A stretch of 64,000 nt of DNA from Pseudomonadota bacterium. GTDB lineage: Bacteria; Pseudomonadota; Gammaproteobacteria; Burkholderiales; Methylophilaceae. A program made the position numbers and the translations under genes. The stretch is from assembly GCA_020053735.1 (NCBI GenBank), contig JAGVMP010000011.1, forward strand, positions 372,001 to 436,000, in the 5' to 3' direction. The notes below the pieces were generated by a model. That model did not search any database. It was not told the origin of the DNA and saw only the letters and a list, made by a program, of their open reading frames with translations. This document shows, one piece after another, positions 1 through 64,000 of this stretch. Within the stretch, counting starts at the first letter, position 1. Each line of letters begins with the position of its first letter.

Positions 1-1069
1 CAATCAAAATACCTAAGTAATTTGGTTCGCCTTCTTCTTCAGCTTCACCACCTTCCCCTTCGGCAATTTTCAGCAAGGTGCTATCTACCCCTTGGCTGCT
101 GACAAGCAATTTAATGAAATCTGCACTGCGCGCTACATTAGCAATTTCAAGTTCGTCCAGTTCGCCAGTGAATCCCTCACCAATCTTGACATCAGTTTCA
201 GCATCAACGCCTGGCGCTTCACCTGTGCCTACTTGTACACCATCTACAAAAATGCTCGCTCTGCCACCCTCTAAAGTAAAGGACACATGCTGCCAAGTGG
301 CAGCCTTAATATCGCCGCCAGCGATATTGCTGGTACCCACGGTCAAGCTTAATTTTTGATCATCAATCCTTAAACTCACTGATTCATTTTGGCTATATAA
401 AACTGCAGTTTGAGGTAGGCTTGCAGGCTTAATCCAAGCTGACCATGTGTAGCCTGTACCTGCTGTATGCTTAAGTGCTGGATTGACAGGGATAACGAAA
501 GGTTTGCCAGCAAATACTGCAGCTTCACCCAACAATCCGGCTTTTTGTGAGGTTATTTCTCCGCCCGCTTCTAACTCTGTGGCCGAGCTATCTTGAAACA
601 AAGATTTCTCTGAGAAATGAAAAACTGCCACTGTGTTAGCATTTACAACTGCCTGTGAATTACTTGTAGATGGTACATTCTCGTTACCTGAATATATCCA
701 AAAATGCGCTTCCTTGTCAGCTGCATCTATTTTTGGCAGCTGCACCCATATCACGGCAAGCTCATTAACTGCATCAAACTTTTCCACATAAAATTTGAGT
801 TCAGTTTTATCGTCTTGTGCAATAAATCGTAGGTCCGAACCATCGACATTGACGCTAGTAAAATCAAAGTTGCCAGAGTGCAAACGTACTACTACGGATG
901 GTTGCAAAACTGGCTGTGCAATACCCGTGGCATTAACACTAATTTTTTGGCGATTTGGCCAATCAGCATTCCACTCAGCATGTGAATGTGATGAGATTAG
1001 GCACAATAGACTTGTAACCCAGAGCAAAAAATTACTTTTAAGGCTGGCTTGAAATTGAGTATTTGACAT
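1..1069 (-). CDS. Secreted DUF2341 + LamG-like protein, probably the N-terminal part of an ExbB-type fusion (truncated by window edge)
   Basis: The frame is open from the ATG at 1069 to the window edge, giving 356 codons without a stop, so the C-terminus is missing. Residues 1-31 form a signal peptide ending SHSHA. Residues about 32-140 resemble DUF2341 (WNADWPNRQKIS near the start, later VRLHSGNFDF and HFWIYSGN). Residues about 150-330 resemble a LamG/concanavalin-like lectin domain (YTWSAWIKPA, ATWQHVSFTLEGG, FVDGVQVGTG, GELDELEIAN). An acidic linker rich in E and G follows. From family knowledge, DUF2341 proteins often continue into a MotA/TolQ/ExbB proton-channel domain, and this linker fits that, but the membrane part is not visible. 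It lies downstream of tpsA behind a terminator, so it may have its own promoter. No strong ribosome binding site is seen. Confidence 0.75.
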   Translation of the reverse strand, partial: MSNTQFQASLKSNFLLWVTSLLCLISSHSHAEWNADWPNRQKISVNATGIAQPVLQPSVVVRLHSGNFDFTSVNVDGSDLRFIAQDDKTELKFYVEKFDAVNELAVIWVQLPKIDAADKEAHFWIYSGNENVPSTSNSQAVVNANTVAVFHFSEKSLFQDSSATELEAGGEITSQKAGLLGEAAVFAGKPFVIPVNPALKHTAGTGYTWSAWIKPASLPQTAVLYSQNESVSLRIDDQKLSLTVGTSNIAGGDIKAATWQHVSFTLEGGRASIFVDGVQVGTGEAPGVDAETDVKIGEGFTGELDELEIANVARSADFIKLLVSSQGVDSTLLKIAEGEGGEAEEEGEPNYLGILI

Positions 1070-1151
1070 CGAAAAAACTTATTAAAATTGATCATGTGAT
1101 TTTAATAAAACTATATTTCAGCGAGGTTAAATCTAAATGACAAGTAAAATA

Positions 1152-1183
1152 AAACGCCTAGTCCTATCTCGGCCTAGGCGTTT
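1152..1183 (-). terminator. Rho-independent terminator after tpsA
   Basis: A 10-bp inverted repeat, AAACGCCTAG / CTAGGCGTTT, with a short loop lies just after the tpsA stop on the minus strand and is followed by a T-rich tract (TTTTATTTTAC). Confidence 0.8.
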
Positions 1184-1206
1184 AAAAACACGGCTTTCAT
1201 GGCTAG

Positions 1207-4200
1207 TTATTCACCAATACTAATTACCTCTACATTAATAATAGATGGCAATACTGGTTTAATAAACGGCTGTTGATTAACAGATTGCGCCACACTTTGT
1301 GCAACCGCAGCTGTGGCAGAATTTACCGCATCAGGTGATAAGCCTGCACTCACGCCTGCCAAGTTGGCACTTGCCGCTACAGGTACGCCAGATGATGCGC
1401 CTTGTACTTGAATGTTTGCAGCATTAAGTACTACTGGCGCCACAATCAATAAATCTCCTGCCTCAATCCCTGCCTCACCCGCGTCTACCACGGGTGCTAT
1501 CAAGTAAACATCACCTTTTTTGGGTTCTAGCTCGGGGTTATTTGGGCCATCTGGGTCGTAACTTTGTGCACGAATACCACTGCCAGTTGCTGTACCGCGC
1601 ACCTCAACAATTGTGTTACCGAAGGCATCAGTTTGCACAAGTCGTTGTGGTGTAGAGGTGGCCGATTTTGCACCCTTACCCGCATCAATGGTGCCGGCGT
1701 TAGACCACATGACAATATCGCTGCCAAATTGAGTAATCACTTTGGATTGATTCACCTCAATATTTTTATCAGCAATCACACGAATAGGCCCGCCTTTTTC
1801 AGTAATCACGCCAATATCTTGGCCATCGATGCTACCACTGGTGACGCCTGGCGCACCAATAATTACCTCACCACCTGGCGCTAAAATATCAATGCTACCA
1901 CCACTGTTAGTACTAATTTTACTGTTAAACAGCAAAACATCACCCAGATTTTTAGTTGGGAATAGTGTTGCTAGGGCAGAATCGCCACGGTTATGATTGC
2001 CAGCTTTTGCGAAACCTAGTGCCGATGCAACTAACTCTGTACTGATATGGCGATTGGCAAATATAGTTTTGTTTTCTAAACTAGAGGCGTTAAAAGCAGC
2101 TAATGCCGAAGCCTCGGTATATGGCGCATCACTTGGCTTTTGTGTACTACGCATATACGCCGTTAATGCAACTGTGGTTGCCAGTTTATAGGCTGCTAAA
2201 TCTGCAGTTTTGTTTTGCAACTCTGCAGGTCCAGCACCAGTGGGTAGAATATATTGGTCAATATAGCCTTGCACATTGGCGCCCTTGCCTAGACCAGCCT
2301 GCATGGTAATAGATGCGCCATTATTAGATAATGCCGCATTTTTCGTATTGCCGATAGCACTAATAGTCGAGGGTAATGGTGAGACTAAATCGACATTACC
2401 TGAAGCTTGAACTAACAGTTCGCCTGATCCGCTAATGTTGACGGTTTGCGTTTTTACATCATTACCTGCTTTGATTAAACTAATATCGCTAGTATTGTTA
2501 TGCTGCACATTTAATTGCAAACCAACAATATCGTCCCCCGCCACAAACCTTGCAAATTTTGGCAAGGTAATATCAACCTTATTAGCAAAAATTGCGCCCG
2601 TATTAGCCACTACTAATACGGGGTCAATTGCGTTTTTATGCAGCAATTGTGGCGCATGATTTTCAAGTGCTTCATCAAATAACCCTATATTTTTTTGATT
2701 AAGCGGGCTTTTAATGCTGCCTACGTTTATCAAATCTGCATCTGACATTAAAATACCAAATGTTTGTACGTCATTAGCCGCTAATAATTTTAATTCACCT
2801 GTTGCTGAAGGTAGTAGCACTATTGGTTTTTTTTCGGTCTCGCTGCCAAATGTTACATCGCCATTAAATGCCACGGCATTTACTTTACTGGGGTAATAAC
2901 GCAAGCTTTGGTTAGCATCTATATTGGTAGGCTTAAAATCAGCAATTCTTGTACTCACATTATCAATTGGTGTTTGGCCAAATGTAACATTTTCTTGCAA
3001 ACTAGAAACTGTCACTTTAGCTGTATCAGAATACGAGTTATAAAAGCTGCTGATACCTGTATCGCCACTCGTATTGTCATTGGTTTTTGATTGTGCCAAC
3101 AAGGTTGGGTTTACCACTGTTTCAATATAGGCGCTTTTATTTGCGTTCACTTTAAAGGTGCCGTCTTGTAAAGCTAACACTGTGCCAAATGTACTTTCAG
3201 TTTTATCAATACTACCACCAGCATCTAGTTCGCCATCGCCTTTAGATACAAAATAAACCCCATTAGTAATGTCACCTGCGGCTTTTACTAATACATCGCC
3301 ACCGCCATCAATGGCTTGATTTCCCGCGCTACCGCTCACAGTGCCATTAGTATCAAACCGCCCTGTTGTGGCAGCTGATACCGAAAAATTACTAATATTT
3401 TTACCAGCGTTGACAGTCACATTACCGCCACCTAGTGTTGCAGTGCTTTGTTGAAATTTATCTGGGCGCACCCACCATGTAGTGTCTCTTTTATCGCTAC
3501 CACCACCTTGACGGAACAGCCAATTATTAATCAATTGGCGTGTTGCAGTAGTGGATTCACCACCTACAATATTGCCTTTAGTATTAATATTAATGTCGCC
3601 ACCATCGGTTAAATATAAAGGATTATTAGAAGTGGGGCTTTCAAAAGCTGCCAGCGGTCCAGCGTTGCGGCCTGCGGTATAAATTACTGAGCCAGTGCCG
3701 CCCATTTTTAAATCGCCCGCTGCGGCAATATTAATATCGCCTGTACCAGTACGTATTCCTTTGTTGTTGGCTACTACCACATCTCCGATTGGCGTTATAC
3801 CCGCTAAGGTCTGGTTGGTAGTTAATTGGTTGGCCGTACTAAAATCTGCACCAGCAACTAAGTTAAGCGCCCAAGAAGCGATGCCTTGTAAACCTGTTGC
3901 ATCTTTTGCAGCAGTACCTGCTGTTCCTGGTATCAACACTTCTCCATTTTCATCAAAAACATCTGGTGTAGCAGGCACTTCTGGTGTTGCAGGCGAGCTA
4001 GCCTCAACTAAACTATTATTACTAAATCCATCACTTAATGTACCTTTAACATTAATATCTTTAGCTGCGCGCAAACTTAATACGCCCGCAACCAAATTAC
4101 CATTAGCGTTAAAGCCGTTTTGTAAAGCAGTAGCATCGGTTACGCCTGCACCTGTTTTGGCGTCGAACCTCCAATCATGCAGCGATAAGCCAGCTACTGG

Positions 4201-7200
4201 AATCGATAAGCTACCGTTTTTGTTCACCACATCAACTTCTGGGCTAATTGTAAACAGTGGGCTATTTGCAATACTTAAGCGATTTAATCCGCGTGTTGTA
4301 TCGGCATGAACACTTTGCATAAATGTTTCTGCTTCTTTATAAAAGCCAGTGACAGCGGTTTTAGATAAATCAGTCGCATTTAAACTGTAATCAGTGCCAG
4401 TTTTTTCATACACTTTTTCGCCCACTAAATTGACCTTATCTTTTACCCCCGTAAATGTCGTGCCTATTTGCGCAATTTCTATATCTTTGTTATCTAAGGT
4501 GCGTGGTGCGGTAATGGTTACATCCCCACCTGCACCATTTGCACCACCACTTACATCAATTTGTGAGCCTGATTTAAAGTTTAACAAATCGGGTGTGTTG
4601 TCTAAGCTCGTAGTTGTAGCGCTTATTTTTACTTGTCCGCCCTCTTCGTCTAACTTAGTGCTATTAGCTTTTAGGTTAGCTGTAGCTTCAAGCGTAACGC
4701 CATTACCTGCATACAAACTAATCTGGCTGTTTTTTGGCGCAGTGGCAATCACATCACCTGTCACAGTTATTTTTCCGGTGTCTGCGCTGACTTCAATATC
4801 GCGTGCTGATAGCGCATTTACACCTACCCCTGCGATTGCTACATCACCATTACGCACACGGTAATTGCGGTTTTCGCTAAAACCGGTTGCTTGCTTATCG
4901 GTTGTAGTTAGGTCAGCCAAGTTATTAACATCTACTTGTAGCTCGCCGCCTTTACCTGTGCCTGTTGCAGAACCTTTTAATTGTCCTACAATATTTGCTG
5001 TGCCAGATGTTGCCAACAGTTTTACCACACCTGCATTGGCGTTGCCTTCGCCAGTGACATCTACCACGGCGCCAGCTTTCACATTTACATTACCAGCGGT
5101 AGAGTTTAGGGTGACATTGCCTGCATTAGATTGAATTGCTGCAATATCAAAATTAACTTTGTTAGATTTGGCGCTAATGTTTGCGCCATTTTCAATATTT
5201 AAATCACCTGTTTTAGAAGTTAACGCTAGCTGGCCAGAAGCTAAATCGATATTGCTAGCCACGGTTAAATTATCCGCCTCAATACCCAACTTAGCACCAA
5301 AGCCAACTTTTCCTACTGGTTTTGCAGCGACTAATTTGGCCATTTCTAAATTGCTGGCGTTAATTTTGTAGTCTGCAGCAGTGTCCCCCGAAATAATGCC
5401 TGTACTTAACTTAGCATTAGCTACATTAAATTTTGTTTCTCCAGTATTTGCTACCCGCAGCTCATCTGCATTCACATCTAGCTTGGTGTAACCTGCGACT
5501 TCAGTTTTACCTGCATCTGTATTGGTGTTGCTGGCAAGCTTACCTTCTAACTTGACGCTGTTGGCATTGATGGCTAAGGCACGTCCAGATGCATTTGTTG
5601 GCGCAAGCAATGTCGCGCCTGATGTATTTTTAAGCGTTAAGTTGTTTGCAGCAATTGTTACCGCCTGCACACTTGCAGCAACACTAGCTGCGGTTTCGCC
5701 TGAGGCTAAGTTACCGACAATACCCGCAGCATCAATTGTTAAATCTAGTTTATTATTGCCAAAATCAATCGCGCCAAACGTATCCACATTGCTATAACTG
5801 TTTAAGGCTAAAGCTTTTAATTGACCAAGAGCGGCTAAGCTCGCAGCGTTTACGTTCAGACCAACTGTACCAACAGGCGCATTACCAATTAAAATACGGT
5901 TTGCGCCAAGCGTGGCGCTACCACCATCTTGCAGCTTAACGTCACCATTTAAAGAGGCTGAATTTGTAGCATCCAGTACCACTGAATTGCCTGCCGCAAG
6001 CGTACTGCCCAACTCAATATCTAGCGCACCTTGTGTAGCATTTGATCCATTCACTCGACTGTAACTAATATCATTAGCAGAAGACAACGCCAGTAAAGCA
6101 CCTTGCCCATTAGTCGCTATTGTAGTTTTTGTGGGCGTTTTAGAAGCCAATCCCGTGTCAATTGCTGCACCTGTTTTTACGGTCACTTGATCTGTGGCAG
6201 CAGCTATAAAAGTTGGAGTTGTAACTACGTCTGCACTATTATTTTCAATAACGACTGTTTTAGCTTTTGTGCTGATTTGATTAACACCATTTGCATCTAA
6301 TTTACTAGTACCACCCAGCAATACACTTTCTGCTTTTAGGTTATTAATGCTATTCGCAGTTAGTTGTAGGCTAGTGGTATCACTTGCATCTTGATTACTC
6401 ACCACGCGAATATTGTCTGATGCAATATCCACCTGCAAACCACTGCCATTTTTACCTTTTTCTGCAATCACAACAGCATCCAATTTTAGGTTTGCTGCTT
6501 CTAAACTAAGCTTACCTGCATCTACTGGCAGACTCACTTTTTTGCCATCAGCGTTAAAAGGATTGCTAAAATAATCAGTTAAATTGCTTAGTAAGTATTG
6601 CGAAGGTGCTTTTGATATGGTGCCTGCTGCAGGACGAAAAATTGCGCCATCGGTGACTTTAAATGTACTCCAATTGGCATCACGCGCACCTGTGCCAGCA
6701 TCAGCAAAATAACCAGTCGTTAAATTAGCACCATCTAATTGTGGTGCAGTTAAGCCTGGTAATAAGTTGGTGGTTTGTTTAGCTTGCACCATAAAGGCGC
6801 CAGGCACTAATGCGTAGCGCGCTGGCAGCAAGGTATAAGTGCCAGTGGCCAAGCCAGGCACACCCGTTAAAAATACCGATTGACCAACACCAACTGCTTG
6901 CAAAGTATTATTGTAGGCAATATCTACTGGCGCAAAATCAGCACCTATATTTGGTATTACTGCATAGGTATTGGCTTGATTTAATACATCATTTGTGCCA
7001 CCAAGGCCAGAAATAAACTCGTAGGAAAACAATGACCCTGTTGATGATAGATCAAGCACCGCATCTTTTTGTAAGTCTACATTTTTAGAAATAATATCTA
7101 TCCGTTTTTCAACTAAATTTGTATCTAACGGATTTAAATCTTTACCACCTTTTTGTGTTTGTAAAAACGGAATGGTTAAATTATTGGCGGAAATTGAAGT

Positions 7201-10200
7201 TTTACTGGCTGCTGTTAAGGTGACGGATTCTTTGCCTTCCAGTTTAATCGTTCCAAAAGGTGCAGTTAAATTACCATTTTGTACGATGTCATCGGCTTTA
7301 AATACTAAGCCACCATTGGCAGACAATACGGGTTTTGCGGCGGCACCATTACTATTGATGCTAATTTTGCTGCCATCGCCAACCGCCTCAAATCTGAGTT
7401 CATCTGGCCTAGAGATATTTAAAGCAGCGGTATTAGGGAATATTTGTCTTGCAGTTAAATCAATGTCACCACTTGCTGTCAGGTTGCCTTGGCCGTGAAT
7501 ATCTAAGGCGTTATTAAGGGCTGTTTTATTTACTCCCGCAATGACTGTTGCGCCATCAATATAAGTTTGGTTGGATTGCGTGGTTAATTGACCTGTGCCG
7601 CCGTTTAATAAAGTAGTATCTGCAGTGACTACTGGGCTTTTAAACGTAATATGGTTTGCGGTCAATCGCGCAACACCATTATCTTTCACTTTAATAACGG
7701 GTGTTTCTAACTTTAAATTACCTGCTAACTTTAAATCTAAACCATTTGCCAATTCAATTGTGCTAGCTGGTGTGACATTATTACGAAAAGATTTAACGCT
7801 TAGATTAGCAAAGCCGCCATCAGTTATTTGCTGCGCAGATATTTGTGCTTTAAGTAATGCAGTGTCTGTTTCAGAAGGTACATCGCCCTCAGCAATGGTC
7901 GGCTTAATGGCGCTGCCTGCAGTTAAGCTAGTTGTTTCTAATTGTTTTTGCTGGGTAATAACAAAGCTACCGCTACCGTTGGGGTAAGCGTTGGTTAAAT
8001 TAAATTCTTGTGGTGCAAGACTTAAATTTAATGTGCCATCACGTCCAGTGCCAGTTGCCGCGCCTTTTAAATCGCCATCTATTAGCAAACTGCCTATGCC
8101 TGTTAGGTTAATAGTACCTGCATCACCATGTAATGTAGTTCGCTCAAATCCTGCTGCCGTTATCACATCATTGGTAATTGCCGCACCAGACACATCTAAC
8201 AGTGCGCCTTGTTTAATGATTACTGCACCTTTTTGCACTGTCTCTGGGGGTGATTGATTGATATTAATGGTGCCTGCATTAAATACTTGAGTTTTAAGTA
8301 AATTGGCTTGTGAACCTGGCAATATTAATGTGCTACCCACTGCGCTTAAGCTAGATTTTTCGCCAATAAAAACAGTTTGGGTTGGGTCTTCCGCCGCAGT
8401 AGCATCACCATCATTTAGCCGTATATTAATTGTGCCACTGGGTGTTGCAATATCACCCAACACATTGACTTGCTTGCCTGCTGCCAAGCTTACGCTACCT
8501 CCTTTATCAGTACGAATCGTCGTGTTTTCAGCTAATGTTAAAACGCCGCCCAGCCTATCGGGAGTAATATTTGCCGTAAAGCCAAGCGATACTGGCTTGC
8601 GTGTGGTTTCGGGCTGCACAGCGGCGCTGGCAACGCTTGCTAATGTAGGTGAGCCTGCTTGGTTTGCAAAGCCTGCGTTAAGCTGCCAAGTTTTGGCAGT
8701 AGCATAAACTTCTTGCGCGGGGCTTGTGTTATCGCCAATATTTACATTTAAGCCTGATAAGTTAATATTTGAAAATCCACCTGCACTAAAAAAGTTATTG
8801 CTAATATCTATATCGGTTGCGCTACTGTTTGGGTTGCCTAAAATATTTAAATCTTGGCCAAAATAATTAATCGCCAGTGCGCCACCTTTATCAAAACCGT
8901 ACGATTGCAGTGTAACGCTATCATCTAATTTACTATCACTTATAAAATCAATACTACCTGCTACGCCTTGTTTAATGAGGCCTGCACTGTTGACATGTGC
9001 CCCGGCCGATGTGTCAATCAACACATTTTTACCCAGCACTAGGTTACCCGCGCTAAAACGGCCGCCGTTGATGGCAGGCGCAGCCGAATATTGCCCTGCA
9101 ATGCCAGGCCTATCATTGGTAAAAGTGCCTGCTGTAGCTACTGTTACACCATCTGCAATAGTCGTAACGCCTACTGGTGCAATGCCAGTAGGTTTGTTTG
9201 TGACATTACTATTGGGAGCAATAATGTTGGCATTTATTTGTGTATTGCCGCTTAAAAGTAGTTCGCTGCTGTAATTTGTTTTTGAGAAATCATCAAAAAA
9301 CTCTTTACCCGCTTTAATGTTTAATTCCGCGTTTAGTGTTAGCTTTTCTGCACCTTGAAAATTGATACGATTAAAACCATTCCTTAAAAAATCATTACTT
9401 ATAACTGATTTAAAATCATCGTCTAGCTTCTGGTTAAAATTAAAGTTATCAGTTAGACTTTTCGCAAAATTTGCCACTTCCAAGTTTGCGGCGCTTACTA
9501 TAAATTTTCCGCCTGCAGGTAGATTATTGTTGATTAGCTGTTGCAATCCAGGTTTTGTGTTAGCCAGCACTTCGCCTTCTAACACCACATTTTTAGAACG
9601 GTTATCACCTTGCACTGTAGAAAAAGTACCTGCATCCCCGCCTTCAGAATAACTATCTACCTGTGTGCCAACAATCAGTGTTTTAAGCGCCTTTTTGCTA
9701 GTATCTTTGGTGATACTGCCCCAGCCTCTAGTGTCACTTCCGCTTAACGCCCATACGCGACCTGTACCTGTTTTAGCGTCAATATCAGTATATATATCTA
9801 CAGTTTGATCGTAAGGTACGCCTACTTTTGCCTCTGAAATAGGCACTAACTTACCATTCAATAACAGATTGGTTTCTTTAATAGCGCCCGCTGCATAAGT
9901 AGTAGAGCCTCCAGATACATCTAACACAGCGCCTTTACGCACAATCACATCTTGCGGCGCTGCTAATGTAATACTGCCCGCATCTGTCAGTGCCTCTGCT
10001 AGCGTTACCGTTTTAAGTTTTTCAAAGGGCTTGGTGTCTATTAGCTCAGTGCCTTTTCTTAAATCGATATACACCTGTGCTTTATTTAAGCCACTATCAC
10101 GCAAAATTGGGTTGTCTTTATTTTGGTCTGAAAACAATTCAGGCTCAATTTGGTTGCGCGACATGGGCGCCGCTGCATCCACACCAGATACATCAATTTT

Positions 10201-11475
10201 AGCGTTTTCACCTAAATAAATGCGTTGGCTAACAGGGCTGGCTAATTTGGTCGCCGCAGCATTAAGGGCGGTAACAGTCACATTGCCACTTTTTGCGCTG
10301 ACTAAGCCATCAATATTAACAAGGCTTGCTTCAATTTTGATGTCTGATTTTTTTAATGTGCCAGAAGTGCTGTCATCTGCATATTTAAACGCTTGCTGCC
10401 TAGAAATTTCTTCTTTATCGTTAAGGTCTGGTGTCACTTGAGTGATGCTATTTTTTGCCAGCGTCACCATACCATCACGATTTCCAATAGCCTGACCATT
10501 CTCAAGCCTTACACTATCTTGCGCTAGCAAATGGATTGAGCCATTGGCGCGCACTGAGGTGGTGGCTGTTAAAGTGCCCTGCTGGTTTACTGCCAAACCC
10601 ATCATGGTAATATTGCCGCGCTCTGCCACAATTTTACCTAAGTTAGTTGCTGTGCCACCACCATCTACTTCTACCAAAAATCCTGCAGGATCTTTACTGC
10701 TGGCTAAAAATACTTTTTTGCCAGCGGCCAAAATGGTTTGCCCGTCAGGGGTGTTAATGACACCACTATTTTCTACATTCTCAGCAAATAAAACTACTTT
10801 GCCACCTTGTAGCGCATTAATTTGGGCGCCCGCTTCTACTTTTACGCTACCAGTATTACCAGTTGCAATTTCACCCACTGCCGTAAAGACTTGTTTAAAA
10901 GTACTATCAGAATTAATAAAGCCTGCATTGAACAACTCATCGGTAATATCAAGTGTGCCTGCATAAATGGAGCCCACATTAAATTGCGCATTTGCGCCAA
11001 AAATAATACCGTTAGTGTTAATAAAATATAGGTTACCTTTAGCGTTAACATTACCATTCAGTATACTTGGGCTCAAATCGTGAATACGGTTTAATAAACT
11101 TTGTCCACGCAGCATGTCGACATTAAAGTTTTGCCCTGCGCCCAAATTTAAACGGTTGTAATCAATGACAGCCGTGTTGGCTATTTGCTTAAAATTAATA
11201 TTATTCGCGTCTGAGCTTGTGATGTTTATTTTGGAAGTATCCATTGTTTTAATGCTAATACCTGCAGGTAAAACCACTTCAGCCAAGGCATAATCAGATA
11301 ATACAAAACTGATTAAAAATGTAAATACCATGGCGGATTTGCACTGTTTACGTGCACGGCGACTATTTTTACCGCCACTGTTTTTACCACCACAGTTTCG
11401 CGCCGCCTCAGAGACTGGTATGTACATATTAAGCACACGGCTAAACACTAATTTATAAATACCTTGATTCATCAC
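1207..11475 (-). CDS. Very large two-partner secretion exoprotein, filamentous haemagglutinin family (TpsA)
   Basis: 3422 residues. This is a secreted, surface-displayed or released beta-helical adhesin-like protein exported by the TpsB encoded just upstream. The N-terminus is an extended signal peptide (ESPR-like residues 1-30, IYKLVFSRVLNMYIPVSE; basic stretch; hydrophobic core about 48-65; likely cleavage after YALA). The TPS secretion domain follows (about 66-320), with NRIHDLSPSILNG near 129-141 and FINTNGIIFG near 151-160, a variant of the usual NPNGI. The rest is repetitive, rich in N, G, A, T and S with many short beta-strand-like repeats (for example ASGDIDLTARQ), as expected of a long beta-helix. 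A strong AAGGAG site precedes the ATG. The C-terminal region is compatible with the DUF3739 type of haemagglutinin, which I could not verify. No toxin domain is evident at the C-terminus (ends INVEVISIGE), so adhesion or biofilm structure is likelier than contact-dependent inhibition. Confidence 0.92.
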   Translation of the reverse strand: MMNQGIYKLVFSRVLNMYIPVSEAARNCGGKNSGGKNSRRARKQCKSAMVFTFLISFVLSDYALAEVVLPAGISIKTMDTSKINITSSDANNINFKQIANTAVIDYNRLNLGAGQNFNVDMLRGQSLLNRIHDLSPSILNGNVNAKGNLYFINTNGIIFGANAQFNVGSIYAGTLDITDELFNAGFINSDSTFKQVFTAVGEIATGNTGSVKVEAGAQINALQGGKVVLFAENVENSGVINTPDGQTILAAGKKVFLASSKDPAGFLVEVDGGGTATNLGKIVAERGNITMMGLAVNQQGTLTATTSVRANGSIHLLAQDSVRLENGQAIGNRDGMVTLAKNSITQVTPDLNDKEEISRQQAFKYADDSTSGTLKKSDIKIEASLVNIDGLVSAKSGNVTVTALNAAATKLASPVSQRIYLGENAKIDVSGVDAAAPMSRNQIEPELFSDQNKDNPILRDSGLNKAQVYIDLRKGTELIDTKPFEKLKTVTLAEALTDAGSITLAAPQDVIVRKGAVLDVSGGSTTYAAGAIKETNLLLNGKLVPISEAKVGVPYDQTVDIYTDIDAKTGTGRVWALSGSDTRGWGSITKDTSKKALKTLIVGTQVDSYSEGGDAGTFSTVQGDNRSKNVVLEGEVLANTKPGLQQLINNNLPAGGKFIVSAANLEVANFAKSLTDNFNFNQKLDDDFKSVISNDFLRNGFNRINFQGAEKLTLNAELNIKAGKEFFDDFSKTNYSSELLLSGNTQINANIIAPNSNVTNKPTGIAPVGVTTIADGVTVATAGTFTNDRPGIAGQYSAAPAINGGRFSAGNLVLGKNVLIDTSAGAHVNSAGLIKQGVAGSIDFISDSKLDDSVTLQSYGFDKGGALAINYFGQDLNILGNPNSSATDIDISNNFFSAGGFSNINLSGLNVNIGDNTSPAQEVYATAKTWQLNAGFANQAGSPTLASVASAAVQPETTRKPVSLGFTANITPDRLGGVLTLAENTTIRTDKGGSVSLAAGKQVNVLGDIATPSGTINIRLNDGDATAAEDPTQTVFIGEKSSLSAVGSTLILPGSQANLLKTQVFNAGTININQSPPETVQKGAVIIKQGALLDVSGAAITNDVITAAGFERTTLHGDAGTINLTGIGSLLIDGDLKGAATGTGRDGTLNLSLAPQEFNLTNAYPNGSGSFVITQQKQLETTSLTAGSAIKPTIAEGDVPSETDTALLKAQISAQQITDGGFANLSVKSFRNNVTPASTIELANGLDLKLAGNLKLETPVIKVKDNGVARLTANHITFKSPVVTADTTLLNGGTGQLTTQSNQTYIDGATVIAGVNKTALNNALDIHGQGNLTASGDIDLTARQIFPNTAALNISRPDELRFEAVGDGSKISINSNGAAAKPVLSANGGLVFKADDIVQNGNLTAPFGTIKLEGKESVTLTAASKTSISANNLTIPFLQTQKGGKDLNPLDTNLVEKRIDIISKNVDLQKDAVLDLSSTGSLFSYEFISGLGGTNDVLNQANTYAVIPNIGADFAPVDIAYNNTLQAVGVGQSVFLTGVPGLATGTYTLLPARYALVPGAFMVQAKQTTNLLPGLTAPQLDGANLTTGYFADAGTGARDANWSTFKVTDGAIFRPAAGTISKAPSQYLLSNLTDYFSNPFNADGKKVSLPVDAGKLSLEAANLKLDAVVIAEKGKNGSGLQVDIASDNIRVVSNQDASDTTSLQLTANSINNLKAESVLLGGTSKLDANGVNQISTKAKTVVIENNSADVVTTPTFIAAATDQVTVKTGAAIDTGLASKTPTKTTIATNGQGALLALSSANDISYSRVNGSNATQGALDIELGSTLAAGNSVVLDATNSASLNGDVKLQDGGSATLGANRILIGNAPVGTVGLNVNAASLAALGQLKALALNSYSNVDTFGAIDFGNNKLDLTIDAAGIVGNLASGETAASVAASVQAVTIAANNLTLKNTSGATLLAPTNASGRALAINANSVKLEGKLASNTNTDAGKTEVAGYTKLDVNADELRVANTGETKFNVANAKLSTGIISGDTAADYKINASNLEMAKLVAAKPVGKVGFGAKLGIEADNLTVASNIDLASGQLALTSKTGDLNIENGANISAKSNKVNFDIAAIQSNAGNVTLNSTAGNVNVKAGAVVDVTGEGNANAGVVKLLATSGTANIVGQLKGSATGTGKGGELQVDVNNLADLTTTDKQATGFSENRNYRVRNGDVAIAGVGVNALSARDIEVSADTGKITVTGDVIATAPKNSQISLYAGNGVTLEATANLKANSTKLDEEGGQVKISATTTSLDNTPDLLNFKSGSQIDVSGGANGAGGDVTITAPRTLDNKDIEIAQIGTTFTGVKDKVNLVGEKVYEKTGTDYSLNATDLSKTAVTGFYKEAETFMQSVHADTTRGLNRLSIANSPLFTISPEVDVVNKNGSLSIPVAGLSLHDWRFDAKTGAGVTDATALQNGFNANGNLVAGVLSLRAAKDINVKGTLSDGFSNNSLVEASSPATPEVPATPDVFDENGEVLIPGTAGTAAKDATGLQGIASWALNLVAGADFSTANQLTTNQTLAGITPIGDVVVANNKGIRTGTGDINIAAAGDLKMGGTGSVIYTAGRNAGPLAAFESPTSNNPLYLTDGGDININTKGNIVGGESTTATRQLINNWLFRQGGGSDKRDTTWWVRPDKFQQSTATLGGGNVTVNAGKNISNFSVSAATTGRFDTNGTVSGSAGNQAIDGGGDVLVKAAGDITNGVYFVSKGDGELDAGGSIDKTESTFGTVLALQDGTFKVNANKSAYIETVVNPTLLAQSKTNDNTSGDTGISSFYNSYSDTAKVTVSSLQENVTFGQTPIDNVSTRIADFKPTNIDANQSLRYYPSKVNAVAFNGDVTFGSETEKKPIVLLPSATGELKLLAANDVQTFGILMSDADLINVGSIKSPLNQKNIGLFDEALENHAPQLLHKNAIDPVLVVANTGAIFANKVDITLPKFARFVAGDDIVGLQLNVQHNNTSDISLIKAGNDVKTQTVNISGSGELLVQASGNVDLVSPLPSTISAIGNTKNAALSNNGASITMQAGLGKGANVQGYIDQYILPTGAGPAELQNKTADLAAYKLATTVALTAYMRSTQKPSDAPYTEASALAAFNASSLENKTIFANRHISTELVASALGFAKAGNHNRGDSALATLFPTKNLGDVLLFNSKISTNSGGSIDILAPGGEVIIGAPGVTSGSIDGQDIGVITEKGGPIRVIADKNIEVNQSKVITQFGSDIVMWSNAGTIDAGKGAKSATSTPQRLVQTDAFGNTIVEVRGTATGSGIRAQSYDPDGPNNPELEPKKGDVYLIAPVVDAGEAGIEAGDLLIVAPVVLNAANIQVQGASSGVPVAASANLAGVSAGLSPDAVNSATAAVAQSVAQSVNQQPFIKPVLPSIINVEVISIGE

Positions 11476-11518
11476 AAACTCCTTATTACTGCTTTAATCG
11501 TATGCTTAAAAAATAAGC

Positions 11519-13264
11519 TTACCACTCGTAACCCAGTCTAAAATGCAATCTATCGTCACCTTTTTCTATATCGCCCGCATCACGTAACGCATGCGCATAA
11601 TCTAGGTTGGTAAAAATACCTTTGCTAAATTTTAATTTCACACCCAAACCCGCAGACATTAAATCGCTTTTTTTATCTTGGCCTGGCGTAGCTTTAAGCG
11701 TGCTGACATGGCCTGCATCTACAAAAGTAAATGCATATAGCTCTTTAATGTAATCTTTAAATGCCTTGTTATTTATATGCTTCACTAGCGGTGGTGTTCG
11801 TAGCTCTAAACTACCAAATATTCCGTTATCTCCCAGTGCTTGCGACTCTACATAACCCCTCACAGAATCAGCTCCGCCAATGGTAAATTGCTCGGCTGAA
11901 ATTAGTGGATCACCTGCCAATTGGCCGCTTAACTTGGCTTGTAGCGCCCAATTAAGGGGTAATTTTTGTGTATGTTTTAAATCACCACGTAAATAGGCAT
12001 AATTGGGGTTAGCAAAACTGCGTTTATTTCTAAACTCTTCTTCGCTATTGCCTAGACCTCTTGGGGCAAAATTAACTCCCACATTCATTTGAGTTTGCGA
12101 AGATGTCAAATTTAAAGTGCCGTCGTAAGCCAAACTAAATGCAGTGTATGCAATCGGGTTATTGCCAACATCGCTGCCTAAAATACGGATGGTTTCTTTA
12201 AAATCTTTATAATCTGCACCCAAAGTAATGCTGTGATAATAATTGTCCACTAGCGGCAGTGGGTGTATGTAACGCGCACCAACAATTACTCCGTTACCCA
12301 CTACACTTACATCACCCACCGCACTAATATCACTTTTAGAAATAACCCCATAAGCAGCAAAGTAGTCACCGTTCATTCGTGGTATTACATAGGTGCCAGA
12401 AACTACTTTTGTCTCATTTAAATCCTGTGGCGACACTTGAAAACTAACACCAATACTGTGATCTTTTTGCCATAAATTCTCGTACCGCAAACTACCGTTT
12501 AGACGGGTTTTTGTCGTGTTTTGTGAGTATCTATCGTTAAGCTCTAAACTACCATGCAGCGGTAGTTTATCTTGCACTTTTAAATCCACCTCAACTTTTC
12601 CTGGAGATTTACCAGCGCGTAATACTGGAGTTACTTGCCTATTTTGACCGCGATTAACCGTGCCTAATTGCGTCTGCGCAGTAGGGAAGTGTGGCACTTT
12701 ACCTTCACCAAACTCACTGACGCGTGATTTTATTTCTGCTAGTGAGCTATATTGTGCATCTTTAATACGCAGCCTTTCAATGCTGCCTTCAGTCACTTTT
12801 AAAATCACCACACCCGCATCTACCTCTTGCTGGGGAATGCTGACAGAGACCGTTAAATAGCCAGCATCTTGATAAGTTTTTTCTAAGGCGGCACGTGCAC
12901 TTTCCATATCTGTAATAGTTTTAGTTTCGCCCAAATACGGGTAAACAGCTTCTTCTATCTTGCCAATTGGCAACACGGTGTTGCCATTAACCTTAATTTC
13001 AAATACGTTAAAAACTGGATCTTGTGAGGCATATTTTTCTGGCGCCTGGTTTTCTTGTGTAGAGTTTTCTAATGTTTTATTTTTTGAGTCTTGTTTATCT
13101 AGTTCGAGGTCATCTAGTTTTTGGTCATCTAGTTTTGGTGTACTTATTTCTTCTTTAACTAAATTTTGGTTATTTTCTGCATACGCTGCATTGGCAGCAA
13201 TTAAGCAGCTATTTACCAATAAAGTATTGATAAATAGTTTATGTAAAAGATTATTTTTTTGCAT
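11519..13264 (-). CDS. TpsB outer-membrane transporter (ShlB/FhaC/HecB family)
   Basis: 581 residues, the partner that threads the downstream TpsA through the outer membrane. The signal peptide is residues 1-29 (ends NAAYA). A Q/K/E/D-rich linker (30-80) follows, then two POTRA domains (about 84-163, beginning FNVFEIKVNGNTVLP, and about 163-240). The C-terminal 16-strand barrel carries the conserved VRGY motif near 468-471 (SVRGYVE) on the loop that folds into the pore. The last residue is the aromatic W expected of outer-membrane proteins (GYEW). The 43-nt gap to tpsA indicates a tpsB-tpsA operon. The linker between signal peptide and first POTRA is long and low-complexity but otherwise the length fits the family. 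Confidence 0.95.
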   Translation of the reverse strand: MQKNNLLHKLFINTLLVNSCLIAANAAYAENNQNLVKEEISTPKLDDQKLDDLELDKQDSKNKTLENSTQENQAPEKYASQDPVFNVFEIKVNGNTVLPIGKIEEAVYPYLGETKTITDMESARAALEKTYQDAGYLTVSVSIPQQEVDAGVVILKVTEGSIERLRIKDAQYSSLAEIKSRVSEFGEGKVPHFPTAQTQLGTVNRGQNRQVTPVLRAGKSPGKVEVDLKVQDKLPLHGSLELNDRYSQNTTKTRLNGSLRYENLWQKDHSIGVSFQVSPQDLNETKVVSGTYVIPRMNGDYFAAYGVISKSDISAVGDVSVVGNGVIVGARYIHPLPLVDNYYHSITLGADYKDFKETIRILGSDVGNNPIAYTAFSLAYDGTLNLTSSQTQMNVGVNFAPRGLGNSEEEFRNKRSFANPNYAYLRGDLKHTQKLPLNWALQAKLSGQLAGDPLISAEQFTIGGADSVRGYVESQALGDNGIFGSLELRTPPLVKHINNKAFKDYIKELYAFTFVDAGHVSTLKATPGQDKKSDLMSAGLGVKLKFSKGIFTNLDYAHALRDAGDIEKGDDRLHFRLGYEW

Positions 13265-13465
13265 CGTAATAGTTAAATTTTTGTATAAAAATACTGATTA
13301 ATATTCATCACTATAATAAAAAACTAATGTTTCAACTGCGTGAATTAGGACTATGCGCAAGCTCTTAAATAGCTTAATTAACAAATATTTACCCAGTTTA
13401 ATAACGCCAAAAAGGCAACTATTCAACGGTAGAAATCTACAGCAATCAAGTAAAAAATATAATAA

Positions 13466-13498
13466 AAAAACGCACCGCCTTTTGAGCAGTGCGTTTTT
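13466..13498 (-). terminator. Rho-independent terminator after the PstS-like gene
   Basis: Stem AAAAACGCAC / GTGCGTTTTT, extended by two further GC pairs around a CTTTTGA loop. On the minus strand it is followed by a T-rich tract, 50 nt beyond the stop at 13548. Confidence 0.75.
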
Positions 13499-13547
13499 AT
13501 TGCTTGTATTAATTAAGTTATTTAATTAACACCCCCAACCAAACCAA

Positions 13548-15143
13548 TTACTGTGTCAATTGATATGGTGAGCAGTTGTTACCTAATACAGTACCCTTCA
13601 TCACTTGTGCACCAACGGTACATACTGAGCCACCTAGTGGGTTCAACGTTAATCCGCGTGGTAATACAGCGCATGATGTTGCTGGTGGTGCTGATAAAGC
13701 AGCAGTAATTTGACCTACTACAACAGACTCAAATGCCGTTTTGGCTGGCACACCTGCATAGTTACTACGTACAAAGTTAACTGTTTCCATATGGAATGGA
13801 TAGTTACCATTTGTTGCTTGTACACGTGCGTTACTAGATGTGATTGGGTTGCCATTAAAAGTAATTGCCACTGAATCGCCTGCTTCTGGGTGCACGCCAT
13901 CTACTTTTACATAACGGTAGCCACTGCTTGCAGATGATGCCTCTGTACGCCAATCATTTTCTGTCGACATAACACCAATTGCAAAATCGCCTGCTGCAGC
14001 TGCTGTAGAGATACGTGTTTTAACGTTGCCGGTACTAGAACCTTCAAACACTTCAAAACCGCTAAAAACGCCTGCAACTGGTGGTGGATTTGAGTCCGAA
14101 GCTTTTGCCGGATTAAAACTCGCACCCACTGCATCTGTACATGGTTTTTTCAAGAAGAATGCATTTGAAGAAGCTTGTGTGCCTGAAGTGTCTACACGAC
14201 GCGCTAAAATCATTCTTTTTGTGCTACCGGGGATAATAGGTGACCAATCAGTTTGGTAGGCACCGCCAGTTGCAGCGATGGAAACATATTGTTGACTAGT
14301 AATGTTAGGTGCCACAGCAGCAGCAAACGTACCATCTGCACCAGTGTCTGGGCCTGTACCGTCAGTATCAAAGTCAGTACCTAGTGGGAAAATGCCTTGT
14401 GCCATTTGTAGTTCGCGGTATAAAGGTGTGCTAACTACCACCCCAAATACTTGGCCGATATTAGCTGGTGATTGAACGCCTTTTGAACTTACATCACCAC
14501 CACCAATATTAGCTGCAAATAAAGCCGCCTCTACATCAGAAAAACCACCTACTGGTAATTGTGGTGCCAATGGGTCTGCTGCCACGGCAGCAGCATTACT
14601 TGTGTTAGATGCTGGTGTAGCACCAGTAGAAGGTAATGCTGTACCCACTTGTTGGCAACCTTTAAACACAGTTGCGTTGTTGTCAGGGTTTGAGCCATCT
14701 ACATAAGGCAAACTGGTTGCACAAGTGCTAGTACCTACGTATTTAACACGGGCTAATTTAGTGCCCACTGTGTGTGGTGCAACATATAGTAATGAGCCGC
14801 CATCTACCACATGGTACAACACAGAAACGACGCCACCGCGTGTACAAGCATACGCCATAAAGTTGCCGATAGAACCAGGCTTAACGTTAGGACCCGTTGC
14901 GCCAGTAGCCGCTTGTGAAGTGAAAATAGTGTTTGTATTAGTATCACAACCTACGCCAGCACCAGAACCTACCCAGCCTTCGTAAATATTAATCGTTGGT
15001 GCAGAGGCACCAGAAATCCAAGCTTGTTGTAGTGTACCTGCAACGCGTGCAGCTTCAATTTGCGCTTGTGTCACAGGCGCAGCAAATACAGCAGTTGACC
15101 CTGCCATTAATGCCAATGCTAAAGCAATTTTTGTTAATTTCAT
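13548..15143 (-). CDS. Exported protein with PstS-like (phosphate-binding) motifs
   Basis: 531 residues with a clear signal peptide (residues 1-21, ending VFA). I do not recognise a named family. Three short motifs recall periplasmic phosphate-binding proteins of the PstS type: ISGASAP near residue 44, GGFSDVEAALF near 200, and RRVDTSGTQAS near 320, resembling the SGA, G-x-SD and R-x-D-x-SGT phosphate-contact segments. The assignment to a type II periplasmic-binding fold is therefore an inference. Several cysteines (CDT, ACT, CAT, GCQ, PCT, SCA, VCT, NCS) suggest disulfides in an exported protein. The start is supported by GGAG 7-8 nt upstream. The gene lies 83 nt downstream of a PEP-CTERM gene, probably in one transcription unit, with its own terminator. 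Confidence 0.7.
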   Translation of the reverse strand: MKLTKIALALALMAGSTAVFAAPVTQAQIEAARVAGTLQQAWISGASAPTINIYEGWVGSGAGVGCDTNTNTIFTSQAATGATGPNVKPGSIGNFMAYACTRGGVVSVLYHVVDGGSLLYVAPHTVGTKLARVKYVGTSTCATSLPYVDGSNPDNNATVFKGCQQVGTALPSTGATPASNTSNAAAVAADPLAPQLPVGGFSDVEAALFAANIGGGDVSSKGVQSPANIGQVFGVVVSTPLYRELQMAQGIFPLGTDFDTDGTGPDTGADGTFAAAVAPNITSQQYVSIAATGGAYQTDWSPIIPGSTKRMILARRVDTSGTQASSNAFFLKKPCTDAVGASFNPAKASDSNPPPVAGVFSGFEVFEGSSTGNVKTRISTAAAAGDFAIGVMSTENDWRTEASSASSGYRYVKVDGVHPEAGDSVAITFNGNPITSSNARVQATNGNYPFHMETVNFVRSNYAGVPAKTAFESVVVGQITAALSAPPATSCAVLPRGLTLNPLGGSVCTVGAQVMKGTVLGNNCSPYQLTQ

Positions 15144-15172
15144 GTTAATTCTCCAAAAAAAATCTTTCTAAG

Positions 15173-15196
15173 TGGCAGAGGGTTAAGCCTCTGCCA
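15173..15196 (-). promoter_or_regulatory. Intercistronic hairpin, possible leaky terminator or processing site
   Basis: Perfect 9-bp inverted repeat TGGCAGAGG / CCTCTGCCA with a 6-nt loop between the PEP-CTERM gene and the PstS-like gene. The T-run on the minus strand begins about 9 nt beyond the stem, not directly after it, so complete termination is doubtful. Confidence 0.5.
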
Positions 15197-15226
15197 TGTT
15201 TTGAATTGCTAGTTAAAAACTGAAAA

Positions 15227-16060
15227 TTAAGCTTGTTTACGACGTGCAACGAAGCCCATAAAACCTAAGCCCAATAACATCATGGCCCATGTATCAGCCT
15301 CTGGCACTGCTACCACTGCGTTTGTGCTGTAGGTTAAAAAACCGGTGTTGCTTAAGTTAAATTTAGCGCCGTTGCCGTAAATAGTTAGAGGCGCAGTTGC
15401 AAAAGAGCTACCAGCAGTTACGTATTGAGCAACTTGTAGATTTGAGCCAATTGCACCGATGGCTTTAGCACCTATACCACTGTTAGCGCCAACTTTGGAA
15501 GTAATGCCATATTGCGATTGAGCATAACCAGCGCCAGCATTCGCTACGCTGCTACCGTTCGCAACTAGTGAATGATTTTCGAACAACACTGAAGATCCAA
15601 CACTAGTACCATTTGTGTATGCATCGAAATTGACCGCAAGATTTTGAACTTGCCCAGTTGTGATATTGTTACCTGCTTCTGCATATGAAGTAATTAAACC
15701 GCGTGAACCTGCACCAGCACCAATTGCATCTACAGCACCAATGGCGTAAACAGTATTTGCACTGTTAGAAGCAGCTAAAAATTGACCCCAAGCTGCTGAA
15801 TAACCAGCATCAGTAGACAAATTCCAAGAAAACGCAGTGTTATCTGCAGTTACGCCACTGTTAGGAAAAGCTGTACCGGAAATACTGAACTCACTATATG
15901 ATTTACCCAAATCAAATGTGGCAGAGATATTTGCAACCTGATCCCAAACCGTTAAAACTAATTCACCGTTACCAGTACTGCCAGGCGCAATCGCCGCTGA
16001 TGCTGGAACAGCAGCCACTAATGCTAAAGCCGCTACTAATGCTTTAAGTTGAAATTTCAT
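15227..16060 (-). CDS. PEP-CTERM sorting-domain surface protein
   Basis: 277 residues. Signal peptide at residues 1-23 (MKFQLKALVAALALVAAVPASA). The middle is rich in S, N, A and G, with no recognised catalytic domain. The last 27 residues are a PEP-CTERM anchor: VPEADTWAMMLLGLGFMGF followed by VARRKQA, that is a Pro-Glu motif (here PEA), a membrane helix and a basic tail. Such anchors are cleaved by exosortase (XrtA/XrtB), and PEP-CTERM proteins usually accompany exopolysaccharide. No exosortase is present in this window. The 364-nt upstream region contains two copies of the TAGTCC-N4-GGACTA dyad, and the EpsA-type regulator gene lies directly upstream, so regulation by EpsA is a reasonable inference. 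Confidence 0.88.
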   Translation of the reverse strand: MKFQLKALVAALALVAAVPASAAIAPGSTGNGELVLTVWDQVANISATFDLGKSYSEFSISGTAFPNSGVTADNTAFSWNLSTDAGYSAAWGQFLAASNSANTVYAIGAVDAIGAGAGSRGLITSYAEAGNNITTGQVQNLAVNFDAYTNGTSVGSSVLFENHSLVANGSSVANAGAGYAQSQYGITSKVGANSGIGAKAIGAIGSNLQVAQYVTAGSSFATAPLTIYGNGAKFNLSNTGFLTYSTNAVVAVPEADTWAMMLLGLGFMGFVARRKQA

Positions 16061-16212
16061 TTAAATCTCCCTATTAAAAATAAACTACAAAAAATTACTA
16101 AAACCTGTTGAAGCGGCGCGAATGACTAACCGCTTACCTGAATCGCTAAATACAAAGCTTTACGCGACATTGCCAATTTACAGTGCGCTTATGACACTAA
16201 AAAATTAATAAG

Positions 16213-16228
16213 TAGTCTAGGTGGACTA
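16213..16228. promoter_or_regulatory. Putative EpsA box 1 (dyad)
   Basis: TAGTCTAGGTGGACTA: two 6-nt half-sites separated by 4 nt with one mismatch. It lies 153 bp upstream of the PEP-CTERM start at 16060 and matches the dyads at 16339, 33927 and 37509. Confidence 0.5.
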
Positions 16229-16338
16229 TAAAAAGTACATTTAAAAAAAAATTTGAAAACGCATGTGCAATCGCAAAAAAATATAAATACACCAAACTAA
16301 ATTATGGTTGGGCTGTGTTAAATATAATGTTTAAGGCA

Positions 16339-16354
16339 TAGTCCGAATGGACTA
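16339..16354. promoter_or_regulatory. Putative EpsA box 2 (dyad)
   Basis: TAGTCCGAATGGACTA: perfect 6-nt half-sites, 4-nt spacer, embedded in a wider ATA/TAT context. It lies between the epsA stop and the PEP-CTERM promoter region. Confidence 0.55.
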
Positions 16355-16424
16355 TATTTTGAAAGAGGCGGCTTATTAGTGATGACTATTTGCCAGCGAT
16401 GACAAACTTTGTTTCAAAATGAGA

Positions 16425-17219
16425 TTACTTAAGCACCCGCACTAAGCCCAGCTTGGCGGCTTTAATAGCGGCTTGGCCGCGGTTTTGCACATCAAGTTTG
16501 CGCAAAATATTTTGTACGTGATTTTTAACAGTGAGTGGGCTGATATTGAGGATAGATGAGATTTCCCAATTGGTTTTGCCTATATGTACCCAATGCAAAA
16601 TTTCGGATTCTCTGCCAGTGATTCTGTTAGATTTTTTACGCCTATCCTGCACATAATTATGTTTGCTACTGGCCACCCGCACTAACGCGCAGTGTAAATG
16701 CGGCATAATCAACTCTAATATATATGCATGGTTTGCACTGGGCTGTTTTGATAACCTTGCAAACATCACAAAGGTAGATATTTTGCTGTGCTGGTCGCCA
16801 AAACCGTGCGCGATAATTTTTGACAGTTCTGAATCTTTTAGAGTTGTCTCATCAAAATTAAAAACCGCACAATTAGCATAGTCACTTGGGTTAAGCGCGC
16901 TACCCACCAGCAATGGTAAGACATCTTGCTGCCATAACGCTAAGGTTTGATTGACGATACCTTCATCTTGCTGAATAACGTCATGGAACTTGTATTCATC
17001 AAAATAGCGCGAGCTGGTTAGGTATTCATATTCGTATGAATCAGCCTCGTTTGTTTTAATTCCATAAATCATTACCTCGTGTGCCAGTAAATATTGAAAG
17101 GCACCTTGTAGCCAGTTAAACAGGTGCGAATGTTGCGAGACGCGTAACGACTCGGAAATGGCATCCATAAATACAACACGTTGCTCATCACTTAAGCTGG
17201 TATCGTTATTTAAGGACAT
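16425..17219 (-). CDS. epsA: EpsA-type LuxR-family transcriptional regulator (XrtB/PEP-CTERM-associated)
   Basis: The C-terminal about 65 residues are a LuxR-type helix-turn-helix (ITGRESEILHWVHIGKTNWE, then SPLTVKNHVQNILRKLDVQNR). The N-terminal about 200 residues have the layout of EpsA, the regulator linked to methanolan exopolysaccharide in Methylobacillus, with a WLQGAFQYLLAHEVMIYG segment near the start; there is no receiver or autoinducer-binding domain. I place the start at the ATG at 17219 (MSLNNDTSL), which matches family length; the frame stays open to an ATG at 17303. None of the candidate starts has a good ribosome binding site. It is divergent from the lytic transglycosylase gene. 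It is the obvious candidate to bind the dyads found near surface and exopolysaccharide genes in this window. Confidence 0.85.
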   Translation of the reverse strand: MSLNNDTSLSDEQRVVFMDAISESLRVSQHSHLFNWLQGAFQYLLAHEVMIYGIKTNEADSYEYEYLTSSRYFDEYKFHDVIQQDEGIVNQTLALWQQDVLPLLVGSALNPSDYANCAVFNFDETTLKDSELSKIIAHGFGDQHSKISTFVMFARLSKQPSANHAYILELIMPHLHCALVRVASSKHNYVQDRRKKSNRITGRESEILHWVHIGKTNWEISSILNISPLTVKNHVQNILRKLDVQNRGQAAIKAAKLGLVRVLK

Positions 17220-17455
17220 ATTGGTATTTAGTAGGGCAAGAATGATGGTTCTTCTAAATTTTTTAGTTGTTGCGAGTTTGCACATACTTAGTGACAAGCA
17301 CATTAAATCTAGATGGCAGTTTTTTTACAGTTTTATAACAAAAAATTAGTTATGTTTTAATAGATATTTACGTCAAAATTTAAGGCAGATTTAAAGTTGA
17401 GATATAGATAATAGGCACACTTATCTTTGTCACATTGCTGTTGCAAAATTGATTG

Positions 17456-18091
17456 ATGGCTTGTACGCAAAAATTATTCGTTCTAAAGTTAATGGTTCTA
17501 CTGAATGTGTTTGGGCCTAGCGTTACTTTGGCTGATATCTACATCGACTTATCCCAAGCTGATGAAATTAGCATTAGCAATAATGAACTGAGCAGAGCCT
17601 TTGCTATAAAAATTGAAGAGCCTGCTGCGCAATTTCAGCCAACGACGACTGTCATTTTTAACGGTGCCAGTAAAATTAATGCTGAAAGTCAAATCAACAA
17701 ATACCAACTGCCGTACCATGATGAAGTGCTGCTTGCTGCAAAAGCAACTGCGCTTAGCCCTGCACTTATTCATGCCATCATCGCAACAGAGTCTAAACAT
17801 AATGCCCGTGCAAGATCTCACAAAGGCGCAGTTGGACTGATGCAATTAATGCCTGCAACAGCGAGCAGATTCAAGGTGAAAAACAAACATGACCCCCAGC
17901 AAAATATTTTGGCAGGTTCGCAATATTTGCGTGAATTACTCATGCAATTTAATGGGGACTTAAAGCTGTCGCTAGCCGCATATAATGCGGGTCCTGGTGC
18001 AGTGATTAAATACCAGCATAAAATTCCGCCGTATAAAGAAACACGTGATTACGTGCCGAAAGTGCTTAAATATTATCGCCAGTATTCTTAA
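17456..18091 (+). CDS. Lytic transglycosylase, SLT domain
   Basis: 211 residues from the ATG at 17456 (a TTG one codon earlier is less likely). A signal peptide (about residues 1-26, ending VTLA) directs it to the periplasm. The SLT/lysozyme-like domain spans about 88-205, with catalytic Glu in IIATESKHN (about residue 112), GLMQLMPATA, NILAGSQYLRELL and LAAYNAGPGAV, the standard family 1 motifs. It cleaves murein glycan strands with anhydromuropeptide formation. The adjacent type II secretion-like operon suggests a role in opening peptidoglycan for an envelope machine, but that link is only inferred from proximity. Confidence 0.92.
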   Translation: MACTQKLFVLKLMVLLNVFGPSVTLADIYIDLSQADEISISNNELSRAFAIKIEEPAAQFQPTTTVIFNGASKINAESQINKYQLPYHDEVLLAAKATALSPALIHAIIATESKHNARARSHKGAVGLMQLMPATASRFKVKNKHDPQQNILAGSQYLRELLMQFNGDLKLSLAAYNAGPGAVIKYQHKIPPYKETRDYVPKVLKYYRQYS

Positions 18092-18172
18092 GTAAGAATT
18101 CATCACACTTTAAAGATTGTTTCCCAGTGTGATTGCTAGCAAGGCTGCTCAACATTTAATATTCTCTTGACA

Positions 18173-18196
18173 ATATTTCTATATTTATGGAAATAT
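18173..18196. promoter_or_regulatory. Probable ArsR operator in the ars promoter
   Basis: Perfect 7-bp inverted repeat ATATTTC / GAAATAT with a 10-nt spacer. It directly follows a TTGACA -35-like hexamer (18167-18172) and ends 6 nt before the arsR ATG, the place expected for ArsR autorepression. The first in-frame upstream start codon lies inside this promoter, supporting the start at 18203. Confidence 0.6.
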
Positions 18197-18202
18197 AGTC
18201 AT

Positions 18203-18526
18203 ATGGACACTAAATCAGCAGTTACTTTACTCTCATCAATTGCACAAGAAGCGCGATTAGATATATTTAGATTGCTCGTTCAAGCAGGTACGAGCGGTCT
18301 ATCAGCAGGGGTTATTGGTGAACGGCTAGGCATACCTAATAGTACGCTGTCATTTCACCTTAAAGAGCTTAGTTATGCTGGCTTAATTCACTCACGACAA
18401 GAAAGTCGCTTTGTTTATTACTCAGCAAATTATGATGCAATGAACACATTACTCGAATACTTAACTCAAAATTGTTGTGCAGGTGAGCAAGTTTGTTGCC
18501 CAGATGTAACCTGTGAAACTGTTTAA
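18203..18526 (+). CDS. arsR: ArsR-family arsenite-responsive repressor
   Basis: 107 residues from the ATG at 18203. Winged helix-turn-helix of the ArsR/SmtB type: SSIAQEARLDIFRLLV, then the recognition helix STLSFHLKELSYAGLI and the wing SRQESRFVYYSA. The usual ELCVC site in the DNA-binding helix is absent. Instead the C-terminus carries C91 C92, C98 C99 and C104, resembling the C-terminal three-cysteine As(III) site of Acidithiobacillus ferrooxidans-type ArsR. It is first of three genes in the arsR-arsI-arsC unit, with arsI 12 nt downstream. Confidence 0.92.
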   Translation: MDTKSAVTLLSSIAQEARLDIFRLLVQAGTSGLSAGVIGERLGIPNSTLSFHLKELSYAGLIHSRQESRFVYYSANYDAMNTLLEYLTQNCCAGEQVCCPDVTCETV

Positions 18527-18538
18527 AAGGAATATAAA

Positions 18539-19003
18539 ATGAAACGTATGCACATGCATGTATCGGTAGATAACCTTGATAAAAGCATTATTTTTTACAA
18601 CTCTCTATTTGGTGAAGTGCCTACAATAGTTAAACCTGACTATGCCAAGTGGATGCTCAATGATCCTTTAGTAAACTTTGCAATTAGCATGCGCGGATCC
18701 AAAGCAGGGCTAGACCATATCGGCATCCAAGTAGAAACTGAAGAAGAGCTTACAGAGATTAAGCAGCGAATTGAAGCGGCTGAAATGAATATGCTTACAG
18801 AAGAAGGTACAACCTGCTGCTATTCAAAATCTGACAAGCATTGGGTACAAGACCCTTCTGGTTTAGCTTGGGAAACTTACAGAACGCTTGATAGTGCGCC
18901 TACCTTCAATGACAGTCCAGAACATAGCACAAGTGCAGCAGCCTGCTGTGCTCCAGCTACTGAGAAGATCCAATTTATTTCTAAAAAAGCCACTTGCTGT
19001 TAA
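18539..19003 (+). CDS. arsI: ArsI/CadI-family dioxygenase (organoarsenical C-As lyase type)
   Basis: 154 residues of vicinal-oxygen-chelate fold (glyoxalase superfamily). Candidate metal ligands are an N-terminal His (H5 or H7), H60 in GLDHIGIQ and E112 in AWETYRT. The vicinal pair C93-C94 in TTCCYSKSDK matches the trivalent-arsenic binding pair of characterised ArsI, which uses Fe(II) and oxygen to split the C-As bond of methylarsenite. Relatives are often annotated CadI. The C-terminal tail has two more Cys pairs (AACCAP and the terminal TCC), which could shuttle metal. A GGAA site precedes the ATG. Confidence 0.88.
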   Translation: MKRMHMHVSVDNLDKSIIFYNSLFGEVPTIVKPDYAKWMLNDPLVNFAISMRGSKAGLDHIGIQVETEEELTEIKQRIEAAEMNMLTEEGTTCCYSKSDKHWVQDPSGLAWETYRTLDSAPTFNDSPEHSTSAAACCAPATEKIQFISKKATCC

Positions 19004-19034
19004 CTGTGTAAATAATTTATTAGGAAAATAATCA

Positions 19035-19535
19035 ATGTCTGAGAAAATTTATAACGTCCTCTTTTTATGCACTGGTAACTCTGCGCGTAGCATTATGGCT
19101 GAAAAATTAATGGATCACTGGGGTAAGGGTAAATTTAAAGCCTACAGTGCAGGTAGCCACCCTAGCGGCAAAGTAAACCCATTTGCAATTCAAACGATGA
19201 AAAATCAAGGTTTATCTACTGAGGGATTGAGAAGTAAGAGCTGGGATGAGTTCTCTGGTGAAGGTGCACCACATTTTGATTTTGTATTTACTGTCTGTGA
19301 TAACGCCGCTGGGGAAGTTTGCCCATATTGGGCTGGTCAACCAATGACAGCACATTGGGGTGTTGAAGATCCTGCTGCGGTTGAAGGCACAGATGAAGAA
19401 AAACTTGCAGCATTCAGAAAAATTTCAAATTACTTACAAAACCGCATTAAACTGTTTGCAGCTCTTCCTATTGAGAAATTTGATAATATTAAAATCAAGC
19501 AAGAGATTGAAGCTATTGGCAAGACTGTAGATTAA
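19035..19535 (+). CDS. arsC: Arsenate reductase, low-molecular-weight phosphatase family
   Basis: 166 residues. The P-loop C12-TGNSAR-S19 (CX5R) identifies the thiol-dependent ArsC related to low-molecular-weight tyrosine phosphatases; the general acid Asp is in WGVEDPA. It reduces arsenate to arsenite in the cytoplasm. Cysteines in VFTVCDNAAGEVCPYW fit the additional redox cysteines of thioredoxin-coupled forms. It is the last gene of the arsRIC unit; no ArsB, Acr3, ArsJ or ArsP efflux gene follows, the next genes being convergent secretion genes. Confidence 0.93.
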   Translation: MSEKIYNVLFLCTGNSARSIMAEKLMDHWGKGKFKAYSAGSHPSGKVNPFAIQTMKNQGLSTEGLRSKSWDEFSGEGAPHFDFVFTVCDNAAGEVCPYWAGQPMTAHWGVEDPAAVEGTDEEKLAAFRKISNYLQNRIKLFAALPIEKFDNIKIKQEIEAIGKTVD

Positions 19536-19607
19536 TTGATGCCTATCTGAGCATAAGGACCTAGCTTAAGATCAATATCATCCAACTAACACATACATAT
19601 CCAGTTC

Positions 19608-20114
19608 TCATTTTGTCTGGGATGATAATCCTGAAGCGTAAACAAATTTCCAATCGCTATATGTTTTCGCCTCGCCAAACGCATCGTAACCTGCATTAAA
19701 GCCCATCTTTTTTATCGGCACATCTTCTGATAGTGTGTGCACCCCCACAATTTGCCCTTGTTGCATCACTAAGCCCCAAGGCATTTTATTATCCATGTTT
19801 ATTAGCATAGGATCAGCATATAGCTTACGAATATGGCGTTTTATAGTAGGGGATCGCTTGTCCAAAATTAAGTCACTTAAACTAGTGGGGAACTGCTTAC
19901 TACTACCAAGGCTATTTTCATAATAGCTGCCAATGGCATTTCTATATGCTTCACCAATAAACAGTAGCTCTTTTTCGCGCTCGCGCTGCGCTTCTTGATG
20001 CCACACAATGCCCACACCCGCCATGCCAATGCCTGCAATGGCAATCACCATTAGCAGCCCCAAATAGGTAAATCCCAAATTGTATTTTTTACCAATCAGC
20101 ATATTTGCTGCCAT
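19608..20114 (-). CDS. Type II secretion/type IV pilus-like minor pseudopilin lacking Glu5
   Basis: About 168 residues from the ATG at 20114; the frame is open to 20165 but that part lies inside the upstream gene. The prepilin cleavage site is NLG followed by FTYLGLLMVIAIAGIGMAG, so the fifth mature residue is Gly and not the usual Glu. The C-terminal domain contains REREKELLFIGEAYRNAIGS and SDLILDKRSPTIKRHIRKLY, a pattern I associate with betaproteobacterial pseudopilin-like proteins. Lack of Glu5 is typical of tip pseudopilins such as GspK. It is the last gene of the secretion operon and overlaps the preceding pseudopilin by about 26 nt. Confidence 0.8.
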   Translation of the reverse strand: MAANMLIGKKYNLGFTYLGLLMVIAIAGIGMAGVGIVWHQEAQREREKELLFIGEAYRNAIGSYYENSLGSSKQFPTSLSDLILDKRSPTIKRHIRKLYADPMLINMDNKMPWGLVMQQGQIVGVHTLSEDVPIKKMGFNAGYDAFGEAKTYSDWKFVYASGLSSQTK

Positions 20115-20523
20115 CTTTTGCAGCACCAGGTGCGCCGCTATGTATATCATACACCTCGCCTTCAAGCGGCGGTTCTGGGCCAGTAATCAACCATGTGTCT
20201 GTGCTGTCCGTGATAGGATCGACCGGTAATTTGCGAATATATTTACGTTCGACTAAGTCTTCTAAACTTTTAGGATATTGCCCTGTGTCTGCATAAAACT
20301 TGTCGATACTTTCACGTATCACACTTAAATCCTGCCGCAAGGTAGCGTCTTTAGCGCGTTCTATACCAGTAAAATATCTAGGCACTGCCAGTGTAAGCAA
20401 AAGCGCCAAAATCGCCAGCACCACCAACAACTCTACCAATGTAAAACCTTGCCTAATAAAACTTATCCTAGTAAGAACTAGTCCAGTAAAGCTTTTATTT
20501 TTACCATTTGGCATAAGGCACAC
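20089..20523 (-). CDS. Type II secretion pseudopilin (GspG-like)
   Basis: 144 residues. Class III signal with a long leader (about 26 residues) and cleavage at IRQG before FTLVELLVVLAILALL, Glu5 present. The mature part has the GspG-like helix (RQDLSVIRESIDKFYADTGQ, then YPKSLEDL) and a C-terminal segment ending DGSKYADW. It overlaps the preceding pseudopilin gene by 23 nt, so translation is probably coupled. The exact start is uncertain: GTG at 20523 or ATG at 20514. The prepilin peptidase must be encoded elsewhere. Confidence 0.85.
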   Translation of the reverse strand: MCLMPNGKNKSFTGLVLTRISFIRQGFTLVELLVVLAILALLLTLAVPRYFTGIERAKDATLRQDLSVIRESIDKFYADTGQYPKSLEDLVERKYIRKLPVDPITDSTDTWLITGPEPPLEGEVYDIHSGAPGAAKDGSKYADW

Positions 20524-20995
20524 CGTTAATCCCCTGCCGCTCGCTCAATGAATATATGTCGTATACATCATCACCCGCCTGTGGGTTTTCGGCATCGCTT
20601 TCATAGCTGCGCACACCCCAATTACGGCTTAAGTCTTCTGTATCTACTTTATCTTTGGGCAGTGTGGGGTCAATAGGAATGCGTCGTAAAAATTTAAGCT
20701 TTTTCTTGTTCACATCTTTTTCGTCCACTGCACCTTCAACAAGTATTTCTAAATTTGGTGGATAGCCAGTTTCATCAATACTTTTTTTAATGCGTCCTTC
20801 ATCGGCGGCTTTTTTATAAGCATCTATCGCCTCGCGCATTTGCCGCAAATTAGCGCGCAGCTCCGTTTCTTTGCTGCGCTGATAAGTCATTTGTAACATG
20901 GGCGTAACTACACTTGCCAAAACTGCCACAATCGCCACAGTCACGACCAATTCGATTAAGGTAAAGCCTTTGTAGTGATGCACTAAATTAATCAT
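20501..20995 (-). CDS. Type II secretion pseudopilin (GspG-like)
   Basis: 164 residues. Short leader MINLVHHYKG followed by FTLIELVVTVAIVAVLASVV, Glu5 present. The mature domain has LRANLRQMREAIDAYKKAAD and a C-terminal YDIYSLSERQG / GVPYAKW segment shared in outline with the next pseudopilin. A charged insert (DEKDVNKKKLKFLRR) distinguishes it from a standard GspG. The two consecutive related genes suggest tandem duplication, giving a multi-component pseudopilus. Confidence 0.85.
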   Translation of the reverse strand: MINLVHHYKGFTLIELVVTVAIVAVLASVVTPMLQMTYQRSKETELRANLRQMREAIDAYKKAADEGRIKKSIDETGYPPNLEILVEGAVDEKDVNKKKLKFLRRIPIDPTLPKDKVDTEDLSRNWGVRSYESDAENPQAGDDVYDIYSLSERQGINGVPYAKW

Positions 20996-21008
20996 AGTAC
21001 TGGCTTAG

Positions 21009-23000
21009 TCATAGCCCAGGCGGTGGATTAGCTGAATCAATTGCAGCTGGCACAGGCACGGTCTCTAAAGACTGCCCTGCAGGCCGCTCTGGTGCTTGCT
21101 CTGTGGGTATCTGTTCTGATATAGGCTCTGATACTGGCTCAGGCTGCTCGGCTTGAAGCTCTTGCGCTTGTTGCTGTCTCAAACGCATTTGCTCTCGCGC
21201 TCTTTCCATCGCATTCATGGGTGGTGTACTGACAGCTGGCAAATTAATTTGTGGTTTGTCACTAATTAAAGTTTCGGTGCCAGACCAATATTCAGAAATT
21301 TCCGCATTTGGCCGATCGATGTTAGAAATAATACGCGGCGTTATCGCCAGTACAATTTCTGTTTTAGTTTTTTGGTCTAGCTGATTTGAAAACAATCGGC
21401 CTAGTAATGGTATATCGCCCAAACCTGGTAATTTACTTGCATTTTTTCGTTCATCATCTGAAATTAGGCCTGCCAGTACTTGTGTTTCGCCATTTTTCAA
21501 GCTGAGTACCGTATTTGCATTTCTAGTGCCTATGGTATATACCTCAGCGCCATTACTGGTTCTTGTCTTGTCTCCAAGCGAGCTCACCTCAAGACCAATC
21601 TTGATATTCACAAAATTATTTAAGGTTATACGAGGCTCTACATCTAGTTTTAATCCAACATCGATGTATTGCACACTTTCTGAAATACCTACATTCGCTG
21701 TGGAGGTGGTGGTAATAATAGGCACTTTATCACCCACTAAAATTTTTGCTTTCTCGTTGTTTTTTACGCGAATTCTAGGATTGGATAATAAATTAACATC
21801 ACCGCTAGTTTTTCTAAAATTCACAGCAGGATTGGGGCTAACACTAATTGTTTCCGAACTGATATTTTTAATTGCATCCAAGGTTAAGCTACCGCTCAAA
21901 CCTGTTCCGATAACTGCGAGTTGATTGGGATAAACAATGCCTAACTCTTGTAACCGACCTCGACTAACTTCTAGCACTTCAATATCTAACATGACTTCTG
22001 GATCTTCTAAATCATTAGCTGCGACCAATTTTTCTGCAATGCGTATCACTTCTGGTGTGTCACGCATCACCAGCATATTCAAGCGATCATCCACAAAAAT
22101 ATCTTTAGTTTTAAGCATAGACTTAAGCAGTGCTGCCACTTGTTTTGCACTAGTATTACTAAAATAAAAGCTACGAATCATTAAATCTTGATAGTCTTTT
22201 AATTTTTGTTGTGTGTTAGAAAATACTAAAACTGTGTTTTCAGACAACACTTTCTTTTGTAAGCCATTGCTAGAAAGCACCATATCAATGGCATCTTCAA
22301 TGCGGGCCTTTTTAATGAAAATGCTAGCTTTAGTGTCAGGTTTAATATCTTTATCTAAAATAAAATTGATGCCTGTCGCACGCGATAGTGCTTCGAACAC
22401 TACTTTAATATTTGCATCTCTAAGCTCAAGCGTAATTGGTTTATCTACTTGTGTTTTAAGCTGTGGTGGCCTGCTAGTTTGTGGTGGCAATTTATCCTTA
22501 AGTACATTTTGCAGGCGAATAGCTTCGGTATTTTGAGGGTTCTCTAAAAGAACTTGATGCAACGGTTCTTTAGCCTCTTCTAGCTTATTACTTTGTATTA
22601 ACTCATTAACGGATTCTAGTTTTTTTGCTTGTGCCAGTTCCCGCTCAATCTTAATTTTGCCATTGAGCGCGGTGGTGCTATCTGGTAAAAATGTGAGTAC
22701 TTTGTTATATAAATTGATTGCTTCTTCATAATTACCTTTAGATTGCGCCTGCTCAGCCTCAACAAGAAAATTGGTTGCCGCCAGCTCTGTCGTCACCAAT
22801 AAATCCTTACGCTTTACTACTGCCTCTGGCTCTTTTGCCAAATTTTTCTGTGCCACTGAAACCTGCGCTTCGCTTATTTTAGTTTTATCAACTGCAGGTT
22901 CCCAAGGGGCGAAAGCACAGCTTAAAAGTTGTGTGGCAAACCATACCAATACTAAAAGGCGCACATAATGATATTGATTATTTTTGTTTACAAACTTCAT
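21009..23000 (-). CDS. gspD: Secretin, type II secretion/type IV pilus-like outer-membrane channel
   Basis: 663 residues. The signal peptide ends in a lipobox, LLSC (Cys about residue 28), so the secretin is probably a lipoprotein and may self-target. A TPR-like region (about 70-165, LVEAEQAQSKGNYEEAINLY) precedes an N0 domain (about 190-260, KPITLELRDANIKVVFEAL) and one further N domain (about 270-345). The C-terminal secretin core contains VPIITTTS, ESVQYIDVGLKLDVEPRI and LPGLGDIPLLGRLFS. Fewer N-domains than GspD of classical type II systems makes it PilQ/MshL-like in layout. The tail after about 600 is Q/P/E-rich low complexity. It follows the PilP-like gene by 12 nt. Confidence 0.9.
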   Translation of the reverse strand: MKFVNKNNQYHYVRLLVLVWFATQLLSCAFAPWEPAVDKTKISEAQVSVAQKNLAKEPEAVVKRKDLLVTTELAATNFLVEAEQAQSKGNYEEAINLYNKVLTFLPDSTTALNGKIKIERELAQAKKLESVNELIQSNKLEEAKEPLHQVLLENPQNTEAIRLQNVLKDKLPPQTSRPPQLKTQVDKPITLELRDANIKVVFEALSRATGINFILDKDIKPDTKASIFIKKARIEDAIDMVLSSNGLQKKVLSENTVLVFSNTQQKLKDYQDLMIRSFYFSNTSAKQVAALLKSMLKTKDIFVDDRLNMLVMRDTPEVIRIAEKLVAANDLEDPEVMLDIEVLEVSRGRLQELGIVYPNQLAVIGTGLSGSLTLDAIKNISSETISVSPNPAVNFRKTSGDVNLLSNPRIRVKNNEKAKILVGDKVPIITTTSTANVGISESVQYIDVGLKLDVEPRITLNNFVNIKIGLEVSSLGDKTRTSNGAEVYTIGTRNANTVLSLKNGETQVLAGLISDDERKNASKLPGLGDIPLLGRLFSNQLDQKTKTEIVLAITPRIISNIDRPNAEISEYWSGTETLISDKPQINLPAVSTPPMNAMERAREQMRLRQQQAQELQAEQPEPVSEPISEQIPTEQAPERPAGQSLETVPVPAAIDSANPPPGL

Positions 23001-23012
23001 CCATACATCCTT

Positions 23013-23606
23013 TTACAAATTCATTTCTGCGTTGATTGGCTCGGTGACAGGCATGATGGCCCTAGTAGCCTTAGAAAGCACTTGCGGTAAATTAAGCGGC
23101 AAAAAGGTAAGGTGTAAGCTATTGATGTCTTCACCATCCAAGCGCCATTGAGAGTCGATATTTTTGCCTTGTGTTACCGAGTAAAGCTTACCGTTGGCCA
23201 GTAAAAATATCTGTGTATTAGCAGGTGTTTCTTCATATTTCCCCAAATAAGTAAAAGGTGCAGAAGGAGCAGTAGGAGGTGGTAAAGAAGCAGGATTCAC
23301 TTTTTTAACTGGCGGCACAACCAACCAAGAATGCACTTTAAATGGGTTTTCTATAGGGTCTTGTAGTGACGACCTTTTAAGTTTTTGCCAAGCAATTACG
23401 CTATGTTGAGAGCGTATATTCTCTTGTTGCTTAGATTGCTTATTATTGCTTTCTACAAGTGCTTTAGATCGATTGTCCGCAAGTACAACTACTTCACCCT
23501 CAGTAGCATCTTCTTGCAATGAGGTCCATAGCGTAAGCGCAGCTGTAATTGTAAGCGCTGCCAACAACCATTTGTTTGGGAACACGGCATTTTCCATTGT
23601 GCGCAT
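23013..23606 (-). CDS. PilP/GspC-like inner-membrane to secretin linker
   Basis: 197 residues with one N-terminal membrane segment (about residues 13-28, WLLAALTITAALTLW), a charged linker, then a small beta domain (about 95-180) with PFTYLGKYEETPANTQIFLL and GKLYSVTQGKNI, which resembles the PilP/GspC homology-region fold that docks on the secretin N0 domain. Position between PilO-like and secretin genes is the main support. Start at the ATG at 23606 with a GAGG site overlapping the end of the PilO-like gene. Confidence 0.7.
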   Translation of the reverse strand: MRTMENAVFPNKWLLAALTITAALTLWTSLQEDATEGEVVVLADNRSKALVESNNKQSKQQENIRSQHSVIAWQKLKRSSLQDPIENPFKVHSWLVVPPVKKVNPASLPPPTAPSAPFTYLGKYEETPANTQIFLLANGKLYSVTQGKNIDSQWRLDGEDINSLHLTFLPLNLPQVLSKATRAIMPVTEPINAEMNL

Positions 23607-23608
23607 TT

Positions 23609-24196
23609 TTACATGACCTCACTTTGCAAATAGAGCACAAACACCAACCTTGCTTCTACATTGGGTGACAAGGAATTATCACGCGTCATTTTTATATCAC
23701 TAAGTGCAAGTGCTGGCTGCAACTGCAGCACTTGCGCAATAAATTGCCTAATTTGTGCGTATTGGCCCGCAACAGGCAATACAATTTCATATTTACTTAA
23801 ATAAAAACCATCGCTAATTTGACTCTGCTTCGCTTTGCTAAATTTGTAATCACCACGGTTTAAAGCTAAATTTTGCTTCGTTGCAGTCTGATCAATTAGC
23901 GCTAACCATTCGTGCAAGCTAGCTGCTCGCGGTAACAATTGCTTAAATGCTGTGATGTCATCAGATATATTATTAACAAGCGGTTGTTTTACGTTTGAGC
24001 TAGTCACTTGCGTTAGCGCGGCGCTGGCTATAGTGTGTTTTACCTCGTTAACCTTCTGCTTTAAAGGTAAGAGTGTGCTTAAATAAAACAAGCAACAACC
24101 AATTAGCAAAGCTAGGCCAAGCCCACCAATTAAGCCAAGCTTAGTACTTAGTCTGGTAAGCTGCCATGCGCCATGCTGTAGAGTTAAATTTACCAT
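23609..24196 (-). CDS. PilO-like inner-membrane assembly protein
   Basis: About 195 residues from the ATG at 24196, whose A is the last base of the TGA of the PilN-like gene (TGATG), so translational coupling is likely; an upstream start at 24214 is less plausible. One membrane helix (about residues 22-45, LGLIGGLGLALLIGCCLFYL), a coiled-coil segment (LKQKVNEVKHTI), then a ferredoxin-like domain (SLHEWLALIDQTATKQNL, YEIVLPVAGQYAQIRQFI) as in PilO/GspM. It forms the periplasmic platform with the PilN-like protein. Confidence 0.78.
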   Translation of the reverse strand: MVNLTLQHGAWQLTRLSTKLGLIGGLGLALLIGCCLFYLSTLLPLKQKVNEVKHTIASAALTQVTSSNVKQPLVNNISDDITAFKQLLPRAASLHEWLALIDQTATKQNLALNRGDYKFSKAKQSQISDGFYLSKYEIVLPVAGQYAQIRQFIAQVLQLQPALALSDIKMTRDNSLSPNVEARLVFVLYLQSEVM

Positions 24197-24738
24197 CAAA
24201 GTACAGCCTGCCATTTTGCCAGCACCGTAAAACGCACTGGTTTAGAAACATTACTTTCATCCACATGATGCTTTTGCATAAACACTTGTGTTAGTACTGG
24301 CTGCTTTTGAAGCTGCGCAACATATTGCAGTGCCACCTGCAAATTTTTCGCTTCGCCCATTATCAACAACTGTTGTTTTTTGGTGTTCGGCTCTAAGCTT
24401 AAAAGGACTACATCTTTATTTTCAGTGTCTTCGATGGCTTCAAACAGCCCATTCCAAGGCGTAGCCAAAACATTCACCATATCCAGCAGCTCTTTTATTT
24501 TTTCTGGCGCAATAGTAACAACCGCTTGTGTCACGCTTGGTTGCATTTGTTTTATTTGATTGAATTGATTAAGCTCTGACTCAAGTTTAGCCATCTCGAT
24601 TTGTTGGTTATGGTGCGCTTGCCAAGTAATAGCAACTGCCAGCAATCCGATGACTAATGCAGCCAACCTAAGCCATGCGAATCTTGATAGCGAAAATAAT
24701 GGCTGTTGAATAAACTCTAAATCTATAGACTGGCTCAT
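24196..24738 (-). CDS. PilN-like inner-membrane assembly protein
   Basis: 180 residues. A short cytoplasmic N-terminus, a membrane helix (about 25-42, RLAALVIGLLAVAITW), a helical stretch and a C-terminal ferredoxin-like domain (WNGLFEAIEDTENKDVVLLS, LLIMGEAKNLQVALQYVAQL). The pattern fits PilN/GspL periplasmic halves. ATGA overlap with the PilM-like gene. It should pair with the PilM-like cytoplasmic protein, replacing the single GspL of classical type II systems. Confidence 0.78.
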   Translation of the reverse strand: MSQSIDLEFIQQPLFSLSRFAWLRLAALVIGLLAVAITWQAHHNQQIEMAKLESELNQFNQIKQMQPSVTQAVVTIAPEKIKELLDMVNVLATPWNGLFEAIEDTENKDVVLLSLEPNTKKQQLLIMGEAKNLQVALQYVAQLQKQPVLTQVFMQKHHVDESNVSKPVRFTVLAKWQAVL

Positions 24739-25553
24739 GCCAGCACCTCCAACATAGCAAAATGAGTATTAGTCATCGTCAGCTTAGCTGTTGGGCCAAT
24801 CCGACTTATATGCCAACCTTCAATTTTATTGATAACAACTTGCTTATGCACTGGTGCATACACTAGAACTTCTTGTCCATTTGCATCATTCAGCATAGCT
24901 TCACGCAGCAATAATTGTTTTATATCTTGTTGCCAATCATTGCCGACTGCACTCATACGTAAGTTTTGGCATCGTCCCTGCTGCAAATTTAAAAGTATTA
25001 ACTTATTAGATTCGATGACTAAAAAATAGCCACTCAACTTACTTAGCCATTTTTTGCAACTGTTATAAGCACCCATTAAATAGGGCTGTACGCTAACCAG
25101 TTGAATTTGATGCTGTTGTGAAACTTGTTGCAGCTTATCTAGAAAACGTTCATCTACTGCAGCAGCGATACTAACTTGACTGAAACCTGTTTCATGCAAC
25201 TTTATCCGCCAGCCATCTATTTCTGAACCATAAATTTCTTTATAAGCCGCAGCGGCATAAGCCTGTTTTTCAGCTGAACTCATAGAAATTTGCTGTGCTG
25301 GCAAAAGCTGATACCTAATAAAATCGCTGTTAAGCACAATGGTCAATTGTGTATTTGGTTTCACTTGCATCGTACTTAGTAAAGCTTCTAGACTGGTGCT
25401 TGCTGAGTGCCAGTTAGGCGCCTCCACGTTTTGTATAGCAGGCACAAATTGTTGTTTAAGCTTTTTTTTGCCAGAACCAGCGGCTAGACTGATGGCTGCC
25501 GCACCTTGCGCACTCAACGCTACTTGCAACTGATCAGGCCACAAAAGTAACAC
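24735..25553 (-). CDS. PilM-like cytoplasmic assembly protein (actin-like fold)
   Basis: 272 residues, no membrane segment. The start is a GTG at 25553 that overlaps the last 20 nt of gspE in another frame. The order of short motifs fits the PilM/GspL cytoplasmic actin-like family, but the sequence is divergent: FIRYQLLPAQQISMSSAEKQ, SIAAAVDERFLDKLQQVSQ, QPYLMGAYNSCKKWL. Assignment rests mainly on size and position before PilN- and PilO-like genes. A nucleotide-binding signature is not obvious, so ATP binding may be lost. Confidence 0.65.
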   Translation of the reverse strand: MLLLWPDQLQVALSAQGAAAISLAAGSGKKKLKQQFVPAIQNVEAPNWHSASTSLEALLSTMQVKPNTQLTIVLNSDFIRYQLLPAQQISMSSAEKQAYAAAAYKEIYGSEIDGWRIKLHETGFSQVSIAAAVDERFLDKLQQVSQQHQIQLVSVQPYLMGAYNSCKKWLSKLSGYFLVIESNKLILLNLQQGRCQNLRMSAVGNDWQQDIKQLLLREAMLNDANGQEVLVYAPVHKQVVINKIEGWHISRIGPTAKLTMTNTHFAMLEVLA

Positions 25554-27243
25554 GATTAATCTCCTGCAAAGTGGTTAATCCGCTAGCTACAACCTCTAAA
25601 GCTGCCTCGCGTATAGTCACCATACCGCTGCGTTTTGCCGCTTCTTTTAATTGCCTAATCGGCTCACGCGCCACGATCATTTCGCGAAGTTCATCATTTA
25701 GAATTAACAACTCTGCAACTGCTTTGCGACCACGATAGCCCGTACCACGACAATGGCCACAGCCTTTTGCAAACTTAAAGCGAATGGTGGCTGCCATTTG
25801 CGGTGTGATAGCGGAATCTGCTAACAATTGTGCATCGGGCTGATAATCTTCTGCACAATGCGGACAAATAGTGCGAATGAGTCGCTGCGCCATGATGCCG
25901 TTCATAGCCGCGACAAAGTTATACGGATCAATACCCATGTGTATAAATCGCCCAATCACATCCAACACGTTATTTGCATGCACGGTGGTAAATACCAAGT
26001 GACCTGTCAGTGCGGCTTGTATGGCAATTTGTGCAGTTTCAGAATCGCGAATTTCACCCACCATAATTTTGTCAGGATCGTGTCGTAAAATGGAACGCAA
26101 GCCACGTGCGAATGTGAGGCCTTTTTTCTCATTCACAGGAATTTGCAATACACCCGGCAGTTGATATTCCACTGGATCTTCAATCGTGATAATCTTGTCA
26201 TGCCCTGTATTGACTTCTGAAATGGCAGCATATAGTGAGGTGGTTTTACCGCTACCAGTGGGGCCTGTCACTAGCACCATGCCATAAGGCTCGCTGGCTA
26301 GGCGGCGAAATTGCGTGATGATGCGGCTATCAAACCCTAAAGCTTGCAAACTGAGGCCTTCTGCCTCGGCTGACAACGCTTTTCTATCTAGCACCCGCAA
26401 GACAGCGTCTTCACCAAACACACTGGGCATAATCGAAACGCGGAAATCCACATCACGCCCTTGCACAATCACTTTAAAACGACCATCTTGCGGAATGCGT
26501 CTTTCGGCAATATCCAGCTGCGCCATCACTTTGACGCGCGAGATGGCTTGGTCTGCATTCTCGGCACCTTGCATACCGCCCACGCTTGCCATTACTCCGT
26601 CTATGCGATATTTTACGGACAAGCCTGCATTTGAACATTCAAGATGGATATCGCTTGCGCCTACTTTTAGCGCGTCATAGAGCGTCGAGTTAATCAGTTT
26701 AATGATGGGGTTTGAATCCTCATTGATTGATTTTAACGATAAGTTAGCAACCGCCTCACCCTCGTCATTACTCGTATTTGCAGCACTTTCATGAATACCA
26801 TCCATGGCACGCATGGTTTCTTCATGACGTGCTAAAAATGCGGCAATATCATTTCTATGTGCTAAGCGCCAAGCAAAGTCTTGCGTCACATGCGCCATTG
26901 CCCATTCTTGCAAGTGCTCATTAAATGGGTCGGCTAACACCAAGATTAATGTATTTTCCTTGGTGTAAAAAGCCAAACATTCTTTTTGTTGTGCACTAGA
27001 AAATGAAATTATGTTGAATGCTGGCGATAAATCATTCAACGCTTTCATATCGATGGCAGCAAAATGTAATGCTTGGCTGAGTGCTTCTAAAAACGACTCT
27101 TGTGTATAGCCAGTGACTTCTTCTAACACTTCGAGCACGCGCCGCTGTTGTGTTTGGGCTTGCAGTTTTGCTTGCTTAATATGCGTTGCATTTATCACAT
27201 CATGTGCATGCATAGATGTAATCTCTTGCAATTGCGCACTCAT
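25534..27243 (-). CDS. gspE: Type II secretion assembly ATPase GspE/PilB family
   Basis: 569 residues. An N-terminal MshEN/GspE-N domain (about 30-150), then the ATPase core: Walker A GPTGSGKTTSLYA, Asp box (IITIEDPVEYQLPG), Walker B MVGEIRDSETAQIA and His box GHLVFTTVHANN. A tetracysteine zinc site is present as CPHC...CGHC. These are the complete motifs of an active hexameric secretion ATPase. Its start overlaps the gspF stop (ATGA) and its end overlaps the PilM-like gene. Confidence 0.95.
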   Translation of the reverse strand: MSAQLQEITSMHAHDVINATHIKQAKLQAQTQQRRVLEVLEEVTGYTQESFLEALSQALHFAAIDMKALNDLSPAFNIISFSSAQQKECLAFYTKENTLILVLADPFNEHLQEWAMAHVTQDFAWRLAHRNDIAAFLARHEETMRAMDGIHESAANTSNDEGEAVANLSLKSINEDSNPIIKLINSTLYDALKVGASDIHLECSNAGLSVKYRIDGVMASVGGMQGAENADQAISRVKVMAQLDIAERRIPQDGRFKVIVQGRDVDFRVSIMPSVFGEDAVLRVLDRKALSAEAEGLSLQALGFDSRIITQFRRLASEPYGMVLVTGPTGSGKTTSLYAAISEVNTGHDKIITIEDPVEYQLPGVLQIPVNEKKGLTFARGLRSILRHDPDKIMVGEIRDSETAQIAIQAALTGHLVFTTVHANNVLDVIGRFIHMGIDPYNFVAAMNGIMAQRLIRTICPHCAEDYQPDAQLLADSAITPQMAATIRFKFAKGCGHCRGTGYRGRKAVAELLILNDELREMIVAREPIRQLKEAAKRSGMVTIREAALEVVASGLTTLQEINRVTFVA

Positions 27244-28421
27244 TGTATGCTCCCCGCCAACTCAAAAATTGGCATATAAAGCAGCAATACCACCACCCCA
27301 ATGACTAAGCCAATCAATAACATCAGCAGTGGCTCAAAAAGTCTTGTAAACCAATCTATCCAACGCGATAACTCATCATCATAAAACGCTGCTACGCGCT
27401 CCATCATGTCGCCAATTTTTCCGCTACGCTCGCCCACACGTAACATGCGCAATGCAACTGGCGTGGTTAAACCTGCTAGGTCCATTGCATTTGAAATCAG
27501 CTGTCCTTGTTGAATAGCGACTAGAGCCTGTTTCATTTTGGTTTGCATTACTGCATCTAGCAGCCCTGCTACCGAGCCCAACGCAGTAATAATCGGCGCA
27601 CCACCTTTTAGCAACATGCCTAACGTGCGATAAAATCGCGCGAGTTGGAACACTCTTAATCGCTTACCAATCGCAGGAATACGCCATAGCAACTGAATGA
27701 ACCATTTTCTGAGCGCTGGCCGAGATAGCGCATAGCCAAAACCCATAACAGCCAAAATGATACCGATGAGCAACTGCTTACTATGCCCTTCTAAAAACAC
27801 ACCCCAAGCCAATAGTAGTTGCGATAAAAATGGTAAATCGCCACCTGTATCTTCGTAAATTTTACTGAATTTTGGCACCACAAAACCCATTAAAAATAAA
27901 ATCACCAAACCGCCAACCGCCATCAATAAAATTGGGTAAATAGAAGCGCTGACGATTTTTTTCTTTAATACTCCCAACTGATTTTCGTATGCAACATATC
28001 TTGTAAGCGACTCTGGTAAATCCCCTGTTTTTTCGCTGGCACGCACCGTTGCAATGTACAACACAGGGAAAACGTTAGGCTGCAACTCTAGCGCAGCAGA
28101 AAATGTTTGGCCTTCGTATAAACTTTGCAGCAGCAAATTTAGTGCGCGCTTCACTTCGCTACGCGATTCTTTTTCTACCAAGGTTTCAATCGCCTCTACT
28201 AAATTAAGCCCCGCTTCTAGCAAAGCCAGCAGCTCTTGGCTGAAAAGTGTTAGAGGGAACTTTTTACTTTCGGTGTGGATAAAAGATGTAGATTTTGCTT
28301 TGATGCCGATTGGACTGAAACCTCTTGCTTTAGCTTGTGCGCTGGCATCATCGGCATGCGCAGCCGATATATTCAAGAGGACAATCTCTCTACCGCTTAA
28401 GGCTTTTACTTGAAAATCCAT
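27240..28421 (-). CDS. gspF: Type II secretion inner-membrane platform protein GspF
   Basis: 393 residues with two GspF domains (about 60-185 and 265-390) and three membrane segments (about 160-185, 210-230, 365-390). Family motifs visible are FSQELLALLEAGLNLVEAIETL, TGDLPESLTRYVAYE and the second-domain counterpart GKIGDMMERVAAFYDDEL. It lies 12 nt downstream of gspG and overlaps gspE by 4 nt. Confidence 0.95.
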   Translation of the reverse strand: MDFQVKALSGREIVLLNISAAHADDASAQAKARGFSPIGIKAKSTSFIHTESKKFPLTLFSQELLALLEAGLNLVEAIETLVEKESRSEVKRALNLLLQSLYEGQTFSAALELQPNVFPVLYIATVRASEKTGDLPESLTRYVAYENQLGVLKKKIVSASIYPILLMAVGGLVILFLMGFVVPKFSKIYEDTGGDLPFLSQLLLAWGVFLEGHSKQLLIGIILAVMGFGYALSRPALRKWFIQLLWRIPAIGKRLRVFQLARFYRTLGMLLKGGAPIITALGSVAGLLDAVMQTKMKQALVAIQQGQLISNAMDLAGLTTPVALRMLRVGERSGKIGDMMERVAAFYDDELSRWIDWFTRLFEPLLMLLIGLVIGVVVLLLYMPIFELAGSIQ

Positions 28422-28433
28422 CTTTAAACTGAA

Positions 28434-28874
28434 CTACCAGCTCAATACGTCTTCAGATTCTTTTGTGCCGCCAAGCTGCCCATCTTTACCCAGCGAATAA
28501 AGATCGTAATCGCCATGCTCTCCTGGGGATTTATACAAATAAGCTCTATCCCACGGGTCCTTCGGTACGGCTTTTTTAAGGTAAGGCCCTTGCCATTTTG
28601 ACTCGTTGGCTGAGTTTATATTAAGTGCCGCTAAACCCTGTTCTGAGCTTGGGTAATGGCCTACATCTATCCTATACTGATCTAAGCCTTTGCCTAAAGC
28701 ATCTAGTTGGGCACGAGCTGTTTTGGTTTCTGATTTGCCTATTTGCTCAAAATACTTTGGCCCAACATAGGCCGCTAATAAGCCAATAATCACCATCACT
28801 ACTAGCAACTCAAGCAGGGTAAAGCCTTTATTTTTAATACCCGCACAGGCAAACTCTTTTAAATCTTTCATCAT
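28434..28874 (-). CDS. gspG: Type II secretion major pseudopilin GspG
   Basis: 146 residues. Prepilin cleavage NKG before FTLLELLVVMVIIGLLAAYV, with Glu5. The mature domain has the classic GspG signature: LDQYRIDVGHYPSSEQGL, WQGPYLKKAVPKDPWDRAY, and the calcium-loop/C-terminal block GEHGDYDLYSLGKDGQLGG. It is the first gene of the operon G-F-E-PilM-PilN-PilO-PilP-D-three pseudopilins. A perfect inverted repeat at 28943-28962 lies 69 bp upstream. Confidence 0.95.
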   Translation of the reverse strand: MMKDLKEFACAGIKNKGFTLLELLVVMVIIGLLAAYVGPKYFEQIGKSETKTARAQLDALGKGLDQYRIDVGHYPSSEQGLAALNINSANESKWQGPYLKKAVPKDPWDRAYLYKSPGEHGDYDLYSLGKDGQLGGTKESEDVLSW

Positions 28875-28942
28875 ATTTAATCACGCTGGGTTGATCATAA
28901 ATGACAATTTTACTTAAGCTTGATTTCAGTAAAATTTCATAT

Positions 28943-28962
28943 TTGTGACATTTTTGTCACAA
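28943..28962. promoter_or_regulatory. Perfect palindrome upstream of the secretion operon
   Basis: TTGTGACA-TTTT-TGTCACAA: 8-bp arms with a 4-nt spacer. It sits 69-88 bp upstream of gspG and 47 nt past the end of the nucleotidyltransferase gene. It resembles a CRP-like site but the TGTGA/TCACA spacing is 8 and not 6. No T-run follows, so a terminator is less likely than an operator. Confidence 0.5.
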
Positions 28963-29008
28963 TCCATCATTAAAAATATCAAAGTATTATCAGTTACTGA
29001 GATTGCGA

Positions 29009-30148
29009 CTATAGCCTTGCGTGTGCGTAGTTCATTGGGTAAATGACTTTTTCGCGTGCGTCAGACCAAATAAAATGACAGGCATCGTCATCCACGTGCA
29101 TCATGCGCCCATGCCTATCTACACAGTATTCACCGCAGACAATCATTTCTTCCACACTATAGTCTTGCCCAACACGCGTATATTCAAATAACACACTACG
29201 AATGACGCTGCCGCCACGTTGCACGTGGCAACCGTCACTTATCCAAGTAGGGCCAATAATCTCAGTCCCTCTATCAATACGCGAGCCAGATCCAATATAC
29301 ACGGGGCCTTTTATGTTGGTATTTTCCCAATCAATATGCACATTTAAACCCGCCCAAACCCCAGGTTTCACCTGCTTTCCAGGCATGTGCATCGATGGCA
29401 CTTCGCCACGCAACACTTGTTGCATCACTTCCCAATAATCAGAAACCAAACCAATGTCTATCCAGTTAAAATCTTGATTTATGGCGTAAAAAGGTAAGTT
29501 TTTTTCAACCAATAATGGAAACAAATCTGAACCTATATCAAACGTGCTGCCTGAGGGTACTAGGTTCAAGGCTTCTGGCTCGAAGATATAAATGCCTGTG
29601 CTGGCTAAGTTTGAACGCGCTTCAGCTTGACTGGGTTTTTCTTGGAACGAGGTAATTTTTCCATGTTCATCTGTCAGCACTATGCCGTAACCTGACACTT
29701 TATCCATAGGCACTTGCTTGGCCACTAAGCTGACTAAGGCGCCATTTCGACGATGCTCTGCAACTGCTGCAGTAATATCTAAATCGATAATGGCATCACC
29801 ACAAATGACAATGGTAGTTTCATCAAAAAAACCACCAAAATCTTGAATTTTGCGCATACCGCCCGCGGAGCCAACTGGGCTAGGAACAATGGCACCATTG
29901 CTAATATCACCTTCAAATGAATAACCAATCTGAATACCAAATCGATGTCCATCGCCAAAATATTGCTGAATTTTTTCGTGTAGGTAACTAACATTTACCA
30001 TCACTTCGCTCACATCGTGCTTTGCTAAATGCTCTATTAAGTAAGCCATCACCGGCTTACCTAAAATGGGAATCATCGGCTTGGGTAATTCGTAAGTTAA
30101 AGGTCTTACCCGAGTGCCTTTACCCGCTGCTAAAATCATGGCTTTCAT
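29009..30148 (-). CDS. Sugar-1-phosphate nucleotidyltransferase
   Basis: 379 residues. The N-terminal GT-A type nucleotidyltransferase domain (about 1-240) has MILAAGKGTRVRPLTYELPK, the signature loop, and metal/sugar motifs GDAIIDLD and FQEKPS. A C-terminal left-handed beta-helix follows (about 260-350: GPVYIGSGSRIDRGTEIIGP). It makes NDP-sugar (GDP-mannose or a UDP/dTDP-glucose type; specificity cannot be read from the sequence) for exopolysaccharide. It stands alone between gspG and a PEP-CTERM gene on the minus strand. Confidence 0.88.
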   Translation of the reverse strand: MKAMILAAGKGTRVRPLTYELPKPMIPILGKPVMAYLIEHLAKHDVSEVMVNVSYLHEKIQQYFGDGHRFGIQIGYSFEGDISNGAIVPSPVGSAGGMRKIQDFGGFFDETTIVICGDAIIDLDITAAVAEHRRNGALVSLVAKQVPMDKVSGYGIVLTDEHGKITSFQEKPSQAEARSNLASTGIYIFEPEALNLVPSGSTFDIGSDLFPLLVEKNLPFYAINQDFNWIDIGLVSDYWEVMQQVLRGEVPSMHMPGKQVKPGVWAGLNVHIDWENTNIKGPVYIGSGSRIDRGTEIIGPTWISDGCHVQRGGSVIRSVLFEYTRVGQDYSVEEMIVCGEYCVDRHGRMMHVDDDACHFIWSDAREKVIYPMNYAHARL

Positions 30149-30220
30149 AACGACAAATCTCTAAATCTAATAAATTGAGTGTGAATTTAAAATGTTAAAT
30201 GCTGATGACATACGAAAATA

Positions 30221-30243
30221 AAAACGGCTTTTACGCCGTTTTT
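30221..30243 (-). terminator. Rho-independent terminator after the DUF4114-like PEP-CTERM gene
   Basis: 8-bp stem AAAACGGC / GCCGTTTT with a 6-nt loop, 17 nt beyond the stop at 30260 on the minus strand. Confidence 0.8.
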
Positions 30244-30259
30244 ATTTTTAAGGTGAGTA

Positions 30260-30826
30260 TCATTTTGTTTTGCGGCGCTTTGCAAAACCAATCATGAGTA
30301 AGCCAGCTGTCAACATGCCGTAGGTTTCTGGCTCTGGCACAGCAGTGACTAAGGAGCCCACGTGCACATTGTTTAAAGAAAAAACCAAGTCATCATAATC
30401 TTTATCGCCACCATTAAATAAATCTTCAAAACCAATATTGAGCGACTGGCCGGAAGTAATATCGTAAGCCGCATGCATGAAATTATCAGGATTTAAACTT
30501 GCACTACCTGTGTAATAAGCAAAACCAGTGTTTTTTACAAACATGGCAAAAGACAGCTCCGTGCCTGCTTCAAAGTTACCTAATGAATATTGGGCGCCTG
30601 GCATGGCAGCTTGATTATTTAAAATTGAATCAGGCGTGCCTTGCAAATACAAATCATTAGAGTAAGCAGCGGCTTTTGATAAAAAAGTTAAAATCACTTC
30701 ACCTGCAGTTGCTACATATAACTTTTCGGTCGAAGGCGTAAAATCATACTGTCGCGGTTGCGCTGCCATGGCCGACGTTGATAAAAACATTAATAATGTT
30801 GTGGTAAACAACTTAAATCTATTCAT
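30260..30826 (-). CDS. PEP-CTERM protein with DUF4114-like domain
   Basis: 188 residues from the ATG at 30826, which has GGAGA upstream; a TTG four codons earlier is inside that ribosome binding site. Signal peptide ends AMAA. The middle domain carries IGFEDLFNGGDKDYDDLVF, the hallmark acidic motif of DUF4114-type domains, plausibly calcium-binding. The C-terminal anchor is AVPEPETYGMLTAGLLMIGF plus AKRRKTK, a canonical PEP-CTERM signal for exosortase sorting. Two adjacent 16-bp dyads lie 110-144 bp upstream of the start. Confidence 0.9.
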   Translation of the reverse strand: MNRFKLFTTTLLMFLSTSAMAAQPRQYDFTPSTEKLYVATAGEVILTFLSKAAAYSNDLYLQGTPDSILNNQAAMPGAQYSLGNFEAGTELSFAMFVKNTGFAYYTGSASLNPDNFMHAAYDITSGQSLNIGFEDLFNGGDKDYDDLVFSLNNVHVGSLVTAVPEPETYGMLTAGLLMIGFAKRRKTK

Positions 30827-30935
30827 TTTTCTCTCCAAAAATTATCATAAAATAATTAAAATTAATTCGTCAGTAAACTGAATTGCTACTTTGTGCGCAA
30901 ATCGTTACAGCGTGATTAAGTTTTTGTTAAATCTA

Positions 30936-30951
30936 TAGGCAATACGGACTA
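30936..30951. promoter_or_regulatory. Putative EpsA box (degenerate)
   Basis: TAGGCAATACGGACTA: a perfect GGACTA half-site and a 4/6 match in the other half, 110 bp upstream of the PEP-CTERM start at 30826. Confidence 0.35.
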
Positions 30952-30954
30952 GAT

Positions 30955-30970
30955 TAGCCCAAAGGGGCTA
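30955..30970. promoter_or_regulatory. Putative EpsA box (symmetric variant)
   Basis: TAGCCCAAAGGGGCTA: same 6-4-6 geometry as the other dyads with a symmetric T-to-C / A-to-G change, 19 bp centre-to-centre from the preceding site. Confidence 0.4.
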
Positions 30971-31050
30971 TTAAATTGCTTGGTTTTAAAGGGTTTTTTG
31001 AGAATAAACTGCTGAAATAGCTTGTGGCTATTTTAAAAAATAGCCTAGCT

Positions 31051-32442
31051 TTAATAGGCTTTAGAATCTTTGAAAACGAGTAGGATGGTTTTGAATATGA
31101 TATTCATATCTAGTGATAACGACCATTTTTTTAGGTATTCCAAATCATACTCTATACGGTTTTTCATGCATTCGACAGTTTTAGTTTCACCTCGAAAGCC
31201 ATTGACTTGCGCCCACCCAGTGATACCAGGCTTTACTTTATGGCGTATCATGTAACCTTTAATCAATTTTCGGTACATTTCATTATGCGTTACTGCGTGC
31301 GGCCGTGGCCCAACCACGCTCATTCTGCCTTGCAGTACATTAATAAATTGCGGCAATTCGTCTAAAGACGTTTTACGGATAAATTTTCCAAAAGGCGTCA
31401 CACGCTTATCATTCAGAGTAGCTTGGGGCACTACGCTACCATTCTCAATCACCGTCATAGATCTGAATTTATAAATGTTTATCTCTTGACCATCTAAGCC
31501 ATAGCGTCGCTGATTAAATAAGATAGGTCCAGGTGAGCTCAACTTTACACCCAGCGCGACAATAATTAGAATTGGTGACAACAGGCATAGCAGTAAAATA
31601 GAAATGCATATATCGCTAGTTCTTTTTACAAAGCCATTAAAGCCTGTAAAAGGTGTTTCACACACAGCTACAACTGGAATACCGTCAATTTCATCAATTC
31701 TACCTTGAATTAAATCTGCCATAAAAAAGTTGGGTACAAAATAAATAGATGCAGTGGTGTCTTTTAAGTCATCTAGCAAAGCCATAATTTGTGTGTGCAT
31801 TGATGGCGGCAACGTAATATAAATGATATCCACCGCATATTGCCTCACATAATTAGCTAACTGGCTGAGTGAGCCCGCCGATGGCACTCTATTACTGAGT
31901 AACAATGGCGACTGCGATGTAGTCATATCGTCAAAAAATCCTTTTAACTCAATGGCTAAAGTATTATCAGATTTAATTCTATCTCTTAGTTGAAGCCCTA
32001 ACTCATTATAGCCAACGATAACAGCGGTTTTTTTTACTTGCGTAATATAGTGTTGGCTAGATAAATATTGCCTTGCAAACCAGTGCGCAGAAACAAGTAC
32101 GAAAGGGGTAATAAACACCCAAGCCATAATCACCTGCTGTGAGAAAATATATAAGTATGCGGTGGCGTAACCAAAAAAAAGCAGTATGCCTACAATTAAA
32201 AACCACTGACTAAAAGTAGACAGTATGTCTTTGCCCAGCTTATTAGAATTTACCCAAGAGCCTGGGAAGCTCAAAGTAAAAACCAAAATCGACAACACAA
32301 TATAATGTGAGCCAAGCTTAGCTTCGTTTGAAATCGCTAAGCTAAACAGTAGCACTATCATTAATAATGGGTCTATTAATATTCTGATAAGCTTACTAAA
32401 GTTTAATGTTTTGTTAAAACTGAGTTGTTGCTGAAATCTCAC
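31051..32442 (-). CDS. Undecaprenyl-phosphate sugar-1-phosphate transferase (exopolysaccharide initiation)
   Basis: 463 residues. Four N-terminal membrane segments (to about residue 130), a Rossmann-like CoA_binding_3 domain (about 135-260, TAVIVGYNELGLQLRDRI), a re-entrant membrane helix (about 275-300) and the catalytic bacterial sugar transferase domain (about 270-460) with SSPGPILFNQRRYGLDGQ, YKFRSM, TSLDELPQFINVLQGRMS, VGPRP and KPGITGWAQVNGFRGET. It transfers a hexose-1-phosphate (usually glucose or galactose) to undecaprenyl phosphate to start the repeat unit. It is 90 nt downstream of a glycosyltransferase gene and probably co-transcribed. Confidence 0.93.
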   Translation of the reverse strand: MRFQQQLSFNKTLNFSKLIRILIDPLLMIVLLFSLAISNEAKLGSHYIVLSILVFTLSFPGSWVNSNKLGKDILSTFSQWFLIVGILLFFGYATAYLYIFSQQVIMAWVFITPFVLVSAHWFARQYLSSQHYITQVKKTAVIVGYNELGLQLRDRIKSDNTLAIELKGFFDDMTTSQSPLLLSNRVPSAGSLSQLANYVRQYAVDIIYITLPPSMHTQIMALLDDLKDTTASIYFVPNFFMADLIQGRIDEIDGIPVVAVCETPFTGFNGFVKRTSDICISILLLCLLSPILIIVALGVKLSSPGPILFNQRRYGLDGQEINIYKFRSMTVIENGSVVPQATLNDKRVTPFGKFIRKTSLDELPQFINVLQGRMSVVGPRPHAVTHNEMYRKLIKGYMIRHKVKPGITGWAQVNGFRGETKTVECMKNRIEYDLEYLKKWSLSLDMNIIFKTILLVFKDSKAY

Positions 32443-32532
32443 TATTGGTGACTATGCGATAACTATTAAAGATTGAATCTTATGTAGTAAATGTGACATG
32501 CATGTGTATGTAATTGATGTAAGTTGAAAATG

Positions 32533-33831
32533 CTAATGCATAATGCTGCGATATTCCTTGAAAGTTTTTTCGGCGATTGTCTTCCAGTTATAACGTGTAT
32601 TTATCCAAGCCCGTAAATGCATACGCTCTTCCACAGACGCTGGCTTTACTGTATTTTTCGATAAAAGCAATGCTAGTTTACTCACATCGCCAAGTTCAAA
32701 GTAACTCATTGAATTCAGTCCCAACTCAAGATTTGCAGGTATATCACTGGCAATTACGGGAATACCGTAGCTAAGCGCCTCTAGCAGTGATATAGACAAA
32801 CCCTCGTGCGAAGATGGTAGTACAAACAAAGCAGCATGGGTATATATACTGCGTAAAGTATTACCAGTTTGAAACCCTGTCAGTACAATATTTGGATTTT
32901 TTGACGCTGCATCAATGATTGATTGCATGTAGTCATCAGGATGGTCTGATTGGCCAGTAATCACTAACTTATAGCCTAATAAATTAGCCTGGTTAAATGC
33001 AGCGATTAAATCTAAGTGCCGCTTTTCTGGCACCAAGCGACTTACTAGTAATATATATTTATCTTTTGTTAATCCAAATTTCTCAAGATATGATGCCGAG
33101 GTATTAAGACTAGGTAATACGACACCGTTATGAATAAGTTCTGCGTGCATAGCATGTTTGCGCACTACCAAATCTTTAATCACGTTAGAGATTACAATTC
33201 TACTATTTGAAAACCGCATACCTAACCACTCGCCTAGCAGTAGAGTACATCGTGCAAATAATCCCCACTTTTGGCGATTGTAATCAGGTCCATGATGAGT
33301 CACTACAACACGTAAGCCTAGCAATCGAGCCAAAGGCGTCATTAACGCTGGGCCAATTGCATGTATATGTAAAATATCTGGACGCTTAATCGCAGCATAT
33401 AAGACACCTAAAAAAGTGTGTACCAGTGCCTCAAAACCTTTACATTGAGGTGCCCACAGCTTGGTAAGTTTCACTCCGCTCCAAGTTTTGGCTACGGTAT
33501 CTTTTTGATAAGGCGAACGAACCACTACTTCTAAATCGCAACCCAAATTAACTAGCAAGGGCGCTAAATGTTCTGTATGCGTTTCAATACCGCCTTGAAC
33601 ATTTGGAAAACCACGCAAACCTAACATCATCACCCGCAGCGGCCTTGCTGTTGCATCGCCTCTAACCCAGCTATCCGAGTTATGTAATCGCTCATTAAAC
33701 CCGACATCCGTAATAAAAGCGGTGTGAGTTGACGTATTGACATAGCGTGAGTGATTATTAGCCAGCTGTAGAGGCCATGTCTTTAAAAAATACTTTTTAA
33801 TATTCTTTAAGGCAACTTTAAAAAAACTCAT
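32533..33831 (-). CDS. Glycosyltransferase family 4 (GT-B fold)
   Basis: 432 residues from the ATG at 33831, which has GGGGAG about 8 nt upstream; the frame is open to a GTG at 33861. The N-terminal half has GLRGFPNVQGGIETHTEHLA, and later DILHIHAIGPALM. The C-terminal half has LLVSRLVPEKRHLDLIAAF, VITGQSDHPDDY and the E-x7-E motif in SHEGLSISLLEALSYG. It adds a sugar to the lipid-linked repeat unit. A perfect palindrome at 33922-33947 lies about 95 bp upstream, so it is a candidate EpsA target. Confidence 0.92.
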   Translation of the reverse strand: MSFFKVALKNIKKYFLKTWPLQLANNHSRYVNTSTHTAFITDVGFNERLHNSDSWVRGDATARPLRVMMLGLRGFPNVQGGIETHTEHLAPLLVNLGCDLEVVVRSPYQKDTVAKTWSGVKLTKLWAPQCKGFEALVHTFLGVLYAAIKRPDILHIHAIGPALMTPLARLLGLRVVVTHHGPDYNRQKWGLFARCTLLLGEWLGMRFSNSRIVISNVIKDLVVRKHAMHAELIHNGVVLPSLNTSASYLEKFGLTKDKYILLVSRLVPEKRHLDLIAAFNQANLLGYKLVITGQSDHPDDYMQSIIDAASKNPNIVLTGFQTGNTLRSIYTHAALFVLPSSHEGLSISLLEALSYGIPVIASDIPANLELGLNSMSYFELGDVSKLALLLSKNTVKPASVEERMHLRAWINTRYNWKTIAEKTFKEYRSIMH

Positions 33832-33921
33832 TACACAACTCCCCGAACAGCTTACCAACACATTTTTTTGTAGTTAGTAGATTGACTGGAGCAGATTGCA
33901 TCTATGTGAAAAAAACTCAGG

Positions 33922-33947
33922 TTTTATAGTCCGTTCGGACTATAAAA
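33922..33947. promoter_or_regulatory. Putative EpsA box, best copy (12-bp arms)
   Basis: Arms TTTTATAGTCCG and CGGACTATAAAA around two T residues, with the core TAGTCC-GTTC-GGACTA at 33927-33942. It lies between the divergent glycosyltransferase and the 63-residue protein. A -10-like CATAGA (minus strand, 33906-33901) is 20 bp downstream, placing the dyad near position -40. Confidence 0.6.
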
Positions 33948-34083
33948 TAAAGACTAAGTAGAGCGTTTTAAAAAATCCTTTTTTAAATCAAAAATTTAAG
34001 TAGCGCTTAAAATTTATACTACTTAAATACATCAAGATGACATATTTACTGTGCAAAATTAAGATGTTTATTTAAGGAGTAAT

Positions 34084-34275
34084 ATGATGAAATTATTGAA
34101 TAGATTACGTGAGTTACGTAGCGAATCAAATATAAGGTCTAACATTGAAGAAACTAATACTACTAATAGTCAATATCAAGATTTAATTGGTGTGGGATCA
34201 ACTACACTTGATGATATTTTAAGATTAAATATCGCTGAAACGCATCCTCGTAGTTTTTATCACCACCAAGACTGA
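34084..34275 (+). CDS. Small acidic protein of unknown function (63 aa)
   Basis: 63 residues starting MMKLLNRLRELRSESNIRSN and ending SFYHHQD; either of two adjacent ATGs (34084 or 34087) can serve. AAGGAG lies 4 and 7 nt upstream, among the best ribosome binding sites in the window. There is no signal peptide or membrane helix; the N-terminus is a short amphipathic basic helix. I recognise no family. It is one of few plus-strand genes here, divergent from the glycosyltransferase, and shares the intergenic region with the perfect palindrome, so it may belong to the same regulon. Confidence 0.65.
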   Translation: MMKLLNRLRELRSESNIRSNIEETNTTNSQYQDLIGVGSTTLDDILRLNIAETHPRSFYHHQD

Positions 34276-34293
34276 TTTCTTAACATTAGCTTT

Positions 34294-35016
34294 TTAATGA
34301 TTGTGTGAGTGAATGCCTGGTGCACCTTCTGTTTTATCTAGCCACTTAGAACTGGTAGTGGAATGCTCTATATCACCAATATCTGCATAATCCACTTGCT
34401 GATAAGTCATTAAATTTTGTTGCGTTGTGGCTAGCAATGGTGAATTGTTGCTGTAACGCTTAATCAAATCTACCGTCATTTGCTGTTTTGGATAGGTATA
34501 AGTAATTTGTAGTGGGATTTGCAATTCTGCAATCCAAAGCACTTGCGTTTGTATGCCATTTAATAATCCGCTGTAATGCTCTAGCTGGTAAGTTTCATAC
34601 ACTTGATTTGTGTGCGTTTTTTTCATCTTGGCTAAGTCATCTTGAGCCACCAAACTTGTCAGTGTTTGCCATCTTCTTTGATTAGTCGCAATCCCCAGCA
34701 TATTCAAATCTACCGCCGTGTATTCAATTGCGCGCTTTTCATCATGTAGTAGATAAAAATAATTTAGCTTATTATCTGCAGACTTCAGCCACAATTGGCT
34801 ATTGTTTGAATTGTCTTTTCGAGTCTCTATTTGCTGATGATTGCGAAACAACCACCATTGCACTTTAACTTGCTCGGCTAGATGATCACAAGGCAAATCA
34901 CAAGTCGTGGTTTCAAATTTTGCATTTAATGGTGTTAAATTTTCCGCCTCAGCAAAGGCTAGATTGCTACCCACTAAAAACACTGCCCCCAATAGTAAAT
35001 TACTCACTCTAAGCAT
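34294..35016 (-). CDS. Exported protein of unknown function next to phoA
   Basis: 240 residues with a signal peptide (residues 1-22, ending LAFA). Cys pair TTCDLPCDHL near residue 38 fits a periplasmic disulfide. The body looks like a mainly beta protein with no recognised motif (QVKVQWWLFRNHQQIETR, LEHYSGLLNGIQTQVLWIAE, QMTVDLIKRYS). The C-terminus HSHNH could bind metal. It lies downstream of phoA but a terminator stands between them, so it may have its own promoter or be reached only by read-through. Confidence 0.75.
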   Translation of the reverse strand: MLRVSNLLLGAVFLVGSNLAFAEAENLTPLNAKFETTTCDLPCDHLAEQVKVQWWLFRNHQQIETRKDNSNNSQLWLKSADNKLNYFYLLHDEKRAIEYTAVDLNMLGIATNQRRWQTLTSLVAQDDLAKMKKTHTNQVYETYQLEHYSGLLNGIQTQVLWIAELQIPLQITYTYPKQQMTVDLIKRYSNNSPLLATTQQNLMTYQQVDYADIGDIEHSTTSSKWLDKTEGAPGIHSHNH

Positions 35017-35050
35017 TAGGTTTAACCTTAATTAAATACGTCAAAAAAAT

Positions 35051-35081
35051 TGGGGCAACATAAGTTATTTATGCAGCCCCA
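35051..35081 (-). terminator. Rho-independent terminator after phoA
   Basis: Stem TGGGGC / GCCCCA continued inside by CATAA / TTATG. On the minus strand it is followed by AATTTTTTT, 23 nt after the phoA stop. Confidence 0.8.
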
Positions 35082-35103
35082 TATAAAACACTAAAAGCTT
35101 ATA

Positions 35104-36630
35104 TTAAAAACCAAACGCATCTTTCATCACATGAAAAATGTAACTTTGCTCTTGTACGCCATGGAACAAGTACGCCTTTGGGCCGCCAGCAAAAATCTGC
35201 ACGTCTTCTGCTGCGTGTGTTTCAGCACTGCCTGGCACTAAAGCTTCTTGGTGGAAATTAGGGTCTGTGGTGTCAACAGCTGCCATATCAGCAACACGCC
35301 CTGCTGCAGTTGGTAATGCATATACCGCCTCACCCGCAGAACCAACGTGATAACCCTTACCATTAGCATAAGAAACCGTTGTATAAGGCTTGCCGTCTTC
35401 TGCTAAGGTAGGTGCTGTAGCGCCTGGCTCAGTAACTTTACCCAGAATTGGGTTGCCACGCGCAGGGTAGCCCGCTAACGTCATCACATGACTATGATCA
35501 GCCGTCACAATCACTAGTGTGTCTTTTAAATCTACTTTTTCAAGCGCTTTTTTCACTGCATCACTTAATGCTACAGTGTCAGAAAATGCACGATATGCAT
35601 TACCCGCATGGTGACCATGGTCAATACGACCCGCTTCTACCATTAAAAAATAACCTTTTGGATTCTTTTTCAATACATCAATCGCTTTGTCAGTCATCTC
35701 AGCCAAGCTTGGCTCTTTACCAGCATCAGCTGGGCGATCATGTTCAAACTCCATGTGCGAACGCTCAAACAAACCAATTAAACGTTTAGTACCAGCCGCA
35801 TTAAAATTATCAAATTGCGCTTTGTTCCATACAAAGTCGGCATCAAATTTAGTTTGAAACTCAGTCACTAAATTACGGCCGTCGGTACGCTCGCCAAAAC
35901 GAGTTATATCTTCAGGGTCGTTCACCGTGTTAGGTAAAAATTTAGTGCGGCCACCGCCTAAAAATACTTCCATACCATCGCCAACACCACCCGCACCAAA
36001 GTTATCAATCGCTTGCGCAGCAATATCTTTAACACCTGCTGGTGGAAGTGTTGCCGTTTTCGTTTCCCAGTCACGCGTTGATGTATGTGCGTAAGTGGCT
36101 GCCGGTGTTGCATGGGTAATACGTGCAGTAGAAACAACGCCGGTTGATAGTCCTTTTATTTCTGCTAACTCTAAAATAGTCGTTAGTTTATTGGCTTGAA
36201 TCAACGCATTATCTGACTCACCATTAAAAATAGTTTGGTCTGCAGATAGCACGCCATCATTCGTCTTCACACCTGTTACCATCGCTGTCATGGTTGGTGC
36301 AGAATCAGATGTTTGTTGATTTGCTGAATAGGTTTTTGACATTGCCAAGTAAGGTAATTTTTCAAAGGCTAGCAAGTTTTTCTCGCCATCGATGCCTTTC
36401 ATTTGGCCTTCAAAAATACGTGCAGCGGTGACAGTTGAAACACCCATACCGTCGCCCACAAATAAAATCACGTTTTTGGCACGCTTAGCATTGGGGAATA
36501 ACTGTTTGGCTTTTGCTAATGCAGCCTGGCCATCAGCAGTCCAATCAGCAGCATCTTCTGCCATTGCAGCTTGCGAACCCAGTGCCAGCATCACAGCTAA
36601 GGCACTGGCTTTAAGTATAAACAATTTCAT
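35104..36630 (-). CDS. phoA: Alkaline phosphatase
   Basis: 508 residues. Signal peptide at residues 1-24 (ends AAMA). Metal-site motif NVILFVGDGMGVSTVTAAR, nucleophile Ser in QQTSDSAPTMTAMVTGVKT, and the His/Asp metal ligands in EAGRIDHGHHAGN and VTADHSH. Periplasmic or secreted phosphomonoesterase that releases phosphate. It follows a PEP-CTERM gene by only 21 nt and shares the promoter region with it, which is unusual for phoA; no Pho box is recognised. AAAGGA precedes the ATG. Confidence 0.96.
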   Translation of the reverse strand: MKLFILKASALAVMLALGSQAAMAEDAADWTADGQAALAKAKQLFPNAKRAKNVILFVGDGMGVSTVTAARIFEGQMKGIDGEKNLLAFEKLPYLAMSKTYSANQQTSDSAPTMTAMVTGVKTNDGVLSADQTIFNGESDNALIQANKLTTILELAEIKGLSTGVVSTARITHATPAATYAHTSTRDWETKTATLPPAGVKDIAAQAIDNFGAGGVGDGMEVFLGGGRTKFLPNTVNDPEDITRFGERTDGRNLVTEFQTKFDADFVWNKAQFDNFNAAGTKRLIGLFERSHMEFEHDRPADAGKEPSLAEMTDKAIDVLKKNPKGYFLMVEAGRIDHGHHAGNAYRAFSDTVALSDAVKKALEKVDLKDTLVIVTADHSHVMTLAGYPARGNPILGKVTEPGATAPTLAEDGKPYTTVSYANGKGYHVGSAGEAVYALPTAAGRVADMAAVDTTDPNFHQEALVPGSAETHAAEDVQIFAGGPKAYLFHGVQEQSYIFHVMKDAFGF

Positions 36631-36651
36631 TTTTAGTCCTTTTAAGATAAT

Positions 36652-37422
36652 TTATTTAACAGCGTTACGACGGCGCACTACAAAACCCATCACACCTAAA
36701 CCTGCTAACAGCATGGCGTAAGTGTCTGCCTCTGGCACTGGCGTTATTAGCAAACTGACGTTATCAACACCTAACTGCATTTGGCCTTCATTCGCCACGC
36801 TGGCAAAACGCAATGTATAGGTACCGCCAGTAGCCAATAATGGCGTAATATCAAATGAATAATTAATATATGGGTTAGCAATATCGCCGCCAATCATGCT
36901 TGAGCCGTTTGAGCCACCTAAATAAAAGGTTTGTGCAATATCGCCAGCATTGGTAGTGAAAACATCAGTGCCTAAGTTTAATAAATCTACACGCACATGT
37001 TGATTAGGCTCAAACAGGCCGCCAGTGGTGTAATCTAAGCCCTCACTATTAATTGCAGTACCAGCAGCGCTTTGATTATTCACAAACATACTAAAAGATA
37101 ACGTCGCGGCACTTGCTGCGCCTGTTGTAAAAGTTTGCAACAAGGCTTGATTGCTAAGACTAAAAGCGTCTAGCAAGGCATAATTCAATCCACTTGCAAC
37201 GCCAACAGTATTGCGGCCGCTGGCATTGGTTACGCCATCATTTTCCAGCAATACAGAACCCAAAGCGCCAGCTTCTTCTACATTCCAGCCTTGAATATCA
37301 TACTCATCAACACCCGCAGTTTCAAAACCACCATTTACAATTAACTCATCTGCCATTGTGCTACTTGCTGAAAAGGCACTCCCCACTAAAAGCCAGGCCA
37401 AACTCCATTGTTTAATACTCAT
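36652..37422 (-). CDS. PEP-CTERM surface protein, first gene of the phoA operon
   Basis: 256 residues. Signal peptide ends STMA. After it comes ELIVNGGFETAGVDEYDIQG, then a beta-sandwich-like carbohydrate-binding-type body (INYSFDITPLLATGGTYTLR, QLGVDNVSLL), the common architecture of PEP-CTERM proteins with an NGGFE start. The C-terminal anchor is VPEADTYAMLLAGLGVMGFV followed by VRRRNAVK. It is predicted to be processed by an exosortase outside this window. A dyad with one perfect half-site lies 87 bp upstream. Confidence 0.9.
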   Translation of the reverse strand: MSIKQWSLAWLLVGSAFSASSTMADELIVNGGFETAGVDEYDIQGWNVEEAGALGSVLLENDGVTNASGRNTVGVASGLNYALLDAFSLSNQALLQTFTTGAASAATLSFSMFVNNQSAAGTAINSEGLDYTTGGLFEPNQHVRVDLLNLGTDVFTTNAGDIAQTFYLGGSNGSSMIGGDIANPYINYSFDITPLLATGGTYTLRFASVANEGQMQLGVDNVSLLITPVPEADTYAMLLAGLGVMGFVVRRRNAVK

Positions 37423-37508
37423 ATAAACATCCCTAAAATCAAAAAATATATTTTCATTTGGTACGATTTAACTTTAAATGAGGAAAGTGTTACTAAGGTG
37501 ACAATGTC

Positions 37509-37524
37509 TGAGCCGTTTGGACTA
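37509..37524. promoter_or_regulatory. Putative EpsA box (one half-site perfect)
   Basis: TGAGCCGTTTGGACTA: a perfect promoter-distal half-site (GGACTA), degenerate proximal half, spacer GTTT close to the GTTC of the best copy. 87 bp upstream of the PEP-CTERM-phoA operon; TAACAC at 37492-37487 may be the -10. Confidence 0.4.
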
Positions 37525-37563
37525 GTGGAATATAGAAATTGATTGAAACTAATTCGTATGTAC

Positions 37564-38577
37564 TTAACTACTGTAACCATCAGGATTGCTAGACTGCCAG
37601 CGCCAGGCATCTGTACACATTTGTTCTAAATTTCTGCTGGCAGCCCAACCGAGTAGTTTTTTGGCCAAACCTGCATCTGCAAAGTTAATGGCCACATCAC
37701 CTTGCCTTCTAGGTAAAAATACATAAGGTACTTTTTTTGCGCTTACTTTAGCAAATGTATTCACCACATCCAGCACACTATAGCCGTTGCCAGTGCCTAA
37801 ATTTAACGTAATCATCGTTTCATTTTTCAACAGATAATCAAGCGTAGCGACATGCGCATCTGCCAAATCCATTACATGGATATAATCTCTGACACCCGTG
37901 CCATCATGCGTCGCGTAATCGTTTCCAAATACTTTTAGCGTTGCTAGTTTACCTACCGCCACTTGGGAAACATAAGGCAATAAGTTATTTGGCATACCGT
38001 TTGGATCTTCACCAATTAAGCCGCTAGGGTGTGCCCCAATCGGATTAAAATAGCGTAATAATCCAATACGCCATGTCTCATCTGAAGCATGTAAATCTCT
38101 TAAAATATCTTCTATCATTAGCTTTGTGCGTCCGTAGGGGTTGGTCGCACTTAAGGGAAAGTCTTCTTTAATCGGCACTAAGGCTGGATCGCCATAAACG
38201 GTTGCAGAAGAACTAAATACGATCGTCTTTACGTCATACTCTGCCATTACGTCAAACAAAACTAAACTACCACCCACATTGTTATCATAATAAAGTTGAG
38301 GCTTATCGGTAGACTCTCCCACTGCCTTTAACCCTGCAAAATGGATAACCGCTATAATCTTGTGCTGCTGAAACAACGCACGCATCGCACGCTTATTGCA
38401 AATATCAGTATTAATAAATGTTAGTTTTTTGCCAGAGATATTTCTTACACGATGTAGTGACTCTTCAGAGCTGTTCGACAGGTTATCTACTACTACAATC
38501 TCGTATCCAGCCGCTAACAATTGTAGGCAGGTGTGTGAGCCAATATAACCAGCACCACCAGTAATTAAAACAGTCAT
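37564..38577 (-). CDS. galE: UDP-glucose 4-epimerase
   Basis: 337 residues from the ATG at 38577 (a TTG three codons earlier is less likely). Extended short-chain dehydrogenase: NAD-binding VLITGGAGYIGSHTCLQLL, VVVDNLSNSS, catalytic Ser in VFSSSATVYGDP and YxxxK in NPYGRTKLMIED, plus VRDYIHVMDLADAHV. It interconverts UDP-glucose and UDP-galactose for exopolysaccharide or lipopolysaccharide. It is a single gene with no EpsA-like dyad seen upstream. Confidence 0.96.
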   Translation of the reverse strand: MTVLITGGAGYIGSHTCLQLLAAGYEIVVVDNLSNSSEESLHRVRNISGKKLTFINTDICNKRAMRALFQQHKIIAVIHFAGLKAVGESTDKPQLYYDNNVGGSLVLFDVMAEYDVKTIVFSSSATVYGDPALVPIKEDFPLSATNPYGRTKLMIEDILRDLHASDETWRIGLLRYFNPIGAHPSGLIGEDPNGMPNNLLPYVSQVAVGKLATLKVFGNDYATHDGTGVRDYIHVMDLADAHVATLDYLLKNETMITLNLGTGNGYSVLDVVNTFAKVSAKKVPYVFLPRRQGDVAINFADAGLAKKLLGWAASRNLEQMCTDAWRWQSSNPDGYSS

Positions 38578-38711
38578 GAAAGTCAAACCTATAATTAAGA
38601 TTAAAACTTATATTACTTAACTAATAATACAGAATTATTAAATTACCTATTAACATGCGCTGCACAACAATTAAGTTCGCAAGGGTACAATTTGGTTACG
38701 TAACTATCTAA

Positions 38712-38744
38712 GAAAAAGACCTAGTCGTTTCTGACTGGGCCTTA
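38712..38744 (-). terminator. Second terminator-like hairpin downstream of tRNA-Ile2
   Basis: Imperfect 11-bp stem AAGGCCCAGTC / GACTAGGTCTT with one G-T and one mismatch. On the minus strand it is followed by TTTTTC. Confidence 0.6.
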
Positions 38745-38748
38745 TGTT

Positions 38749-38804
38749 TGGTAGGGCGTGCGGTAACCGAACTCACAACAAACGGATTTTCAATCCACAG
38801 CCCT
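38749..38804 (-). pseudogene. tRNA-Phe-like remnant (D arm missing)
   Basis: On the minus strand: a 5' GGGC, an anticodon-arm-like stretch GGATTGAAAATCC with the tRNA-Phe loop TTGAAAA, a T-loop-like GAGTTCGGTTACC, and a 3' end GCCCTACCA. The 5 bp AGGGC / GCCCT can close an acceptor-like stem, but there is no D arm and the T stem pairs poorly. It lies between two terminators just after tRNA-Ile2. Confidence 0.35.
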
Positions 38805-38810
38805 TAAACT

Positions 38811-38844
38811 AAAACGACCTAGAGATTTCTCCCTAAGTCGTTTT
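38811..38844 (-). terminator. Rho-independent terminator directly after tRNA-Ile2
   Basis: Stem AAAACGAC / GTCGTTTT, extended by CT(A)AG pairs, starting 4 nt after the tRNA 3' end on the minus strand. Confidence 0.7.
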
Positions 38845-38847
38845 AAA

Positions 38848-38926
<79 letters not shown>

Positions 38927-38968
38927 AATAAGCTGCTGTGTGTTTTAGCAACGCCAAAACAATAACTT

Positions 38969-40915
38969 TTAATCTTGACCAGTTTCTAAAAAACTTCTTA
39001 GTCTTTCTGACCTTGTAGGATGGCGCAATTTACGCAGCGCTTTAGCCTCTATTTGACGAATGCGCTCACGCGTAACATCAAACTGTTTACCCACCTCTTC
39101 TAGCGTATGGTCTGTGTTCATTTCAATGCCAAAACGCATGCGCAGCACCTTAGCTTCGCGTGGTGTAAGCGACTCTAACACTTCACTGGTAGCATCGCGC
39201 AAGCTGGCGTAAACAGCAGCTTCCATTGGCGCCAATGTCGTGTTGTCTTCAATAAAATCACCCAAGTGCGAGTCTTCATCATCGCCAATCGGCGTTTCCA
39301 TTGAAATTGGCTCTTTGCTGATTTTCAAGATTTTACGAATCTTATCTTCTGGCATTTCCATTTTCTCAGCTAAAGTCGCAGGATCTGGCTCAATACCCGT
39401 TTCTTGCAGAATTTGACGGCTGATACGATTCATTTTATTAATCGTTTCAATCATGTGCACAGGAATACGAATGGTACGTGCTTGGTCCGCAATCGAACGC
39501 GTAATCGCTTGACGAATCCACCAAGTGGCATAAGTAGAAAATTTAAAACCACGACGATATTCAAACTTATCTACGGCTTTCATCAAGCCAATATTACCTT
39601 CTTGAATCAAGTCCAAAAATTGCAGGCCACGGTTGGTGTATTTTTTTGCAATCGAAATCACCAGACGCAAGTTCGCTTCAATCATCTCACGCTTAGCACG
39701 GCGCGCACGCGCCTCGCCTGTGGTCATTTGTTTGTTGATTTCTTTTAGCTCTTTAATGGGAATACCCACTTTGGCTTCTAGCGCAATCAGTCTATCTTGC
39801 TGATCCACAATCGAGTGTTTATAGCGCACTAGTTTTTCGATGTATGGCTTATCAAGACTTAACTCAGTATCTAGCCAGGTTAAGTTAATCTCGTTACCTG
39901 GGAAGCTTTTAATAAAATGTGGGCGCGGCATGCCGGATTTATCGACGCAAAAATCCATCACTTTGCGCTCATGGCCACGCACCTCTTCTACTAAGCCGCG
40001 CACTTGCTCACACAAAGCCTCTACCTGTTTGGCAGAGAATCTAAACGCTGTCAGCTCTTCCAGCACAGATTCGTGCAATTTTTTGTATTTTGGATCTTGC
40101 GAGCCAGTATTTTCGCGGATTGCGTTCATCTCGCTGTTGGCTTTGCGAATCACCGCAAAACGTTTTAGCACTTCTTCTTTTAATTTAGCAAGCGCTTCGG
40201 CTGAAATTGCCGCAGCTTTTGCACCATCTTCGTCGTCGTCCTCTTCTTCATCTACATCAACGTCTTCTTCTTCCACCGCTTCGGCGGCAATGGTGTCTTC
40301 TAGGCCAATATCGCTATCAATTAAGCCATCCACCAAATCATCAACGCTAATTTCATCTTTTTCAACTTGATCCACCATCGCCAATAATTGGGTAATGGTT
40401 GTAGGGCAAGCGGCAATGGCTTGCACCATATGTTTTAAGCCATCTTCAATGCGGCGTGCAATTTCAATTTCGCTTTCGCGTGTCAGCAAATCTACCGTGC
40501 CCATTTCACGCATGTACATACGCACTGGGTCAGTGGTGCGGCCGAAATCGGAGTCAACTGTGGCCAATGCGGCCTCTGCCTCTTCCACTGCATCTTCATC
40601 GGTGACTGGCGGAGGTGCGTCTGACATCAACAACACTTCAGCATCAGGCGCTTCTTCGTACACCTGAATGCCCATGTCATTAATCATGCCGATAATGCCA
40701 TCAATTTGCTCAGAATTTTGTACATCATCTGGCAAATGGTCGTTAATTTCGGCGTAGGTTAAATAGCCACGCTCTTTACCCAAAATAATCAGGGTTTTTA
40801 AGCGCGTACGACGCACTTCAGCGTCTATCGCTTGTGCCGCTGGGTCTTGCGCAGCTTCATGCTCTAGCTTTAAGCGCTCTTTTTCTAATGTTTTGTCTGA
40901 TTTTGGTCTGGCCAT
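38969..40915 (-). CDS. rpoD: Primary sigma factor RpoD (sigma-70)
   Basis: 648 residues. Region 1.1 lies at the N-terminus (about 35-110), region 1.2 near 125-155 ([20 protein letters not shown]-like), then a non-conserved insert with a very acidic run near 215-232. Region 2 contains the -10 recognition helix ([20 protein letters not shown] type), regions 3 and 4 end with the helix-turn-helix [20 protein letters not shown]. Length and all regions are those of a housekeeping sigma factor. It is separated from dnaG by 225 nt. Confidence 0.98.
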
Positions 40916-41140
40916 GCCCGATCCTATTCTGTAAAAACGCTGTACTTGCTTAAAACTGCAGGCCTAGCGTAGATATTGCAATTGCATGTTGAGATTGCAT
41001 GCAGTGATTCGTATGGTGTATTTCAAAGGAACCGCGGATTATACCTGAAAACCGCTTAAATTTTAAGCTTAAGCCCGCTAAAGTTTAAACAAACCGCTTG
41101 TTTAATAACAAGTTTTACGCAGTAATCTTAATCGCACACA

Positions 41141-42889
41141 CTAAGTTTTTTTGGCAGTTAAGTTTTTAAGCATATCGCGCTCATCTGCTGTCCACGTGCT
41201 CAAAGGTTTTTCTTTTAACGCATCCAAAATTCCGCCATCTTGCTTCTTCTGAATCATTTTACCTAATTGGGTGCACGCACCTTCAAATTCAAGCTCAAAC
41301 TCTGGCCCCTTAACAAATAAAGCCAGCTCATACCTAATTTCGTTGAGCAATTTTGTATCTACATTTGGCTCAATCGTATGCAACAATGCGGCAGGCTTCG
41401 ATTGGGGTTGCTGCAAAGCCGCATGGATACTGGCTTGCAGCAGCACGTTTTCTTCTCCAAAGCCTTGCGCAAAATTTAAATACTCATTTTTGGCTAAACT
41501 AGGCTGCATCAACAACATCAACACAAAGCGCTTTTTAATGCTAATTGGAGCCCGACTTTGTTTTTGCGTGGCTAACACGGGCACTCTGTTTGGTGCAGGT
41601 AGTTTGAGCAAACTTTGCATTTCTGCCTCAGTAACTTCGGCCAGCTCGGCAATTTTTTTACGCATAAAAAGTGCGCTACGCGGTGCGACGATTTGGCGCA
41701 AAATCGGCTCAGCTTCGTTTAAAAACTTCACCTTATCTTCTTGCGAGTTCAGCGGGTTATTTTCGCTTAAATGCGCAATTATGTATTGCGAAAGCGGCAT
41801 GGCATTTTGCATTTCTTGCTCAAACTTTTCTTTGCCAAATTCGCGCACATAACTGTCAGGGTCATGTTCTTTAGGCAGAAATAAAAAGCGTAATTTTAGC
41901 CCGTCAGTTAAAGCCGGCAGCGCGTTCATGGCAGCGCGCCAAGCGGCAGTGCGGCCTGCATTATCCCCATCAAAACTAAATACAATTTCATCGGTTTGGC
42001 GCATCAGCTTGGTAATATGAAACGGCGTAGTTGCAGTGCCCAGAGCGGCCACGGCATACTCAATGCCATATTGCGCAAGTGCCACCACATCCATATATCC
42101 TTCTACCACTAGCACGCGGCCAGCATCGCGAATGGCACGCCTTGCGACAAATAACCCATACAATTCATGACCTTTTTGAAACAGTGGCGTTTCGGGTGAA
42201 TTGTAATATTTGGGCGTATCTTCAGGATTGATGACGCGGCCACCAAAGCCAATCACTTGGCCTTTTTGGTCGTGGATAGGAAACATAATGCGGTCACGAA
42301 AACGGTCATAACGTTTGCCTTGCTCATTTTCCACTACCAAGCCCGCAGTTTGCAAAGCCTCGTTTTCATAGTTCGCAAATACACTTTGCAAATTTTGCCA
42401 GCCCGCGGGCGCATAGCCAATTTGAAACTTGGCGGCAATTTGGCCACTTAAGCCACGGCCTTTTAAATACTCTATGGCGCGTGGGCTTTCTTTTAATTGC
42501 GCTTTGTAATAGTTAGCGGCTTGTTGCAGGCTTTCCTGTAGGCCAAGTTTAATGGTTTTATTTTGTGCATCTGCTTCACGGGATTGTGGTGTAGATTGTT
42601 CTTGCGGCACAATCATGCCAACGTTTTTGGCTAAATCATTAATCGCCTCAATAAAACTTAAACCTGCATACTCCATCAAAAAGCCAATCGCCGTGCCGTG
42701 CGCGCCACAGCCAAAGCAATGGTAAAACTGCTTGGTGGGGCTGACGGTAAAGCTGGGAGATTTTTCGTTATGAAACGGGCAGCAGGCAGAATAATTGGCG
42801 CCGGCTTTTTTAAGCGGCACGCTTTTATCAATGACGTCAACAATGTCAACGCGGTTTAATAAATCCTGAATAAATGATTCTGGAATCAA
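41141..42889 (-). CDS. dnaG: DNA primase
   Basis: 582 residues. N-terminal CHC2 zinc domain (CPFHNEKSPSFTVSPTKQFY, HCFGCGAHG), central TOPRIM core with VVEGYMDVVALAQYG and FSFDGDNAGRTAAWRA, and a C-terminal helicase-interacting domain. It synthesises RNA primers with DnaB. Here the usual rpsU-dnaG-rpoD macromolecular synthesis operon is interrupted by a terminator and a repeat-like spacer between yqeY and dnaG. Confidence 0.98.
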   Translation of the reverse strand: MIPESFIQDLLNRVDIVDVIDKSVPLKKAGANYSACCPFHNEKSPSFTVSPTKQFYHCFGCGAHGTAIGFLMEYAGLSFIEAINDLAKNVGMIVPQEQSTPQSREADAQNKTIKLGLQESLQQAANYYKAQLKESPRAIEYLKGRGLSGQIAAKFQIGYAPAGWQNLQSVFANYENEALQTAGLVVENEQGKRYDRFRDRIMFPIHDQKGQVIGFGGRVINPEDTPKYYNSPETPLFQKGHELYGLFVARRAIRDAGRVLVVEGYMDVVALAQYGIEYAVAALGTATTPFHITKLMRQTDEIVFSFDGDNAGRTAAWRAAMNALPALTDGLKLRFLFLPKEHDPDSYVREFGKEKFEQEMQNAMPLSQYIIAHLSENNPLNSQEDKVKFLNEAEPILRQIVAPRSALFMRKKIAELAEVTEAEMQSLLKLPAPNRVPVLATQKQSRAPISIKKRFVLMLLMQPSLAKNEYLNFAQGFGEENVLLQASIHAALQQPQSKPAALLHTIEPNVDTKLLNEIRYELALFVKGPEFELEFEGACTQLGKMIQKKQDGGILDALKEKPLSTWTADERDMLKNLTAKKT

Positions 42890-42929
42890 TTGCTAAGTCA
42901 CTTTCTGGCTGCAAGAAACAAATTGCTGC

Positions 42930-43025
42930 GTTGCGCAGTGCTCGCTTCCTCGCTGTACCAAATATGTACTATCTTCGTCGCTGTGCGCTGTGCGCCTTGC
43001 ACTTTGTCTCTCTCGCTCAGAAATT
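42930..43025. repeat. Repeat-like intergenic element with internal direct repeats
   Basis: The sequence contains CTTCCTCGCTGT and CTTCGTCGCTGT 34 nt apart around GTAC-N7-GTAC, flanked by GCGTTGCGCAGTG and GCGCTGTGCGCC. It looks like a dispersed intergenic repeat, more GC-rich than its surroundings. I see only one copy in this window. Confidence 0.4.
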
Positions 43026-43076
43026 GATTTATTGAATAAATAAGAAGTATCGCACAAACCTAACACTCAAAACAAA

Positions 43077-43096
43077 AAAGGAGCTTTCGCTCCTTT
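43077..43096 (-). terminator. Rho-independent terminator after yqeY
   Basis: Stem AAAGGAGC / GCTCCTTT with a tetraloop. On the minus strand it is followed by TTTG after extra T residues, 19 nt beyond the yqeY stop. Confidence 0.85.
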
Positions 43097-43114
43097 CATT
43101 TTACAGCTTATTTT

Positions 43115-43558
43115 TTAGGCTAAACGTGCTTTAATCAGACTGGAAACCTTACCCATATCGGCCACACCCGCAACTAATGGTTTGACTAAACCCACCACTT
43201 TGCCCATGTCTTTTGCGCCTTGCGCATCACTATCAGCAATCACTTGGGTAATAATTTGGTTTAACTCGTCATCCGAAAGTTGTTTAGGCATGTAAGTCTG
43301 CAACACGCCTACTTCATATTTTTCAATATCGGCCAAATCAGTGCGGTTTGCAGATTCAAACGCAGCGATAGAATCACGGCGCTGTTTCAGCATTTTTTCA
43401 ATCACCGCAATCACATCGGCATCAGTCAGCTCGATGCGCTCATCCACTTCACGCTGTTTAATCGCAGAAAGCAGTAGGCGAATGGTGCCAAGACGCACGG
43501 TATCTTTGGCGCGCATGGCATCTTTCATTTGTTCCGTGATTTGATTTTTCAGACTCAT
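43115..43558 (-). CDS. yqeY: GatB/YqeY domain protein
   Basis: 147 residues: SLKNQITEQMKDAMRAKDTV, RLGTIRLLLSAIKQREVDER and the C-terminal GKVVGLVKPLVAGVADMGKV-S block are the family's conserved segments. It is related to the tail domain of GatB that contacts tRNA in amidotransferases; the stand-alone role is unsettled. Typical position beside rpsU and dnaG. 21 nt downstream of the DUF3144 gene. Confidence 0.93.
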   Translation of the reverse strand: MSLKNQITEQMKDAMRAKDTVRLGTIRLLLSAIKQREVDERIELTDADVIAVIEKMLKQRRDSIAAFESANRTDLADIEKYEVGVLQTYMPKQLSDDELNQIITQVIADSDAQGAKDMGKVVGLVKPLVAGVADMGKVSSLIKARLA

Positions 43559-43579
43559 AGAGCGTTGCTTAAGTTTATC

Positions 43580-43870
43580 TTAAGCGTTTTGACTGATGTA
43601 TTTGTCGAAATTCGCAGAGTAATCTGCGACATTTTCGGTGAGTGCTAACTTATACTGTTCAACAAAGTAAGCAATCGCAGCGGCTTTTTCCGCTTCAAAC
43701 GCTTCTTTATTGCCGCATTGTGATGCAATCACAAAAGCGTTAAATCTAGCGCTGGAGTATGCAAAACCTGCCCCCACTACACCACGATCCGTATCGTTTT
43801 GGCTGTTGGCGTGAGCGATAAAGCTGTCGGCTACACGCCAAAAAGCATCGTCTGCTTTAGCCTCAGCCAT
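43580..43870 (-). CDS. DUF3144 family protein
   Basis: 96 residues, cytoplasmic and helical. AFWRVADSFIAHANSQND, SSARFNAFVIASQ and YFVEQYKLALTENVADY fit the DUF3144 pattern, function unknown. It is inserted between rpsU (1-nt overlap of stop and start region) and yqeY, so it is probably co-expressed with ribosomal protein S21. Confidence 0.8.
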   Translation of the reverse strand: MAEAKADDAFWRVADSFIAHANSQNDTDRGVVGAGFAYSSARFNAFVIASQCGNKEAFEAEKAAAIAYFVEQYKLALTENVADYSANFDKYISQNA

Positions 43871-44082
43871 TAGTACAATTTAGCAGGAAGTGTTTGATTG
43901 CGTAAACGGCGATACTGACGTTTAACCGCTGCAGCAGCTTTACGTTTACGTTCCCATGTTGGTTTCTCGTAAAATTCGCGTGCGCGAAGGTCGTTTAACA
44001 AACCTGTTTTTTCTATTAAGCGTTTAAAACGGCGCAGGGCAACGTCAAACGGTTCATTCTCTTTTACACGTACACTAGACAT
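43870..44082 (-). CDS. rpsU: 30S ribosomal protein S21
   Basis: 70 residues from the ATG at 44082 ([20 protein letters not shown]), the normal S21 length; the longer frame to 44106 adds eight residues that include the GAGAG ribosome binding site. Basic C-terminus [20 protein letters not shown] is typical. First gene of the rpsU-DUF3144-yqeY unit, divergent from tsaD. Confidence 0.97.
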
Positions 44083-44223
44083 GCGTTCTCTCTTATTTTG
44101 CAACAATTAATATTGGCTCTCGAATCTATAACTCGAGAAAAGTCCGCCATTTTAATCGTATAATCCTTTTTTTTCAATCACTTTTACTGTTTTAAAGGTA
44201 AAAGTGCGCCATTGGTAAAATAT

Positions 44224-45258
44224 ATGTTGGTTTTAGGCTTTGAATCCTCTTGTGACGAGACGGGTGTTGCACTCTATGACACCGAACATGGACTACTTGC
44301 GCATGCACTGCATTCGCAAGTAGAGATGCACGCAGAGTTTGGCGGCGTGGTACCCGAGCTCGCCTCTAGAGATCATATTCGACGGGCCTTGCCGCTGACA
44401 GAATTGGTGTTAAAAAATGCCCATAAAAGCTTGCAAGATGTGCAGGGCATTGCCTACACCCAAGGCCCAGGGCTGGCTGGCGCGCTATTGGTGGGCACGA
44501 GCATTGCGCAATCACTGGCTTTTTCGCTTGGTGTACCGAGTGTGGGCGTGCATCATTTAGAAGGCCATTTGCTGGCGCCTTTGTTAGAAGAAAATCCACC
44601 ACAATTTCCTTTCATTGCGCTGCTGGTTTCTGGCGGGCACTCACAACTCATGCGCGTAGATGGCGTTGGCGAATACCAATTATTAGGCGATACGTTGGAT
44701 GACGCGGCTGGCGAAGCATTTGATAAAACTGCCAAGCTGCTCGGTTTAGGTTACCCCGGCGGGCCAGCGTTAGCTAAATTGGCTGCGCAGGGCAAAGCCC
44801 AATTTAAACTGCCAAGACCAATGCTAAATAGCAAAGATTTAAACTTTAGTTTTAGTGGTTTGAAAACGGCAGTGCTAACGCTAGTGAACAATCACCAGCC
44901 ACTTACAGATGCAGTTAGAAAGGACATTGCTTGGGAATTTCAAGAAGCCGTGACTGAAATCCTCACCGCAAAATGCATGGCCGCCTTGCGCGAAACAGGC
45001 TTGGATAACTTGGTAGTTTCTGGTGGCGTAGGCGCTAACACAAGGCTGCGTGAGCGTTTGAACGCAGCTGCCAGGAGAAAATTGTGTAAAGTGAGTTACC
45101 CGCGCTTGGAGTTTTGCACCGACAACGGCGCCATGATTGCGTTTGCAGGGGCTTTAAGATTAGAAGCTATGAGGTTGAAAACCATGCAAGATAAGAAACC
45201 GAATTACAGTTTTAGTGTAAAACCGCGTTGGGATTTAGCGGAACTAACCAAACCTTGA
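44224..45258 (+). CDS. tsaD: tRNA N6-threonylcarbamoyladenosine transferase TsaD
   Basis: 344 residues from the ATG at 44224 (a TTG at 44212 is possible). ASKHA fold with [17 protein letters not shown] at the N-terminus, the metal-binding HHLEGH in [22 protein letters not shown] and C-terminal [16 protein letters not shown] and [10 protein letters not shown]. It transfers the threonylcarbamoyl group to A37 of ANN-decoding tRNAs with TsaB/TsaE. Confidence 0.97.
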
Positions 45259-45263
45259 CCGTC

Positions 45264-45284
45264 ATTCCGTGCCAGACACGGAAT
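45264..45284. repeat. Short hairpin between convergent tsaD and plsY
   Basis: 8-bp inverted repeat ATTCCGTG / CACGGAAT with a 5-nt loop. No T-run follows on either strand. Either a weak bidirectional terminator or a fragment of an intergenic repeat. Confidence 0.35.
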
Positions 45285-45294
45285 TCAGTGGCTT

Positions 45295-45912
45295 TTACTT
45301 TTTGCCAAAACCAGCTTCTGTGCCATTTAGCAACTTCTGAATATTAGTTCTGTGCCGCCAGATGAGTACCACAGAAATCACTACAATCATCAACACATAA
45401 TCTTTATATGGCAATAAAAACCACGCTAAAACAGGCGCTAATGCAGCCGCCACAATCGCGCTTAGCGATGAATACCGAGAAATCGCGAACACAATCGCCC
45501 AAACAATTAAGCACCCCAACGCCAACCAAGCCGAGATTGCCAACATCACGCCCAATGCAGTGGCAACGCCTTTGCCGCCTTTAAATTTATGATAAATGGG
45601 GTACAAATGGCCAAAAAATACTGCCAACCCTACCGATGCCACTACCCACATCAGCATATTCGATTGCAGTGCCAACCAGACAGGCAACCAGCCTTTCATC
45701 GCATCGCCTAGCAAGGTTAAAATAGCTGGCAGCTTTTTGCCACTACGCGCAATATTCGTAGCACCAATGTTACCGCTACCCACAGTGCGCGGATCTGGCA
45801 GGCCAAACAATTTGCTAAAAATAATGCCAAACGAAATGGAGCCGATGAGATACGCGGCGACTATCCAAACCATTGGGACAAGGGTTACAGGAATAAAACC
45901 TAACTCATTCAT
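45295..45912 (-). CDS. plsY: Acyl-phosphate glycerol-3-phosphate acyltransferase PlsY
   Basis: 205 residues, five predicted membrane segments. Conserved loops SGNIGATNIARSGKK and HKFKGGKGVATALGV hold the catalytic and phosphate-binding residues. It makes lysophosphatidic acid from acyl-phosphate in the inner membrane. Divergent from folB, convergent with tsaD. Confidence 0.96.
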   Translation of the reverse strand: MNELGFIPVTLVPMVWIVAAYLIGSISFGIIFSKLFGLPDPRTVGSGNIGATNIARSGKKLPAILTLLGDAMKGWLPVWLALQSNMLMWVVASVGLAVFFGHLYPIYHKFKGGKGVATALGVMLAISAWLALGCLIVWAIVFAISRYSSLSAIVAAALAPVLAWFLLPYKDYVLMIVVISVVLIWRHRTNIQKLLNGTEAGFGKK

Positions 45913-46112
45913 AAAGCCATCTCTAAAAAAGCATATTTTGTCATCATACCGCGTTACTCACCAAAAACTCGTGCTTACATATCAATCATATGCGCGCCCA
46001 ATTTTTTGATTCGCGCCTTGTCTGATTTAAAAATCTGCATTTTTACAGATACCTTTAAGCAGTAATTATCAGTTAGAATTCAATCACAATATTCTAAACC
46101 ATCGTAAAAATC

Positions 46113-46466
46113 ATGGACACCATTTTTATATCTGAACTCAAAGTAAAAACCAAGCTAGGCTTGCCAGCGTGGGAGCGTATGATCGCGCAAACCGTGATTC
46201 TTGACATAGAGATTGGTTACGATTTAGCTAAGGCGTGCAAAAGCGATGCGATTGTCGACACCATCGACTATGGTGCTGTGGTTGCGCGCATTCACGACAC
46301 CTTAAAAGAGCATAGCTTTCAACTGGTAGAAGCCTTAGCCGAACATGTGTGCCAATTGATTTTGAAAGAATTTGGTGCGGTAAGTGTAAAAATTAAAGTG
46401 GCTAAGCCTGCGATATTGCCTGGGCTGAAGGCGTTGGGGGTGGTGATACAACGCACCTTAGACTAG
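46113..46466 (+). CDS. folB: Dihydroneopterin aldolase
   Basis: 117 residues: TIFISELKVKTKLGLPAWER, DTIDYGAVVARI, catalytic Glu in LVEALAEHVCQLIL and the Lys in VKIKVAKPAILPGLKALGV. Folate pathway, tetrahydropterin fold. Its stop overlaps the convergent hypothetical gene by 4 nt. Confidence 0.95.
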   Translation: MDTIFISELKVKTKLGLPAWERMIAQTVILDIEIGYDLAKACKSDAIVDTIDYGAVVARIHDTLKEHSFQLVEALAEHVCQLILKEFGAVSVKIKVAKPAILPGLKALGVVIQRTLD

Positions 46467-46987
46467 GTTTTTGGTTTACCGTCACTCATATCTTTTGCCC
46501 CAATATCCAATGCTCGGTCTAGCAATTGCCTAAATCGCTTTTCTTGAATTTTATTCTTCAATTGCCAAATTACTTTATGAGGGTTTTTTATCAAAACATA
46601 ATGAAACTTACCTGAGGCACCATCTTTACAATCTATAAATCCTAAATCTTCCAAAGCTTTCATGCGACTATTCCAAGTAGTTAGCGCCCTTTCACCTGTA
46701 AATCCCGCTTCTGCAACATAGGTACTGGGGTTGTCTATGATTAAAATCGAGTCATCGAACACATGGCACCACAAAACAAAATATGTTTGCCCCAGTGGCT
46801 TGCCTTTAGAAAGGCTATCCAAAATGCTCATTACTATAGCTATAGTTCTTGGTATCGTTGTAAAGCCTTTATGCTTTTTTCTATCCCAAATATCATCATC
46901 TTTAAGTTCAGGCCAATACTCTTCTCTAATCTTAAGAGATTTTTCTTGAGCCTTAGACTTTTTCATTGCAATTTGTTTAATATTCAT
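46463..46987 (-). CDS. Hypothetical protein, possible winged-helix
   Basis: 174 residues, very basic at both ends. Segments FTTIPRTIAIVMSILDSLSK, LWCHVFDDSILIIDNPSTYV and RALTTWNSRMKALEDLGFID then FHYVLIKNPHKVIWQLK suggest a small helical/winged-helix domain of the type common in hypothetical proteins of genomic islands. No catalytic motif. The adjacent 700-nt non-coding stretch with hairpins supports a transferred patch. The frame can begin at the ATG at 46987 or a few codons later at MKKSKAQ. Confidence 0.6.
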   Translation of the reverse strand: MNIKQIAMKKSKAQEKSLKIREEYWPELKDDDIWDRKKHKGFTTIPRTIAIVMSILDSLSKGKPLGQTYFVLWCHVFDDSILIIDNPSTYVAEAGFTGERALTTWNSRMKALEDLGFIDCKDGASGKFHYVLIKNPHKVIWQLKNKIQEKRFRQLLDRALDIGAKDMSDGKPKT

Positions 46988-47329
46988 AAGAATCCTTAAA
47001 TGGGCTCTTGGTTAAAGTTTTGGAGGCTTTAACCTCCGCAAAAGCATGCTTTCTTGCGTTAGAGCTTGTGAAAAATTTTGAACCTAATCTTTATAAAAAT
47101 CAAAGAGTTATTTACTCCATCGCAATGAAAAATACTTTAATTTTTTTGCATACTCAACATATGAGTACACAACTTATCATATAAATTAATTGCATGAGTT
47201 TACATTAACTAAATCACAGTATGTTTTAAATCATACAATTAATCAATGAGTTAATTTGAAAGCCTAGTACTCACATGTGCTCACAGTTATCTCAGCGTTC
47301 TCAAGTGTACTCATAGTGCTCATGGGGTT

Positions 47330-47346
47330 AAGGGGGCAGCCCCCTT
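47330..47346. repeat. GC-rich palindrome
   Basis: AAGGGGGC-A-GCCCCCTT, a perfect odd palindrome of 17 nt at the AT-rich/GC-rich junction. Confidence 0.5.
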
Positions 47347-47351
47347 GCCGC

Positions 47352-47447
47352 GCCTTCGGTTTGAGCGGCAGATGGTAGGCGGCGAGGACTGTTTGAACGA
47401 AGTGAGTTCCGCAGCCGACACTCAGATGCGGCGCTAAGACCGAAGGA
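47352..47447. ncRNA. Possible structured non-coding element
   Basis: Outer pairing CTTCGGT ... ACCGAAG encloses about 80 nt with internal pairings between GGCGGC-type and GCCG-type segments (GTAGGCGGCGAGG; CGCAGCCGACACTC; GCGGCGCT). Function unknown; could be a transposable non-coding repeat. Confidence 0.3.
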
Positions 47448-47477
47448 TGAAGTGGCAGCGGGGTAGCCTTTTCTTTC

Positions 47478-47511
47478 CCCTATTTCTTTTGGCTAAGCAA
47501 AAGAAATAGGG
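47478..47511. repeat. Perfect 14-bp inverted repeat
   Basis: CCCTATTTCTTTTG - GCTAAG - CAAAAGAAATAGGG. A 34-nt perfect hairpin without an adjacent gene stop on either strand. Confidence 0.65.
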
Positions 47512-47704
47512 TCGCAAGTCGCGCGAAAGCGACGGTTTTGATTGTAATTGAAATGGATTCTTCGCTACGCTCAGAATGACGGTGTAGAAGGTAGGAACAA
47601 TAAAAAAATAGCTTATTTAATTCACTTTAAACAACAATATCAAATCACCTGCCCTGTAAGCCAATATCCTTAAGGCTTCCAGAGCATCTGTTTTTGTCGA
47701 TAAG

Positions 47705-48619
47705 TCATCCTCGAGGATGATGCACACTATGTAATTGCTTCAAGCGCTCACGCGCCACATGCGTATAAATCTGCGTGGTTGAAATATCCGCATGCCCTAA
47801 CAACATCTGCACCACGCGCAAATCGGCTCCGTGATTCAACAAATGCGTGGCAAAGGCATGGCGCAATACATGTGGACTCATGTGTTTGGTAATGCCCGCC
47901 AGCAGCGCATAACGTTTAATTAAATACCAAAACGCTTGCCGCGTCATGGCGCTTGCGCGATTAGTCACAAATAGCGCATCGCATAGGCGCTTTTGCAAAA
48001 TGCTTGGTCTTGCTATCGCAAGATATTGGTCTATCCAATCCGCCGCTTCTTGCCCCATCGGCACCAGCCTTGTTTTGCTGCCTTTGCCTGTCACGCGCAC
48101 TACGCCATCCTGCGTGCTCACTTCGTTCACGTTTATTGTCACCAGCTCTGAAACACGCAAGCCACTGGCGTACAGCAGCTCTAACATGGCTCTATCGCGC
48201 AAGCCAATGGCTTCGTTAATATTCGGTGCGTTTAATAAGTCCTCAACTTCTTGCTCATTAAGGCTTTTGGGCAAACTGCGCGGTAATTTTGGCGATTCAA
48301 TTTGCAGGGTAGGGTCGGTACTTACTAAGTTCTCTCGCAACGCATAGCGATAAAAACGTCGCATACTGGCAATCAGCCGACTAATGCTACGCGGTTTGCT
48401 TTGCGGAAATTTAACCGCGAGGTATTGCTGAATATCAGATTGGTTGGCCTGTAGCAAGTGGCTTTTATTTTTGACTAACCAAGTGTTGAATTGGCTTAAA
48501 TCGGCACGGTAACTTTCGAGGGTGTTTTTTGAGAGGCCATCTTCCAGCCAAAGGTGATCGATAAACGTATCTAGTTGAGCAGTATCGAGCTGGCTAGATT
48601 CTGACTTACTTTCAGTCAA
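47705..48619 (-). CDS. xerD: Tyrosine recombinase XerD
   Basis: 304 residues. N-terminal SAM-like core-binding domain (about 10-95, LDTFIDHLWLEDGLSKNTLE) and catalytic domain with Arg in LLYASGLRVSELV, HVLRHAFATHLLNHGADLR, LLGHADISTTQIYTH and the Tyr nucleophile. Size and sequence fit XerD, which resolves chromosome dimers at dif, and not a phage integrase. It overlaps ogt by 8 nt. Confidence 0.94.
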   Translation of the reverse strand: MTESKSESSQLDTAQLDTFIDHLWLEDGLSKNTLESYRADLSQFNTWLVKNKSHLLQANQSDIQQYLAVKFPQSKPRSISRLIASMRRFYRYALRENLVSTDPTLQIESPKLPRSLPKSLNEQEVEDLLNAPNINEAIGLRDRAMLELLYASGLRVSELVTINVNEVSTQDGVVRVTGKGSKTRLVPMGQEAADWIDQYLAIARPSILQKRLCDALFVTNRASAMTRQAFWYLIKRYALLAGITKHMSPHVLRHAFATHLLNHGADLRVVQMLLGHADISTTQIYTHVARERLKQLHSVHHPRG

Positions 48620-49130
48620 GCTGTGATGGCCTTACCAACTTGTTATTTTTAAATGTAATACCTTCGTGCTTGAGCAACCACATTTTAATTTTTATGCCAT
48701 CTTGTTGACCATTCATAAAACCGCCAATACCGTTTTTTGCAACTACGCGGTGGCAGGGAATCACCAACGGCAGGTTGTTAGCACCACAGGCATTGGCTAC
48801 CGCGCGTGGGCCACTACCAATTTGCTCGGCAATTTCACCATAAGTGACCACGCGCCCACAAGCAATGGCGCTAATGGCATGCCACACACGGCGTTGAAAC
48901 GGCGTACCTTTATACACAATGGGCAGGTTAAAATCGTTACGTGCATTGTTAAAATAGGCTTCAATTTGATTGGCCACTTTTGCAACCACTTTATGCTCAG
49001 CTGACTTTAACGGCTGAGTTTGAGGTAGCAGCTCAATGGCCACTTGCACACCCTGAATGTAAATACCCACCGCACCAAATGGGGCTGGAACGACGGCGTC
49101 ATATTGCGGCGGATACTTGTTTTTTGACAT
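48612..49130 (-). CDS. ogt: Methylated-DNA-protein-cysteine methyltransferase
   Basis: 172 residues. The C-terminal domain has TPFQRRVWHAISAIACGRVV, YGEIAEQIGSGPRAVANACG and the active-site LVIPCHRVVAKNGIGGF. It removes O6-alkylguanine by self-methylation. N-terminal domain short, as in Ogt. Co-transcribed with xerD. Confidence 0.94.
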   Translation of the reverse strand: MSKNKYPPQYDAVVPAPFGAVGIYIQGVQVAIELLPQTQPLKSAEHKVVAKVANQIEAYFNNARNDFNLPIVYKGTPFQRRVWHAISAIACGRVVTYGEIAEQIGSGPRAVANACGANNLPLVIPCHRVVAKNGIGGFMNGQQDGIKIKMWLLKHEGITFKNNKLVRPSQLD

Positions 49131-49225
49131 TTTTTTTATGTTAAATTCAATATGTTTATTAAACTAGACTTTTGAACTGAATGCAAATAACAAATGATTA
49201 TAAAGCCAGAAATTTAGACATTAAA

Positions 49226-49255
49226 AAACCCCAAAACTTTTCAATTTTGGGGTTT
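49226..49255 (-). terminator. Rho-independent terminator after rplS
   Basis: 11-bp stem AAACCCCAAAA / TTTTGGGGTTT with a T-run on the minus strand; terminates the rpsP-rimM-trmD-rplS operon. Confidence 0.9.
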
Positions 49256-49286
49256 CTTGTTTTATCAAGACTTGGCTTGCAAGTAC

Positions 49287-49688
49287 TTATTCAGCTACTG
49301 GAGCTTCTGGTGCCATTACTTCTTTATCGCGCGCGAATAATTTCTCTTTAATACGCGCAGATTTACCTGAACGCTCACGCAAGTAGTAAAGTTTAGCGCG
49401 GCGTACATCACCACGACGCTTCACTTCGATTGAGGCGATTGCTGGTGAATAAGTTTGGAAGGTACGTTCTACGCCCTCACCTGATGAAATTTTACGCACG
49501 ATGAAAGATGAGTTTAAACCGCGATTGCGGATAGCAACCACCACACCTTCGTAAGCCTGCACACGCTTACGTGTACCTTCAACCACGTTTACGCCCACTA
49601 CAACGGTGTCGCCAGGGGCGAATGCCGGGACTTTTTTAGCTAAACGGGCAATTTCTTCCGTTTCTAACATTTTAATAATATCTGCCAT
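49287..49688 (-). CDS. rplS: 50S ribosomal protein L19
   Basis: 133 residues; [40 protein letters not shown] and [21 protein letters not shown] are the L19 core. A short acidic/Ala C-terminal tail (APEAPVAE) is extra. Last gene of the operon, 10 nt after trmD. Confidence 0.97.
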
Positions 49689-49698
49689 ATTGTTTCCT

Positions 49699-50478
49699 TT
49701 ACGTTCCTTTTAATTGTAAAGAAGCTTGTTCCTGCTCTTTAATACCTTCTTGTAGCAGCCGAGCTTCTTCTTTCGTCAACGACCTTGCGGCCAATAAATC
49801 CGGGCGTTTTGCCCTTGTTAGCAATAACGATTGTTTTAATCGCCATTCTCTAATTTTTGCATGGTTGCCCGATAATAACACCTCAGGCACACTTTTGTTC
49901 TCATCAAACTCTGGTCGCGTCAGCACTTCAGGCCTAGTAAAGTGTGAATAATCCAGCAAGCCATTCACAAACGAATCTTCTATTGCTGAATCTGCATCAC
50001 CCAATACACCTGGTAATTGTCTTACCACTGCATCTATTAACGCCATGGCGGGCAATTCACCACCACTTAACACATAGTCGCCAATGGATATTTCCTCATC
50101 CACCAGCGCGTCTAACAATCGCTCATCCACACCTTCGTAGCGACTTGCTAACAAAATCAAGCCTTGCTGTTGGCTTAATTGCATCACTTTCTCATGCGTC
50201 AGCGGTTTACCACGTGGCGATAAGTGCATCACTTTCGCATCGACATTTAGCGCTTTAGCAGCATTAATCGCCTGGCTTAAAGGTTCAGCCAGCATCACCA
50301 TGCCAGGGCCACCACCATAAGGTCGATCATCCACCGTTTTGTGATTATCCTGCGTAAAATCGCGCGGATTAATCACATTTAGAACATAAATCTTTTTATC
50401 AATTGCTCTGCTGGTAATGCCATGTTTGGTAATTGCATCAAACATTTCTGGAAACAGACTAATGACGTCGAACCTCAT
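49699..50478 (-). CDS. trmD: tRNA (guanine37-N1)-methyltransferase
   Basis: 259 residues, SPOUT/trefoil-knot family: [58 protein letters not shown] and [20 protein letters not shown]. Makes m1G37 in tRNAs for Leu, Pro and Arg. Confidence 0.97.
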
Positions 50479-50509
50479 TTAGCACTCAGCATCATTAAAA
50501 ATCTGCATG

Positions 50510-51076
50510 CTAAAAATCCGAATCCCAGTCTACCAGCATGGTTTTAGCCACCATATCCACCTCAATAATTGCTGCATCAATAAATGGGATTAGGCGCTCT
50601 CGACCTTCTTCATTTTTTGCAACAATCACATCATTTGCACCGGTGGCAAATACATCGCTTATTTTGCCAAAATCTACCGCCTGTAGATTTATAACCTGTA
50701 GTCCAATTAAATCAGACCAGTAATATTCATTTTTACCTGGCTTTGGCAACGCTGCCCTAGGCACCGCTACCTGCTTACCTTTACAGGCAAAAGCGCCATC
50801 GCGCTCACTAATGCCCTGCAACTTCACCACAATAACATCGTTATGGATTTTAGCATCTTCTACTTTTAGCTCGCGCCAATCGTTATCTTTGCCGCCATCG
50901 TTTTTACCAACCCACCACGTTTTGTAATCGAGCAAGCCATCTATTTGCTCAGTATCGGGTAGTACTTTTAGCCACCCAAAAACGCCATATGGGGCAACAA
51001 TGCGCCCCATTATAACTAGGTCGGTCGCGCCAGCGCGATCCATGACCACTAAATCATTTACTTCTGTTTTAGCCAT
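50510..51076 (-). CDS. rimM: Ribosome maturation factor RimM
   Basis: 188 residues. N-terminal RimM domain (VIMGRIVAPYGVFGWLKVLP) and C-terminal PRC-barrel domain (EYYWSDLIGLQVINLQ, LIPFIDAAIIEVDMVAKTML). Binds S19 in 30S head assembly. The N-terminus is about 18 residues longer than usual before IMGRI; starting at an internal ATG (MDRAG or MGRIV) is possible. Confidence 0.95.
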   Translation of the reverse strand: MAKTEVNDLVVMDRAGATDLVIMGRIVAPYGVFGWLKVLPDTEQIDGLLDYKTWWVGKNDGGKDNDWRELKVEDAKIHNDVIVVKLQGISERDGAFACKGKQVAVPRAALPKPGKNEYYWSDLIGLQVINLQAVDFGKISDVFATGANDVIVAKNEEGRERLIPFIDAAIIEVDMVAKTMLVDWDSDF

Positions 51077-51119
51077 TACTTAATAGCGCCTATTGTTAGG
51101 CATGGCACTAACCGAAGAA

Positions 51120-51620
51120 TTAAGCAGCTGGTTCTTCTGGTGTAGCGTCTGGCGTTGCTTCAGCTGGCGCTTCTTCTACGGGCGCTGCTTCAACAACTTC
51201 TGCCGCCTTAGCAGCTTCTGCGGCAGCGGCAGCATCGGCTGCAGCTTTAGCGTCGGCTTCTGCTTTGGCAGCATCTGCAACAGCTTTGGCTTTGGCAGCA
51301 GCTTCGGCTACTGCTTTAGCTTTATTCGCTTCTGCTTTTTGCGCATCTTTTACTTTGCCAGCCATCATCGCTTCTGGGCCTTTAGCGTGCGTTTTTACCA
51401 AGCGCGTTACCGTGTCTGACAATTGCGCGCCATTGCTTTTCCAATGCGTTACGCGTGCTTCATCAATACGCAAGCTCTCGGTGGCTACTTTGGCTGATGG
51501 GTTGTAAAAACCCACGCGCTCAATAAAGCGGCCATCGCGGCGATTGCGTGAATCCGCCACAACAACGTTGTAAAATGGGTTCTTTTTAGAGCCACCGCGT
51601 GATAAACGAATAACGACCAT
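51120..51620 (-). CDS. rpsP: 30S ribosomal protein S16 with long Ala-rich C-terminal extension
   Basis: 166 residues. Residues 1-83 are ordinary S16 ([33 protein letters not shown]). From about 90 to 166 there is an extra tail: an A/K/E-rich helical segment ([20 protein letters not shown]) followed by a P/E/A acidic end. Short extensions occur in betaproteobacterial S16, but about 80 residues nearly doubles the protein. First gene of the operon. Confidence 0.95.
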
Positions 51621-51713
51621 AATCTTGTTCTCAAATAAACTTTAACTGAAAGGCGCGGATTATACGTTATTTTCGCGCGGCTTGGCAAGCATAAATATGC
51701 AGTTCAAGCATAT

Positions 51714-52412
51714 TTATGCAGCGTACAAGGTAGGGTCGGCAATGCCCGCTTGGTTAAAACCTTCGCGGCGTAAACGGCACGAATCACAACGCCCACAAGC
51801 AGCGCCGTGCTCGTTGGCCTGGTAACATGAAACTGTTGCGCTGTAAGGCACGCCCAGCTTGGTTCCTAGTGCGATAATTTCTGCCTTTGTCATATCAATC
51901 AACGGCGCATGCACGGTAATTTTTTGGCCTTCGACTGCGGATTTTGTAGCCAAGTTGGCCATTTGCTGAAATGCCGCCACATACTCACCACGACAGTCGG
52001 GATAACCTGAATAATCCAGTGCGTTGACGCCAATAAAAATATCTTGCGCACCCAGTACTTCTGCCCATGCCAAACTAAGCGATAACATAATGGTATTGCG
52101 TGCAGGCACGTAAGTCACTGGGATGCCCGCTGGGATGGGATTCGCGCCGCTTTCTGGTACGTCGATATTATTGTCAGTGAGCGCTGAGCCGCCAAATAAG
52201 CTTAAATCTAGCTGTGCGGTTTTGTGCATTTTGGCGCCCAGTTTTAATGCTATATTCTGCGCGGCGTGCAGCTCGGCTATATGGCGCTGATGATAATCCA
52301 AACTTAGACAATAACAATCAAAGCCTTGCGACTTGGCAATCGCTAGGCAAGTAGCTGAATCAAGCCCGCCAGAAAGTAAAACCACTGCTATTTTCGTCAC
52401 TTTTTCACTCAT
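51714..52412 (-). CDS. queC: 7-cyano-7-deazaguanine synthase
   Basis: 232 residues from the ATG at 52412, which overlaps the queE stop (ATGA); the frame continues upstream to 52490 but inside queE. PP-loop ATPase motif [18 protein letters not shown] and C-terminal zinc cysteines CYQ...[11 protein letters not shown]. Converts 7-carboxy-7-deazaguanine to preQ0 for queuosine. Confidence 0.96.
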
Positions 52413-53047
52413 ACGCCAGCTTTCTCGCCCCAGAGTATCTTGTGGAGCTGGATTTGCATGCGCACTGGCAAATGATCTGCCAGCACCCAACTCGCCAATT
52501 CCTCTGCTTTCAAATCGTGGTAGCTAGGTGAAAACAACACAGGACATTTTTGCGTGAGTTTCAGCTCAGTTAACTTAGCTTTTGCCCAATCGTAGTCAGC
52601 ACGGTTGCAGAGGACAAACTTAATTTCGTCTTTAGCCGTTATATGATTTAGATTATCCCAGCGCATATTTTTTTCTTCATTCGAGGTAGGCGTTTTAATA
52701 TCCAGAATAATCGACACTCGGGGATCTACAGGTGCGATATCCATCGCGCCGCCGGTTTCAAGTGAAACGCTATAATCCGCATCGCATAAGGCTTTCAGCA
52801 ACACATAGCATTCTTTTTGCGCCAGCGGCTCGCCGCCTGTCACGGTGACAAACTTGGTACCGAACTCGGCTACTTTCTGCAAAATATCTGCAATTTCCAT
52901 ATTGCCACCACCACTAAACGCATATTCAGTGTCGCAATAAGTGCAGCGCATGGGGCAACCTGTGAGGCGCACAAATACCGTTGGCAGGCCGATGCGTGAG
53001 GTTTCACCTTGCAGTGAGTGAAAGATTTCGTAGATTTTTAATGCCAT
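52409..53047 (-). CDS. queE: 7-carboxy-7-deazaguanine synthase
   Basis: 212 residues, radical SAM enzyme with the CX3CX2C cluster CPMRCTYC and SAM-binding [12 protein letters not shown]-terminal [14 protein letters not shown] is the family signature. Part of a queE-queC operon with an ATGA overlap. Confidence 0.96.
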
Positions 53048-53089
53048 AGTTTAAATTACAAACGTAAATTATAAGCGCCAAATAAAAAA

Positions 53090-53109
53090 CGCCAACGGTG
53101 AAGTTGGCG
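53090..53109 (-). terminator. Rho-independent terminator after the tol-pal-cpoB operon
   Basis: CGCCAAC / GTTGGCG stem with a 6-nt loop, followed by TTTTTTATTT on the minus strand; lies between cpoB and queE. Confidence 0.8.
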
Positions 53110-53166
53110 CTATTTTACCGCGAATACCGTTGAATCAATAATCATGGCTCATGTTACAAAAAAATA

Positions 53167-53261
53167 ATGCTCTGCAGACCGTGCAGACATTGGGTTTCAG
53201 GCATGAACAATTAGCTTTAGCTAATATGTTCTGCGGGACAACCCTTGCGGTTGCAGAGCAT
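53167..53261. ncRNA. Structured element, copy A (3' of cpoB)
   Basis: 95 nt closed by a 10-bp stem ATGCTCTGCA / TGCAGAGCAT. Inside are GAACA/TGTTC, TTAGC-TTTA-GCTAA and CAACC/GGTTG stems. The copy at 58673-58768 has the same layout with paired base changes in several stems. It begins 35 nt beyond the cpoB stop on the minus strand, with seven T residues three nt past its end on that strand. Could be a 3'UTR RNA or REP-like DNA element. Confidence 0.6.
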
Positions 53262-53296
53262 CTAATTTAATAGTAATTAATTAAATCAAATTATGA

Positions 53297-54121
53297 CTAT
53301 TTAAGGCCTTCTAATGCTTTCAGGCGTTTTTGCGCACTGGGCGTGATTTCCGCCTCAGGATGCTTTTCAACCAAGCTACGCAACGTTTTTTTGGCGTTGG
53401 TCACTTGCCCAAGCTGAATTTGACTATTGGCTTGGTTGTACATGGCATCAGGCACCTTAGGGCTAGTAGGATGCAAATCGATGACTTTTTGCTGGGTTGC
53501 AATGCTGGATTTGTAGTTTTTTAACGCAAACTGACTGTAACCCATGCCGTACAAAGCATCTGGCGCTAATTTACTATTAGGATACTCTTTTAGAAAAGCA
53601 TCAAATGCGGCAAACGCTTCTTTATGTTTAGCGGATTTACTTAAACTATCAGCATCGGCAAATGCGATGACATCTTTTTCTTCAACCGCCACTGCTGGCG
53701 CATTGACTGGTGGCGTTGTAGTTGATATTGCACCGCCCTCAATTTTACGCAAGCGCGAGTCAGTATCCGTGTACAAATCTTTTTGCCGCTGCTGTGCAGT
53801 TTCTAAATTGTGCTGCGCTACTTCTAAATCGCCTTTTAAATACGCCACTTCCCGCTTTAGCGCCTCAATTTGATTTTGCATATCAGCTAAGCCACCGCCT
53901 TGCACGATGGCTTCTATTGCCGCAACACGTTTTTTAAGATCAGCAATTGCCGCCATACTGGCGTCATGATTCGTTTGCTGCTTAGCTTCTAGCTCTAAAA
54001 TCTTTTTGCGCGCTTCTTTATCGTCAAACAAGGCGGCATGCGCCATGTTATTAAAAGCAGTGAAAGAAGTGAGCGCAAAAAGACTGAAGCTAACTAAAGC
54101 CAGCTTTCTAGCTACGAGCAT
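53297..54121 (-). CDS. cpoB: Cell division coordinator CpoB (YbgF), Tol-Pal associated
   Basis: 274 residues. Signal peptide ends AHA; an N-terminal coiled coil (about 35-120, rich in E, K and Q) for trimerisation and TolA contact; C-terminal TPR domain (about 150-270, SAKHKEAFAAFDAFLKEYPN, YGMGYSQFALKNYKSSIATQ). Periplasmic; links PBP1B and Tol. 3 nt after pal. Confidence 0.94.
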   Translation of the reverse strand: MLVARKLALVSFSLFALTSFTAFNNMAHAALFDDKEARKKILELEAKQQTNHDASMAAIADLKKRVAAIEAIVQGGGLADMQNQIEALKREVAYLKGDLEVAQHNLETAQQRQKDLYTDTDSRLRKIEGGAISTTTPPVNAPAVAVEEKDVIAFADADSLSKSAKHKEAFAAFDAFLKEYPNSKLAPDALYGMGYSQFALKNYKSSIATQQKVIDLHPTSPKVPDAMYNQANSQIQLGQVTNAKKTLRSLVEKHPEAEITPSAQKRLKALEGLK

Positions 54122-54124
54122 TAC

Positions 54125-54691
54125 TTAGTCGCCTTGGTGGACAATATCGACGCGACGGTCTTTATCGCAACTATCACCAGCGCAATTTTGGGTGGCCTTT
54201 TCTTCGCCATAACTGACAGTTTCAATTTGGCTATCTTTTACACCTAATAAATTAAGCGAATTTTTCACTGCCACCGCGCGGCGTTGACCAAGCGATAAGT
54301 TGTATTCACGTGTACCACGCTCATCGGTGTTGCCTTGCAAAATCATTTTTGCATCCGCATTAGCTTGCATGTATTTAGCATGTGCCTCAATAATCGGGCG
54401 ATATTCTGCTTTAACCGCATCGCTATCGTAATCAAAATAAATATTACGTTTAGATAAAATATTATTTGGATCTTTCAGCGCACTATTTCCAGCACTGTTG
54501 GCGCTACTATCAATCGCAACTTCTTTGATGGCGCCTGTATCTGCACCTGAATCAGCGCCAGTAGAGGCTCCAGCAGGGCTTTTATCTTCTACTTTTGCTG
54601 GCGTAACGGGGGTGCTTTTACAAGCCACCAAAAATACGGAAGCTACTGCAACCATTAGCAACTTTGCATTGAAACTCGTTTTTTGATTCAT
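54125..54691 (-). CDS. pal: Peptidoglycan-associated lipoprotein Pal
   Basis: 188 residues from the ATG at 54691, which has AAGGAGAG upstream. Lipobox LVAC (Cys24). Linker rich in A, S, G, D (about 30-70). OmpA-like domain (about 80-185): IYFDYDSDAVKAEYRPIIEA, LQGNTDERGTREYNLSLGQR, RAVAVKNSL. Anchors the outer membrane to peptidoglycan. Confidence 0.97.
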   Translation of the reverse strand: MNQKTSFNAKLLMVAVASVFLVACKSTPVTPAKVEDKSPAGASTGADSGADTGAIKEVAIDSSANSAGNSALKDPNNILSKRNIYFDYDSDAVKAEYRPIIEAHAKYMQANADAKMILQGNTDERGTREYNLSLGQRRAVAVKNSLNLLGVKDSQIETVSYGEEKATQNCAGDSCDKDRRVDIVHQGD

Positions 54692-54805
54692 CTTTCTCTC
54701 CTTATATGATGCCAAATAATGGCCAATTTAACACTAAAATTTTCAACAAAATCTCATATTTACCCTGAGCTTACTTTTTTCCTACTTTACTTAGCCAATT
54801 TACCG

Positions 54806-56110
54806 CTATTTTGCTAAAGGTCCCCAAGCAGGTTCACGCACATCGCCACCTGAGCTGTCTTTTAGGCGCTGACGCACTTTACCATCACTAGAAACCGCAG
54901 CCAGTGCACCACGCCCACCTACCTTAGTGGCGTATAAAATCACACGGCCATTTGGGGCAAAACTAGGTGACTCATCCTGGTTACCTTCACTTAGAATTTG
55001 CACTTGGCCGCTGGCCAAGTCTTGTAGCGCTACTTTAAATGCGCCGCCATCGTTACGAATATACGCCAAACTTTTGCCATCAGGTGAAAAACGTGGGCTT
55101 ACATTATAGCCGCCTTCAAAGGTAACACGGCTTGGGCTGCCCCCACTGGCAGGCACTTTGTAAATTTGCGGCTTGCCGCCGCGATCAGAGCTAAAGTAAA
55201 TCTGGCTGCCATCGGGCGAGAATATTGGTTCGGTATCAATTGCTGTGCTTTTGGTGATTTGTTTTAAATCGCCACCGCCTGATGAAACTGTATAAATCTG
55301 CGAATTGGCACCATACGTCAGCACAATAGCCAGCTTGCTGCCATCGGGCGACCAAGCTGGTGCGCTGTTGTTACCTTTGTAATTAGCTAATACTTGGCGA
55401 CTGCCACTGGTTAGTGATTGCACATATACAATTGGCTTTTTCTTTTCAAACGAGACGTAAGCTAACTTACTGCCATCGGGAGACCAAGCGGGCGAAATAA
55501 TCGGCTCATTAGATGACACCACGGTTTGTGGGTTGTAACCATCGGCATCGGCCACTTGCAGCGCGTAGCGCTTACCAGTTTTGGTAATATAAGCAATACG
55601 GCTAGCAAACAACCCCGTTTGACCGGTCATTTTTTGGTAAATAATATCGGCAATTTTGTGCGCAGTGGTGCGCACTTGGTGGGGCGAAATTTGATAATCC
55701 ATTCCCGCCAATTGTGTTTGCTTCAGTGCGTCCATTAGGTGAAACGAGACTTTCAGCTTACCACCGACGCTTTGAACACTACCCACTGTAACCGCTTGTG
55801 CTTGCAAAGCAGTCCACTCTGCATATTTTATTTGCGCTGGGCTCGTTGGCAAATTGGCCATGCCGCGTGTTTCTAATACGCGAAACAAGCCGCTGCGGTT
55901 TAAATCGGCAGCAATAATTTCGCTGATATTATCTTTGGTGTTGGCTGCGCCGCCAAACGGCGCTCCACCGAATGGAACGATGGCTATCGGGATTTGTTGT
56001 GCGCCGCCGCCAGTGATTTCTATTTCTAAAGCAGCATGTGCGATTGCATTGAAGAAAAATATCGCACCAAAAAACAAACTTTTAACGAGGTTGAATTGAT
56101 TTAGTTTCAT
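54806..56110 (-). CDS. tolB: Tol-Pal system beta-propeller protein TolB
   Basis: 434 residues. Signal peptide ends AIAHA. N-terminal alpha/beta domain (about 28-165), then six WD40-like TolB propeller repeats recognisable as SPAWSPDGSKLAYVSFE, SAPAWSPDGSKLAIV, EPIFSPDGSQIYFSSD, SPRFSPDGKSLAYIR. Binds Pal and TolA. 140 nt after tolA with no clear terminator between. Confidence 0.97.
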   Translation of the reverse strand: MKLNQFNLVKSLFFGAIFFFNAIAHAALEIEITGGGAQQIPIAIVPFGGAPFGGAANTKDNISEIIAADLNRSGLFRVLETRGMANLPTSPAQIKYAEWTALQAQAVTVGSVQSVGGKLKVSFHLMDALKQTQLAGMDYQISPHQVRTTAHKIADIIYQKMTGQTGLFASRIAYITKTGKRYALQVADADGYNPQTVVSSNEPIISPAWSPDGSKLAYVSFEKKKPIVYVQSLTSGSRQVLANYKGNNSAPAWSPDGSKLAIVLTYGANSQIYTVSSGGGDLKQITKSTAIDTEPIFSPDGSQIYFSSDRGGKPQIYKVPASGGSPSRVTFEGGYNVSPRFSPDGKSLAYIRNDGGAFKVALQDLASGQVQILSEGNQDESPSFAPNGRVILYATKVGGRGALAAVSSDGKVRQRLKDSSGGDVREPAWGPLAK

Positions 56111-56250
56111 AAGCGCTCAGTATATTATTATTAAGGGAGTGTCTTGTGGTTGAAAAAGTTCATGCAAATTTAACTGCAAAACGTACCGCTACGCCACACG
56201 ATTTACACTTTATTACAACTTTTACGCTTTGTTTACAACCAATAGGCAGT

Positions 56251-57066
56251 TTAGTCATTTGGTCTAAATTTTAAATTTATATTTCTGAACTGTGAAAATA
56301 ATGCAGGGTCACTTGGCAAGGGCAAGGGCTCGGAGGCAATAATGGCGCGCTCTGCAGCCTCGTCGCAAGCCGTGTTGCCACTGGTTTTAACCAATTTAGG
56401 ATTACTACTGAGCTGACCTGTGGGGAGCACACTGATGGCAAATGTAACTTCTGGATTACCATCGCCACATAGTGTCTTATTCACGTTGCCACGGATTTTA
56501 GCTTTAATTTTTTCAGTATATTCACCAACTAAACTCGCGTTGGTAGCGCTGGAGGCCTTATCATCATTGCCTTTTTCTTCATCTAAAAATTCTTGCTGAG
56601 CTTTTTTAAGCGCATCTTTTTGTGCCTTCTCTGCGGCTGCCTTATCCTTCAAAGCTTCTTCGCGTGTTTCAGCTTGCAAGGCCTCCAGTTTTTTCTTTTG
56701 AATTAACTTTTGTTCCAGTTCTTTCTCTTTTTTGAGCTCAAGTTCTTTTTTCTTTTTCTCCAGCTCGATATCCACTTTGGGCTCTTCAGGTTTTGGCTCT
56801 GGCTTAGGTTCTTCTTTTACAATTGGTTTAGGCTCCGGTTTGACTTCGGGCTTAGGCTCTTCTTTAATGACTGGCTCTGGTTTAGGGGTTTCTATAACTC
56901 TTGGCGCAGGTAATTTATCCCACAACTCTACCTCAGTCACGTTCATCACTGGGTGGGCCGCTTTCCAATTGAACGACACCAACATCGCCACCAGCAAGGC
57001 AGCATGTACCGCCAGCGCATAAAAACCTGCCTTATAAGAATCTGAATTTTCGTGCTTGCGTATCAT
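56251..57066 (-). CDS. tolA: Tol-Pal system protein TolA
   Basis: 271 residues. One N-terminal membrane helix (about 16-36), a P/E/K-rich section (about 58-100, repeated KPEPK/EEPKPE units), a long charged helix (about 100-170) and the C-terminal TolA domain (about 185-271, VGEYTEKIKAKIRGNVNKTL, VTFAISVLPTGQLSSNPKLV). Energy-transducing link of the Tol system. Confidence 0.95.
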   Translation of the reverse strand: MIRKHENSDSYKAGFYALAVHAALLVAMLVSFNWKAAHPVMNVTEVELWDKLPAPRVIETPKPEPVIKEEPKPEVKPEPKPIVKEEPKPEPKPEEPKVDIELEKKKKELELKKEKELEQKLIQKKKLEALQAETREEALKDKAAAEKAQKDALKKAQQEFLDEEKGNDDKASSATNASLVGEYTEKIKAKIRGNVNKTLCGDGNPEVTFAISVLPTGQLSSNPKLVKTSGNTACDEAAERAIIASEPLPLPSDPALFSQFRNINLKFRPND

Positions 57067-57075
57067 GCTAAATTA

Positions 57076-57486
57076 TTATTTTGGTCCAAGCAAAAGTCCA
57101 ACTTTTACGTCTTTATCAAGTTTCAATAATTCTAGAACGGCTACCACTTCATCATACTTAACATTTTTATCTGCAGCTATTACGACGCCTCTTTTGGGAT
57201 TTTCTTTTATCTTCTGTTTTATTTTTAACAATAAAACATCTCTTGTTAAGGCAGTATTTTCTAATTCAACTTTGCCATCCTTTTTTACTGTCAATACAAT
57301 TGGGGGCACTGGACGCTGAGTTAGTCCACTTTGCCCAACTTTTGGTAGCTCTACCACGCCTGGATTGGTCATCGGCGCAGTAACCATAAAAATCACCAGC
57401 AGCACCAACGTCACGTCAATATACGGCACCACATTGATTTGGTTCATCATCCGACGTTTGCGGCTTCTGCTCACGGTTGCGCTCAT
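57076..57486 (-). CDS. tolR: Tol-Pal system protein TolR
   Basis: 136 residues. One membrane helix with the proton-relay Asp in INVVPYIDVTLVLLVIFMVT; periplasmic domain with VVIAADKNVKYDEVVAVLEL. ExbD/TolR family. Between tolQ and tolA. Confidence 0.96.
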   Translation of the reverse strand: MSATVSRSRKRRMMNQINVVPYIDVTLVLLVIFMVTAPMTNPGVVELPKVGQSGLTQRPVPPIVLTVKKDGKVELENTALTRDVLLLKIKQKIKENPKRGVVIAADKNVKYDEVVAVLELLKLDKDVKVGLLLGPK

Positions 57487-57497
57487 GGCTCAACTCC

Positions 57498-58172
57498 TTA
57501 TGATTTGCGTTGCAAGATGTTGGTAAATTCTTCCATAAAGCTTTCGTAGCGTACCGACAATCTATCTACGCTACTTGCGAATCTATTGTAGGCAATCACC
57601 GCGGGAATCGCCGCAAATAAGCCAATGGCGGTAGCCACCAACGCCTCCGCAATACCAGGGGCAACTTGACTCAACGTGGCTTGCGCCACATTTGAAAGGC
57701 CACGGAACGAGTTCATAATGCCCCACACCGTACCAAATAAGCCGATATACGGGCTGACCGAGCCAACCGATGCGAGAAACGGCAAATGCGCATCCAAATC
57801 ATCCAGCTCTCGGTTATAGGCCGCACGCATGGCGCGACGTGAGCCTTCCATGACATCTGACACTTCCATACGACCTTGTTGTTTGTGGCGCACAAACTCT
57901 TTAAAACCTGCCTCAAAAATGCTAGCCATGCCTTGCGGTTTGCGACGGCCAGAGCTAATACCATCGTAAAGTTTATTCAATTCACCGCCACTCCAAAAAG
58001 CGCTTTCAAACTCTTCTGACTCTTTTTCTGCACGCTTAATCGTCGCCACCTTAATAAAAATATACCACCACGAAAATAGCGAGGTAATCAGCAATATCAA
58101 CATCACTGCTTGCACTGGCAAGCTGGCGCCTAAAATTAACGAAAATAAAGACATATCGTTTGCAACGGTCAT
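57498..58172 (-). CDS. tolQ: Tol-Pal system proton channel protein TolQ
   Basis: 224 residues, three membrane segments. FLASVGSVSPYIGLFGTVWG, then IAEALVATAIGLFAAIPAVI, are the MotA/TolQ/ExbB channel helices. Start overlaps the ybgC stop by 4 nt. Confidence 0.96.
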   Translation of the reverse strand: MTVANDMSLFSLILGASLPVQAVMLILLITSLFSWWYIFIKVATIKRAEKESEEFESAFWSGGELNKLYDGISSGRRKPQGMASIFEAGFKEFVRHKQQGRMEVSDVMEGSRRAMRAAYNRELDDLDAHLPFLASVGSVSPYIGLFGTVWGIMNSFRGLSNVAQATLSQVAPGIAEALVATAIGLFAAIPAVIAYNRFASSVDRLSVRYESFMEEFTNILQRKS

Positions 58173-58621
58173 ATTTGCTCCATTTTTACTTTGATTGCTG
58201 TTGGAATTGCGGTTGGTTTAAAAGTGTCTGCATCTACACACGCTACCTTTATGATGGCTTCAACCAGCATCGTTTTGTCAACATGCGATGCTTGATTGGA
58301 TGGTTGATTGGATAATTGATTGACGGAAATTTTTTGCAAAAATTCCAAACTACCTTGTCCTATCTTGCCAATCTCGCTACTAATAGTTAATAAGTCGTTA
58401 AATTTTGCTGGTTTTTTAAAAGCGATTTGGGCGCTATGCACCACAAAAATCACCTTTAACACATCTCGTAGGTAAGTCTGCTCAAACCCCAAAGCGCGCA
58501 GCCACTCGGTGCGGGCGCGCTCCATAAAGTTGAGATAATTTGAATGATACACCACACCACCAGCATCGGTGTCTTCGTAATAGACACGCACCGGCCAATT
58601 GAATGTTTGCTTGCTAATCAC
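58169..58621 (-). CDS. ybgC: Acyl-CoA thioesterase YbgC, Tol-Pal associated
   Basis: 150 residues, hotdog fold. VRVYYEDTDAGGVVYHSNYL, then FMERARTEWLRALG, is the 4-hydroxybenzoyl-CoA thioesterase family motif with catalytic Asp. First gene of the tol-pal operon; structured element copy B lies 51 nt upstream. Confidence 0.95.
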   Translation of the reverse strand: MISKQTFNWPVRVYYEDTDAGGVVYHSNYLNFMERARTEWLRALGFEQTYLRDVLKVIFVVHSAQIAFKKPAKFNDLLTISSEIGKIGQGSLEFLQKISVNQLSNQPSNQASHVDKTMLVEAIIKVACVDADTFKPTAIPTAIKVKMEQI

Positions 58622-58672
58622 AGGTAAATTTTAGCATAGATATATTATTTTTCACTATACGATAAATAATAT

Positions 58673-58768
58673 ATGCCCTGCAAGGCAATATCCATGCGGT
58701 CTTCACGTATGAATAACCAGCTTCAGCTGGTATATTCTGCGGGGACAACCCTCGCGGTTGCAGGGCAT
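58673..58768. ncRNA. Structured element, copy B (3' of ruvB, 5' of ybgC)
   Basis: 96 nt closed by a 10-bp stem ATGCCCTGCA / TGCAGGGCAT, with internal stems GAATA/TATTC, CCAGC-TTCA-GCTGG and CAACC/GGTTG. Compared with copy A, changes in one arm are matched in the other. It begins 30 nt beyond the ruvB stop on the minus strand. Confidence 0.6.
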
Positions 58769-58798
58769 GTAATTGAATGTTACATGAAACACATGTAT

Positions 58799-59836
58799 TT
58801 ATTGCTGCCAAATCTCACCTGTGGCTAAGGTTTTAGGCACAGGCAAACCAAAATGTTGGTAGGCCAAACTGGTGGCGACGCGCCCGCGTGGAGTGCGCAT
58901 CAAGTAGCCCTGCTGAATCAAATAAGGCTCAAGCACATCTTCAATCGTGTCGCGCTCCTCACCAATCGCAGCGGCAAGGTTATCCAAACCCACTGGACCA
59001 CCGCCAAATTTTTCTAGCACAGCACTTAACAGTTTTCTATCCATCACATCAAAACCCAGCACATCTACATCCAGCATTTTAAGGGCGGCATCGGCGGTTT
59101 CACTACTGACTAAGCCATCGGCTTTAACTTGCGCATAATCACGCACGCGACGCAGTAAGCGATTAGCAATGCGCGGCGTGCCACGCGAGCGTTTGGCAAT
59201 CTCCAGCGCGCCAGTTTCGGTAATCTCTACTTCTAACAAACCAGCGCTACGATGCACAATACGGCCCAACTCTTCAGAGGTATAAAATTCTAGGCGCGAT
59301 ACAATGCCAAAACGGTCACGTAGCGGATTTGTCAACATACCAGCTCTAGTAGTCGCACCAATTAAGGTGAAGGGTGGCAAGTCTAATCTCACCGACCTAG
59401 CCGCTGGGCCTTCACCTATCATAATATCCAGCCGATAGTCTTCCATTGCGGGATATAAGATTTCTTCGACAACTGGGCTTAAACGATGAATTTCGTCTAT
59501 AAACAGCACATCGTTTGGCTCTAAGTTCGTAAGTAGCGCGGCTAAATCACCCGCACGCTCTAGCACAGGGCCTGAGGTCTGACGCATATTCACGCCCATT
59601 TCGCGCGCAATGATATGCGCTAAGGTGGTTTTGCCTAAGCCTGGCGGGCCAAACAACAATACATGATCTAACGCTTCGCTGCGACCACGCGCGGCATTGA
59701 TGAAAATTTCGAGCTGGCTTCTGGCTTTTTCTTGGCCAACGTACTCATCTAATATTTTGGGGCGTAAGGCGCGCTCAATCGCCTCTTCTTGAGGGTTTTC
59801 GGCAACGGGGGCAATCAGGCGATCGGTTTCTATCAT
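58799..59836 (-). CDS. ruvB: Holliday junction branch-migration ATPase RuvB
   Basis: 345 residues. N-terminal [20 protein letters not shown], Walker [19 protein letters not shown], Walker [18 protein letters not shown], sensor [21 protein letters not shown]-terminal winged helix [17 protein letters not shown]. Complete RuvB. Confidence 0.98.
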
Positions 59837-59951
59837 AAAAGGTTCTGGTTAAACTAGGGCTTTATTAAACTAGCCAGCCATATTATCAGCCAAACAGGAT
59901 GTTTAACCAAATCTATATTTAGCTAAGCCCATATTTAGCCAAACCAAAGCA

Positions 59952-62075
59952 TTATCCAAATACAGAAAAGTTTTCTATCAATTTTTTAATTGGCATAGGT
60001 TCGCCCAAATATAAGCCTTGACCGTAATGCACGCCTATATTTTTAAGCTCTTTTAGAATGGCTTTATTCTCAACAAACTCCGCCACGGTTTTAATATTCA
60101 TGGCCTCTGCCACGCTGTGAATTGAGCGTACCATGGCATGGTCTATTTTGTTGCTGTGCATATCTTTTACGAATGAACCATCAATTTTTAGGTAATCAAC
60201 CTCGAAATTTTTAAGATACATAAACGATGACATGCCACTACCAAAATCATCCAAGGCAAAGCTGCAACCCAGTTTTCTTAGTGCAGAAAATAGATGGATG
60301 GTATTTTTTAAATTTACAATCGCGGCAGTTTCGGTAATTTCGAAACAAATACTTTCTGGCGGGATGGCATAGATGGCAAACTGCTCACGTATATAGCCCA
60401 GCAAGCTTTTATCGCCTAAGGAGGTGCCAGACAGATTGATTGAAAACACGTAATTACATTTTTCATGACTTTTATCCAGCAATTGGCGATATGTAGCAAA
60501 GGTATTTCTAATGACCCAACGGTCGATATTTGGCATCAATAAATAACGCTCAGCCGAAGGGATAAAGGTGACTGGCAGCAAAATATTGCCATCAAAACTT
60601 ATTTTACGAATCAATACTTCGTAATGGTGTTGTTGCGACTCGCTACTGGAAAGTGGCACAATCGGCTGACAATACAACATAAATTGCTCGTCATCAATTT
60701 CGTCAGTAATGTCTGAAATAGCCTCTACTGCACTTCTGCGCTGCTTAACTTCTAGATCGCCAGAGCTAAATAAGAAACTCTGATTGCGGCCTGCATTTTT
60801 AGCTGAATAACAGGCCATATCCGCCGCATGCACAATATCACTGACATTTTGAAAGTTTGAGTTAATCACCACTAAGCCAATACTTACGCCAATATTAAAG
60901 ATTTTATCTTCGTGAATAAATCGATAGTCTTGTACCAATTTAAGCAGCGTATTGGTAATTTGGTTAGCATCGGCCAAACTACAATTTTCTAACAGCAAAC
61001 CAAATTCATCACCACCTAAGCGCGCTAGCGTATCTCTGTCACGCATTCTGTTAGCAAGCAACACGCTTACTTGGCGTAGTAGCTCATCGCCTGCCGAATG
61101 ACCACAGGTATCATTCACTAATTTAAACTGATCTAAATCTAAGTAGCACAATACATGCTGCGCGCCATACTCATGTACACTTTTTAGGCTACGCTCTAGC
61201 CGCACCTCGAACTCACGCCGATTAATTAAACCTGTCAAATCATCATGTTGCGCTTGGTGCGTCAACATGGAAGTTGCATCATTAATTTTATCTTGCATGA
61301 TTTCGTAAGCATTTTTTAAGCTGGACGCCATCGAGTTAAAACCTTTTTGCAAGGTTTTTAATTCCCCGCTTGAGTTTTCAATGATGGTGTGTGCAAACAT
61401 GCCTTCTCCCACCTTATTCACGGCATAGGCAATTTCTTGAATCGGCTTAGTAATATTTCGGCCTATCCACCAGGCAATTAACGCGCTCAATATCAAGCCA
61501 AATAAACTAATCATCAGCATTTTTGTGATTAAATCTTGCTTAAGATTCTGCAAGCTTAAATTACTTAACTCAACATAGACATGCCCTATTTGTAGCTCGG
61601 CAGTTGGTTTTTTGATGTCCTTTTCAGAATCGTTTAAGCTGGTAAAGTCATCAATTTCAACCAGACTGCGATGAATAGGTGAATTGAAAATAGTGCCGTC
61701 TTTTAATTTAAGCTCAGTTAATTTATTTTGTGTAAATTTGGCAATGATTTCTTGAGATATTTGACGACCGCTTAATGCTAATACACGGTCTTGCTTATCC
61801 AGTATCAGCACCGTTCTTAAATCTTCTTCATTCACCAATGCTTGCTGTACAAGATTTTGTAATATTTGTTTATTGCCCGATATCACGCCATACTCTGCGG
61901 CAGGTGCCAACTGGGTGGCTATAATGCGGCCACGATCACTTAGGGACTGATTTAATACGCCAAACACATTGGAGATTGCGTAGCCAGCTAATATCATGGC
62001 AAACAGCAACGCAGGAATAGTCCCCAAGAAAATGACTCTGGTTTTAATGCCTAGGTTTTTCAAGATTTTATTCAT
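59952..62075 (-). CDS. Membrane HAMP-GGDEF-EAL cyclic-di-GMP enzyme
   Basis: 707 residues. Two membrane helices (about 14-36 and 187-208) frame a periplasmic sensor domain; HAMP (about 208-262); GGDEF domain with LARLGGDEFG and an RxxD inhibitory site (RDRD) five residues before it; EAL domain with EVLIR, INLSG, FEITET, LDDFGSG, LKIDGSF, VAEFVE and GQG, so the metal- and base-contact residues look intact. It may both make and degrade c-di-GMP, which commonly controls exopolysaccharide and adhesins. Its start overlaps the preceding stop (ATGA), so the input is probably the substrate-binding protein. Confidence 0.92.
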   Translation of the reverse strand: MNKILKNLGIKTRVIFLGTIPALLFAMILAGYAISNVFGVLNQSLSDRGRIIATQLAPAAEYGVISGNKQILQNLVQQALVNEEDLRTVLILDKQDRVLALSGRQISQEIIAKFTQNKLTELKLKDGTIFNSPIHRSLVEIDDFTSLNDSEKDIKKPTAELQIGHVYVELSNLSLQNLKQDLITKMLMISLFGLILSALIAWWIGRNITKPIQEIAYAVNKVGEGMFAHTIIENSSGELKTLQKGFNSMASSLKNAYEIMQDKINDATSMLTHQAQHDDLTGLINRREFEVRLERSLKSVHEYGAQHVLCYLDLDQFKLVNDTCGHSAGDELLRQVSVLLANRMRDRDTLARLGGDEFGLLLENCSLADANQITNTLLKLVQDYRFIHEDKIFNIGVSIGLVVINSNFQNVSDIVHAADMACYSAKNAGRNQSFLFSSGDLEVKQRRSAVEAISDITDEIDDEQFMLYCQPIVPLSSSESQQHHYEVLIRKISFDGNILLPVTFIPSAERYLLMPNIDRWVIRNTFATYRQLLDKSHEKCNYVFSINLSGTSLGDKSLLGYIREQFAIYAIPPESICFEITETAAIVNLKNTIHLFSALRKLGCSFALDDFGSGMSSFMYLKNFEVDYLKIDGSFVKDMHSNKIDHAMVRSIHSVAEAMNIKTVAEFVENKAILKELKNIGVHYGQGLYLGEPMPIKKLIENFSVFG

Positions 62076-63043
62076 GGCTGCCCTTCTAAAGCTAACATCT
62101 TTTTGTTTATCACGTTTTCATCGGCAATTTGAATATTAAGAGAACGCGCCACTTGATAATTTAAAGCCACCGAAAAATATTTAGGGGCTTGTGGTGGTGG
62201 CAGTATGCTAGACAATTGTTGTGATTTAATGGAAATTTCTGCCGCTTGCTTTGCCAATTGTTTGCTAGAACTATACACCGCAGCCAATGCACCTGCGCGC
62301 ACATAAGATTGCGAAAAACCAAACACGGGTTTTTGATGGCGATAACTGGTGAGTAAAATTGGTTGCACAGTTTCTCGCGTATAGACAAGCGAATCTGGGA
62401 CAGCCATCAGCGCGTCAGATACCCCCAGTAAAGTGGTCAGGTGTGGAATTAAATCTGTCTGCAGTTGTATGCTTTCTTGCAGAATATTAAACTGCGCGCT
62501 TTCTCCCACCTCCCTTATATCATCCATGTCTGATGAAGAGTCTGGCCCCAACAGCACGCCTAAATTTTTAGCTTCTGGCAACACCGTTTTAATCAAAGAA
62601 AAGCGCCTAGAATAGGGTTGATCTAGCACAATGGCACTAAAATTACCAAGCATACGCTTACTGTTGACAAGTAAGCTATTAAAAGTGGGTAAGGGTGTGA
62701 ATACGCCTAGCACTGGGGTAGTCAACTTAAGTTTACTAGACGCCTCTAGCGCCCGAACGCCTAGCGCTATCACCAGTTCGCTATTTTCCGCTACTACCAG
62801 TTTTTCCACTTCGCTTAAATCAATCACTTTAACGCGAAGGTTGGTGCTTCTGGCGTTCATCAGCTCTAACTTAAATGCTTCAACAAACTCTAAGTTGCTA
62901 TCGGTAGGTGCGCTCATGACGATAGTGATACCAGTATAAGCTTGCGCAAAATAAGGCACAAACAACACCAGTGCCAGCGTAAAACTGGCTAGTAAGTTTG
63001 CAACCCATTTTTTTTGATGCTTCAACAAAATATACGATCTCAA
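62072..63043 (-). CDS. ABC-transporter-type periplasmic substrate-binding protein
   Basis: 323 residues. N-terminal export signal (about 16-35, ending YFAQA). Two-lobe body of the ABC_sub_bind type (periplasmic-binding protein-like): ITIVMSAPTDSNLEFVEAFK, SELVIALGVRALEAS, VLLGPDSSSD, ALMAVPDSLVY, VFGFSQSYVRAGALAAVYSS. No permease or ATPase is next to it; it is sandwiched between a TonB receptor and a c-di-GMP enzyme, so sensing is likelier than transport. Confidence 0.82.
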   Translation of the reverse strand: MRSYILLKHQKKWVANLLASFTLALVLFVPYFAQAYTGITIVMSAPTDSNLEFVEAFKLELMNARSTNLRVKVIDLSEVEKLVVAENSELVIALGVRALEASSKLKLTTPVLGVFTPLPTFNSLLVNSKRMLGNFSAIVLDQPYSRRFSLIKTVLPEAKNLGVLLGPDSSSDMDDIREVGESAQFNILQESIQLQTDLIPHLTTLLGVSDALMAVPDSLVYTRETVQPILLTSYRHQKPVFGFSQSYVRAGALAAVYSSSKQLAKQAAEISIKSQQLSSILPPPQAPKYFSVALNYQVARSLNIQIADENVINKKMLALEGQP

Positions 63044-63062
63044 TTTTCTAAATAATTGATGA

Positions 63063-64000
63063 CTAAAAATCTAATCTTAAATTAACGCGCGCACGGCGAT
63101 TAAGTGTGTTGTAATCGGCAAATTCTTCATAGTGGGTGTTAAATAAGTTTTCCACGACAGCAGATACTTCGCCGTTCCATCGGCTGGTATTAAATTTACG
63201 CGCCACTCTAACATCACATCTTCTGGTTAAACCGACAGGGTCACCATCACCTAACTGGGTAGTCTCACTACTTTGATAATAGGCCAAGCTTGCATCCCAG
63301 CCATTTTTAAAGTCATGGGTAAGCATGGCACTTAATGTGTTGACAGGCATAGACTTGGTGAAGTTTCTTGATAAGCCATTTTGAGTTTCACGAATGCGCA
63401 TGTGTGAGTGATTAAGCAATAAATTAGTTCTAGTACCTATTTTCCAATTGGTTTGTAGCTCAAAGCCCTCCACTTTTGCCGAGCCGCTATTTAAACCTGT
63501 ATCGACATTAGTAGGATTCACCAATAGCACATCTGCTGGCACCGTAAAATCAGTACGCTCGTCAAGGCGAATGACTTCGGTAATTTCGTCACTGAAAATA
63601 CGCGCATCTAACTGCACGCCGCCCAGCTTGCCTACATAACCTAAATCTCGTGAAATAATTTGCTCTGGGTTGACATTACCTTTATTTGCCAAAACTTGCT
63701 GTAAAACTAGGCGTGGCACTACTAAAGTGGTCGCAATTGCATATTTTTGATTAAACTTTTCTTCCACATAATTGGGCGTGCGTAGCGCACTAGATATCCC
63801 TAAACGCAAAGCGTGGTTTGGATGTGGCTTAAAATTAAGGCTGGCGCGCGGCGATATATCAGTGCCAGTAAAATCATTGTGCTCCAGCATCGCACCTGTA
63901 TTCAACGTCCACATCGCATGTGGACGCCATTCCACATGTCCAAATAAACGCTGTAAATTAAATTTATCCGTTTTTTTATTCCCCAAATAATGTGGGGCGT
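63063..64000 (-). CDS. TonB-dependent outer-membrane receptor (C-terminal part, truncated at window edge)
   Basis: The frame is open to the window end (312 codons seen). Beta-barrel strands and the TonB-dependent receptor C-terminal signature: SPRASLNFKPHPNHALRLGI, SALRTPNYVEEK, FELQTNWKIGTR, VENLFNTHYEEFADYNTLNR, ending LRLDF with terminal Phe. The plug domain and ligand cannot be seen. 19 nt upstream of the substrate-binding gene, forming a probable three-gene unit. Confidence 0.88.
   Translation of the reverse strand, partial: APHYLGNKKTDKFNLQRLFGHVEWRPHAMWTLNTGAMLEHNDFTGTDISPRASLNFKPHPNHALRLGISSALRTPNYVEEKFNQKYAIATTLVVPRLVLQQVLANKGNVNPEQIISRDLGYVGKLGGVQLDARIFSDEITEVIRLDERTDFTVPADVLLVNPTNVDTGLNSGSAKVEGFELQTNWKIGTRTNLLLNHSHMRIRETQNGLSRNFTKSMPVNTLSAMLTHDFKNGWDASLAYYQSSETTQLGDGDPVGLTRRCDVRVARKFNTSRWNGEVSAVVENLFNTHYEEFADYNTLNRRARVNLRLDF

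Follow-up and report, generated by a model that had tools for sequence, protein, structure and literature searches.

Non-autonomous derivatives of IS200/IS605 elements (PATE-like) have structured ends and insert 3' of a short fixed sequence with no clear target duplication. REPINs are inverted pairs of REPs, and the mitochondrial double-hairpin elements are small, mobile, organellar elements made up of two adjacent hairpins. The RPEs are described as dispersed palindromic repeats of ~100-150 bp that lie in intergenic regions and in frame within ORFs, with Rickettsia orthologues carrying the insert at the same locus (PMC10969869, PMC3767692). Papers on REPs and REPINs present small, many-copy hairpin repeats, some of which have bulged stems (PMC6006769, PMC3116915). 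The CGTC-tagged REPs (including dRS3 and RPE-4/-6) appear as palindromes with one stem of 8-9 bp and a loop of 4-5 nt, some of them intragenic and without an associated transposase gene (PMC3733652). How palindromic elements such as the RPEs enter protein genes and leave them unbroken, and what moves them, are standing questions. Here, we describe a repeat of this general kind in Methylophilaceae; among open-licence papers, we found no title or abstract that describes these repeats in this family.

Results

The structured elements beside the tol-pal operon are composites of two repeats

The window analyzed here is a stretch of 64,000 nucleotides from a Methylophilaceae genome of 2.44 Mb in 19 contigs (G000); the related genome G001 was used as the reference for insertions in genes. 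A preliminary description of the window reported twin 95-nt structured elements bracketing the ybgC-tol-pal-cpoB operon. Two structured copies are indeed present at the positions it gave, copy A at 53167-53261 (95 nt) and copy B at 58673-58768 (96 nt); the stems it quoted are exact and the matched stem changes are there. The reported spacing of 30-35 nt after stop codons also holds, the minus-strand starts being 35 nt past the cpoB stop and 30 nt past the ruvB stop. RNA folding z-scores (plus/minus strand) were -6.2/-5.9 for copy A and -6.1/-5.0 for copy B, and 0 of 200 shuffles matched the native stability of each copy on either strand, with RNA or DNA folding. The Rfam scan of the window returned only a tRNA at the gathering threshold, with neither copy matched, and at 10 element loci all Rfam matches were below the gathering score (E 0.04 to 0.87). 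A known Rfam family was rejected as a reading of the elements.

The copies had been taken as single 95-nt elements; they are structured, but each consists of one element into which a second has inserted. The 95/96-nt units are composites in which a 57-nt double-hairpin insert, M2, lies in one arm of a hairpin repeat of ~39 nt, M1, with the core CAATATCCATGCGG. When M2 is taken out of copy B, the 39-nt M1 palindrome remains. Copy A has diverged, its M2 being 56 nt long, and joining 53167-53196 to 53253-53261 yields a 39-nt palindrome with the M1 layout. The features in the window are as follows.

53167..53196, strand -, plus-strand 5' part of M1 in copy A, diverged core, from the joined-ends 39-nt palindrome
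53197..53252, strand -, M2 insert of copy A, 56 nt, minus-strand reading AACCGC...CCTGA; R1 covariance-model match of 78 bits at G000:C14:425194-425253 (minus)
53253..53261, strand -, plus-strand 3' end of M1 in copy A
58673..58702, strand -, plus-strand 5' part of M1 in copy B, core CAATATCCATGCGG without mismatch at 58686-58699; G000 has 57 such exact sites in the list, this one included
58703..58759, strand -, M2 insert of copy B, 57 nt; R1 covariance-model match of 81 bits at G000:C14:430700-430760 (minus)
58760..58768, strand -, plus-strand 3' end of M1 in copy B
47649..47688, strand +, M1-like hairpin without M2, core CAATATCCTTAAGG with 3 mismatches, extent by eye
41419..41432, strand -, M1 core CAGTATCCATGCGG with 1 mismatch, in a coding-like stretch

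M2 is a dispersed family with covarying hairpins

A BLAST search of G000 with copy A (E up to 10) gave 31 matches, 18 of which cover at least 61 of the 95 positions. A covariance model of M2, built on 24 hand-picked copies, had at least 30 matches in G000 and matched at least 28 of 100 Methylophilaceae genomes and at least 8 of 24 genera; these counts are lower bounds, since scoring was limited to 54 candidates per genome and the filters were made stricter. Such a search had been proposed in the preliminary description, and it found further copies both in G000 and in other Methylophilaceae genomes; the "twins" share a layout but, given the many further matches in G000, they are not merely a pair. 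The exact M2 core pattern occurred in 14 stretches from named genomes, 12 titled as Methylotenera or Methylophilaceae MAGs and 2 as uncultured proteobacterium, while one M2 core pattern had 0 exact matches on viral contigs. Two model searches gave 44 + 93 = 137 matches, of which 129 were listed once the 5 weakest and 3 duplicates had been set aside; filtering out rows that contained N or whose flanks were duplicates or too short left the 125 copies considered below.

Covariation was seen at 13 of 19 pairs among the 24 hand-picked copies. In 91 distinct aligned rows from the second search, all 19 pairs, in both hairpins, had two-sided changes. The alignment was fitted to the model and shares a few rows with the training set, which biases these counts, but the share of cells that paired was 93%, compared with 27-41% when the partner was slid. 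The earlier proposal of selection on base pairing is supported, well beyond the two copies, by this variation on both sides of every pair. Hairpin 2 has 14 pairs and two bulges, and in the hand-picked alignment each bulge keeps to the same columns. At three G000 loci (L019, L020, and L021), a 58-nt M2 homologue is nested in the loop of M2.

M2 is mobile

Comparison with G001 showed a 57-bp M2 insertion in six G000 genes: hda, dnaX, gltX, and three that are ATP-grasp, sdhE-like, and kinase-like, the last with two domains. Re-measurement with anchor words gave the 57-bp difference in 5 of the 6; the anchor in the ATP-grasp gene was unmatched, and that case rests on the alignment. For hda, the insert was absent from 18 of 18 relatives displayed, G001 included, in a comparison that left out G041. 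G001, whose assembly is 83% complete, was the most similar genome in the orthologue comparison at dnaX, gltX, the ATP-grasp gene, and the sdhE-like gene; for the kinase-like gene, it had 59% identity and G013 had 62%. None of the six coding sites has a clear target duplication, the junction being ambiguous by 1-2 A's, so that a very short one is possible. In G005, a diverged M2 is present in the ATP-grasp gene at apparently the same site as in G000, although the site is empty in G001; this points to more than one use of the site, or to transfer.

Copies deep within genes are in frame and open

To describe copies inside genes, we called a copy "deep" when the table placed it >30 codons from either end of an ORF of at least 150 aa. 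This was the case for 8 of the 125 copies, and all 8 are in frame and open, each adding 19 aa to the ORF. By reading of the translations, five are in G000 (hda, dnaX, gltX, ATP-grasp, and kinase-like) and three in other genomes (glnE-like in G021, ATP-grasp in G005, and metalloprotease-like in G013); two more G000 copies lie at the C-terminal ends of a dadA-like and an sdhE-like gene. M2 is open in 1 of 6 frames, or 2 of 6 in the CTGAAG variant, and if frames were random and independent the chance that 8 of 8 would be open is at most (2/6)^8, about 1.5e-4.

The deep copies belong to the 57-nt class (8/37) and not to the 58-nt class (0/88; P 3e-5), a contrast between copies that are not independent, with 5 of the 8 deep ones from G000 and class set by the first letters of hairpin 1. 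Within G000 alone, 5/18 copies of the 57 class were deep compared with 0/12 of the 58 class, which is not significant (P 0.066). Four copies of the 58 class are found no more than 20 codons from one end of an ORF, and one of them (L279) is open. Judging from these sequences, only frame-compatible insertions seem to be retained under purifying selection, a pattern that suggests the host proteins are still functional. Coding insertions would survive only as the 57-nt (19-codon) form in an open frame and, judging from the open frames, their translation would mostly add a predicted peptide like PQGLSPQNIPAKAGYSYVK.

M2 sites are enriched in hairpin loops

AAG directly follows 67 of the 125 copies and does not follow the other 58, and M2 ends with A in 123 of 123. 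For 11/125 copies, the empty site falls within a hairpin loop closed by a stem of at least 7, as against 29/3587 AAG controls from the same loci (P 4e-8); with a stem of at least 5, the figures are 31/125 and 230/3587. In other genera, several sites are the loops of apparently abundant extragenic palindromes (e.g., L195, L257, and L262). M2 would tend to enter immediately 5' of AAG (3' of CTT on the other strand) without a clear duplication, and M1 arms and the loops of other palindromes would be its frequent targets. Entry of M2 into either arm of the symmetric site would explain why both orientations of M1 are found; an inversion of the M1 loop, which we had considered, was withdrawn in its favor.

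M1 is abundant in part of the genus and its core appears in genes by substitution

With up to 2 mismatches, the core CAATATCCATGCGG has 245 sites in G000 compared with 16 for a reversed-pattern control, and with up to 1 mismatch it has 129 compared with 0. At up to 1 mismatch, the counts were 72, 36, 18, 58, 28, 19, and 3 in G001 to G007, and 4, 39, 79, 4, 1, 48, and 7 in G008 to G014, with 0 to 13 sites each in 46 genomes outside the genus. Thus, only part of the genus is rich in M1. Among 30 exact-core sites, 11 are in ORFs of at least 150 aa; once three M2 composites are excluded, the arms hold 4-6 pairs besides the core at 10 in-gene sites compared with 5-12 at 17 intergenic sites. In hrcA, fabD, fmt, waaF, and a small membrane protein gene, the relatives are ungapped at the core and resemble it to graded degrees, with indels close to the core in some rows of these five alignments. 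In hda and gltX, the M1 core has also arisen by substitution with no change of length at the core; purL, which was compared as well, gave no clear pattern. The idea that M1 is an insertion in genes is unsupported, as the core appears without length change.

A Y1 transposase is found in some M2-bearing genomes

The preliminary description had suggested looking for a REP-type transposase, and no RAYT/IS200 enzyme was found in G000, which has no match to Y1_Tnp (PF01797). The family was without a match in 13 of the 15 genomes of the genus, G000 among them, and present in 2. It was present in 9 of 14 M2-bearing genomes of other genera and unmatched in the other 5 (G034, G020, G070, G028, and G078); G034, without Y1_Tnp, has 11 M2 matches on one contig. 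At 21 Y1 loci, there was no significant M2-like end (best E 0.069).

Discussion

Each window copy is a separate placement of a dispersed mobile repeat, and the two are not a paired device of the tol-pal operon. As a full account, inferred steps included, we consider it probable that M2, with its two adjacent hairpins, is a non-autonomous mobile DNA of 57 nt. It would move as folded single-stranded DNA exposed at replication, and the bulged hairpin would be recognized by an enzyme of the Y1/HUH type (IS200/REP-like) that either works in trans or has been lost since. That the route is single-stranded and IS200/REP-like, with the enzyme in trans, is our guess, based on how M2 folds, on its bulges, on the sequence at which it prefers to land, and on the absence of a clear duplication. 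Near tol-pal, M2 has no conserved role, and copy A with its T-rich flank may serve as an incidental terminator.

That the two copies form a conserved regulatory RNA or terminator pair for the operon is very improbable and, as a conserved device, largely refuted. The placement of each copy 30-35 nt past a stop codon, the T-rich minus-strand tail of copy A, and terminator-like calls at element bases 53187-53171 and 58687-58674 (region total 12, compared with 7.0 in shuffles) would fit such a pair. However, no copy is seen at ruvB-ybgC in 6 of 6 relatives examined or downstream of cpoB in 5 of 5, although the neighboring gene on that side is unchanged in only 2 of these 5; bracketing of the operon as a unit, as had been supposed, is not supported, and a conserved RNA of tol-pal was rejected. 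The many model matches in G000, several of them within genes, and the lack of Rfam matches above the gathering score also speak against it. The in-gene copies could be bypassed or removed at the RNA level and left untranslated, as with the mitochondrial byps, which are similar in length to M2. The strong hairpins of M2 would suit such a process, but we find it scarcely credible, as all eight deep insertions are open through the element, a need that bypassing would not have.

How M2 spreads admits other readings. Short-tract homologous conversion between M1-like sites, with no transposition, would account for the M1-like CTGC/AAGCC on both sides of most G000 M2 sites and for the dnaX flanks of G000, which depart from those of G001 towards M1 on both sides. 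We think this unlikely, because M2 relatives elsewhere occupy unrelated palindrome loops and other flanks, and an M2 homologue lies within the loop of M2 itself. A mover unrelated to Y1 transposases has somewhat better prospects, though it stays on the doubtful side: the integron integrase is a tyrosine recombinase that acts on folded single strands, and an enzyme of that sort would be compatible with the lack of a Y1_Tnp match in G000 and other M2-bearing genomes and with the bulges at the same alignment columns of hairpin 2; against it, such an enzyme is so far hypothetical. A more elaborate proposal joins two claims, that M2 is a single-stranded DNA parasite whose frame-neutral 57-nt form can colonize essential genes through a novel enzyme, and that the M1 core, as the landing site of M2, is a third independent lineage of DNA-uptake-type signal, written into coding sequence by point substitution. 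Uptake signal sequences accumulate by substitution without length change, and the M1 core shares this feature with DNA uptake sequences in its gain within genes. Known uptake signals are much denser than one site per roughly 10-20 kb, and the M1 density, at that level, argues against the uptake-signal reading. A comEC-like gene is present in 13 of the 15 genus genomes, G000 included, and was missed only in G004 and G006, which are incomplete; as it occurs in repeat-rich and repeat-poor species alike, it does not discriminate. We regard this conjunction as quite improbable. The precise empty sites in a related species, the landing preference, the nested copies, and the frame-neutral length class make the mechanism testable, and GltX and DnaX with the predicted 19-residue insert can be compared with their insert-free orthologues.

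Several known systems share features with M2. It differs from a classical MITE in that its ends, by eye, are not inverted repeats of each other and there is no clear target duplication. Like the IS200/IS605 derivatives, M2 has structured ends; it stands at CTT^ (AAG) in 67 of 125 copies, and the six coding sites show no clear duplication within 1-2 ambiguous A's. It is 57 nt long in all, with no Y1 match in G000 and no autonomous relative at the 21 Y1 loci. Small size, many copies, and a bulged stem recall the REP/REPIN-RAYT systems, but no Y1 gene was matched in G000, the two M2 hairpins are unlike each other and do not form an inverted REP pair. The GTAG/GTGG tag at the hairpin foot of REPs was not seen in a by-eye look at the M2 consensus A1. 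As for CGTC-REPs, some M2 copies sit in loops of palindromes that look similar by eye (e.g., L195 and L257), whereas M2 itself folds into a pair of hairpins, with 14 pairs and two bulges in hairpin 2. The mitochondrial double-hairpin elements resemble M2 in layout by description, but M2 is bacterial. Finally, M2 shares with the RPEs its dispersal, its palindromic nature, and its in-frame presence in ORFs (8 of 8 deep copies open), and it differs in being 57 bp with two hairpins (95 nt only as a composite), in insertions that are absent from a related species, and in its hosts, beta-proteobacterial methylotrophs. By this analogy, M2 appears to be a relative of the RPE phenomenon in free-living methylotrophs.

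Flanks of the M1 hairpin

Across the window, a single Rfam match at the gathering threshold was obtained:

38851-38926, minus strand: tRNA

At 13 of the 30 exact-core sites (L061-L090) of M1, the dispersed hairpin repeat of about 39 nt, the 12 nt that precede the M1 arm on its 5' side contain AAAA, compared with a background of 7%; TTTT was present on the 3' side at 8 of the 30. Read on the other strand, the hairpin followed by the T-run that is complementary to AAAA looks like a terminator.

The M1 loop holds another inserted palindromic repeat, CTCAAACTCACTTCGTGAGTTTGA, in both G001, a related genome of the same genus (L046), and G000, the genome of the window (L014). At L069, a diverged relative of the mobile double-hairpin insert M2 (1530-1590), with quite different stems, sits a little beyond the edge of an M1 rather than within it. 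The G000 gltX (L015) carries a second in-frame insertion relative to G001, of 18 bp, near M2 on its downstream side.

The M1 core within coding genes

Comparison of five G000 genes (L065, L066, L070, L073, and L075) with their orthologues revealed that coding genes acquire the M1 core, which often encodes the peptide ANIHAG in these loci, by substitution, with the length at the core unchanged. Resemblance to the core rises in graded steps across species (orthologues among L296-L325). In this in-gene appearance by substitution, graded across species, the M1 core resembles uptake signal sequences.
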